A stretch of DNA of 44,831 nucleotides from Actinomycetota bacterium (GTDB lineage: Bacteria; Actinomycetota; Acidimicrobiia; Acidimicrobiales; WLNW01): positions 1-44,831 of the forward strand of contig WLNW01000007.1 in the NCBI GenBank assembly GCA_009699605.1. The letters run 5' to 3'. The position numbers were made by a program, and so were the translations under genes. This document shows positions 1-44,831 of the stretch, piece after piece (position 1 is the stretch's first letter; the number at the start of each line of letters is the position of its first letter). Below the pieces are notes generated by a model that saw only the letters and a program-made list of their open reading frames with translations, was not told the DNA's origin and searched no databases.

Positions 1-618
1 CTCGTGCAACGCGCCACAACACGGCGCCGTGTCGCCGCTGATCGCGACCCGCGCGCCGGTGAGCTCGATGACACGCTGTACCGCCGCATGCACGTCGCGC
101 TGCCACGCATCCATGACGCACCCGGTGAACAGCACCACGTCGTTGCCTGAGGCGACCAGTCGCTTCTGGCGCAACGGAAGGCGCGCCGGCAACCCGAGAC
201 GTCCGGAGGGCACAACCCGGAACCGCTGACCTACACCGAGAGCGAGGGTCCCGGCGCGCAGCACTCGCGGGTGCTCGAGCACGCGATAGCCGAGGCGCCG
301 CCACCACGGCTGGGTCGACCTCACCCCCGGCGGCGGCGCTTCGCTGAGCGTGCTCCGCGTGGCTTCGATGAGGTGGCCGAAAGGCACGCCGGATGGGCAC
401 GCCGTTTCGCAGCCCCGGCACTGCACGCACGTGTCGATGGCGTGCAGGAAGTCTCGGTCGACTGGCGCGTCGTCGCGTTGCACCCCGCGCATTGCCGAGA
501 TGCGGCCGCGGGGTGAGAGCATCTCGATGCCGGTGACGCGATAGGTGGGGCAGTGCGGGAGGCACAGTCCGCACGACACGCAGGTCGAGAGCTCGTCGTC
601 GTCGATGCGAAGATCCAT
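1..618 (-). CDS. glcF: Glycolate oxidase iron-sulfur subunit (GlcF-like), C-terminus truncated by window edge
   Basis: Reverse-strand reading MDLRIDDDELSTCVSCGLCLPHCPTYRVTG...CVQCRGCETACPSGVPFG... has two CxxCxxCxxxCP 4Fe-4S motifs and a C-terminal CGALHE motif. It lies directly downstream of glcE/glcD. Confidence 0.88.
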   Translation of the reverse strand, partial: MDLRIDDDELSTCVSCGLCLPHCPTYRVTGIEMLSPRGRISAMRGVQRDDAPVDRDFLHAIDTCVQCRGCETACPSGVPFGHLIEATRSTLSEAPPPGVRSTQPWWRRLGYRVLEHPRVLRAGTLALGVGQRFRVVPSGRLGLPARLPLRQKRLVASGNDVVLFTGCVMDAWQRDVHAAVQRVIELTGARVAISGDTAPCCGALHE

Positions 619-630
619 GAGTTGACCGTT

Positions 631-1557
631 CTACTCCCGGCCGAGCGGGTCGCGACCCGGGTTGAGTCGACTCGTCGGGTCGAACTCGTGACGGAGCCGT
701 TGCTGCAGCTCGTGCCTACCGGTCGCTGGCGGCTGGGCAGGTTGCGGTTGCGACGCATGAACGATCCCCACGCCCAGCTCGGCGATGAACGGGCCGGCGT
801 CCCCGTGGTCGGTCGGGAACCTCGCGGCGTCGGCCGGTGAGGTGGTCCATCGGTGGGCGGGAAGTTCCGGCGGGCCATCGGAGGGTCCCAACCCGAGGCG
901 ACCACACAACAGCCCCTCTGCCTCGACGTCGACGCCGTAGCCCTCGAGAAGCACCCATGTCGTGAGTCCGTCCCAGAGCACTGCCGCCGGGCGATAGAGC
1001 GAACCCAGCACCACACGGTGATCGGCGGCGCCGCCGAACCATGCCATGGTCTCGGGGAGCGGACGCGTGCGCAAGGTCGCCTGACCGAGCAGACCGAGTG
1101 TGCCGAGCGCGCCGACGTGCAGCCGACACAGGTCGAATCCGGTCACGTTTTTGACCGTGGGCCCGCCCGCTTTGATGAGCCGCCCTTCGGCCGAGACGTA
1201 GCGCGCCTCGAGCAGAACGTCGCGCATTGGGCCATGACGCAGTCTTCGGAGGCCGTTGCGTCCTACAGCCAAGGCACCACCCACCGTCGCGCCCGCCGGG
1301 CCCTCGAGCACGGTGACCTGACGATGTGCCGCCAGCTCGTCATGGAGCTCAGCGATCGAGGTACCCGCGCCGACCTGCACCGTCATCTCGGCCGGCTCGT
1401 ACGAGACGATTCCCCTCGGTGCGCGCACCTCACGCGTGTCGGCGCGAGGTGCTCCGCCGACGGCCCATCTGGTGGCGCCGCCGCGCACGCAGACCGCGCC
1501 GGCATCGATCCCACCGACCTCTTCGGCGAACGACTCGAGCGCCGTACTCAGAGCCAT
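631..1557 (-). CDS. glcE: Glycolate oxidase FAD-binding subunit (GlcE-like)
   Basis: 308-aa ORF with FAD_binding_4-like text (VQVGAGTSIAELHDELA...GGALAVGRNGLRRLRHGPMRDVLLEARYVSAEGRLIKAGGPTVKNVTGFDLCRL). It overlaps the glcD stop by about 10 nt. Confidence 0.88.
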   Translation of the reverse strand: MALSTALESFAEEVGGIDAGAVCVRGGATRWAVGGAPRADTREVRAPRGIVSYEPAEMTVQVGAGTSIAELHDELAAHRQVTVLEGPAGATVGGALAVGRNGLRRLRHGPMRDVLLEARYVSAEGRLIKAGGPTVKNVTGFDLCRLHVGALGTLGLLGQATLRTRPLPETMAWFGGAADHRVVLGSLYRPAAVLWDGLTTWVLLEGYGVDVEAEGLLCGRLGLGPSDGPPELPAHRWTTSPADAARFPTDHGDAGPFIAELGVGIVHASQPQPAQPPATGRHELQQRLRHEFDPTSRLNPGRDPLGRE

Positions 1558-3002
1558 ACGCCCTCGGGCATCGTGTCGAGGTGCTGTACGTCGCCGCAGC
1601 TCGCCCCCGTGGGTAGCACCTTGCCCGGATTCATGACGTTGTCGGGGTCGAACGCGCGGCGGGCGCGGTTCTGATGATCGAGGTCGTCGGCCGAGAATTG
1701 CTGCGCCATGAACTTGCGTTTTTCGAGCCCGATGCCGTGCTCGCCCGACAGCACTCCACCCGCGGCGAGGGAGACCGCAACGATCTCGGCACCGGCTTGG
1801 TGCACGCGCTCGAGGATGCCCGGCTCGCGTGCGTCGTAGACCAGCAACGGATGCAGGTTGCCGTCACCCGCGTGGAAGACGTTCATCACGAGCAGCTGAT
1901 GGCGGTCGGCGATCTCGTAGACGGCCTCGAGCACCTCGACGAGCTTCGTGCGTGGGATCACCGTGTCGTGCAAGTAGTAGTTCGGCTTGATCCGGGCGAT
2001 CGCGCCGAACGCGGTCTTGCGGCCTTTCCACAACAAGGCACGCTCGGCATCGTTTGCCGCCACGCGTATCGTGCGCGCATTGTTCGCCCGGCCGACCCGT
2101 TCGATGATGGCCCGCTCCACCTCGACGCTACCGGCGAGCCCGTCGACCTCGACCAGCAGCACAGCAGCCGCGTCGATGGGATAGCCCGCACCGACGTATT
2201 GCTCGACGGCGCGGGTGATGGCCGCGTCCATCATCTCGATCGCCGCGGGAACCACGCCCGCCGCAATGATGCCGCTCACCGCCATGGCTGCGTCGCGCAC
2301 CGTGGCGAAGTCGAGCAGCATCGTGCACAGAGCTGGCGGATTTGGGGTGAGGCGCACCGCGATTTTGGTGGCGATGCCCATGGTGCCCTCGCTTCCGACG
2401 AAGACGCCCCGCAGGTCGTACCCCGCCGGCTCGGCCGTGAGATCGCCGAGCATCGCCCGAGAACCGTCGGCCAGCACGACCTCGGCCGCGACGATGTGGG
2501 CGCTCGTGACGCCGTACGCGAGGCAGTGCGGCCCGCCCGAGTTGTTGGCGAGGTTGCCGCCGATCGAGCAGGACTGCTGGCTCGACGGATCGGGCGCGAA
2601 GTGAAAGCCGTGCGGCGTGAGCGCTCGGGTGAGGTCGAGGTTGATGACGCCGGGTTCGACCCACGCGATCCGATTGTCGGTGTCGACGGAGAGAATGTTG
2701 TTCATTTTCGTGGTCACCACGACCACGGGCTCGTCGCACGGAACGGCGCCACCAGCCAGCCCCGTCCCTGATCCGCGTGCCACGACGGCGCGTCCATGAC
2801 GGCGCGCGACGCGCACACACGCCTGCACCTCCTCGGTCGACGTGGGGAAGCACACGACGCCGGTCCGACCACCGGTGATAACCGAGGCATCTCTCGCGAA
2901 GAGGCGTCGCGCCAGATCGTTGTGGTCGACGCGATCGACAGCCAACGCCTCGACCAGTTCGGCCACGAGCGGGCTGCGAACCGACGACAAGCTGCGACGC
3001 AT
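1548..3002 (-). CDS. glcD: FAD-linked glycolate oxidase subunit (GlcD-like)
   Basis: 484-aa ORF: PTSTEEVQACVRVARRHGRAVVARGSGTGLAGGAVP..., C-terminal FHAGDGNLHPLLVYD...GGVLSGEHGIGLEKRKFM typical of GlcD/FAD-oxidase_C. Confidence 0.92.
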   Translation of the reverse strand: MRRSLSSVRSPLVAELVEALAVDRVDHNDLARRLFARDASVITGGRTGVVCFPTSTEEVQACVRVARRHGRAVVARGSGTGLAGGAVPCDEPVVVVTTKMNNILSVDTDNRIAWVEPGVINLDLTRALTPHGFHFAPDPSSQQSCSIGGNLANNSGGPHCLAYGVTSAHIVAAEVVLADGSRAMLGDLTAEPAGYDLRGVFVGSEGTMGIATKIAVRLTPNPPALCTMLLDFATVRDAAMAVSGIIAAGVVPAAIEMMDAAITRAVEQYVGAGYPIDAAAVLLVEVDGLAGSVEVERAIIERVGRANNARTIRVAANDAERALLWKGRKTAFGAIARIKPNYYLHDTVIPRTKLVEVLEAVYEIADRHQLLVMNVFHAGDGNLHPLLVYDAREPGILERVHQAGAEIVAVSLAAGGVLSGEHGIGLEKRKFMAQQFSADDLDHQNRARRAFDPDNVMNPGKVLPTGASCGDVQHLDTMPEGVWL

Positions 3003-3039
3003 GCGTGCATCATGGCCCAGCAGGGCCTAGTCCGTAGCG

Positions 3040-3789
3040 ATGGACACCGCGGCCGATAGGGTTCGGCGGATGCACGAATGGGTGTCCTTCGAGGATGACG
3101 ACGGCGATACGTACGTGTTCGATATCACGTTCCTCGTCTCGAATTGGACCTGCATCTTCGGCGCCGGTTGCGAAGGCGTGCTCGACGGGCCGGCCGGCGA
3201 GCTCGTCCAGGGTTGCTGCTCCTATGGCGCCCACTTCAGCGGTGAGGACGACGTGAAACGCGTCACGAAGTACATCAAGCGGCTCGACGCCGACGACTGG
3301 CAGTTCAAGAAAGAGTCGAAGCAGCTCGGTGGGCCGATCACCACCAACGAGGATGGTGACACGGTCAGCCGCCTCGTCGACGACGCGTGCATCTTCCTCA
3401 ACCGCCCGGAATTTCCCGGCGGCCCCGGGTGCGCGTTGCACCGTGCTGCGCTGCGCCACGGCGAACGCCCGCTCGACTGGAAGCCCGACGTGTGTTGGCA
3501 GCTGCCGCTAAGACTCGACGACCACACCGACGAGAACGGCTTTCACACCTTCACGCTGCGCGAGTGGAAGCGGCGGGATTGGGGCGAAGGTGGCCCTGAG
3601 TTCCATTGGTGGTGCACCGACGACGACGCGGCGTTTCGCGATCGCAAGCCGGTCTGGAAGACCTTGCGCGACGAGATCCGCGAGATGGTCGGCGACGACA
3701 TGTACGACAACCTCGTGCGCTACGTGAAGGCCCGGCCGAAGCAGTCTGAGACCTTCCTCGCGCACCCTGCGGTGCGCCGCCGCTCCTGA
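3040..3789 (+). CDS. Conserved hypothetical cysteine-rich protein (DUF3109/YkgJ-like metal-binding family suspected)
   Basis: 249-aa ORF with several spaced Cys (TCIFGAGCEG, GCCSYGAHF, DACIFLNRP, PGCALHRAA, DVCWQLPLRL). Fits a cluster-binding family; exact family not verified. Confidence 0.75.
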   Translation: MDTAADRVRRMHEWVSFEDDDGDTYVFDITFLVSNWTCIFGAGCEGVLDGPAGELVQGCCSYGAHFSGEDDVKRVTKYIKRLDADDWQFKKESKQLGGPITTNEDGDTVSRLVDDACIFLNRPEFPGGPGCALHRAALRHGERPLDWKPDVCWQLPLRLDDHTDENGFHTFTLREWKRRDWGEGGPEFHWWCTDDDAAFRDRKPVWKTLRDEIREMVGDDMYDNLVRYVKARPKQSETFLAHPAVRRRS

Positions 3790-3804
3790 GCCAGGTTCGG
3801 CGGC

Positions 3805-3823
3805 CCGGGCGTCCGGGGCCCGG
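3805..3823. terminator. GC-rich inverted repeat between convergent genes (possible bidirectional terminator)
   Basis: ccgggc (3805-3810) pairs with gcccgg (3818-3823) between the convergent 3' ends at 3789 and 3841. No U-tract. Confidence 0.3.
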
Positions 3824-3840
3824 AGGCCCGGAGCAACCGG

Positions 3841-4020
3841 TCAGTCTTCGTCGCCTGCGGGGGCGCCGTCATCGTCGAAATCGGACCAGGCCGCGTGCTC
3901 GGGCTTGTGGTCTTCGACCTGATCGGTGTTGAGACTATTGAGCAAGGCGTCGAAGTCGACGTCTTGCGAACGCTTCATGGCCCGCGCCTCTTCGAAGCGC
4001 CGGTGTCGACCCTTCTTCAC
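3841..4020 (-). CDS. Small acidic/basic protein (59 aa), not in supplied ORF track
   Basis: Reverse-strand GTG start at 4020 to TGA at 3841: (V/M)KKGRHRRFEEARAMKRSQDVDFDALLNSLNTDQVEDHKPEHAAWSDFDDDGAPAGDED*. GGGAGAG RBS-like sequence sits just upstream. Confidence 0.6.
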   Translation of the reverse strand: MKKGRHRRFEEARAMKRSQDVDFDALLNSLNTDQVEDHKPEHAAWSDFDDDGAPAGDED

Positions 4021-4117
4021 GGGCAGCTCTCCCGATAGCTATAGCTTGACGGCTCGTGAAGTATAGCGGACTGCCTCAGCGGGCGACGCCATTCCGGACG
4101 GCTCATTTCCATTGCTC

Positions 4118-5272
4118 TCAGCCCCCTTGACGGGACTCGACGACGAGGCCACGACCGGCCTCGAAAGCCAAGGCGATCTCACCCGCGACCAGCCGTTTCA
4201 CTGTCTCGCCGACCAGATCGGCCCGCCAACCCGTGGCCAGACGACTGGTGTCGTCGCCGCGGAGCAGTGCGTCGATGTCGGCGCGGGTACCGAGAAGGCT
4301 GGGATCGATATCGAAATCGTTCGCCAGTTGACCGACGAACGCCGAGACCAGCGTGACCGCAGGGCGCAAGTCGCGTGGGACGTCGCTCGGCGGAGCTACC
4401 ACTTCGTCGGCCGGAGGGTTGGCGATCGCGTCGCGGACCACCTCGAGGATGGCGTCGGCCTGTACCGCGCCGAGCTGGCGCACATCGAGGCCGCGGAGGC
4501 TCTTGAGGTCGTCGACCGTTTTCGGGCAGCGCTGGGCGATGGCGATGATGGCGAGATCGGCGAGTACGAACCGGACCGGGAGGTCGAGTTGCATGGCGCG
4601 CGCTTCGCGCCACGCAGCCACCTGGCGACCGACGGCCCGGGCGTTTCCTCGCAGCTGACGAACCTCTTTGATGCGGCGCCAGGCGTCCTCGGGGTCGCGC
4701 TGGGGGCGACCCTTGGCCCGGAGCTCCTCGCACTCGTCCTCGGCCCACTCGCGGCGGCCGAGTGCCTCGAGCTGGGCGGTGATGAGGTCGTGGAGTTCGA
4801 GCAAGTGGGCGACGTCGGCCGCGGCGTAGTCGAGCTGCTCGGCGCGGAGCGGGCGGGCCAGCCAATCGGTGAGGCGGTCGCCCTTGGGAAGGCGCACCCG
4901 CAGCTCACGGTCGGCGAGGGCGGCCAGCGACGGCGTGGACAGTCCTAGGAACCCGGCCGCGAGTTGGGTGTCGAACAGCCGAGTGGGCAGGGTGTCGCAG
5001 GCCAGGTCGAGCACTTCGAGGTCCTGGGTGGCGGCGTGCATGATGGCGAGGCCATCGCCCGCGAGCACCTTGGCCAGCGGCTGGAGCGACACGGCCAGCG
5101 GATCGACGAGTGCGATGCCGCTTTGCCAGGCAATCTGTACGAGGGCCACCTTCGGGTAGTAGGTGCGCTCGCGATGGAACTCGGTATCGACGGCGTAGCG
5201 CGGCTCGTCGAGGAGTTCGGCGACCAGATCGTCGAGTGCCGGGGCGGTGGTGATGATGCGGTGCTCGGCCAT
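4118..5272 (-). CDS. rnd: Ribonuclease D
   Basis: 384-aa ORF: YAVDTEFHRERTYYPKVALVQIAW...IMHAATQDLEVL...FDTQLAAGFLG...DYAAADVAHLLELHD (DEDD exonuclease motifs) plus HRDC-like C-terminus. Confidence 0.93.
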   Translation of the reverse strand: MAEHRIITTAPALDDLVAELLDEPRYAVDTEFHRERTYYPKVALVQIAWQSGIALVDPLAVSLQPLAKVLAGDGLAIMHAATQDLEVLDLACDTLPTRLFDTQLAAGFLGLSTPSLAALADRELRVRLPKGDRLTDWLARPLRAEQLDYAAADVAHLLELHDLITAQLEALGRREWAEDECEELRAKGRPQRDPEDAWRRIKEVRQLRGNARAVGRQVAAWREARAMQLDLPVRFVLADLAIIAIAQRCPKTVDDLKSLRGLDVRQLGAVQADAILEVVRDAIANPPADEVVAPPSDVPRDLRPAVTLVSAFVGQLANDFDIDPSLLGTRADIDALLRGDDTSRLATGWRADLVGETVKRLVAGEIALAFEAGRGLVVESRQGG

Positions 5273-5283
5273 TGCGTGCCTGC

Positions 5284-5607
5284 TCAGCCGGCGTCGGTGC
5301 CGGAGACGAACGGGAAACCGGCCGCAAGCCAGGCTTTGGTGCCGCCGGCGATGTTCACTGCGTCGACCCCGTTGCTGCGGAGGAACGTGGACGCCGTACG
5401 GCTGCGGCCGCCCGCCGCGCAGATCACGTAGACCGGGCCCTCGGTCGGGAACTGCTCGAGGTTGTCGGGCACCGTGCCGAGCGGGATCAGTAGGGCGCCG
5501 GGCACGTGGGCCTCGGTGTATTCGTCGGGTTCTCGCACATCGAAGACCCGCGCGCCCTGCTCACGCAGCACCGCCAGTTCGTCGACGTCGATTTCGGGAA
5601 CGTCCAC
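5284..5607 (-). CDS. Rhodanese-like domain protein
   Basis: 107 aa: VFDVREPDEYTEAHVPGALLIPLGTVPDNLEQFP...VYVICAAGGRSRTASTFLRSNGVDAVNIAGGTKAW; active-site loop CAAGGRS. Confidence 0.92.
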   Translation of the reverse strand: MDVPEIDVDELAVLREQGARVFDVREPDEYTEAHVPGALLIPLGTVPDNLEQFPTEGPVYVICAAGGRSRTASTFLRSNGVDAVNIAGGTKAWLAAGFPFVSGTDAG

Positions 5608-5694
5608 CCGGTCCTCCTGCGTGGTCAGTGCAGGTTACCGCTGCGGTACCTCGGTCTGGTCGACTTCAGGCAGCGGTCGCCCGGTCGCGGACGG

Positions 5695-6303
5695 TCATCT
5701 CCTGTTTCGTCGCGAGGCGACATCGCCGGGCTCGTCGAGATCGGCGAGCCAGCGAGGGTCCAGCAACGGGGCGACGGCCAAGGGGTAGACCCGCAGCTGG
5801 GCAAGGACCCGCCGCGGTGCCCGCTCCCCCGCCGCGAACGCGGCCTGCAGGACTGGCAGCGTCCGCACGTGCCACGCGGCGTGATGCATGTGATGGCGAT
5901 CCTCGCTCCGGGGGACCACCACGTCGAGCTCGTCGCCACCCGCCGAGCCGAACGGTGCGCACAACGCCGCGATCGCTCGCGGATCGGCGTCGGGCAGGTC
6001 GCAGCCAAGCGCCACGACGATATCGGCATCGTCGCGCGTGGCCGCGAGCGCGGTGATGAGCGCCCCGAGCGGGCCTTCGCCGGGGAACTGGTCGTCGATC
6101 ACGTCGAGCCCGAGGGCACGGAGCGCGGCCGAGTCGCCCCCGACCGCCCGAACTGGAGCGCAGCCTGCAGCGACGAGCGCGTCGTGAACCCGTCGGGCGA
6201 GCGCCCGGCCGTCGATCTCGAGCAGCGCCTTATCGGTGCCCATGCGCCGTGACGCACCGCCGCAGAGCACCGCGCCGGCGACGCGAAACTCAGGCGGCAG
6301 CAC
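5695..6303 (-). CDS. mobA: Molybdenum cofactor guanylyltransferase (MobA-like)
   Basis: In-frame GTG at 6303 gives VLPPEFRVAGAVLCGGASRRMGTDKALLEIDGRAL...IVVALGCDLPDADP; canonical GGxSxRMGxDK nucleotidyltransferase motif. The longer ORF call to 6663 runs antisense-frame through DUF3151. Confidence 0.85.
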   Translation of the reverse strand: MLPPEFRVAGAVLCGGASRRMGTDKALLEIDGRALARRVHDALVAAGCAPVRAVGGDSAALRALGLDVIDDQFPGEGPLGALITALAATRDDADIVVALGCDLPDADPRAIAALCAPFGSAGGDELDVVVPRSEDRHHMHHAAWHVRTLPVLQAAFAAGERAPRRVLAQLRVYPLAVAPLLDPRWLADLDEPGDVASRRNRR

Positions 6304-6751
6304 CGGGCAAAAGGTCGCTCGGCGGCCATGCAGGGTCGAGTTGGCGCAGGAAAAGGGCGCAACGCTCGGACTCGTCGTGCTCACCGATGGCCTGCGCTTC
6401 GCGCTGCAATCCGGCCAGCGCGCGGAGGAACCCGCGGTTCTCCTCGTGGCGCCAGCGCACATAGCCCGAGCCTCGCCAACCGTTGGCGCGCAGTCGGTCG
6501 AGACCACGGTGATAGCCGACGCGGAACGCTGCGTAGCGCTCGACCGGGTCGCGACCGAGCTCGCCGAGCGCACCCCAACCCGCAAGCATGCGCGGCCATG
6601 GCGCGACCACCAAGGCGACCGCCGCGCGGCGTTCGTCGAGCGGTTTGGCGAGTGCTTCGGCAAGCGCGGTCAAGGCGGCTGACGGTTCGGGGTCGAGGAC
6701 GGTCTCGGGCGGACCGGAGGTCATCAGGGTCACGGGGTGTTGATCGGACAT
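6290..6751 (-). CDS. DUF3151 family protein
   Basis: 153 aa: VLDPEPSAALTALAEA...WAALGELGRD-like and ERYAAFRVGYHRGLDRLRANGWRGSGYVRWRHEENRGFLRAL, as in actinobacterial DUF3151 proteins. Confidence 0.82.
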   Translation of the reverse strand: MSDQHPVTLMTSGPPETVLDPEPSAALTALAEALAKPLDERRAAVALVVAPWPRMLAGWGALGELGRDPVERYAAFRVGYHRGLDRLRANGWRGSGYVRWRHEENRGFLRALAGLQREAQAIGEHDESERCALFLRQLDPAWPPSDLLPGAAA

Positions 6752-6771
6752 TCCACAGATGCTACTTGGCT

Positions 6772-7083
6772 GTGGTCTACGCTCCCGGCGTGCTCGGAAT
6801 AGTGCTTCCCGAATGGTTCAGCCCCGACAACCTGCGCACGATCGCCATCGTTGTGGTCGTCGCAATGGCCGTCGCGTGGTTTCTTGTCATGCGTTTCGTG
6901 CAAAAGCTCATCATGAAGGCGGTGTTCACCGTGGTGCTCGCAGTGATCGCGTTCGGGGTGTGGAACGAGCGTGCCAATCTCGGCGACTGCGCGAAGACAT
7001 GCGATTGCAAGGTTCTCGGCTTCGAGGTGCATATTCCCCAGGCCCAGCTGCCGCTCAACCGATGCCCCGCCGGCACCGCCTGA
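6772..7083 (+). CDS. Small membrane protein with C-terminal cysteine cluster
   Basis: Frame of ORF 6328-7083; GTG at 6772 or 6790. Two hydrophobic segments (TIAIVVVVAMAVAWFLVMRF, AVFTVVLAVIAFGVW), then GDCAKTCDCKVLGFEVHIP...NRCP. Upstream part of the listed ORF overlaps DUF3151 and is probably not translated. Confidence 0.6.
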   Translation: MVYAPGVLGIVLPEWFSPDNLRTIAIVVVVAMAVAWFLVMRFVQKLIMKAVFTVVLAVIAFGVWNERANLGDCAKTCDCKVLGFEVHIPQAQLPLNRCPAGTA

Positions 7084-7221
7084 GCGTCAAAGCTCGACGT
7101 ACAACGCAATCGGGCGCCACTACCCACCGAAGAGGCCGATGCCCGCTGTTGTGCGGCCTAGACGACCGCTTGCGGCGACCGTGTAGGACAGTGCCGTTGC
7201 ATGTCTGGAGGGGATCCAGCT

Positions 7222-8673
7222 TTATGGCACGTACTCGAGGCGCAACACGTTGGTCGCTCGCGCCGCCACGCTCATGCCGGCCAACACCGCGACGAGCTCG
7301 CCGCTGTGCACATGGCCGCCTTCGCGGGCCAGCTCGAGTGCTCGATGCACCATCTCTTCGTTAGTGCCTTCTTTGTCGAGCTGGATGGGCGTGGTGCCCC
7401 ACGACAAGGTGAGCTGCTCGACGGTGCGCGCGTTGTGGCTGAAGCCGAGGATGCGGGCCGCCGGGCGGAAGCGAGCCATGGATCGGATGGTGAAGCCCGA
7501 ACCGGAGATGCACACGATGGTGTTGAGTCCGAGCTCGGACGCGGCGCGCCACGCCGCCATGGTCATGGCGTCGGTGACGCTGTGTGCCGACACGTCCTCG
7601 TGCGTCATGCGCAGCTTGGCGAGGCTCGCGGCCCACCCGGCGTAGTCGAACTCTTCGTCGGCGCGACGTGCGATGCGCGCCATGGTGCGGATGACGTTGA
7701 CCGGATCGATGCCCACGGCGGTCTCGCCGGAGAGCATCAGTGCCGACGAGCCGTCCCACACCGCGTTGGCGACGTCAGACGCTTCGGCACGAGTGGGTTG
7801 GGGTGACTCGATCATGGACTCGAGCATCTGCGTCGCGGTGATGACGGGACGTCCGACTGCGATGCATTCGCGGATGATCATCTTCTGCAGGTGCGGGAGG
7901 TCCTCGATGCTGCACTCATTGCCGAGATCACCGCGAGCAACCATGATCGCGCCGGACGCTTCGATGATGCCGGTGAGGTTCTCGACTGCGGCCCGCGTCT
8001 CGATCTTGGAGATGAGCAACGGGCCGCGCGGAAACGGCTCGGTACCGACGCGGCGCACATCGTGGGCCGAGCGAACAAACGACAGGGCCACCATGTCGAC
8101 ACCGACATCGACGAACGCGTCGAGGGCCCGGAAATCGGCCGGGGTGGGCGTGCTCATGCTGAGGCGATCCGACGGGATGTGCACGCCGGGCCGACCACGC
8201 GCCACGCCGCCGGCGGTGATGGAGGCGAGGATCTTGTCAGGGTTCTTCTCGGTCACCGTGAGGACGATCTTGCCGTCGCCCAGCACCAGCCGGTCGCTCA
8301 CCTGGATGTCGGTGAGTAGCGAGGCGTAGTCGACCTCGATGACCTCGGCAGTGCTGCGATCGTTGCCGCTGGTGAGTTGCACTACGCCCCCGGTGGGCAG
8401 GAGCACGCCGCCATCACCGAAGTTCGCAGCGCGCACCTTCGGGCCTGGAAGATCGGCGATGATCCCGATGTGGCGGCCCTCTTCGCGAGCCGCGGCCCGC
8501 ACCCGGTGGTAGCGCTCGAGACCGTCCTCGATCGTGCCGTGACTGAGGTTGATTCGCGCGACGTCCATGCCGGCCCGGATCATCGCGCGCAGCGTGGCCT
8601 CGTCATCCGATGCCGGGCCGATGGAGGCCACGATCTTTGTTCGACGATGCATGCTCATGAGGTTAGTGGCCAC
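7222..8673 (-). CDS. pyk: Pyruvate kinase
   Basis: 483 aa: RRTKIVASIGPASDDEATLRAMIRAGMDVARINLSHG...MVARGDLGNECSIEDLPHLQKMIIRECIAVGRPVITATQMLESMIESPQPTRAEASDVANAVWDGSSALMLSGETAVG. Confidence 0.97.
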   Translation of the reverse strand: MATNLMSMHRRTKIVASIGPASDDEATLRAMIRAGMDVARINLSHGTIEDGLERYHRVRAAAREEGRHIGIIADLPGPKVRAANFGDGGVLLPTGGVVQLTSGNDRSTAEVIEVDYASLLTDIQVSDRLVLGDGKIVLTVTEKNPDKILASITAGGVARGRPGVHIPSDRLSMSTPTPADFRALDAFVDVGVDMVALSFVRSAHDVRRVGTEPFPRGPLLISKIETRAAVENLTGIIEASGAIMVARGDLGNECSIEDLPHLQKMIIRECIAVGRPVITATQMLESMIESPQPTRAEASDVANAVWDGSSALMLSGETAVGIDPVNVIRTMARIARRADEEFDYAGWAASLAKLRMTHEDVSAHSVTDAMTMAAWRAASELGLNTIVCISGSGFTIRSMARFRPAARILGFSHNARTVEQLTLSWGTTPIQLDKEGTNEEMVHRALELAREGGHVHSGELVAVLAGMSVAARATNVLRLEYVP

Positions 8674-8693
8674 AGCGCGCTCATCCGCGGAGG

Positions 8694-9272
8694 TCAGTCG
8701 TCGTTGTCGCCTTCGTCATCTGCCGGCAACCCCAAGGCCTCGAGCCGCGCGAGCAGGCGGTCGCGCACCGATTGGCCGGGCTCGCGCGCCGACTCGCCGG
8801 CGGAACGCCACCCCAATCGCGACGAGTAGAGCAACGGTGCCTCGCGGAGGCGCCCCTCGCCGGTGACGACCACTCGGGCGAAGAACAGATCGTGGTCGAA
8901 ACGCCCGGTGACGTGGTCGACCACCTCGCACCCGAGCCACGCGATGGCGTTCGGCACGACGGCCCAGCCGTCGACGTCGGTGAGGTACTCCGGGGCGAGA
9001 TGACGGAACTTGCGGCCTGGGTAGGAGAAGTACTGGCCGATGTCCACTTGATCGGCGGCGAGGATCGACACCGCGAATCGACCCGACGCGACGATCAGCG
9101 GGTGGGTGTCGTGCTTCGGCGAGACCGAAGCCATGACGATCGGCTCCTCGAAGGAAACCTGCGTCACCCAGTGTGAACAGTACGCGCGGGTCACGCCGTC
9201 GTGGCTGGCACTGACGATCTCGACGCCCTTCATCATCTGGCCGAGGCTGCGCTTTATGACGCGATCTATCAC
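8694..9272 (-). CDS. Flavin reductase family protein
   Basis: In-frame GTG at 9272: VIDRVIKRSLGQMMKGVEIVSASHDGVTRAYCSHWVTQVSFEEPIVMASVSPKHDTHPLIVASGRFAVSILAADQ..., flavin-reductase-like (FMN-binding) signature. Confidence 0.85.
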   Translation of the reverse strand: MIDRVIKRSLGQMMKGVEIVSASHDGVTRAYCSHWVTQVSFEEPIVMASVSPKHDTHPLIVASGRFAVSILAADQVDIGQYFSYPGRKFRHLAPEYLTDVDGWAVVPNAIAWLGCEVVDHVTGRFDHDLFFARVVVTGEGRLREAPLLYSSRLGWRSAGESAREPGQSVRDRLLARLEALGLPADDEGDNDD

Positions 9273-9295
9273 GGTGCTCCGGGGTACGAATCGGT

Positions 9296-10087
9296 TCAGT
9301 TGAGGCGAGCCCGCAGGATGGCGGCATTGGCTTCGTCGCCCGCCGAGTCCTGGCCGGTGGCCTCGGCGAGCTCGGCGGCCTTCTCGAACATGTCGGCGGC
9401 GCGATCGAACGCGCCTTGCGCGCTGAGAACCGTGGCCAGTTCTCGGAAGGTGTCGGCGCCGGCGTCGGGGAACTGTGCGCCGAACTCGAGCACCCATGTC
9501 AGTGACGCGGTGTCGCTGCGTTGCACGTAGATGGTGCGCAGGTTCATGAGCATCCGGCGCACGATCTGATCGCGAGCGATCGGTGCGAGGAACGCCTCAC
9601 TGAAGTGCATCTGCGCACCGTGGAGCTGATGGAACAACTTCCGGCACTCGGCGGCTGGCATGGTGCGCCCACCTGCGAACGGGTCGATGAACAGATCCGG
9701 GTCGACCATGTCGCGCACGAGGAAGTGACCTGGCATGCCGACGCCGCGAAGCGGCACGCCGGCGCGACGACCGACCTCGATCATGAGCACCGCGAGGGTG
9801 ATCGGGATGCCTGTGCGCCGGTCGACGACCTCGTTGAGGAACGAGTTGCGCGGGTCGTAGTAGTCGTTCTGATTGCCGCGATAGCCGAGGTCGCGGAAGA
9901 GCAGCCGGAGCAGCCCCGTGAGCGTGCCATCGCGCACATCGGCGGCGAGCGCATCGAGGCGTGCCAGCTCGGTCTCGATCGACAGCTCGGGTTGGGCTCG
10001 CGCCGCAATCACCAAGGCAGCCTCGTCGAGCGGGATCTGCGATTCTGGCCGGCGCAGGATCTCGGCGAAGCGGCGTACGAGGTCCAT
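9296..10087 (-). CDS. SirB1/transglutaminase-like protein with C-terminal TPR-like region
   Basis: 263 aa: FLNEVVDRRTGIPITLAVLMIEVGRRAGVPLRGVGMPGHFLVRD...FIDPFAGGR typical of SirB1_N family. Confidence 0.88.
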   Translation of the reverse strand: MDLVRRFAEILRRPESQIPLDEAALVIAARAQPELSIETELARLDALAADVRDGTLTGLLRLLFRDLGYRGNQNDYYDPRNSFLNEVVDRRTGIPITLAVLMIEVGRRAGVPLRGVGMPGHFLVRDMVDPDLFIDPFAGGRTMPAAECRKLFHQLHGAQMHFSEAFLAPIARDQIVRRMLMNLRTIYVQRSDTASLTWVLEFGAQFPDAGADTFRELATVLSAQGAFDRAADMFEKAAELAEATGQDSAGDEANAAILRARLN

Positions 10088-10139
10088 CCGGCCACCGTAC
10101 CGGGTCGGTCGGTCGTCGGACGGTTGTTACGGTCCCTCC

Positions 10140-10898
10140 ATGACATTCGCGTTCCTCGACCACCCCGGGCCCATCGCGGTGGCTCATAGGGGTGGCGCGG
10201 GCGTGCATCCCGAGAACACGATGGACGCGTTCACCCATGCGGTATCGCTCGGGTACCGCTACCTCGAGACCGACGCGCACCTTACGATCGACGGTCAGGT
10301 GATCGCCTTCCACGACGAGCGGCTCGACCGAGTCACGGATCGTCAGGGACGTGTCGAGGCGCTCACCTTGCGCGAGGTCCGCGAGGCCCGCATCGGTGGT
10401 CGGGGTGAGATCGTGGTGCTCGAAGAACTGCTCACCAAATTCCCCCACCAGCGGATCAACATCGACCCCAAGAGCGCCGCGGTCGTTGCCCCACTAGCGC
10501 AGCTCCTCGAGCGCACCGGTGCGATCGAGCGGGTGTGCATCGGGTCGTTCTCCGACGCGCGCATTGCGCGCATGGTCGAGCTGCTCGGGCCCAACTTGTG
10601 CACTTCGGGTGGTCCCCGAGCGGTGGCGCGACTGCGCATCGCGTCGTTCGGAGGTCGTACCAAGGTTCCGGCGATGGGTTGTGTGCAGGTGCCGCTACGG
10701 ACGCGTGGCATCACCATCGTCGACGAGCGCTTCGTCCGTGCCGCTCATTGCCGGGGCCTACCCGTTCACGTCTGGACGATCGACGACCCCGCCGAGATGA
10801 ACCGGCTGCTGGACCTCGGTGTCGACGGGATCATGACCGACCAGCCCGAGGTGCTGCGCACGGTATTGCAGTCTCGCGGATCCTGGCACCCGGCTTGA
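10140..10898 (+). CDS. Glycerophosphodiester phosphodiesterase
   Basis: ATG at 10140: IAVAHRGGAGVHPENTMDAFTHAVSLGYRYLETDAHLTIDGQVIAFHDERLDRVTDRQG; classic GDPD HRG/EN/E.D/HD motifs. Confidence 0.92.
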   Translation: MTFAFLDHPGPIAVAHRGGAGVHPENTMDAFTHAVSLGYRYLETDAHLTIDGQVIAFHDERLDRVTDRQGRVEALTLREVREARIGGRGEIVVLEELLTKFPHQRINIDPKSAAVVAPLAQLLERTGAIERVCIGSFSDARIARMVELLGPNLCTSGGPRAVARLRIASFGGRTKVPAMGCVQVPLRTRGITIVDERFVRAAHCRGLPVHVWTIDDPAEMNRLLDLGVDGIMTDQPEVLRTVLQSRGSWHPA

Positions 10899-10910
10899 AC
10901 ACCTGCACCG

Positions 10911-12275
10911 TCAAGGGAGCAACACGCCTGGGCTCAGCGTGCCGTTCCGGTCGAGAGCGTGCTTGATCGCTCGCATCGTCGCGATCTCGCCGTCGGTTCG
11001 ATTGAGATGCAGGAACGCACGCTTCGTGCGACCGATGCCATGCTCGGCGCTGATGCTCCCACCCGAGCGCGCCACGAGCTCGAGCACCTGCCCGTCGATC
11101 TCTTCGTCATCGGCGGCGACGCCGGTGATGTTCACATGCACGTTCCCGTCGCCGGCGTGTCCGAACAGCCACAGGGATGCTTCCGGACGCTCGCGCTCGA
11201 TGAGTGCACGAACCTCGCTCAGGAAGCCTGCGAGCCGACGGAGGGGCAGGGTCACATCGAGCTTGTGGGTGACACCGAGCAATGCGATCGCCTCGGTATG
11301 GCGCTCGCGGTAGCGCCACAGCACAGCTGATCGCTCGGCGTCGTCGGCGACCTTCGCGTCGAGGACGCCGGTGAGAGATGCGACCGCGGCAGCGAAGCGC
11401 TCGAGCACTCCGGCGGGCCCGCTCGCCTCGACCAGCAGCAGCACTGCGGCGGGCGGGTCGAAGGGCGGCGCGAGCTCGAAGGAGCGGCACACGAGATCGA
11501 CGCCATCGGCGAGTACGAGCTCGATCGCGCTGACGTCCGCGAGTGCGTGGCGCAGCGCGGCGGCCGCCGCCAGCGCATCATCTGCGCTATCGAAGGCCAG
11601 CAGCGCAACGGCCTGCTCGGCGTCGGGAGCGACGAGCTGTACGCGAACTCGCGTGATGACCGCGAGCGTGCCCTCGCTGCCGCACAGCAGGCTCGGGAAG
11701 TGATAGCCCGTGTTGTCCTTGAGCAGGCCTCGCAGATCGCCGATCACGGTGCCGTTCGCGAGAACCGCTTCGATGCCCACGACCTGTGCCCGCATCGGTC
11801 CATGGCGGATCACGTGCAGCCCACCCGCATTGGTGGCGACCATGCCGCCGACGGTGGCCGCGCTGCGCGCCGCGAGGTCGACCGGGAACCGCAAGCCGAC
11901 GCGCCGCGCCGCCAGCTGAAGCGCGTCGAGGGTGACACCGGCGCCCACGGTGACCTGAGCCGAGAGCACGTCGACGGGTTCGAGCGCGTCGAGGCGCGTC
12001 AGCTGCAAGCAGAGCTGCCCGGCGGATGCGATGGCGCCTCCTACGAGACCGGTGTTGCCGCCTTGGGGTACAACTGCCAGGGTCCGGGCATCCGCCCAGG
12101 CAAGCACTGCGGCGACCTCGGCGGTGGAACCCGGACGCACGACGGCCGAGGGTGCACCCTGAACCCGCCGTGTCCAGTCGATCGCGTACCCGGCGAGCAC
12201 CTCCGGGTCGCGCAGCACGTTTTCCGCGCCCACGATCGGCACGAGCTCGTCTAGGTCGATCACCGGTGATGCCAT
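10911..12275 (-). CDS. FAD-binding oxidoreductase (D-2-hydroxyacid / D-lactate / D-2-hydroxyglutarate dehydrogenase-like)
   Basis: From MASPVIDLDELVPIVGAENVLRDPEVLAGYAIDWTRR...VVPQGGNTGLVGGAIA...FGHAGDGNVHVNITG...GGSISAEHGIGRTKRAFLHL. Start could instead be at 12293. Confidence 0.88.
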   Translation of the reverse strand: MASPVIDLDELVPIVGAENVLRDPEVLAGYAIDWTRRVQGAPSAVVRPGSTAEVAAVLAWADARTLAVVPQGGNTGLVGGAIASAGQLCLQLTRLDALEPVDVLSAQVTVGAGVTLDALQLAARRVGLRFPVDLAARSAATVGGMVATNAGGLHVIRHGPMRAQVVGIEAVLANGTVIGDLRGLLKDNTGYHFPSLLCGSEGTLAVITRVRVQLVAPDAEQAVALLAFDSADDALAAAAALRHALADVSAIELVLADGVDLVCRSFELAPPFDPPAAVLLLVEASGPAGVLERFAAAVASLTGVLDAKVADDAERSAVLWRYRERHTEAIALLGVTHKLDVTLPLRRLAGFLSEVRALIERERPEASLWLFGHAGDGNVHVNITGVAADDEEIDGQVLELVARSGGSISAEHGIGRTKRAFLHLNRTDGEIATMRAIKHALDRNGTLSPGVLLP

Positions 12276-12297
12276 CGCACCATCGTGCCGCATCGAG

Positions 12298-12332
12298 CGG
12301 CCACCGCAACCGGCCACCGCAACCGGCCACCG
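12298..12332. repeat. 13-bp tandem repeat (cggccaccgcaac), about 2.7 copies
   Basis: Read directly: cggccaccgcaac cggccaccgcaac cggccaccg in the divergent intergenic region. Confidence 0.85.
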
Positions 12333-12334
12333 TC

Positions 12335-12358
12335 GATGGCACCATCCATGGTGCCATC
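12335..12358. promoter_or_regulatory. Perfect 11-bp inverted repeat (gatggcaccat-cc-atggtgccatc), candidate operator
   Basis: Arms 12335-12345 and 12348-12358 are exact reverse complements with a 2-nt centre, between divergent genes. Confidence 0.5.
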
Positions 12359-12404
12359 GTGCGCTCGCCGCCAAGTAACGTCGGATCCCGGTACGGCCAG
12401 CCTC

Positions 12405-13748
12405 ATGAACACCTTCGCATCATCACCCTTGCCCCGGCCTACGCGTCGCCGTGCTGTCGTCGGCGGGGCGTTCGCTTCACGTTCTCGTCGGCGGGTCGTG
12501 CTCTTCGCGTTGGTCGTCGCGCTCGTGGCACCGGGTGCGCGGTCGCCCGCAGGAGCACAGGCGAGCGGCGCGAGCGACTCGTCGCAGTCGGGGGAACCGC
12601 CGCTCGGAACCGTGCTGCCCGACAGCCGGCTGTCGTCGTCGATCGCCGGATTCGCGGTCGAGGGGTCCGCGTATCGGGACGCGTACGACGCGTGGTCAGG
12701 CGCGCTGCGAGAGATCGCGGACGATCGCCGGACCGTGCAACGAAATCGCGACCTCGTCGCTGATCTCACCGTCCAGCGGGCCGCGCTCCGAGCGCAACTC
12801 GAGGATCGGCGTGCACTGCTGCGCGGTGTGGAGTTCGACCTCGACGGCCTCGGTATCGCCATGAGTCAACTCGTGGTGGCGAGCTACACCCGTGGCGGCC
12901 CCATCGGTGATGTGGCGGCAATGTTCGACGTTGGTGATGTCACCGACAAGCTCTACGCACAGATGCTCGAGCGTGACGTGCGGAACGATCATCTCCGGCG
13001 CCGGTCGTCACTACGCCTACAGCTCGATCAGCTGCAGCGCGACATCTCCGAGTTGACCAACACGCTCGGCGAGCTTGCTGACCGAGCGTTCACCGCGGCG
13101 ACCACCATCGAGAGGAACACCGAACGCGTCGCCGAGCTGGTCGCTCGCGTGCCCTCGCTCGAGGCGGCCCTTCGCGACGCGCGGATGACCGCGCTCATCG
13201 TCGGCACCGATCTGCCGCTCGTCGCGGTCGACGCCTACGTGCGTGCTGCGGCGAAGCTCGCAGCCGAGAAGCCGCAGTGTTCGCTCGACTGGACGATCAT
13301 CGCGGCGATCGGCCGCATCGAGAGCCGACATGGCAACATCAACGGTGCGACGCTTCGTCCCGACGGCCGAGCCACGGTGCGCATCATCGGCATCGCGCTC
13401 ACCGGGGGCAATGGCACAGCCATCGTGCCCGACACCGACGACGGAAGCATTGACGGTGACGCCGAGCTCGACCGAGCGGTCGGTCCGATGCAGTTCATCC
13501 CTTCGACCTGGGCGATCTACCGCCGCGACGGCAACGGCGACGGTGTCACCGATCCTCAGAACATCTACGACGCCGCGCTCGCCGCGGCGACCTACGTCTG
13601 CTCATCGGGCCGGTCGCTCGCATCGACGGAGAACCTGCGCAACGCGTACCTGGCGTACAACCGCTCGAGCACGTATGTCGCGAACGCGTTCGAAAACGTG
13701 ACGCGCTACCGGGCGCTGGCGTTCCCCCCTGCGCTGCCCCGGCCCTGA
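12405..13748 (+). CDS. Secreted lytic murein transglycosylase with N-terminal coiled coil
   Basis: Arg-rich signal peptide (RSRRRVVLFALVVALVAPGARSPAGAQA), coiled coil (NRDLVADLTVQRAALRAQLEDRRALLRG...), then WTIIAAIGRIESRHG...RAVGPMQFIPSTWAIYRRDGNGDGVTDPQNIYDAALAAATYVCSSG. Confidence 0.9.
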   Translation: MNTFASSPLPRPTRRRAVVGGAFASRSRRRVVLFALVVALVAPGARSPAGAQASGASDSSQSGEPPLGTVLPDSRLSSSIAGFAVEGSAYRDAYDAWSGALREIADDRRTVQRNRDLVADLTVQRAALRAQLEDRRALLRGVEFDLDGLGIAMSQLVVASYTRGGPIGDVAAMFDVGDVTDKLYAQMLERDVRNDHLRRRSSLRLQLDQLQRDISELTNTLGELADRAFTAATTIERNTERVAELVARVPSLEAALRDARMTALIVGTDLPLVAVDAYVRAAAKLAAEKPQCSLDWTIIAAIGRIESRHGNINGATLRPDGRATVRIIGIALTGGNGTAIVPDTDDGSIDGDAELDRAVGPMQFIPSTWAIYRRDGNGDGVTDPQNIYDAALAAATYVCSSGRSLASTENLRNAYLAYNRSSTYVANAFENVTRYRALAFPPALPRP

Positions 13749-13752
13749 GGCG

Positions 13753-13953
13753 CTATTCCTTCGACGCCACCGCGTTCGGTGTCACGTTCATCTTCGGGAC
13801 GTACTCCTCGACCTCGACGTCGCGGGCCTCGGCGGCGAAGGCCGCTCGTAACGCATCGCGACACGGCTCGCACGGACCGTAGAAGCGGGCGACGATGGGT
13901 TCGGCGCAGCGAGGGCACTCGAACACGAGATCGGACGGGATCGACTGCTCCAT
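13753..13953 (-). CDS. Small zinc-ribbon-like protein
   Basis: 66 aa MEQSIPSDLVFECPRCAEPIVARFYGPCEPCRDALRAAF...; paired CxxC motifs. Confidence 0.65.
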   Translation of the reverse strand: MEQSIPSDLVFECPRCAEPIVARFYGPCEPCRDALRAAFAAEARDVEVEEYVPKMNVTPNAVASKE

Positions 13954-14142
13954 GGCGGCAGCATGGCAGGTTGATGCCCCGGCGCGGGGAATCCCCAGGA
14001 ACCGACGCGATATCCCCCGAAATCAAGCGATTTCCCGAACGTCACCCACTTCTTTCTCACAGGGCACCCGTCGTACGGTGATCGCACCGTCACACCCGGC
14101 GAACAGAATGCACGGGTGGGATTTCCGCAACGGAGGTGGACC

Positions 14143-14382
14143 ATGGCGACGTACGAGGTGTTGTTGAAGGATGGCTCGGTCGAGCACATCGACGGAGCCG
14201 ACACCTACGAGCAGGAGGGACCGCTCACGACGTTCTTCGAGCTGGCCCCCGATCGCCAGGCGATCGACTGCTGGAGCGTCCGCTTGTCGAGCATCCGCAC
14301 CACCGAGATCGTGCGCATCCGCCGGTCGTCGGGTGCGCACGCCGTGCTGCTGGCGTCCGTCAGCGAGCTACGAGCCGGATAA
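14143..14382 (+). CDS. Conserved hypothetical small protein (79 aa)
   Basis: ATG at 14143 preceded by ggaggtgg RBS; MATYEVLLKDGSVEHIDGADTYEQEGPLTTFFELAPDRQAIDCWSVRLSSIRTTEIVRIRR. Confidence 0.65.
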   Translation: MATYEVLLKDGSVEHIDGADTYEQEGPLTTFFELAPDRQAIDCWSVRLSSIRTTEIVRIRRSSGAHAVLLASVSELRAG

Positions 14383-15970
14383 GCGATGCCGATTCGAAAT
14401 ACTTCGCCGGGTCGGCCTGTACCTCGGGCGACGTACCGGGCCGGATCGCGCTGAGGCGGCCCGCTAGTTCGTCGCACTGGGGGCCCGCCAATCGGTAGCT
14501 GCCGCTCCACACCAGCCAAATGGTTCCCGTACCGGCTGTCGCAAGAATGCGGTCGGCGACAACGCTCACCGAGGAGGCGGCCTGTCGGTCCGCGTAGTCG
14601 ACCCAGTCCACGAAGCGTGGGTCGCCGAGGTCGGGGGTGCGCACTACCCGGACGTCGGTGGGTGCCAGGCGTTGTATCGCAGGGCCAAGTTGGTCCGGAC
14701 ACACCACCACCAGATCACCGGGGCGTGCCGCCCGGCGGAGTTCGGCGCCCACCTCGCCCGCCTGGGTGCGGTCGCTCTTCAACGCAAGGCCGATCGACGC
14801 CAGGCTCAGCATCGCGATCACCGCGAGGGCGCTCACGCGTACGAACGGGGTGGGGAGCCCTGCGAGCCCTGCTCCGACGAGGAGCATGGCGAACGGATAG
14901 ATCACTGAGCTGTAGCGCCCCGCGTATGCCGCGGCCGACAACGTGCTGGCGGCGGCGCCGATCGCAAACGTCGCGCCGATGATCCACAGGGCGCGACGGC
15001 GCCACCCGTCACCCACGGGGCCCAACTCGAGACGGCCTTCGTGTACACGGCCGAAGAGACCCATCGCGAGCAACGCGGCGAGCGCCGCGATCAGCAAGAC
15101 CGCTTCGGGCCCCGTTCCCCCAGCCCAGTCGACGAAGCTTTCGCTCACCACGCGCGTCGGCCGAGATGCTTTGGCCCACGGTGTTCCGGTGTGTGCGGCT
15201 TGGTAGGCGAACGCCGATACCCAGGGGACGAACCAGACGCCCCCGGCCGCGATCGCGACGGCCGCCTCGAGCGAGCGGCGGCGTTGTGCAGGGGTCGGGG
15301 CCCGCCAGGCGGACCACAAGATCCCGAGGCCGGTGGCCGCGAGCAGAAACATGGCCCAGTAGTGGGTCAACAGCAGGGCGCCGCTGACGAGCCACAAGCC
15401 GGCAAGCACTCCGCGCCGCGAGCGCGCCGGGTCGAGAGCTCGGTCGAGGAGCCACCATCCGACCAACGCAAGCAACGACACGAGTTCGTACATACGTGCC
15501 TCGCTCGAGTAGCGGACCGCGAATGGCGACACGGCAACGATCGCCACCGTGAACCCGGCCAGCCTTGGGCCGCCGTGACGGCGGCCCACCACCGCGACCA
15601 TTGCGAGGAGGCCGAGCCCCACGATCCCCGAAAGCGCCCGCACTGCGCCCGCACCAGTTCCGAAGATTTCGATCCACCCGTGGAGCACGAAGTAATAAAG
15701 AGGTGGATGTCCATCGCGGCGCAGCAAGCCCCCGATCTCTGCAAGCGGCGCGGCAGCAATGTTGACGGTGAGCGCTTCGTCGAGCCACATCGGGCTCGCT
15801 GGGGCGAACCGCAGCACCGAACCCACGACGGCGCACAGCGCGATGAGGGGCCATTCGACCACAGACGCGAGGCCTGCGATGCGGCTGGGCGTTCGCTCTT
15901 CGGCGTTGAGGCTTTCGGGGCGGCTAGACACGCACGACACCTTACGCTGGGGCTTGGCGCGGCCCGCCAA
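14360..15970 (-). CDS. GT39/ArnT-like integral-membrane glycosyltransferase
   Basis: Multi-TM ORF with PMWLDEALTVNIAAAPLAEIGGLLRRDGHPPLYYFVLHGW (GT-C D-E motif region) and YSSEARMYELVSLLAL. Alternative GTG start at 15931. Confidence 0.85.
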   Translation of the reverse strand: MAGRAKPQRKVSCVSSRPESLNAEERTPSRIAGLASVVEWPLIALCAVVGSVLRFAPASPMWLDEALTVNIAAAPLAEIGGLLRRDGHPPLYYFVLHGWIEIFGTGAGAVRALSGIVGLGLLAMVAVVGRRHGGPRLAGFTVAIVAVSPFAVRYSSEARMYELVSLLALVGWWLLDRALDPARSRRGVLAGLWLVSGALLLTHYWAMFLLAATGLGILWSAWRAPTPAQRRRSLEAAVAIAAGGVWFVPWVSAFAYQAAHTGTPWAKASRPTRVVSESFVDWAGGTGPEAVLLIAALAALLAMGLFGRVHEGRLELGPVGDGWRRRALWIIGATFAIGAAASTLSAAAYAGRYSSVIYPFAMLLVGAGLAGLPTPFVRVSALAVIAMLSLASIGLALKSDRTQAGEVGAELRRAARPGDLVVVCPDQLGPAIQRLAPTDVRVVRTPDLGDPRFVDWVDYADRQAASSVSVVADRILATAGTGTIWLVWSGSYRLAGPQCDELAGRLSAIRPGTSPEVQADPAKYFESASLIRLVAR

Positions 15971-16080
15971 GTCGAGATATTTCCCGCCACGTGGCGATCG
16001 CCGCCCGATAGACGGTTGAACTCGTACGACTTGGTATTGTTCGAAGAGTCAAGCTGAACACTAGAGGATCGCTCTCCCGC

Positions 16081-17523
16081 ATGCCTGAACACTCGTCTGC
16101 TGATCCGTCATCGTTCGCGCCAGTCGTCATTGGTGCCGGTCCCGCCGGCTTGACGGCGGCCTATCAATTGCACAAGCACGGCGTGTCATCGACCATCCTC
16201 GAAGCCGACAAGGTCGTCGGCGGCATCAGCAGAACGGTCGAGCGCGACGGATGGCGCTTCGACATCGGTGGCCATCGGTTCTTCACCAAGGTGAAGCCCG
16301 TCGAAGAACTCTGGCACGAGATCCTTCCCGACGAGGACTTCTTGATGCGGCCTCGGAAGAGCCGTATCTACTACCAGGGCAAGTACTACGACTACCCGTT
16401 GAAGGCGTTCAACGCCCTCGGCAACCTGGGGATCCTCGAAGCATTCCGCTGTGTCGGATCCTACGCGTGGGCGCGGGTGCGCCCGCCGAAGGACCAGAAC
16501 AACTACGAGGGCTGGCTCGTTGCCCGCTTCGGCTGGCGGTTGTACCGAACGTTCTTCGAGACCTACACCGAGAAGGTGTGGGGGATGAAGGTCGCCGACA
16601 TGCCGGCCGACTGGGCCGCGCAGCGCGTGAAGAACTTGTCGCTGATGAACGCGATCACCAACGCCATTCTCCCGAAGCGGAACCAGAAGGACATCACCTC
16701 GTTGATCGAGGAGTTCCAATATCCGAAGCTCGGGCCCGGCATGATGTGGGAGCGGTGCCGCGATCTGGTCGTGGCCAAGGGCAGCACGGTGGCGATGAAC
16801 ACGCGTGTCGAGCAGGTCAAACACCGCGACGGCAAGGCAATCGCCGTTCTGGCGCGCGACGCCGATGGCCACCTCGTCGAACACCCGTGCTCGCACGTCG
16901 TTTCGAGCATGCCGATTCCGCACCTCCTGAAGGCCATGAGCCCGCAGCCGCCCGCCGAGGTGCTGGCCGCCGCCGACGGGCTGAAGTTTCGCGATTTCCT
17001 CACCGTGGCACTCGTGGTTCCCGAAGCGAGCGGCTTTCCCGACAACTGGATCTACATCCACGATCCCAACGTTGAGGTGGGCCGAATCCAGAATTTCGGG
17101 TCCTGGTCGCCGTATCTGGTGAAAGATGGCCGCACCTGCCTCGGGCTCGAGTATTTCGTAGACGAAGGCGACCGGCTTTGGAATTCCGCCGACGAGGACC
17201 TCGTCGCCCAGGGCACCCGCGAGCTCGCGGCGCTCGGGCTTTCGCAGCCGTCGGACGTCGAGTCCGGCTACGTGGTGCGCATGCCAAAGGCGTATCCGAT
17301 CTACGACTACACCTACAAGAGCAATGTCGACGTGCTTCGTGGCTGGTTGGCCGAGCATGCGTCGAACGTGTACCCCGTCGGCCGCAATGGCATGCACAAG
17401 TACAACAATCAGGATCACTCCATGTACACAGCAATGCTCTCGGTCGAGAACATGCTTGGTGCTTCGCACGACATCTGGTCGGTGAACGTCGAAGAGGAAT
17501 ACCACGAAGAGGCGAAAGGCTGA
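16081..17523 (+). CDS. NAD(P)/FAD-dependent oxidoreductase (HemY/UDP-galactopyranose mutase-like)
   Basis: 480 aa: PVVIGAGPAGLTAAYQLHKHGVSSTILEADKVVGGISRTVERDGWRFDIGGHRFFTKVKPVEELWHEILPDEDFLMRPRKSRIYYQGKYYDYPLKA. Confidence 0.88.
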   Translation: MPEHSSADPSSFAPVVIGAGPAGLTAAYQLHKHGVSSTILEADKVVGGISRTVERDGWRFDIGGHRFFTKVKPVEELWHEILPDEDFLMRPRKSRIYYQGKYYDYPLKAFNALGNLGILEAFRCVGSYAWARVRPPKDQNNYEGWLVARFGWRLYRTFFETYTEKVWGMKVADMPADWAAQRVKNLSLMNAITNAILPKRNQKDITSLIEEFQYPKLGPGMMWERCRDLVVAKGSTVAMNTRVEQVKHRDGKAIAVLARDADGHLVEHPCSHVVSSMPIPHLLKAMSPQPPAEVLAAADGLKFRDFLTVALVVPEASGFPDNWIYIHDPNVEVGRIQNFGSWSPYLVKDGRTCLGLEYFVDEGDRLWNSADEDLVAQGTRELAALGLSQPSDVESGYVVRMPKAYPIYDYTYKSNVDVLRGWLAEHASNVYPVGRNGMHKYNNQDHSMYTAMLSVENMLGASHDIWSVNVEEEYHEEAKG

Positions 17524-17524
17524 C

Positions 17525-19930
17525 GTGACTTCGGGGTCTGGCACGCAACGCATCGACCCCGACGCGCAACAGCGATCGAATCCCGCCCACCTGGCGGCGG
17601 CCGCATCACCCGTAGCACTTCGACGAGCGCTTGCGCTCACAGCCGTCGGGTCGTTCGCGTTGCTGTGCACCCGGGCCGCTATGGCCGTTGATCCGAGCGC
17701 GAGTTCGCTGCCACGAAATGTGTTCGTGCGCGTCGACGCCGGAGCGGCCCTGGTGGTGGGCGCGGTTGCGGTGGCCGCAATCGAACGTCGACGTGCCGAC
17801 GGCAGAACGCGTGCACTGGTGCTCGATCTCGCGAGACTGTGGGTCCTCTGGTTCCTTGTGGTCGCGGTCAACTCGGTGCTGGTCCACCGCGCCACGATGA
17901 GCGACGCCCTTTCGACCGCGTTCACCTTCCGAGCACATGACTCGGCACAGCTGGGGCTCGGTGTCGGGCGCGTGATCCTCGCGGTGGCGATCGCGTTGGT
18001 GCTCGCGTCGCTCGTGGTGGCATTCGAGGCGCATGGGCGTCGGGTGATCTGGCTCGTCGGTGTGCTGGCTGCGGTCGGATGGGGCGCACGAATCGCCGAA
18101 GCTGAAATGTCATCCGGCTTTGCACGCAGCTTGCTTTCGCTCGGTGCGTTCGCTGATTACATCGCGGCCGGCTTCGCCGTTTCGTCGATCTCCCGTGCAC
18201 TTCTCCGCAACGGGCCCCGTCCGATGAGCCGATTCGCCGTCGTGGCGGCTGGGCTACTCGTGGTGCTGGGCCTGGGCGCGGCCGTGTTCCTGGTTGGTCC
18301 GCTGGCCCCGGACGGAGCAGGGGTCTTCGATCATGGGCTGTGGCGTGCGGTGTGCGGTACATCGGTGGTGGCCGGTGTCCTCATCGGCTCGCTGGCCCGG
18401 CCGGCACTGATGTCGTCGACCGGCGTATTGATCGAACGTTCGCTCGCCGTCGCGGCTCCCGGCTTGTTGCTGGGACATGAGGGCATGTTCGTCGCAGTGG
18501 TTCGTCGCTATCCAGAGCGCCTGCACGAGGATGCACGCGGCGTGTGGCTCGCCGCGAACGCCAGCCCGGCCATTGTGTGGGCCGTGATCTTCGCCGGGTC
18601 GTTCGGTGTGCTCGTTTCGTGGATGGTCATCGCGATGCACCATCGGCGCACCGTGCGATCGTTGCTACCGATGCCGCTGACCGTTGCAGCGCTCGCGTCG
18701 TTCGGGTTGCTCGTGCGATTGGTCACGCTGTTCAACGTGGCGCCCGAGCGCACCGACGGCGGGGACCCGCGTTTTTACCATGTCACCGCGAATCTGCTCG
18801 CGCACGCTCGCAGTTTCCCCGAGCCGTTGAACTGGCTGAATGACGAGACAATGCGACCCACCGCGTTGCACGGTCCGCTTTACCCCATCGTCTTGTCGGT
18901 GAGCTCGCGTTTCGGTGGAACCCAGTACATCGACCACAAGCTGCTGTCGCTGCTGATCGGCGCGGGTATCGTCCTCGTGGTCATTCTTCTGGCCCGCGAG
19001 GTCGCCGGGTCGGGCGTCGCGCTCGTTGCCGGGTTTCTGGCCGCGGTGTATCCGAACTTGTGGATCCTCGACGAGATCCTGTTTCCCGAGCCGCTGGCCG
19101 CGCTCCTGACGACCCTGGCCGTATTGTTCGCGTATCGGTGGCGGGCGTCGCCTTCGTGGCGTGCCAGCGCGGTGCTGGGCGGCACCATTGCCCTGGGCGC
19201 GTTGGCGCGAGGCGAGGGCATCCTGCTGCTCGGCCTGCTCGTGCTCCCCTGCGTGGTCCTCCCCAAGTCGTTGTCCCTCGGCACGCGGGTGAAGCATCTC
19301 GTGATGGTGGGCCTGGTGTTCGGCCTCGTGATCTCGCCATGGTCGTTGCGAAATGTGCGCGTCTTCGTCAACGTGGTACCGCTGTCGACCAACAGCAACG
19401 AACTGCTGGTTTATGCCAACTGCGACACCGTCTATTCCGGCGGGCTCCTCGGCTACTGGGACTTCTACTGTCAAGAACGCATCCGATCCGCGCAGGGCGA
19501 GTTCCCGGGCGACGAATCACAAACTTCGCTTCGCTGGCGCGATGCCGGCCTGGACTATGCCGGCGATCATGCAGCCGAGCTGCCAAAGGTGCTGGCCGCC
19601 CGCGCGCTGCGGCAGTGGGAGTTCTTTCGACCCGGTCAGAACCTCGCACTCGGGGAGGACGAAGGACGTCACCGGGCGTCCGCGACGGTGGCGCTCGCGA
19701 TGTATTACCCGATGCTCGCGCTCGGGATCGTGGGTGCCTTCGTGCATCGGCGCGCGCGTCGCTGGTTGTTGCCACTGATCGTGCCGTTCCTGGGCGTCAC
19801 CGTGGTCGCGCTGTACGCCTACGGGAACACGCGATTTCGCGCCCCGGCCGAGCCTGCGCTCTGCATCCTCGCGGCCATCGGTCTGGCGGCCGTGGTCACC
19901 CGCGTGCGCGGCGGCGATTCGTCCGCCTAG
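17525..19930 (+). CDS. Large membrane protein: N-terminal multi-TM acyltransferase-like region plus C-terminal GT39-like glycosyltransferase
   Basis: 801 aa, GTG start 1 nt after the preceding stop. C-terminal half has DPRFYHVTANLLAHARSFPEP...ALHGPLYPIVLSVSSRFGGTQY...YPNLWILDEILFPEPLAALLTTLAVLFAYRW. Confidence 0.82.
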   Translation: MTSGSGTQRIDPDAQQRSNPAHLAAAASPVALRRALALTAVGSFALLCTRAAMAVDPSASSLPRNVFVRVDAGAALVVGAVAVAAIERRRADGRTRALVLDLARLWVLWFLVVAVNSVLVHRATMSDALSTAFTFRAHDSAQLGLGVGRVILAVAIALVLASLVVAFEAHGRRVIWLVGVLAAVGWGARIAEAEMSSGFARSLLSLGAFADYIAAGFAVSSISRALLRNGPRPMSRFAVVAAGLLVVLGLGAAVFLVGPLAPDGAGVFDHGLWRAVCGTSVVAGVLIGSLARPALMSSTGVLIERSLAVAAPGLLLGHEGMFVAVVRRYPERLHEDARGVWLAANASPAIVWAVIFAGSFGVLVSWMVIAMHHRRTVRSLLPMPLTVAALASFGLLVRLVTLFNVAPERTDGGDPRFYHVTANLLAHARSFPEPLNWLNDETMRPTALHGPLYPIVLSVSSRFGGTQYIDHKLLSLLIGAGIVLVVILLAREVAGSGVALVAGFLAAVYPNLWILDEILFPEPLAALLTTLAVLFAYRWRASPSWRASAVLGGTIALGALARGEGILLLGLLVLPCVVLPKSLSLGTRVKHLVMVGLVFGLVISPWSLRNVRVFVNVVPLSTNSNELLVYANCDTVYSGGLLGYWDFYCQERIRSAQGEFPGDESQTSLRWRDAGLDYAGDHAAELPKVLAARALRQWEFFRPGQNLALGEDEGRHRASATVALAMYYPMLALGIVGAFVHRRARRWLLPLIVPFLGVTVVALYAYGNTRFRAPAEPALCILAAIGLAAVVTRVRGGDSSA

Positions 19931-19987
19931 CGCGACGCCTGCCCCGTGCGCTCGTGCGCGCAAGCGTGGGGCTACGATCCGGCCATC

Positions 19988-21451
19988 ATGGTTGCCGACG
20001 CGCTTCTCTCCGGCTATGGCTCGCTCTCGGTCGTGATGCCTTGTTACAACGAAGAGGCCACGCTCGCCGAGGTGGTCGAACGTGTGCTCGCCAGCCCGTT
20101 CACCGGTGAACTGATCATCGTGGATGATGGCTCGGCCGACCGAACGCTTGCCATCGCCCGTGAGGTTCGCGATCCGCGGGTACGTGTGTTCGCCCAGCCA
20201 TTCAATATGGGTAAGGGTGCAGCGTTGCGACGAGGCATCCAGGAGGCCACGCTCGCATTCGTGGTGGTTCAGGACGCCGACCTCGAGTACGACCCCAACG
20301 AGTACGCGCGTCTTCTCGCACCATTACTCGAAGACAAGGCCGACGTCGTGTACGGCTCGCGGTTCGCTGGTGGTCAAGATCGCCGGGTGTTGTACTTCTG
20401 GCACAGCATCGGCAATCGACTCCTCACGCTTTTCTCGAACGCGCTCACCAATCTCAATCTCACCGACATGGAGACGTGTTACAAGGTCTTCCGGCGCGAG
20501 ATCATCCAGAGCATCGACATCGTCGAAGATCGGTTCGGATTCGAGCCCGAGATCACCGCAAAGGTCGCCCGCGGGGGCTGGCGGGTCTATGAGGTTCCCG
20601 TGTCGTATCAGGGACGCACCTATGCCGAGGGCAAGAAAATCACGTGGCGCGATGGCGTCCGTGCCATCTACTGCATGGTTCGCTATTCCGGGCTGTGGCC
20701 GCGCCGCAGCTCGTTGCCTTCGTCGACCACCCGCGCATTCGCCCACGCCGATCAGGCCCTCGAAGAAGTACTCGACGATCTCGACAGCTCGACACCGAAC
20801 TACGCCGATTGGATCGTGTCGATGCTCGAGCCGCATCTCGGTCGCCGTGTGCTCGAGATCGGAGCCGGTCACGGCACCATCACCGCCCGGCTGGCGATCG
20901 ACGGTCGCCAGGTCGTGGCGACCGACCTGTCCGAACGGTGTCTGGTCGAACTCAAGGAACGCTTCGAGGGCCATCCCGCAGTCGAGGTCCGCCATGCGAC
21001 GGTAGATGATCTTACGGTCGACGACCCGTTCGACTCGGTCGTGCTCGTCAACGTGCTCGAACACATCGAAGACGACCTCGAAGTGCTGAAGCAGATCTAC
21101 GCGCGGCTTCGCCCCGGCGGCAAGGTGGTGATCTTCGCGCCCGCGCTCGAGGCCCTCTACAGCAGATTCGATGACGAGATCGGCCACGTCCGGCGGTACC
21201 GGCGGTCGCAGTTGGCTACCACCTTGTCGCGAGCCGGGTTTGCCGTGCCCGAGGCCCGGTACGTGAACATGCCCGGCGCCGCCGCGTGGTGGGTACTCAG
21301 CCGGCAACTCGGCCTCACGCCGACGAAGTCCTACTTCGCGTCGACATTCGATCGACTGTGCGTTCCCGCCATTCGGCGGTTCGAAGCGCGTCGCCAACCG
21401 CCGTTCGGACAATCCCTTCTGTGCGTCGGCGAAGTTCCCACCACCACGTGA
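19988..21451 (+). CDS. Bifunctional GT2 (DPM1-like) glycosyltransferase / class I SAM-dependent methyltransferase
   Basis: ATG at 19988. N-term [21 protein letters not shown]...[11 protein letters not shown]...[14 protein letters not shown]...VYGSRF; C-term [32 protein letters not shown]...[16 protein letters not shown]. Confidence 0.92.
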
Positions 21452-21455
21452 CCCG

Positions 21456-23456
21456 GTGCCTGTGACGAGCGCACAGGGCATCGTCGCCACGGCGCCGTCG
21501 TCGGCGGGCTCGACGACGCGCCACGGGTACACGTACCTGCCCGCGCTCGATGGCCTGCGCGGTCTCTCGGTGGTCGCAGTGCTCTTCTTCCATGCGGGGC
21601 ACCTGCGCGGCGGGTTCCTCGGCGTCGACCTCTTCTTCGCGCTTTCCGGATTCCTCATCACCACATTGCTCATCCGCGAGGTCGAGTCGACGGGTCGCGT
21701 CGACCTGCGCAAGTTCTGGGGTCGGCGCATGAAGCGCTTGATGCCTGCGGCGCTCGCCACACTGATCGTGACCACCGTGCTGCTCGCCTGGTACGGCCAG
21801 GTGGCCGAGCAAGCACATGCGCTGAACGACGGGCCGTGGGCCCAGTTCTATGTCGCGAACTGGCATTTGCTGCGGGGTTCCGGCGGCTATTGGGCTTCGT
21901 TCGCGCTACCACGTGCGTTCGGCCACATGTGGAGCCTGGCGATCGAAGAGCAGTTCTACATGGTGTGGCCCGTCGCAATGCTGGTCTGCGCTCGCATCGG
22001 CGCGCGCTACCAGCGGGTGTTGGTCGGTCTGATCGTGGTGGGATGCGCCGCGTCAGTGCTCACCATGGTGTTGCTGTACGACCAGGCAAATCCGACGCGC
22101 GTGTACATGGGGAGCGACACGCGCGCGAGTTCCATTCTGGTCGGGGCGCTGTTCGCCACGACGGTGATGCGGCGGGCGGTTTCTGCCGTGCACCGTGCGA
22201 TCGGGCCCCTGATGCAATGGTTGTGCGTCGGTCTCGTGGTCGTTCTCGGTATCGGCTGGGCGACGATCGACGGCCCGAAGTCATCGTGGCTCTTCCAGGG
22301 CGGGTTGTTCGGTCACTCGGCGGCGGCGGCGCTGCTTGTGGCGTTGTGTGCTCAAACGCCGCATGGGCGCGTGTCGCGCGTGCTCGGTACCCCTCCGCTG
22401 CGGCTGCTCGGGACCTTGTCCTACAGCTTGTACCTGTGGCATTGGCCCATCTATGTGCTCGCCAACGAGGAACGCACTGGGCAATCGGGATGGTCACTCC
22501 TGGGGCTGCGTCTTGTCGTGTCACTGGCGGCGGCGGTGGCCTCGAAGTACTTGATCGAGGATCCCGTCCGATTCCACACCGGCTGGCTTCGCGGGAGCCC
22601 GGCGGTGTTGTCCTTTGTCGGCGTGATGGCGCTCGGTGCACTGTTCTGGGCGATGTTGCCCCAGCCCGATACTGCGCCGGCCGCGTTCGATCCGGCGCGG
22701 ATCGAGGCGTTGCGGCCCACCACCAGCACCACCGCCTTGCCCGCCGCGCCAGGGTCGAACCTCGGCATCCCGGGCGCAACCTCGACCACATTCGGAAAGC
22801 AGCGCATCTCGAAAGTGCTGTTTCTCGGGGACTCGATCGCGTTCGACGAACAGCCCGCAATCGAGGCCGCCATCCGCGCCGCGAAGGTCGAGGTGGAGGT
22901 CGCGGCCTTCCCGGGCTTCGGGGTTTTGAGCGAGAAGGTCGATGTCTGGCCCATCTACACCGACACCATCGCGCGCTTCGCGCCCGACCTGGTGATCTAT
23001 CAGCTGTCGGTCTGGGATCTTGGAACCGTGGCGCAACAGCGGGTCGCCTATGAGCGATTGGTCCAGCTGGTACGTGGCAACGGCTCGTCGTTGCTCTTCG
23101 TGACTCCGCCGCCGTTTGCGGCGATGGATCCGAAAAGCACGCTTCCGCAACTGCCCGACATCGCAGTGTCGTTGGCGCAACGAGATCCCACGCGCATTGG
23201 CTTTGTCGAGAGCGTCGCCGCATGGGGTATTGCGTTCGCGCTGGACATCGACAAGGACGGCGTTCCCGAGCGAAAGCCCGATGGCACGCATATCTGTCCT
23301 GCCGGCGCCGCACGCTTCGCGGCGTGGCTCACCGACGAACTCGCGCGGCGCTACGACGGATTCACGCCGGCCCCGGTGCGCGAGTGGGCGCTGGGAGGGT
23401 GGCGCGACGATGAGCGATACCGAGTCCCGTTGGGTATCTGCGCGAACGTCAGGTAG
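21456..23456 (+). CDS. Acyltransferase-3 (OafA-like) with C-terminal SGNH hydrolase domain
   Basis: 666 aa: YLPALDGLRGLSVVAVLFFHAGHLRGGFLGVDLFFALSGFLITTLL...YSLYLWHWPIYVL, then KVLFLGDSIAFDEQP...KPDGTHICPAGAARFAAWL (GDS and DxxH). Confidence 0.93.
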   Translation: MPVTSAQGIVATAPSSAGSTTRHGYTYLPALDGLRGLSVVAVLFFHAGHLRGGFLGVDLFFALSGFLITTLLIREVESTGRVDLRKFWGRRMKRLMPAALATLIVTTVLLAWYGQVAEQAHALNDGPWAQFYVANWHLLRGSGGYWASFALPRAFGHMWSLAIEEQFYMVWPVAMLVCARIGARYQRVLVGLIVVGCAASVLTMVLLYDQANPTRVYMGSDTRASSILVGALFATTVMRRAVSAVHRAIGPLMQWLCVGLVVVLGIGWATIDGPKSSWLFQGGLFGHSAAAALLVALCAQTPHGRVSRVLGTPPLRLLGTLSYSLYLWHWPIYVLANEERTGQSGWSLLGLRLVVSLAAAVASKYLIEDPVRFHTGWLRGSPAVLSFVGVMALGALFWAMLPQPDTAPAAFDPARIEALRPTTSTTALPAAPGSNLGIPGATSTTFGKQRISKVLFLGDSIAFDEQPAIEAAIRAAKVEVEVAAFPGFGVLSEKVDVWPIYTDTIARFAPDLVIYQLSVWDLGTVAQQRVAYERLVQLVRGNGSSLLFVTPPPFAAMDPKSTLPQLPDIAVSLAQRDPTRIGFVESVAAWGIAFALDIDKDGVPERKPDGTHICPAGAARFAAWLTDELARRYDGFTPAPVREWALGGWRDDERYRVPLGICANVR

Positions 23457-23465
23457 GCGCGAGCG

Positions 23466-24074
23466 TCAACGAAGACGGGCTGCGACCGCCCGACCGATGC
23501 GGTCGAAACCGCGCGACGTGATGACACCCGACGCATCGCGCACGAGCGCTTCGCCGTCGTCGGCGCACGGGCCCGACGTTTCGCGGTCCCACCACTCGCA
23601 CGGACGCGACGTCGACGCGGGCTCGACGCCCACGAGTAGGCCCGAATCGACGACCCGAGCACCAAATGGTGCGGCATCGGCCGGTACACCTGGTTCGAGC
23701 ACGATGACAACCGTGCGATGTTCGCGTCGGAGGGTGGCGACGAACTCGCGGAGATCGCAGCCGTTGACGGCCGACGCGAGCACCACTGCCTGAGGATCAC
23801 GACGTTCGATTTCGGCGGCCAATTGCACGACGTTGCACGAGGTGGCGTCGGGGGCCGCGCGACGAAAGCTCTGTCCGATGTCGCGAACGTAGGTCGCGAG
23901 CGGACGCTCCGCTCGGGTGAGTAACGGATCGGACGCGGAGAGCACGTCGAGTCGGTCGTCGTGGCCTGCGATCACCGGCCACATCCACCAGGCGCTGAAC
24001 GCAAGGACGCACAGCGCACCAAGCGCCCAACGTGGGACCAACTGGCGAGGGTTGCGCATCGCGGTCCAGAACAT
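23466..24074 (-). CDS. Membrane-anchored degenerate SGNH-like protein
   Basis: 202 aa with an N-terminal TM (WALGALCVLAFSAWWMWPVIAG), then LDVLSASDPLLT...DPQAVVLASAVNGCDLREFVATLRR...VIVLEPGVP...GVITSRGFDRIGRAVAARL. SGNH-like order but GDS and DxxH absent. Confidence 0.6.
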   Translation of the reverse strand: MFWTAMRNPRQLVPRWALGALCVLAFSAWWMWPVIAGHDDRLDVLSASDPLLTRAERPLATYVRDIGQSFRRAAPDATSCNVVQLAAEIERRDPQAVVLASAVNGCDLREFVATLRREHRTVVIVLEPGVPADAAPFGARVVDSGLLVGVEPASTSRPCEWWDRETSGPCADDGEALVRDASGVITSRGFDRIGRAVAARLR

Positions 24075-24186
24075 GGCCCCGAAAGTAGCAGCGGCTCGGG
24101 TTGGTCACGCGCCCATGGGAGGTGTCCCACTAGCATCGGGCGGCCATGCCGAGTCCCCGTTTCGCGGCGCCCTGAATCGACCAGTA

Positions 24187-25395
24187 ATGAGCGACGCTTT
24201 GCCGCACCCCTCCCCCGACGAGCATCTGCCCGCTGCCGCTCTGGCGCGCGCTGCACTCGCGCAGTTGGCAGAATCCGCCGGCATCCGACGGGTGCACGTG
24301 CTGGCCTGGCGAGATCTGGCCGATGTCGAAGCGGGCGGTTCCGAGCTCCACGCAGCAACAATTGCTCGTCACTGGGCGGCGGCGGGTATCGACGTCACGC
24401 TGCGCAGCTCGTATGCGCAGGGCTCTCCACCCACGGCAGTGCGCGACGGCTACCGAGTGATACGACGAGCCGGTCGCTACGCCATCTTTCCGCGCGCGGT
24501 GCTGGCCGAACTCGTGGGCCGCCACGGACCGCGCGATGCGCTCGTCGAGATCTGGAACGGCGTCCCGTTCTTCTCGCCTCTCTGGTGTCGCGGTCCACGC
24601 GTCGTGTTTCTGCATCATCACCACGAAAAGATGTGGCCGCTTGTTCTTCCGGCTCGCTACGCACATCTCGGTTCACTGCTCGAGACCCGCATAGCGCCGC
24701 CGATGTATCGAGCTGCCAGCATCGTGACCCTCTCGGAGTCGTCGAAACGCGAGTTGGTCGACCACATGCACTTGAAGGCTTCGAGCATCCGTGTCGTGCC
24801 GCCCGGCATCGACGAGCGGTACACCCCGAGTGGCACCAAAAGCGATCATCCGCTCGTGGTTTCCGTCGGGCGCCTGATGCCGTCGAAGCGCTTCGACGTC
24901 CTCATCGACGCGCTCGACGTTGTGCGCCGCACGCGCCCGGACACGGAACTCGTGATCGTCGGCGAAGGCTACGAACGTGATTATCTACAGCAACACATCG
25001 CGGGTCGAAACGCCAGCAGCTGGGTGCGTCTCGTCGGTCGGGTGAGCGATGAGGAACTACTTTCGCTCTACCGCCGGGCATGGGTCGTTGCGAGTGCATC
25101 GATCGCAGAAGGCTGGGGCATGACGCTCACCGAAGCAGCAGCGTGCGGCACGCCCGCCATCGCCACATCCATCGCCGGCCATCGCGACGCAGTGGCCGAT
25201 GGCCAGAGCGGCTTGCTCGTCGATGACGATCATGAGCTTGCCCAACGACTCCTCGAGGTTCTTTCGGAGCCGGTTCTGCGGGATCGGCTCAGCGTGGGCG
25301 CACTCGCGCACGCCGCTCGATACACCTGGGCGGCTACGGCACATGGTGCGATGCAAGCGTTGGTCGATGACGCGAAACGCCACCGTCATCGATGA
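24187..25395 (+). CDS. Glycosyltransferase family 4
   Basis: Starts at ATG 24187: VHVLAWRDLADVEAGGSELHAATIARHWAAAGIDVTLRSS...IRVVPPGIDERYTPSG...VVSVGRLMPSKRFDVLIDALDVV...ASIAEGWGMTLTEAAACGTPAIAT. Confidence 0.93.
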   Translation: MSDALPHPSPDEHLPAAALARAALAQLAESAGIRRVHVLAWRDLADVEAGGSELHAATIARHWAAAGIDVTLRSSYAQGSPPTAVRDGYRVIRRAGRYAIFPRAVLAELVGRHGPRDALVEIWNGVPFFSPLWCRGPRVVFLHHHHEKMWPLVLPARYAHLGSLLETRIAPPMYRAASIVTLSESSKRELVDHMHLKASSIRVVPPGIDERYTPSGTKSDHPLVVSVGRLMPSKRFDVLIDALDVVRRTRPDTELVIVGEGYERDYLQQHIAGRNASSWVRLVGRVSDEELLSLYRRAWVVASASIAEGWGMTLTEAAACGTPAIATSIAGHRDAVADGQSGLLVDDDHELAQRLLEVLSEPVLRDRLSVGALAHAARYTWAATAHGAMQALVDDAKRHRHR

Positions 25396-28300
25396 CCGAC
25401 ACGAGAGCGCTTCGTAGAGACCCGCCGGGGGCGCCATCCGAGCCGCGACACGATCTGAGCCTGTTGCTCTACGCGGTGCTGTGTTATGTGCCGTTGCTGC
25501 TTACCGCACCAGGGAAGATCGCGGCGGACACGAAGGCCTACTTGTATCTCGAGCCCGGCCGTTTGCTGTCTCGCGCTGGTTGGTTGTGGGAACAAGATGT
25601 CGCTGCGGGCACGATCACGCACCAGAACATCGGATACCTGTTCCCGATGGGCCCGTGGTACTGGGTGTTCGATCGCCTCGGTTCGCCCGATTGGGTGGCG
25701 CAACGACTTTGGCTCGGGACTGTGCTGTTCGTCGCCGGGGCGGGCGTGCGTTGGCTGTGTCATCGTCTCGACCTTCACGGAACGCCCGCGACCGTCGCCG
25801 GCATCGTGTATCTCGCGAGCCCTTACGTCGTGCCGTACTTCGGTCGCACGTCGGCGCTCCTTCTGCCGTGGGCCGCGCTGCCGTGGTTGCTCGCACTGGT
25901 GGTTGTCGCGCTCCGAACCAATGGTTGGCGAGCCCCGGTTCTCTTCGCGCTGGTCTTCACCTGCGTCAGCGGCACGAATGCATCCTCGCTGGTGTTCATC
26001 GCGATTGGACCGCTGCTGTGGGTCCCCTACGCGATCTGGGGTCTCCGCGAGATCGATGTGGCACGCGCTCGCCGTGTATCAATCCGACTCGCGTTGACGA
26101 CCATCCCTTTGCAGCTGTGGTGGGTGGCAGGGCTTCGGATCCAGGGACGCTACGGCCTCCCGATTCTCCAACTTACCGAGAGCGTCGACACGGTCGCGCA
26201 GACATCCACCGCCGCCGAAGTGAGCCGAGGGCTGGGCTACTGGTATGACTACGGCCGCGACGGATTGTCGCCGTGGACCAATGCGGCGCGCGGCTATACC
26301 CAAAGCCTCTGGCTGATCGCGGCGAGCTTCGCGGTGCCCACCGTTGCCCTGCTGGCCGCGTGTTTTACGCGCTGGCGTCTGCGCGGCTATGCCATCGCCA
26401 TTTTCGCCGTCGGGCTCGTGGCCGGTGTGGGGACGTATCCGTATCACGATCCTCCATTGTTTGGTGCGGTCGTGAAAGCAACGACGGAAACGGCGGGAGG
26501 GCTCGCACTACGGAACTCTCCGCGTTCGGTGCCGCTCATCGGCCTTGCGTATGCGCTCTTGCTCGCGGCCGGTCTTCGGGCCGTCATCGAATGGACACGC
26601 GCGAACGGCCGTGGGCGCACGCTTGCGCGAGGTTTTGTCGGTGGCGTTGCGATCCTCGCCGTCGCGAATGCGCAGCCGCTGTTCACCGGTGCGTTCGTCT
26701 CTCCCGATCTTCGATTTCCCGAGGAGCTCCCGGCGTATGTGCGCGACGCCGCCGCAACGCTGGACCGCGTGCCGCACACCTCGCGCGTACTCGAACTGCC
26801 GGGCTCCGATTTTGCTGCATATCGGTGGGGTCAGACACAAGACCCGGTGATCCCCGGGCTCCTCGATCGACCCTGGGTCGGGCGAGAGTTGACGGCGTTC
26901 GGCACGCCGGGTTCGGTCGACCTGGTCCGCGCCCTCGATCGTCGGGCCCAAGAGGGCGTGTTCGAGGCGGCGGCCGTTGCGCCGATCGCGAGACTGCTCG
27001 CAGCAGGCGATGTGCTCGTGCGCAATGACATCCAATTCGAACGGTACCGTGGGCCTCGACCGCGCACCCTGTGGCCCGCACTTGCGGGAGCAGGTGGGTT
27101 TGGCCCCACAACGGCGTATGGCACGCCCTTTCGGAGTGTGGCTGATCCCCGGCGTCCGCTGATCGACGAGATCGAGTTGGGCACGCCGCCGAGCGTTGCC
27201 GATCCTCCCCCACTTGCGTCTCGTGTGGTGCTCGAGCCAAACCCTTTGGTCGGGGCCAAGTCGATCGATGCGGCGACGATCGTTGCCGGCGATGGCGATG
27301 GCCTGGTGGACCTCGCCGTTTCGGGCCTCATCGACCCGACGCGTGCGGTGTTGTACAGCGCCACATTTGCTCGCAACGATGCAACATTGCGCACATTGGC
27401 CGCGAACGGCGCCGCGCTCGTTGTCACCGATACCAATCGCAAACGTGCACAGCGATGGGGGACGGTACGGGAGAACAACGGATACACCGAGCCCGCGAAT
27501 TCGGGCGCCCTCGTGGCCGACACCAAAGACGCCCGATTGATGGTCTTTCCTGACGCGGGCACCAATGCGTACAGCGTTGCTCGCTATGTCGGCGTGGCCG
27601 ACATCACCGCAAGCGCATACGGCAACATCGTGGCCTACTCGCCTGAACGTCGCGCCGCGAACGCGCTCGACGGAGACCTTCGCACGGCATGGGAGGTTGG
27701 CGGTTTCAGCGACGTCCTCGGGGAGCGTCTGCGGATCACCCTGGACACGCCGGTGACGGTCGATCATTTCGATCTCGCACAGTCGAATGGCAACAGGTTC
27801 ATCACGGTGCTCGGCGTGCGGCTCGATGGTGGTCCGCTGCGGCGCATCGCGCTGGATGATTCGTCGCATTCGGATGCCGGACAGCGCATCGACCTCGGCA
27901 GTAGCCGCACGTTTTCTGTGCTCGAACTATCGATCGAAGACGCGAACGTGTCGGGGTTGCAGAACTACCTCGGGTGGAGCACGGCTGGTATCCGCGAGGT
28001 CAACATCGTCGGCGTCACGATGGAGGAGCAGGTCGAGCTCCCGCGCGATCTGCTCGCCACGTTGGGGCCCGCTTCACGGACGAACTCGCTCGCAATCGTG
28101 CTAACCCGCCAGCGTGCTGACGCAGGCGAACCTTTTCGTGCCGACCCCGAGCAGCTTCTCGTCCGCTCGTTCGAATTGCCGACGCAACGGACCTTCTCGT
28201 TGCGCGGGCAGGCGCGTATCGAGACGCGCGTCGATGGCCGACTGATCGATCAGGTGCTCGGTCGCAGTGGCACGGGTGCCGGATTCATCACCGCGAGTGG

Positions 28301-29786
28301 AGGCGATTTCCTGGCCGGGTCGCTGCGGATGCGGCCGTCGAGCGCGGTCGATGGCGATCCGACCACGTTCTGGTCGCCCGGCCTTGGCGATCAGGTCGGT
28401 CGATCATTCCATGTCGAGTTGCCCTTTCCGATGTCGATTGCCTCGCTCGATCTCGCGATCGTGGCCGATGGTCGCCACAGCGTGCCGACACAACTCACGC
28501 TCGACGCCGAGGATGGAACGTCGAGAGTCGTGAACCTCCCGCCGATCGAGGACGATTCAAGCCCCGAGCATGTCTGGAGGGTTACGCTCCCGATTGCGCC
28601 GGTGACGACATCGGGATTGCGAGTTCGTGTCACGGGCGTACGCGAAGTCACAACGACCGAATACTTCAGCGGCGATCGGATCGCGTTGCCGGTTGGCATC
28701 GCCGAGCTCGGTCTGCCGATCAATCGCCCACTCGCCGGACTCACGACCGAGATGCAGAATGGTCTCGGTGGAACGTGCCGCGGTGATCTGCTCTCGATCG
28801 ACGGTTCAGCCGTGGGGATACGGCTTGTTGGCCCGACCGCCACTGCTCTGGCGGGCGGTGCACTCGAGATCGTCACGTGCGATGGTGCGCCGTTGACGCT
28901 GGGGCCAGGCGCCCACGTCCTGCGAACCGCGAAAGGCCTCGACACCGGAATTGCCCTCGATCGTCTGGTGCTCGAGAGCGCGGCCACACCGAGCGCGGCC
29001 ACATCGAATGCGGTGCCGAGCGTCGAACTGCGCTCGCAATCACGGCTTCTGTACCAGGCCGACGTCCAGGGCGCGACGGGTCCGTTCTGGCTGATCCTGC
29101 ACGAGAGTCTGAGCGACGGATGGCATGCAACGATCAAGGGCGTCGACCTCGGCGCACCAACGATGATCGACGGGTACGCGAACGGATGGCTCGTCGATCC
29201 GACACGGTTCGGTTCGGACTTCCGAGTGAAGTTGCAGTGGACGCCGCAACGCGTCGTGTGGGTCGCGATTGCCGCTTCGGCGTTCGCGCTGGTGGTGTTG
29301 GTCGTCGTCGCGTTGGTGTTGTGGCGACGCGAGGCGCGCGCGACTGATGGTCGCCCACGCTGGACCGCCGACGTGCGTGGACCCACGCCGAAGGTCGAGA
29401 TTCGATCAGCTGAGGGCCGACCCGTTGGCGTACGCCGCGCGCTGCGCGACGCCGCGTTGTTCGGGGTGCTGGGTGGCGTGCTCGGCGGCGTAAGCGTGGC
29501 GGTGCCCGTCGCGCTGTTGGTGTTCATGGGCCGACGATTCTCTGCGGGCCGCATGGTGCTGCGTGTCGTTCCATGGGCGGCCTTCGTCTTCGTGAGCTTC
29601 TGGTACACGGCCAAGCAGTACCGAAACCACTACCCGCTCGGAGTCGAGTGGCCGCAGTCGTTCGCGGCGACGCACTCGATGGTGCTCATTGCAATGATGG
29701 TGTTGGTCGCCGACGCGGTGCTGTCGCGAGCGCATCCTGCGTCGCCGGCCACGTCGCGCGACCCCCTGGCCGACCCAGCCGGCTGA
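25392..29786 (+). CDS. AftD-like alpha-(1->3)-arabinofuranosyltransferase family membrane protein with discoidin-like domains
   Basis: 1464 aa overlapping the GT4 stop (ATGA). N-term LLLTAPGKIAADTKAYLYLEPGRLLSRAGWLWEQDVAAGTITHQNIGYLFPMGPWYWVFDRLG resembles AftD/DUF3367. Two carbohydrate-binding-like blocks (RRAANALDGDLRTAWEV..., SSAVDGDPTTFWSPG...). C-terminal TMs. Confidence 0.82.
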   Translation: MTDTRALRRDPPGAPSEPRHDLSLLLYAVLCYVPLLLTAPGKIAADTKAYLYLEPGRLLSRAGWLWEQDVAAGTITHQNIGYLFPMGPWYWVFDRLGSPDWVAQRLWLGTVLFVAGAGVRWLCHRLDLHGTPATVAGIVYLASPYVVPYFGRTSALLLPWAALPWLLALVVVALRTNGWRAPVLFALVFTCVSGTNASSLVFIAIGPLLWVPYAIWGLREIDVARARRVSIRLALTTIPLQLWWVAGLRIQGRYGLPILQLTESVDTVAQTSTAAEVSRGLGYWYDYGRDGLSPWTNAARGYTQSLWLIAASFAVPTVALLAACFTRWRLRGYAIAIFAVGLVAGVGTYPYHDPPLFGAVVKATTETAGGLALRNSPRSVPLIGLAYALLLAAGLRAVIEWTRANGRGRTLARGFVGGVAILAVANAQPLFTGAFVSPDLRFPEELPAYVRDAAATLDRVPHTSRVLELPGSDFAAYRWGQTQDPVIPGLLDRPWVGRELTAFGTPGSVDLVRALDRRAQEGVFEAAAVAPIARLLAAGDVLVRNDIQFERYRGPRPRTLWPALAGAGGFGPTTAYGTPFRSVADPRRPLIDEIELGTPPSVADPPPLASRVVLEPNPLVGAKSIDAATIVAGDGDGLVDLAVSGLIDPTRAVLYSATFARNDATLRTLAANGAALVVTDTNRKRAQRWGTVRENNGYTEPANSGALVADTKDARLMVFPDAGTNAYSVARYVGVADITASAYGNIVAYSPERRAANALDGDLRTAWEVGGFSDVLGERLRITLDTPVTVDHFDLAQSNGNRFITVLGVRLDGGPLRRIALDDSSHSDAGQRIDLGSSRTFSVLELSIEDANVSGLQNYLGWSTAGIREVNIVGVTMEEQVELPRDLLATLGPASRTNSLAIVLTRQRADAGEPFRADPEQLLVRSFELPTQRTFSLRGQARIETRVDGRLIDQVLGRSGTGAGFITASGGDFLAGSLRMRPSSAVDGDPTTFWSPGLGDQVGRSFHVELPFPMSIASLDLAIVADGRHSVPTQLTLDAEDGTSRVVNLPPIEDDSSPEHVWRVTLPIAPVTTSGLRVRVTGVREVTTTEYFSGDRIALPVGIAELGLPINRPLAGLTTEMQNGLGGTCRGDLLSIDGSAVGIRLVGPTATALAGGALEIVTCDGAPLTLGPGAHVLRTAKGLDTGIALDRLVLESAATPSAATSNAVPSVELRSQSRLLYQADVQGATGPFWLILHESLSDGWHATIKGVDLGAPTMIDGYANGWLVDPTRFGSDFRVKLQWTPQRVVWVAIAASAFALVVLVVVALVLWRREARATDGRPRWTADVRGPTPKVEIRSAEGRPVGVRRALRDAALFGVLGGVLGGVSVAVPVALLVFMGRRFSAGRMVLRVVPWAAFVFVSFWYTAKQYRNHYPLGVEWPQSFAATHSMVLIAMMVLVADAVLSRAHPASPATSRDPLADPAG

Positions 29787-29816
29787 GGGAGATACCGCTG
29801 GATCTACACTCTCGAC

Positions 29817-30500
29817 ATGGCTGGTCCCCCCGTTGTGCTGCTCCACGGTTTTGCCACGACGTTCGACAGCACCTGGCGTCATAACGGGTGGGTTGATCTT
29901 TTGACCGAGGTGGGCCGCGAGGTTGTCGAGATAGATCTCCTCGGGCACGGCAACGCTCCGAAACCGCATGATCCCGCGGCCTACGCAGAGCTCGAAACGC
30001 GGGTTCTCGAGGAACTTCCCGATGAGGCGGTCGACATCATCGGGTTCTCCATGGGAGCGCGTACGACGTTGGTGTGTGCGGCCCGAGCTCCCCAGCGCTT
30101 CCGCAAGATCGTCGTCGCCGGCGTCGGTGCCAATCTGTTCTCGCGCGAGCACGATCGCGGCACGCGGATACGCGACGCGGTTCTTGGCCGGGCCGATCCC
30201 GACGACCGCGAAGCGTTGTACTTCTCGAGGCTCGCCGAAGCAGAGGGTATGGATCGGCTGGCGTTGGCGGCCTGCATCTCGCGCACCGGAGGCGCGGAGT
30301 TCTCGGCGCAGTACCTTTCGCCCGTTACCCATCCGGTGCTGGTGTGTTTGGGTGATCGCGATTTTGCCGGCCCACCGGATCCTCTCGTCGATGCACTCGC
30401 AAACGCGACCTTGAAGGTGCTGCGTGGCGTCGACCACTTCGCGACTCCCAAGGACTTCGGTTTCATGGATGCAGCGTTGCGCTTCATCGACGCCGTGTGA
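29817..30500 (+). CDS. Alpha/beta hydrolase
   Basis: 227 aa: PPVVLLHGFATTFDSTW...VVEIDLLGHGNAPKP...VDIIGFSMGARTTLVCAARAP...VDHFATPK; GFSMG nucleophile elbow. Confidence 0.9.
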   Translation: MAGPPVVLLHGFATTFDSTWRHNGWVDLLTEVGREVVEIDLLGHGNAPKPHDPAAYAELETRVLEELPDEAVDIIGFSMGARTTLVCAARAPQRFRKIVVAGVGANLFSREHDRGTRIRDAVLGRADPDDREALYFSRLAEAEGMDRLALAACISRTGGAEFSAQYLSPVTHPVLVCLGDRDFAGPPDPLVDALANATLKVLRGVDHFATPKDFGFMDAALRFIDAV

Positions 30501-30642
30501 CGGGTTTCGTCACGCGTCGCAGGCGGACAATCTCTCGGTTTGGGCAGTTCGTGCACAAGCAAGCGTTCGGGGGGGGACCCCGGCGTGATCCCGCCGACAA
30601 GGGGCGGCCGACCCAGCTCAGACCGGTGATTAGGGTGGAGGG

Positions 30643-31767
30643 ATGCTGTTGACGAGCTTCGACGACTACCCGATCCATCAGATGCCGGTTCCGGTGGCCC
30701 AGACGGGGACCTCCGACCGCAATCACTACGACCGCTACTTCTTCAACGGGTATCTACCCGAGGGTGAGGTGTTCTTCGGTGGCGCTATGGGGATCTATCC
30801 GAATCGGCAGGTGATCGATGCGGCGTTCAGCATCGTGTACCAGGGCCGACAGAAGAACCTGCACGTGTCGGGGCGAGCGCCCCTCGATCGCGCTATCACC
30901 GAGGTCGGTCCGATTCGCGTCGAGATCATCGAACCGATGAAGCGCATCCGCATGATCGTGCAGGGCGGCGAGCACGGCATCGAGGCCGATGTCACGTTCG
31001 ACGTGCGCTCGGTGGCCATTGCCGAGGAGCGCCAGACGCGCAACAGCGGCGCGATCCAGCTCATGGACGTCACGCGGTTCACCCAGAACGGCACCTGGGA
31101 AGGATGGGTGGCCATCGACGGCACGCGCATCGAGATAGATCCGCGGGTCGCGCGGGGTACCCGCGATCGCTCGTGGGGCATACGCGGCGTGGGCGAACCT
31201 CAGGGCGGCGTGCCGAACACGCGCATGCCGCAGATCTTCTGGCTGTGGGGCCCGTGCAACTTCGACGACGAGTGCACCTATATAGCGATCTTCGATGACG
31301 CGGAGGGCACGCGCTTCTATCAGCACTCGCTTGTCGCTCCTGTGCGAACGCATCGTGATGATCCGCACATCGATCACGGCGGCATCGCACAGAAGTTCCG
31401 CGACACCCCGTTCTCGATCGACTATCAGTCGGGCACGCGACGTGCCCGTACCGCGCGCATGGAGCTTCACCCCTACGGGACGGGCGCAGTGCGCGAACTC
31501 ACCTTCGAGACGCTCTACACGTTCCAGATGTGCGGCATCAGCTACTCACACCCCGAGTGGGCCCACGGCACGTGGAAAGGTGAGCTCGCGGTCGGCGTCG
31601 ACGAGTGGAACCTGGCCGATGTCGACACCCTCGCGCCGCACAACCTGCACATCCAGAACTTCTGTCGCGTGTCGCTCGATGGCAAGCCCGGTTGGGGCGT
31701 GCTCGAGCAGATCGCGATCGGTCCGCATCACCCGACCGGGCTCACGGGCGCGCTCGACCCTGCGTGA
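30643..31767 (+). CDS. Conserved hypothetical protein (beta-rich, hydratase/lipocalin-like suspected)
   Basis: 374 aa continuous ORF with RBS (ggtggaggg): MLLTSFDDYPIHQMPVPVAQTGTSDRNHYDRYFFNGYLPEGEVFFGGAMGIYPNRQVIDAAFSIVYQGRQKNLHVSGRAP. No family confidently assigned. Confidence 0.8.
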   Translation: MLLTSFDDYPIHQMPVPVAQTGTSDRNHYDRYFFNGYLPEGEVFFGGAMGIYPNRQVIDAAFSIVYQGRQKNLHVSGRAPLDRAITEVGPIRVEIIEPMKRIRMIVQGGEHGIEADVTFDVRSVAIAEERQTRNSGAIQLMDVTRFTQNGTWEGWVAIDGTRIEIDPRVARGTRDRSWGIRGVGEPQGGVPNTRMPQIFWLWGPCNFDDECTYIAIFDDAEGTRFYQHSLVAPVRTHRDDPHIDHGGIAQKFRDTPFSIDYQSGTRRARTARMELHPYGTGAVRELTFETLYTFQMCGISYSHPEWAHGTWKGELAVGVDEWNLADVDTLAPHNLHIQNFCRVSLDGKPGWGVLEQIAIGPHHPTGLTGALDPA

Positions 31768-31867
31768 CAACGCTGAAGCAGCGTCGAGTCATGACCTGTG
31801 CACGAGCACTGCGGCTGGCTCCGGGCGCACCAATCTGCTCGGGCCCGAACCAGAGGTCTGCGCCCGA

Positions 31868-33331
31868 TTACCTCAGCTGCTCCGTGGTGGGCGTGATCGG
31901 GGCGGGGAGTTGCGTCGAGCCCATGAGCCAGGCGTCGGCCGCGGCTGCGGCCGAGCGACCTTCGGCGATGGCCCAGACGATCAGCGACTGACCGCGACCC
32001 ATATCGCCGGCGACGAAGACCCCATCAACGTTGGTGGCGAAGTGGTCGTCGCGGGCGACGTTGCCGCGGACAGTCAGATCGACGCCGAGGCCGTTGAACA
32101 GTGCACTGCGCTCGGGGCCCACGAAGCCCATGGCCAAGAACACGTAGTCGGCGGGGAGCTCGACGTCGGAGTCGGCGACCTTGTCGAAGCTCATGCGACC
32201 GTCGGCGAACGTCTGCTCGACGCGATGGGCCCGCAGCGCGGTGAGGCGCCCGTCTGCGTCGCCGAGGAAGCACTCGGTGTTGATGGCGTATTCGCGCTCA
32301 CCGCCCTCTTCGTGGGCCGAGGCAATGCGGTAGAGCATCGGGTACGTGGGCCACGGCATCGACGCCGAGCGCTCCTCGGGCGGCTTCGGCATGATCTCGA
32401 ACGACGTTACCGAGGCTGCACCTTGGCGGTGCGCGGTGCCGATGCAGTCGGCGCCGGTGTCACCGCCACCGATGACGATCACGTGCTTGCCCCGCACATC
32501 GATCGGCGAGACGTCCATGTCGCCGTGCTGTACGCGATTCGAAAGGGGCAGGTACTCCATGGCCTGGTACACGCCCTGCAGATCGCGTCCCTCGATCGGG
32601 AGGTCGCGCCACTGCGTGGCCCCACCGGCAAGCACGATCGCGTGGAAGTCACGCCGTAGGTCGTCGGCGGTGATGTCGACCCCGACGTTGACGCCGGTGC
32701 GGAAGATGGTTCCCTCGGCGCGCATCTGCTCGAGTCGGCGGTCAATGACGCGCTTTTCCATCTTGAACTCGGGGATGCCATAGCGGAGCAGGCCACCGAT
32801 GCGATCGGCGCGCTCGAACAGCGTGACTTCGTGGCCGGCGCGGGTGAGCTGTTGCGCCGCTGCGAGCCCGGCCGGCCCGGAGCCGACGACCGCAACGCGC
32901 TTGCCGGTTGTCTCGCGGGCGAGGATCGGCGTGACCCACCCTTCGTTGAACGCGCGCTCGATGATCTCGACTTCGACCTGCTTGATCGCAACAGGATCTT
33001 CGTTGATCCCGAGGACACAGGCGGCTTCACACGGCGCCGGGCAGAGCCGGCCCGTGAACTCGGGGAAGTTGTTGGTCGCGTGGAGCCGTTCGATCGCGTC
33101 GCGCCAGTGACCCCGGTACACGAGGTCGTTCCAGTCGGGGATGATGTTGCCGAGCGGGCAGCCGTTGTTGCAGAACGGGATGCCGCAGTCCATGCAGCGG
33201 CTGGCCTGCTGGACGAGCTTCTCGGTCGCGAAGGGCTCGTAGACCTCTTTCCAGTCGCGTAGCCGCACCGGAACCGGCCGGCGGGTCGGCGTCTCGCGTG
33301 GATGGTTGAGGAAACCTCGGGGATCTGCCAT
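31868..33331 (-). CDS. gltD: Glutamate synthase small subunit
   Basis: MADPRGFLNHPRETPTRRPVPVRLRDWKEVYEPF...ASRCMDCGIPFCNNGCPLGNIIPDWNDLVYRGHW...VAVVGSGPAGLAAAQQLTRAGHEVTLFERADRIGGLLRYGIPEFKMEK. Confidence 0.97.
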   Translation of the reverse strand: MADPRGFLNHPRETPTRRPVPVRLRDWKEVYEPFATEKLVQQASRCMDCGIPFCNNGCPLGNIIPDWNDLVYRGHWRDAIERLHATNNFPEFTGRLCPAPCEAACVLGINEDPVAIKQVEVEIIERAFNEGWVTPILARETTGKRVAVVGSGPAGLAAAQQLTRAGHEVTLFERADRIGGLLRYGIPEFKMEKRVIDRRLEQMRAEGTIFRTGVNVGVDITADDLRRDFHAIVLAGGATQWRDLPIEGRDLQGVYQAMEYLPLSNRVQHGDMDVSPIDVRGKHVIVIGGGDTGADCIGTAHRQGAASVTSFEIMPKPPEERSASMPWPTYPMLYRIASAHEEGGEREYAINTECFLGDADGRLTALRAHRVEQTFADGRMSFDKVADSDVELPADYVFLAMGFVGPERSALFNGLGVDLTVRGNVARDDHFATNVDGVFVAGDMGRGQSLIVWAIAEGRSAAAAADAWLMGSTQLPAPITPTTEQLR

Positions 33332-33345
33332 GGTCGAGTCCTGTC

Positions 33346-36300
33346 TCAGCCGTGCGCCGCGGCCATGATGGCCTCGATCTCGTCGGCCCCGATCGCACGC
33401 GCGTTGCGGGCGGCTTCGAGGACCCGCTTGTAGTCCTGGGGCATCACCTTGACGAACCGTTCGCTGTCGTGGGCCCACCGGGCCAGGATCCGTGTACCGA
33501 CTGTGGATCCGGTCTCGGCGACGTGGCGGGCAATGTACTCGTGCACCCATTCGAGGTCGTCGGCATCGAGCGCTTCGAGGTCGACCATTTCGGGGTTCAC
33601 GCGCAGGTGGAAGCGGGCATCTTCATCGAAGACGTAGGCCACGCCACCCGACATGCCGGCGCCGAAGTTGCGGCCGGTGGGGCCGAGCACGATGGCCCGA
33701 CCGCCCGTCATGTACTCGCATCCGTGATCGCCGACGCCCTCGACCACCGCGATCGCGCCTGAGTTGCGCACGCAGAAGCGCTCGCCGACCAAGCCTCGGA
33801 TGTACGCCTCACCGCTGGTGGCGCCGTAGAGGATGACGTTGCCTGCGATGATGTTGTCCTCGGCGATAAAGGACGCATCGAGCGGCGGGCGCAGGGTGAG
33901 GCGGCCGCCTGACAGACCCTTGGCGAAGTAGTCGTTCGCGTCACCCTGCAGGCGCATCGTGATGCCCCTCGGCAAGAAGGCGCCGAAGCTGTTGCCGGCC
34001 GAGCCGGTGAAGGCGATCTGGATGGTGTCATCGGCGAGTCCGTTGCCACCCCAGCGTCGGGTGAGGGTGCTGCCGAGCATCGTGCCGACGGTGCGGTTGA
34101 CATTGCGGATGGGAAGCTCGATCGACACGGGTGTGCCATCGGCGAGCGCGTCGGCCGCCAACTCGATGAGCGTGTTGTCGAGGGCACGTTCGAGACCATG
34201 GTCTTGGCTGCGGACGCACTTGGACGCCTGACCGACCCACGGTGAATCGGGGAGGTGCAGGATCGGCGATAGGTCGAGCCCTGCAGCCTTCCAATGGCCG
34301 ATCGCGTCGGTGGTGTCGAGCAGGTCGACTCGTCCGATCGCTTCGTCGAGCGACCGCAGACCGAGCGAGGCGAGGTGCTCGCGCACCTCCTGCGCGATGT
34401 ATTCCATGAAGTTGACGACGAACTCGGGCTTGCCGCTGAAGCGCTTGCGGAGCTCCGGGTTCTGGGTGGCCACGCCCACCGGGCAGGTGTCGAGGTGGCA
34501 GACGCGCATCATGATGCAGCCGGACACCACCAAGGGAGCGCTCGCGAATCCGTACTCCTCGGCCCCGAGGAGCGCGGCGATCATCACGTCGCGTCCGGTC
34601 TTGAGCTGCCCATCGGCCTGCACCACGATGCGGTCGCGCAGACCGTTGAGGAGCAGCGTCTGCTGGGTTTCGGCCAGGCCGAGCTCCCACGGGGTGCCGG
34701 CGTGCTTGATGGAGGTGAGCGGCGAGGCCCCGGTGCCGCCGTCGTAGCCTGAGATGAGCACCACGTCGGCGTGGGCCTTCGACACGCCGGCCGCGACCGT
34801 GCCGACACCAACCTCGGCTACGAGCTTGACGTGCACGCGGGCCTGCGGGTTCGCGTTCTTGAGATCGTGGATCAACTGCGCGAGATCCTCGATGGAGTAG
34901 ATGTCGTGATGCGGCGGCGGTGAGATGAGGCCGACGCCCGCGGTGGAGTGCCGTGTGGCGGCGATCCACGGGTACACCTTCTTGCCCGGGAGCTGGCCAC
35001 CCTCGCCGGGTTTTGCACCCTGGGCCATCTTGATCTGCAGATCGTCGGCGTTGACGAGGTATTCGCTCGTGACCCCGAAGCGCCCCGACGCCACCTGCTT
35101 GACCGCCGAACGCCGGAGGTCGCCGTTGGGATCGCGCACAAATCGATCTGCGTCCTCGCCGCCCTCACCGGTATTGGATTTGCCGCCGATGCGGTTCATG
35201 GCGATGGCCAGGGTCTCGTGCGCCTCCTTCGAGATCGATCCGTAGCTCATGGCGCCGGTCGAGAACCGCGTCACGATCGACGCGACCGACTCGACCTCTT
35301 CGATCGGGACCGGGGTGACGGCCTCGTCGCGGAAGCGGAACAGGCCGCGGAGCGTGGCCAAGTTCTTCGACTGATCGTCGACGTTGCGCGTGTACTCCTT
35401 GAAGACGTCATAGCGCCCCGACCGCGTGGCGTGCTGCAGCTTGTAGACCGTCTCGGGGTTGAAGAGGTGGTATTCCCCTTCGCGCCGCCACTGGTATTCG
35501 CCGCCGTACTCGAGATCGCGATCGGCACGCTCGGAGGGGTTCGCCGCGTGGGCAAGCTCGTGGCGGGCGGCGACGCTCTGGGCCAACACCTCGAGACCCA
35601 CGCCGCTGATGCGGCTGACTGCGCCGGTGAAGTACTCGTCGACGACCTCGCGGCTGACGCCGAGCGCCTCGAAGATCTGCGCGCCCGTGTACGACTGCAC
35701 GGTGGAGATGCCCATCTTGGACATGACCTTCAAGATGCCGGTGGTCGCTGCCTTGATGTACTGCGCATGCGCCTTGAGCTTGTCCATGGCGGGCGTGAAC
35801 CCGTTGAGCCCGTGATCGATCAGCTGGTCGATCGACGCGAACGCGAGATACGGGTTCACGGCCGCGGCGCCGAACCCGACGAGCAGGCACAGGTGGTGGA
35901 CCTCGCGAGCCTCGCCGGTCTCGACGACGAGTCCGATTCGAGTGCGGGTTTTCTCGCGAATGAGGTGGTGGTGCACGCCGGCCGTGGCGAGCAGCATCGG
36001 GATCGGCGCGAGCGCAGCGGTGGTGCCGCGGTCGGAGAGCACGAGGAAGGTCGCGCCTCCGGCGATGGCCCTCGAGGCCTGCTCGCGGACGTCTTCGAGG
36101 GCGAGGCGAAGACCCTCGCCACCATCGGCCACCGGGTACAGGCACGAGATGACGACCGTCTTGAAGTCGCTGAGGCCACCGGGACCGTCGATACCGATCA
36201 GCTTGGCCAGCGCGGCGTCGTCGATGATCGGCGACCGTAGGAAGACCTGGCGGCAGGAGTCGGGGCCCGGTGCGAACAGGTTGCCTTCGGGGCCGAGCGA

Positions 36301-37980
36301 CCCGCCGACGGCAGTGACGAGCTCCTCGCGGATCGCGTCGAGCGGAGGGTTCGTGACCTGGGCGAACAGCTGTTGGAAGTAGTCGTAGAGCAGCCGCGGG
36401 CGCTTCGACAACACGGCGATGGGTGTGTCAGTGCCCATGGAACCGAGCGCCTCTTTGCCGCCGATTGCCATGGGTGCGAGCAGGATCTTGAGCTCTTCGT
36501 GGGTGTAGCCGAAAGTCTGCTGGAGCTGTGTGGTCTGACCCTCATCGCGTCGGGCCATCTCGCGGGGGGGAAGGTCGTCGAGCTCGACCAAGGACTGGTC
36601 GAGCCACTCCTGGTAGGGCCGGGCGAAGCAGAGCTCTTCTTTGATCTCGTCGTCGCGGACGATGCGTCCCTTCGACGTGTCGATGAGGAACATCTTGCCC
36701 GGCTGCAGCCGGCCCTTCTCGACGATGCTCGACGCCGGCACATCGACCACGCCGACCTCGGAGGCCATGACGACGAGACCGTCGTCGGTGACCCAGTAGC
36801 GCGACGGGCGGAGACCGTTGCGGTCGAGAACGGCTCCGATGACCGTGCCATCGGTGAACGCGATCGACGCGGGACCGTCCCATGGCTCCATGAGCGACGC
36901 GTGGAACTGGTAGAACGCGCGGCGCTCGGGCGAGATGAGATCGTCGTTCTCCCAGGGTTGCGGGATCATCATGAGCACGGCCTCGGGCAGCGAGTAACCG
37001 CCCATGTGCAAGAGCTCGAGCGCTTCGTCGAAGCTCATGGTGTCGCTGCCGCCCGGCGTGCAGATCGGGAACAGTCGCGACAGGTCACCGGGGATGAGGT
37101 CGGTCTTGAGGAGCGACTCGCGTGCCGCCATCCAGTTGCGGTTGCCCTGCACGGTGTTGATTTCGCCGTTGTGCGCGACGTAGCGGTACGGGTGCGCGAG
37201 CGGCCACGACGGGAACGTATTGGTGGAGAAGCGGCTGTGCACCAGCGCCATGGCCGATTCGACCCGCTCATCGGCGAGGTCGGGGAAGAACGGCGCGAGT
37301 TGCATCGTGGTCAACATGCCCTTGTACACGAACGTGCGACAGGACAGGCTGGGGAAGTAGACGCCGTCGTGCGCGGCCGACATGCCGCCCATGGCCTCGT
37401 TGAGTTCGTCGCCGCCCGCCGGCAGGTGGATCTCGTGCTCGAAACGCTTGCGCAGCATGTAGGTGGCGCGGTCGAGCGCGATGCCTGAGAGGTTCTTGCC
37501 GCTGACGAACAGCTGGGCGAAGTTCGGCATGGTGCGCACGGAGCCGACACCCAGGATGGACGGGTCGGTGGGCACGTCACGCCACCCGAGCACCTCGAGG
37601 CCTTCGTCGGCCACGATCTTCTGGATGGTCGCGACGGCCAGGCGTGCGGTTTCGTGATCCTGGGGCAAAAACGCGATGCCGGTGGCGTAGTGGCCTGCGG
37701 GAGGCAACTCGAACTCGACGACGTCGCGGAAATAGCGGTCGGGCAACTGGATCAGAATGCCCGCACCGTCGCCGGTGGCCTCGTCGGCGCCGGCCGCGCC
37801 GCGGTGGTCGAGGTTGCAGAGGGCGCCGACACCGAGTTGCACGATCCGATGGCTTTTGCGGCCCTGGAGATCGACCACGAAACTGACGCCGCAGGCGTCG
37901 TGCTCGAAGCGCGGGTCGTAGAGCCCCTGCGCAACGGGCGACGAGACGAACGGCACCGGGTTCGGGGTTACTCGTTGCAT
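33346..37980 (-). CDS. gltB: Glutamate synthase large subunit
   Basis: 1544 aa: [23 protein letters not shown]...[37 protein letters not shown]...[37 protein letters not shown]...[26 protein letters not shown]. Confidence 0.98.
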
Positions 37981-38168
37981 CGAAGGCCTTCCTCGGGTTC
38001 CTCTGTCAGACAGACGTGGGTGAGACGTTGACTGGCTCGAGGGACGACGCTGGCCCTACCTGCCGAGTAAGGAATGTTATCGGGAGGGAAGGGCGTCCGA
38101 CTACTCGATAACGGTCACCAGCGCGCGAGAACCACAAGCCAAGCCCGTCCGCGAGGCAAGATATCCGC

Positions 38169-39464
38169 ATGCCCCGCCCCGATCCCGCCAGTTCCGACGC
38201 GTTCGCTCGCGACCTCTGCCGATTCATCGGAGCGTCCCCCTCCCCCTTCCACGCCGTCGAGTCCGCAGTCGCACGGCTGCGGGAAGGCGGGTTCACCGAA
38301 GTGCCGGGTGACGCTTCATGGCGCCTCGCCGCCGGTGGGTGGTTCGTTCGGCGCGGGGGCTCGCTCGTCGCGTTCCGTCTCCCCGAGAGCCCACTGCGCC
38401 GCTACCGCCTCATCGGGGCGCACACCGACTCACCCAACCTGCGTATCAAGCCGCTCCCCGACCGGTCGAGCGCGGGGGTGGCCCAGCTCGGCGTCGAGGT
38501 GTACGGCGGCGTCCTCCTCAACTCGTGGCTCGATCGCGACCTCGGGATGTCCGGACGCGTGGTGCGCCGAGACAACGGGCAGCTGCGAGAGACGCTCTTC
38601 GCGGTCGACGAACCGATCCTGCGCATCCCGCAGTTGGCGATCCACCTCGACCGCGATATCAACGAGCGCGGTCTCCTGCTCAACAAGCAGGCGCACCTGT
38701 CACCGATGTGGTGCTCGGCCGGGCCCGACGTTCCGTCGTTCCGCTCCTGGCTCGCCGGGTTGGTCGACTGCGCACCCGCGTCCATCGTGGGTTGGGACGC
38801 GATGCTTCACGACACGGCGGCACCAGCCATCGTCGGCATGGCCCGCGAGTTCATCAGCTCGGCCCGCATTGACAACCTGCTGTCTTGTCATGCCGCGGTC
38901 ACCGCCCTGTGCGCCGCCCCCACCGACACGGACACCGCCGAGGCGCAGGTCATCGCACTCTTCGACCACGAGGAGGTCGGCTCCACCTCTGACCGCGGGG
39001 CCGACGGCTCGTTCCTCGGATCGGTCCTCGAACGGGTGAGCGCCTCACAGGGCCTCGGCCGACCCGAGCATCTGGCGGCTTTGGCCGCGTCGCACTGCGT
39101 CTCGGCCGACTGCGCGCACGCCACGCACCCGAACTACGCCGACCGGCACGAACCCGACCACCCAATCGCCTTGAACGGTGGGCCGGTCGTCAAGGTGAAC
39201 TCGTCGATGCGCTACGCGACCGACGCGGCCTCCGCGGCACCCTTTCTCGAGGCGTGCGCGCGGATTGGAACCGATGTGCAGTGGTTCGTCACGCGCAGCG
39301 ATCTGGCCTGCGGGTCCACCATCGGGCCGGTCGCCGCCGCCCAGCTCGGAATCGCGACGGTCGATGTCGGCGTCCCACAGCTCGCAATGCACTCGATCCG
39401 CGAACTGTGCGGCGTGACCGACGCGGCCGTGTTCGCCTCGGTACTCGGCAGCTATCTCGGCTGA
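38169..39464 (+). CDS. M18 family aminopeptidase
   Basis: 431 aa: FIGASPSPFHAVESAVARLREGGFTEV...YRLIGAHTDSPNLRIKP...FDHEEVGSTSDRGADGSFLGSVLER...SHCVSADCAHATHPNYADRHEPDHPIALNGGPVVKVN. Confidence 0.95.
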   Translation: MPRPDPASSDAFARDLCRFIGASPSPFHAVESAVARLREGGFTEVPGDASWRLAAGGWFVRRGGSLVAFRLPESPLRRYRLIGAHTDSPNLRIKPLPDRSSAGVAQLGVEVYGGVLLNSWLDRDLGMSGRVVRRDNGQLRETLFAVDEPILRIPQLAIHLDRDINERGLLLNKQAHLSPMWCSAGPDVPSFRSWLAGLVDCAPASIVGWDAMLHDTAAPAIVGMAREFISSARIDNLLSCHAAVTALCAAPTDTDTAEAQVIALFDHEEVGSTSDRGADGSFLGSVLERVSASQGLGRPEHLAALAASHCVSADCAHATHPNYADRHEPDHPIALNGGPVVKVNSSMRYATDAASAAPFLEACARIGTDVQWFVTRSDLACGSTIGPVAAAQLGIATVDVGVPQLAMHSIRELCGVTDAAVFASVLGSYLG

Positions 39465-40063
39465 TCGGCGTTGCCGGGCGGGGGGTACACGATCCCCCGA
39501 TCGGTGATCACCAGATCGAGGGGAACGTCCCACGCCGACCGCTCGACCTCGCTCACCTGCTGCCAGTGGTACGCGAGACCGATGAGCAGCGGCGGTGTGC
39601 CGGATACCCGTCGCGTCGCGAACGTTCGGTCGTAGTACCCGGCTCCTGAACCTACGCGCGTCAACGAGGCGTCGAACGCCACGAGCGGCACGAGGACCAC
39701 GACGAGGTTGTCGAGGTCGTCGAGCACCCACCGCGGCGCGTTCGCAGGCGGCACCGGTATGCCGTGATGACCCGGTTCGAGGACGGTGTCCGCGGTGTAT
39801 GAAGCGAATTCGAGCGCCGAGGGCTGTGCTCGGTTGCGCACGACGGGAAGAGCGACCGCCGCGTGCCGGCGCCACGCAGCCCGCACGATGGGCGACGGGT
39901 CGAGCTCTCCGCGGCGCGCGACATAGGCCGCGACGCGGGCCGCAGTCGAGAGCGCAGGTACGGTCGCCGCGTTGGCTGCGACCGCAACGGCCGCGTCGCG
40001 ACGCACCGACCGGGCGAGCGCGTGCCGTCGTGCGAGAACGCGAGAGCGATCGAAGTCGGCCAC
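39452..40063 (-). CDS. 5-formyltetrahydrofolate cyclo-ligase
   Basis: GTG at 40063: VADFDRSRVLARRHALARSVRRDAAV...VVVLVPLVAFDASLTRVGSGAGYYDRTFATRR; GxGxGYYDR motif. Listed ORF extends upstream to 40210. Confidence 0.85.
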   Translation of the reverse strand: MADFDRSRVLARRHALARSVRRDAAVAVAANAATVPALSTAARVAAYVARRGELDPSPIVRAAWRRHAAVALPVVRNRAQPSALEFASYTADTVLEPGHHGIPVPPANAPRWVLDDLDNLVVVLVPLVAFDASLTRVGSGAGYYDRTFATRRVSGTPPLLIGLAYHWQQVSEVERSAWDVPLDLVITDRGIVYPPPGNADQPR

Positions 40064-40176
40064 AGCATGCAGTTTGGCACACCGCGAGATTTGGTCAGAA
40101 GCGCGACAATGGGCTCGAATGAGCGACGGAGCGGCGGGAAGAAATCCGTACTCCGGGCGATCACGACTCTGGAAGG

Positions 40177-40659
40177 GTGAGCGATATGGGCAATTCGCAC
40201 ACGCCGTCAACCTCCGCCGAAGCGTCTGTCGTTGCGCCGCTGATCCCCCGGGTACAACCCGAGCTGGCGCAGTGGAAGGTTTTCCTGCACGCCGAGGACC
40301 GACGTTCCGCGGAGTTCCACTTCGCCCTGGCCATCGTCACCATCGGACTGCACCGCTCCGGTGATCTCGACGCCGCATGCGTGCTGCTCGACCACGAGCT
40401 CCGCCCGACCGACCATGTCGGGATCTTGTGCGCCGACGAGCTGAGCGTGCTGCTCTCCCCCGTCGAGTCGATCCAGCATGCCCAGAACTTGGTGCGGCGG
40501 CTCGACGCAGCGTTCGATCACGTCGCGATCGACACGCACATCGGCTGGGCGATGCGCAACGACGGCCACGGACTGTTCCACGCAGCGGCGCGCGCCGACG
40601 CGGCGATGCTCACCGCCAAAGGCCACGGCAACCTCGCGCCCGATCTCCCCAAGCGCTGA
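40177..40659 (+). CDS. Hypothetical protein with degenerate GGDEF-like fold
   Basis: 160 aa: HFALAIVTIGLHRSGDLDAACVLLDHELRPTDHVGILCADELSVLLSPVESIQHAQNLVRRLDAAF...THIGWAMRNDGHGLFHAAARADAAMLTAKGHGN. CADEL sits where GGDEF is expected. Confidence 0.65.
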   Translation: MSDMGNSHTPSTSAEASVVAPLIPRVQPELAQWKVFLHAEDRRSAEFHFALAIVTIGLHRSGDLDAACVLLDHELRPTDHVGILCADELSVLLSPVESIQHAQNLVRRLDAAFDHVAIDTHIGWAMRNDGHGLFHAAARADAAMLTAKGHGNLAPDLPKR

Positions 40660-40686
40660 CCACCGTCACGGCGCTACGTTCGGCCC

Positions 40687-41496
40687 ATGCCGTTCGCCGC
40701 TGTTCGTGATATCGAGATTTACTACGAGATCCACGGCTCCGGCCCCCTCGTGCTGTCCATCAGCGGTTCGGGCAATGATCTCCGATCGAATCCGCTTCGG
40801 TCCGAAGGTGCGCTCGAGCAGCATTTCACGACGCTCGTGTACGACCAGCGCGGGCTCGGCCAGACCAGCAAGCCCGACGAGCCTTACACCATGGCCGACT
40901 ACGCCGATGACGCCGCTGCACTGCTCGACGCGGTGGGATGGTCATCGGCCCATGTGGTCGGTCTCTCGTTCGGCGGCATGGTCGCGCAGCGCCTAGCGAT
41001 CGACCATCCTGCGCGTGTCGAGCGGCTCGTGATGGGTTGCACCTCCGCTGGTGGTGTTGGTGGATCGTCGTTCGATCTCCGGCTGAACGACACCCTCGAA
41101 CCCGACGCGCGCCGACGCGCATCTCTCGAACTGCTCGACAGCCGCTGTGATTTCACCGTCGACCCGCCGGTGATCGCGCCTGGGCTCGAGTCACTCGTCG
41201 CGCTGTTCACCCGACTAGTGGCTGCGGATCCCGATGATCCGGCACGCGCCATGGGCATGCGGCGCCAACTCGACGCTCGCGCCGATCACGATGCCTCGCC
41301 GGACCTCGGCCGGATCGTGTCGCCCACGCTCGTGATCGGTGGTCGCTTCGACCGGCAGGCGCCGCTCGCCAACAGCGAGTATCTCGCCGCGCGCATCCGT
41401 GGCGCGCGGTTGCTCGTGGCCGACGGCGGCCACGCCTTCATGCTGCAGGATCCCGCCGCTTGGCCGATCATCGTCGCGTTCTTGAACGCTTCCTGA
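40687..41496 (+). CDS. Alpha/beta hydrolase
   Basis: 269 aa: DIEIYYEIHGSGPLVLSISGSGNDLRSN...LVYDQRGLGQTSKPDEPYTMADYADDAAALLDAVGWSSAHVVGLSFGGMVAQRLAIDHPARVERLVMGCT. Confidence 0.93.
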   Translation: MPFAAVRDIEIYYEIHGSGPLVLSISGSGNDLRSNPLRSEGALEQHFTTLVYDQRGLGQTSKPDEPYTMADYADDAAALLDAVGWSSAHVVGLSFGGMVAQRLAIDHPARVERLVMGCTSAGGVGGSSFDLRLNDTLEPDARRRASLELLDSRCDFTVDPPVIAPGLESLVALFTRLVAADPDDPARAMGMRRQLDARADHDASPDLGRIVSPTLVIGGRFDRQAPLANSEYLAARIRGARLLVADGGHAFMLQDPAAWPIIVAFLNAS

Positions 41497-41502
41497 CCCT
41501 GC

Positions 41503-43017
41503 TCAGATGCGACGTTCGCGACCCTGCCAGTAGGGGTCCTTCAACTCTCGCGTTGCGAGCTTCCCCGACGGCAGCCTGGGTAGCGCGTCCGCGAAGTCGA
41601 TCGACTTGGGCGCCTTGTAGTGGGCGAGTCGCTCGCGGGCGAACTCGATCAGCTCACGGGCGAGCGCGTCGGATGACGTGTGCCCGGGCGCAAGTTCGAC
41701 GGCCGCTTTGACCTGCTCGCCCCATTCCTCGTCCGGTATGCCGAAGACGGCGACGTCGGCCACTGCGGCGTGCTCGGCGAGCGCTGCTTCGACCTCGGCG
41801 GGATAGATGTTCACTCCCCCGCTGATGATCATGTTCGTCGCACGGTCGGCGAGGTAGACGTACCCGTCTGGCTCGATTCGGCCCATGTCGCCCATGGTGA
41901 ACAGCCCTGGTTCGAGGTACGCGCCATCGGTCTTGGCACCGTCGTTGTAGTAGCGGAACGGTCGCGGATTCGGACCCATGCGGCAGTACAACGTGCCGAT
42001 TGCGCCCGGGGGAACAGGTCGGTTCGCGTCGTCGACGGAGATGATCTCGACATCGGGCAGGGCGCGCCCGACCGAACCGGGATGCTCGAGCCACTCCTGT
42101 GATGAGATGAGCGTGAACGTACCGGCCTCGCTGGTGCCCCAGTACTCGGTGAACACGGGCCCCCACCACTCGATCATGGACGACTTGGTCGGACGCGAGA
42201 TCGGCGCGGCGCCGTGCATGACATAGGTGAGCGAGTCGCCGCGGAACGCGGCGCGACGAGCGGCGTCGACGCGGAGGAGGCGCACCATCATCGTTGGCAC
42301 GAGATGCGTGTGCGCGATGCGGCGCGAGTCGATGAGCTCGAGCGTCTGCGCGGCGTCGAACTTGCCCATCATGGTGACCGGTGCGCCGTTGACGAGATCG
42401 AACAACGCGTAGCCGCCGACTGCTGCGTGATAGTGAGGACCCGTCAGCAAGTGTGATCCGCTCCCGTCGAGACCGACATTGCGGCCGAGTCGGCCGAGCA
42501 GCGCTAGGTACGCGTCGACGGTTTCGGGCAGGTCGCGCTTCACCCCCTTGGGGCGGCCCGTGGTCCCGCTCGTGTAGTGCATGCGCCCGCCCGGGCGGCC
42601 GTCGCGAGCGAACGGTGCCGACGAGGCGCGGTCGATCAACGCGTCGAGGTCGCGACCGACGCCGACGACGTGCGCCGCTGCGGCCGAACGGGCCAGATCG
42701 ACGTGGGCGTCGTCGCACATCACGACTCGGGCGCCGGCGTCGGCGAGGACGTACTCGACCTCGCTTCGTTGCAGATGTGCGTTCACGGGCACCAGCCACA
42801 CGCCGGCCAGCAGCGTGGCGAGGGAGAGCTCGAACCATTCGACCCGATTGTCGAAGATCGACGCCACGTGCGCCCCCGGCTCGACGCCCCAGGTGTCGCG
42901 GATGACGTGCGCCAACCGTGTCGAGCGATCGATGAGTTCGGCCCAGGTGCGAGTGCGGACGAGATCGTCGACTGCTATCTGGTCGGGAGAAACGGCCGCA
43001 CGTTCGAAGATGTCCAC
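41503..43017 (-). CDS. Acyl-CoA synthetase / AMP-dependent ligase
   Basis: 504 aa: GRMHYTSGTTGRPKGVKRD...TEYWGTSEAGTFTLI...LFTMGDMGRIEPDGYVYLADRATNMIISGGVNIYPAEVEAALAEHAAVADVAVFGIPDEEWGEQVKAAVEL. Confidence 0.95.
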   Translation of the reverse strand: MDIFERAAVSPDQIAVDDLVRTRTWAELIDRSTRLAHVIRDTWGVEPGAHVASIFDNRVEWFELSLATLLAGVWLVPVNAHLQRSEVEYVLADAGARVVMCDDAHVDLARSAAAAHVVGVGRDLDALIDRASSAPFARDGRPGGRMHYTSGTTGRPKGVKRDLPETVDAYLALLGRLGRNVGLDGSGSHLLTGPHYHAAVGGYALFDLVNGAPVTMMGKFDAAQTLELIDSRRIAHTHLVPTMMVRLLRVDAARRAAFRGDSLTYVMHGAAPISRPTKSSMIEWWGPVFTEYWGTSEAGTFTLISSQEWLEHPGSVGRALPDVEIISVDDANRPVPPGAIGTLYCRMGPNPRPFRYYNDGAKTDGAYLEPGLFTMGDMGRIEPDGYVYLADRATNMIISGGVNIYPAEVEAALAEHAAVADVAVFGIPDEEWGEQVKAAVELAPGHTSSDALARELIEFARERLAHYKAPKSIDFADALPRLPSGKLATRELKDPYWQGRERRI

Positions 43018-43245
43018 GGGTATGTGACGCTAGACGCCGGTCGATCGAGTCGCGTACTGGCGTCATGATCGGTGCATGGCGTCGGTGCCTTGCGCGGGCT
43101 ATGGGATCTGGCTCGTCGCCGTGTCACCCAACGAGACTTGGGCCACGGGACACGCAGAGGGGCGCGAAGCTGGAGTACAACCTACCAATAGGTAACCAGG
43201 AGAGGCCTCGCGAACCGCCCCTGCTGGGGCATGAGGAGGGGAAAC

Positions 43246-44649
43246 ATGTTGGCAAATCGCAGCGTTCGCTTTGCGGCCGGTTTGGCCCTGCTCGGCCTTC
43301 TCGTAGCCGCGTGTGGCAACCACGGGGGGTCCCACACTGCGAGTACCGGTGCAAGCACGGGGACTGCCGTCTCGTCGGGGGCAATTGGTGGCTCGTTCGG
43401 CGGCACGGCCACGCCGACGACCACTGCGGCCGCCCACCTGCTCGCCGCGCTGGGGGTCGACATCAAGAGGGATTGCCCCAGCGACTACAAGCCCGACCAA
43501 GGGGTCAGCGCAGGCGAGATGCTGATCGGCCAGAGCGTCCCGAAGACCGGAGCTAGCGCGACGTTGCAGCTGTTCACCACGGGCATGCAGGCGTACTTCG
43601 ACTATGCCAACGCCGAGCTCAACGGGGTCAACGGCCGCAAGCTCAAGCTCGTCGCCCTCGACGACGGCTACGAGCCGGAGAACACGGTCAAGAACGTGAA
43701 CGACCTCATCTCACGGGGCGTATTTGTCATGTCGGGCATCCTCGGCACCGCGAACAACCTTGCGGTACGCGACACGCTGAACGACAAGTGCATCCCGCAC
43801 CTGTACCCGTCGACCGGCTCGCTCGATTGGGGCGACGTCGAGAACTATCCCTGGACCGTCTCTGGTGCAGCGATCCCCTACAACGTCGAGGCCAAGATCT
43901 GGGTCGAGCAGTTGAAGAAACAGTTTCCGAAAGGCGCGAACGTCGTGGCGCTCGAGAACGGCAACTCGTTCGGTGGTGACTACGAGGTTTGGTTCAAGAA
44001 GTACATCGAGGGCACCAACATCAAGCTGACCAAGGTCGAAAAGCACGACCCGCTCGTCACCGATGTCACCAACCAGATCACCACGCTTGCCGCCACCAAG
44101 GCCGATGTGGTCATCCACATGACCACCGGCTCCGCGTGCACCAACGCCATGAAGGCGGTAGGCGCGAGTGGTTGGAAGCCGGTGCAGATCGTGTCGGGCA
44201 CCTGCAAGACGTCGATCTACTTCGCCGGCGCTGGCGACGGAGCCAAGGAGGCGCTGATCGTCGCGGCCAACAAGGAGATCACCTACGCCGAGTACGACGC
44301 CGACGCCGCGATCAAGACCTGGCGTGAGCAGTTGGCGAAGTACGCGAAGGACGCCCCGGCGGCCATCAGCCTGGTGCCCACCGGTTGGGTCTATGGCGAG
44401 ATGCTCCGCGACGCGTTGCTGCGGGCCGAGAAGCTCCCCGGTGGACTCACCCGACCGAACGTGTTGCTCGCGGCCCGCAACACCGATTTCAAGTCGGTGT
44501 ACTACTTCGACGGCGCGCAGGTAAAGCTCTCGGGCAAGACCGACACCTTCATGCTCGAAGCAGGCCGGGTCGAGAAGTGGACCGGCACCACCTTCCAGAA
44601 GGTCAGCGACCTCTACAACTTCGAAGGCACCACCAAGTACAAGCCATAG
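43246..44649 (+). CDS. ABC transporter substrate-binding lipoprotein (LivK-type)
   Basis: ATG 43246 after gaggggaaac RBS; lipobox LLVAACGNHGG; periplasmic-binding text MLIGQSVPKTGASATLQLFTTGMQAYFDYANAELNGVNGRKLKLVALDDGYEPENTVKNVNDLI. Confidence 0.92.
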   Translation: MLANRSVRFAAGLALLGLLVAACGNHGGSHTASTGASTGTAVSSGAIGGSFGGTATPTTTAAAHLLAALGVDIKRDCPSDYKPDQGVSAGEMLIGQSVPKTGASATLQLFTTGMQAYFDYANAELNGVNGRKLKLVALDDGYEPENTVKNVNDLISRGVFVMSGILGTANNLAVRDTLNDKCIPHLYPSTGSLDWGDVENYPWTVSGAAIPYNVEAKIWVEQLKKQFPKGANVVALENGNSFGGDYEVWFKKYIEGTNIKLTKVEKHDPLVTDVTNQITTLAATKADVVIHMTTGSACTNAMKAVGASGWKPVQIVSGTCKTSIYFAGAGDGAKEALIVAANKEITYAEYDADAAIKTWREQLAKYAKDAPAAISLVPTGWVYGEMLRDALLRAEKLPGGLTRPNVLLAARNTDFKSVYYFDGAQVKLSGKTDTFMLEAGRVEKWTGTTFQKVSDLYNFEGTTKYKP

Positions 44650-44677
44650 GCAACCCGCGTGCAACCTCTGGTTGCCT
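44648..44677. terminator. Stem-loop between convergent genes
   Basis: aggcaacc (44648-44655) is the reverse complement of ggttgcct (44670-44677). An alternative inner hairpin gcaacc-tct-ggttgc spans 44661-44675. Confidence 0.45.
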
Positions 44678-44831
44678 ACCGGAGGTCCACGATCGTGCGG
44701 ATGCCACGACCGGCACGCACATCGTCGAGGCCGTCGTTGATCTCGTCGAGTGGTCGGCGGAACGACACCATCGACTCGAGGTCGAGCGCGCCGCGACGCC
44801 ACAGGGACATCAGCATCGGGATGGTTCGCGC
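44676..44831 (-). CDS. Zinc-dependent (MDR family) alcohol dehydrogenase, C-terminal fragment
   Basis: Reverse reading ARTIPMLMSLWRRGALDLESMVSFRRPLDEINDGLDDVRAGRGIRTIVDLR* matches the C-terminal style of class III/NDMA-type ADHs. 5' part lies outside the window. Confidence 0.75.
   Translation of the reverse strand, partial: ARTIPMLMSLWRRGALDLESMVSFRRPLDEINDGLDDVRAGRGIRTIVDLR

Follow-up and report, generated by a model that had tools for sequence, protein, structure and literature searches.

AftD is a giant enzyme known for its part in making cell-wall arabinan in the tuberculosis bacterium; it is essential in mycobacteria and is usually counted among the arabinogalactan machinery. The window analyzed here (the whole stretch of 44,831 nucleotides of contig WLNW01000007.1, from an Acidimicrobiales metagenome-assembled genome, or MAG) encodes an AftD-like protein, which raises the question of which donor and which acceptor such an enzyme would use in a lineage that the first-pass annotation had taken to be probably devoid of mycolates.

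An AftD-family protein with conserved active-site residues

The gene and its parts are as follows; antisense open reading frames in this high-GC window (e.g. 26508-27869, minus) were disregarded.

25392..29786, plus strand: AftD-family GT-C glycosyltransferase, ATG start, 1464 aa (PF11847, AftD fold, PDB match)
25494..27491, plus strand: its GT-C domain (PF11847 match)
25527-25529, 25533-25535 and 26178-26180, plus strand: codons of the invariant GT-C residues D46, K48 and E263
27603..27941, plus strand: first discoidin/CBM-like block, residues 738-850 (PF00754 and a discoidin-type model)
28311..28712, plus strand: CBM_AftD block, corresponding to the third CBM of AftD, residues 974-1107 (PF24607)
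29262..29723, plus strand: C-terminal hydrophobic (transmembrane) segments (hydropathy)

The open reading frame encodes a real member of the AftD family, as seen directly in its profile match, its predicted fold and its active-site residues. The GT-C_AftD profile (PF11847) matches residues 35-700 with 294.6 bits (cut-off 26, E 1.4e-87), which places the protein inside the AftD/DUF3367 family, whose likeness the first-pass annotation had seen in its N-terminus; it is the one PF11847 protein that we found in the source genome. The two discoidin/CBM-like blocks also lie where they had been placed, at about 27.60-27.94 and 28.31-28.71 kb. Within the first, the F5/8 C-type domain (PF00754) matches residues 738-804 with 33.8 bits and a discoidin-type model matches residues 751-850 below threshold (34.9 bits, cut-off 38); in the second, the AftD-type carbohydrate-binding module (PF24607) scores 48.1 bits against a cut-off of 27. 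The proposed C-terminal transmembrane helices are supported by three hydrophobic segments near residues 1291-1309, 1359-1377 and 1426-1444.

In a phmmer search, the only sequence relatives in the PDB were AftD entries (6w98, E 5e-36, and 6wbx), with M. abscessus AftD as the best match. AlphaFold, given an 81-sequence alignment, predicted residues 21-1195 with a mean pLDDT of 93.1 and a pTM of 0.91, and the three AftD cryo-EM entries rank first in a structure search with this model (E 9e-55 to 3e-49, TM ~0.7-0.75). The leading match, 6w98, has an E value of 9e-55 and a TM score of 0.75, whereas the first non-AftD match has an E value of 3e-08; CBM32 proteins and oligosaccharyltransferases rank far behind.

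We judged the catalytic residues from conservation, comparing 28 window-type with 13 Mycobacteriales-type AftD proteins. Both groups conserve D46, T47, K48, R105, E263 and R374, and of the 45 columns conserved in each of them, 42 hold the same residue; the groups differ in that H77, R378 and G697 of the window type are Asn, Lys and Ser in the mycobacterial one. Both D46 and E263 are thus kept, and loss of all catalytic acids was not seen. The protein might instead lack catalysis and act as a scaffold whose CBMs anchor an envelope complex, given the large CBM domains and the proposal that MmpA, which is partly homologous to AftD, anchors a protein complex at the membrane (PMC8698533), but the strict conservation of D46, K48, R105, E263 and R374 across both AftD clades makes this very improbable. 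The ACP-contact residue Arg1389, which is mutated in PDB 6wby, aligns with a Leu in our protein, in a region where the alignment is weak.

The resemblance to AftD (Rv0236c / cg3161; PDB 6w98, 6wbx, 6wby) thus extends over the GT-C domain, the CBMs, the C-terminal transmembrane helices and the fold, whereas identity to the Mycobacteriales proteins is only ~23-25%. In a GT-C domain tree built with a quick method, the window protein falls within a clade of Acidimicrobiia and Frankia (support 100), and a second clade (support 100) holds the Mycobacteriales-type AftD proteins together with a few Acidimicrobiia paralogues. Judged from this separation of sequences, the window protein is not an orthologue of mycobacterial AftD. 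Among named genomes, its relatives come mostly from Acidimicrobiia (Candidatus Microthrix, Aquihabitans sp. G128, IMCC26256 and many MAGs), with Frankia in addition. Several MAGs titled Bifidobacterium breve (L065, L071, L081, L111, L114, L117, L126) carry AftD loci of the Acidimicrobiia type, and their titles look wrong.

GT4 and MtrP as companions of AftD

The strongest feature of the locus is a conserved glycosyltransferase gene that was absent from the first-pass annotation:

24187..25395, plus strand: GT4 glycosyltransferase, cg3166/Rv0225 homologue (the frame opens at 23917; the likely start is the ATG at 24187)

Its linkage to and co-occurrence with AftD, both observed directly, are our main new result and lie outside the coordinates that the annotation had covered. 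In the window, the GT4 stop codon and the AftD start codon share an ATGA overlap. In 44 of the loci examined, Frankia included, a GT4 with 47-64% identity lies near AftD, usually directly upstream; in a minority of loci it is a few kb away, on the opposite strand or not nearby (G207, G140, G008, G038). Among 297 genomes drawn from the phylum, this GT4 is present in 41 of the 44 that are PF11847-positive and in 5 of the 253 others, and 39 of the 41 AftD–GT4 pairs lie within 25 kb. A second, partly overlapping genome set gave 27 of 28 AftD-positive genomes against 0 of 15 others. Pairwise distances of the two proteins correlate (r 0.71, Mantel p 0.0005), although, because the genomes share ancestry, the p values for the association overstate independence.

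Within genus g77, three genomes of the 297-genome draw (G145, G166, G199) have both genes, whereas four members known from the DPPR synthase list (G208, G219, G230, G282) are absent from both the AftD and the GT4 hit lists; from this both-or-neither pattern, the pair appears to have been gained or lost together. For two of the five sampled genomes with GT4 only (our G128 and G154), remote AftD/MmpA-like GT-C genes stand beside the GT4. A GT4 of this group has as neighbors, at L246:2125-7417 (minus), a 996-aa protein that carries a CBM4_9 domain and, C-terminally, a SepF domain, and also an MmpA-like protein that scores 165 bits (cut-off 210). GT4–AftD fusions suspected in L089 and L112 proved to be merely overlapping open frames.

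Five mycobacteria-like genomes (G076, G113, G251, G166, G123) each have a single GT4 match at E<=1e-30, in every case near aftD, and by position this gene is cg3166/Rv0225. The WRD...GGSE and EX7E regions are common to this gene and the window GT4, whereas the window GT4 directly precedes and overlaps AftD and its mycobacteria-like counterpart lies up to ~18 kb away. In the literature, cg3166/Rv0225 is given as a putative glycosyltransferase of the C. glutamicum aftD-tmaT locus (PMC7775120) and is counted among the uncharacterized genes of that locus (PMC8698533); our searches for Rv0225 with glycosyltransferase, for DUF3367 and for Acidimicrobiia with arabinan found no papers.

A second companion from the same corynebacterial locus is MtrP (Rv0224c / cg3168), which, like TmaT and MmpA, has a role in trehalose-mycolate transport (PMC8698533). 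MtrP homologues gave strong matches in 14 of 28 AftD-positive genomes and in 0 of 15 others, apart from one weak 58-bit match in G028. They lie beside AftD in several genomes, for example side by side in L099, and in G021 (L022:4378-9939, minus) a window-type AftD is fused, within a single 1854-aa open reading frame, to an MtrP-like methyltransferase domain (residues ~1565-1830). In contrast, MtrP was not found in the source genome, where no Pks13 was found either. TmaT-like AT3 acyltransferases occur in 16 AftD loci, though AT3 proteins are common generally.

Mycolate, arabinan and sugar-donor genes

With Pks13, DPPR synthase and DprE1 queries taken from the mycobacterium-like genome G076, we found no full-length Pks13 in the source genome or in the 14 related genomes tested. 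AftA above the cut-off was not found in the source genome, only in G076. Emb was found in none of 39 relatives, and only in G076 and as a fragment at a contig edge of the source genome. The non-mycolate setting proposed earlier agrees with these results, and an arabinan setting defined by Emb, AftA and DPA genes was not assumed, since these genes were not found in the source genome. The Emb-like fragment (L062/L149; G000 C232:22-150, minus) matches over 43 residues with 25.8 bits, against a cut-off of 25, and may reflect gene loss, a chimeric assembly or contamination. Nor were DPPR synthase and DprE1, the arabinose-donor genes, found in the source MAG, which is 96% complete and in 277 contigs. 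The window genome thus differs from those of mycobacteria in that no AftA, full-length Pks13 or donor genes, and no Emb beyond this fragment, were found in it, and its AftD-like protein differs in not keeping Arg1389 at the (weakly) aligned position.

The enzyme could nevertheless be a DPA-dependent arabinofuranosyltransferase as in mycobacteria, with polyprenyl-phosphoryl-arabinose being made and the DPPR synthase and DprE1 genes hidden in an assembly gap of this fragmented MAG. These two genes adjoin each other in many relatives (e.g. L197 in G007 and L199 in G029), and G140, whose AftD groups with the window's, has DPPR synthase, so that its absence from the source MAG could reflect such a gap. 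Across the phylum, AftD and DPPR synthase are clearly associated (28/44 against 15/253 in the 297 genomes), if more loosely than AftD and GT4, but in 40 genomes of the order the link is weak (14/21 against 8/19). Moreover, several well-assembled AftD-positive genomes argue against this explanation: DPPR synthase was not found in G033, and G251, a complete genome with GT4, MtrP and an AftD of the canonical type, yielded no match for DPPR synthase or DprE1, nor for Emb, AftA or a full-length Pks13. Since there is also no Emb or AftA to begin an arabinan, we give the DPA explanation somewhat less than an even chance. The adjacency of DprE1 and DPPR synthase is widespread in the order, extending to genomes without AftD, Emb or AftA.

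Other genes of the row bear on a different donor:

14360..15970, minus strand: divergent GT-C (PMT_2-like) membrane protein, 536 aa (PF13231, 36.3 bits; related genes in 11 loci)
16081..17523, plus strand: PRK07208-type flavoenzyme resembling eukaryotic UDP-galactopyranose mutase (UGM) (NF005548, 800 bits)
17525..19930, plus strand: GT-C (PMT_2-like) membrane protein, 801 aa (PF13231, 27.9 bits)
19946..21451, plus strand: GT2 (polyprenyl-phosphate-glycosyltransferase-like) fused to a class I methyltransferase (PF00535 and Methyltransf_11/12/25)
21456..23456, plus strand: AT3-type membrane acyltransferase, 666 aa (PF01757, 97.8 bits; related genes in ~25 loci)

The nearest solved relatives of the flavoenzyme are eukaryotic UGMs (4u8l, E 8e-24). 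The alignment with them spans most of the protein, which retains the GGH motif, the NQDHS stretch and several of the active-site arginines; at what we take to be positions His68 and Gln107 in the fungal enzyme, it has Lys. It is conserved in 17 clustered loci and, as far as homology can tell, hints at furanose chemistry. The donor might then be another polyprenyl-phosphate sugar, such as galactofuranose or a hexose, which the GT2 and this UGM-like enzyme would make. The presence of both proteins in the AftD gene row would fit such a donor, as would the arabinose-donor genes not found in the source MAG and the canonical-type AftD that G251 carries without DPPR synthase or DprE1. The GT2–methyltransferase, however, is AglJ-like only far under that model's cut-off and is no regular neighbor of AftD elsewhere (4 loci), and active-site residues identical to those of mycobacterial AftD argue for a similar donor, leaving this alternative possible but rather unlikely. 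The same GT2–methyltransferase was considered as an MtrP equivalent and set aside, having no BLAST match to MtrP at 1e-6. Downstream of AftD, the window also encodes an Rv3169-family protein (30643-31767, 371 bits).

A predicted envelope-glycan pathway

The reading that we favor, and consider probable, is that the AftD-like protein is an extracytoplasmic polyprenyl-phosphate-sugar transferase that is paired with the GT4 on an envelope glycan, independently of mycolates and arabinogalactan. The placement of an extracytoplasmic transferase and a cytoplasmic GT4 on the same glycan is supported by the protein anatomy and the gene linkage; the activity, the furanose donor, the lipid-linked acceptor and the division of labor are inferred. 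On the cytoplasmic side, the GT4 would add a sugar from a nucleotide donor onto a lipid-linked glycan. After export, the translationally coupled AftD-like enzyme, predicted to be a catalytically intact GT-C transferase of the Acidimicrobiia/Frankia clade working outside the membrane, would lengthen or branch the glycan, drawing on a sugar (probably a furanose) carried on polyprenyl phosphate, with its CBMs holding the chain. The product would be an envelope glycan, either lipid-linked or part of the wall, for which neither arabinogalactan built by Emb/AftA nor mycolic acids would be required. Besides the family evidence, the tie to the GT4 and the arabinogalactan and mycolate genes that were not found, we count in favor of this pathway the UGM-like flavoenzyme in the same gene row and the remote GT-C genes beside GT4 in two GT4-only genomes. 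Against it we count the missing DPPR synthase and DprE1, the minority of loci in which the GT4 is distant or on the opposite strand, and an ACP contact that is not kept at the weakly aligned position. Our confidence in it overlaps with that in the two donor alternatives, because the one thing that sets these apart from it is that they name the donor.

Since AftD is nearly always accompanied by this one uncharacterized GT4 across actinobacteria, the two look like an old unit for building sugars. Both, and MtrP too, are present where we found neither a mycolate condensase nor AftA, and on this basis we hypothesize that the aftD locus may predate the mycobacterial wall. More tentatively still, and leaning somewhat against it on balance, we suggest that AftD, the cg3166/Rv0225-type GT4 and MtrP formed an ancient envelope-glycan pathway that preceded mycolic acids and arabinogalactan, in which the ancestral AftD donor need not have been DPA and to which the mycolate-transport roles of the corynebacterial aftD-tmaT genes would be secondary or indirect. 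The AftD–GT4 pair in bacteria without arabinogalactan machinery offers a simpler system for finding the acceptor and donor of AftD, and it nominates Rv0225, an uncharacterized gene of a mycobacterial cell-wall locus, as a partner of AftD. A further question is why MtrP, a protein studied for its part in mycolate transport, accompanies AftD, and is once fused to it, where no mycolate condensase was found.
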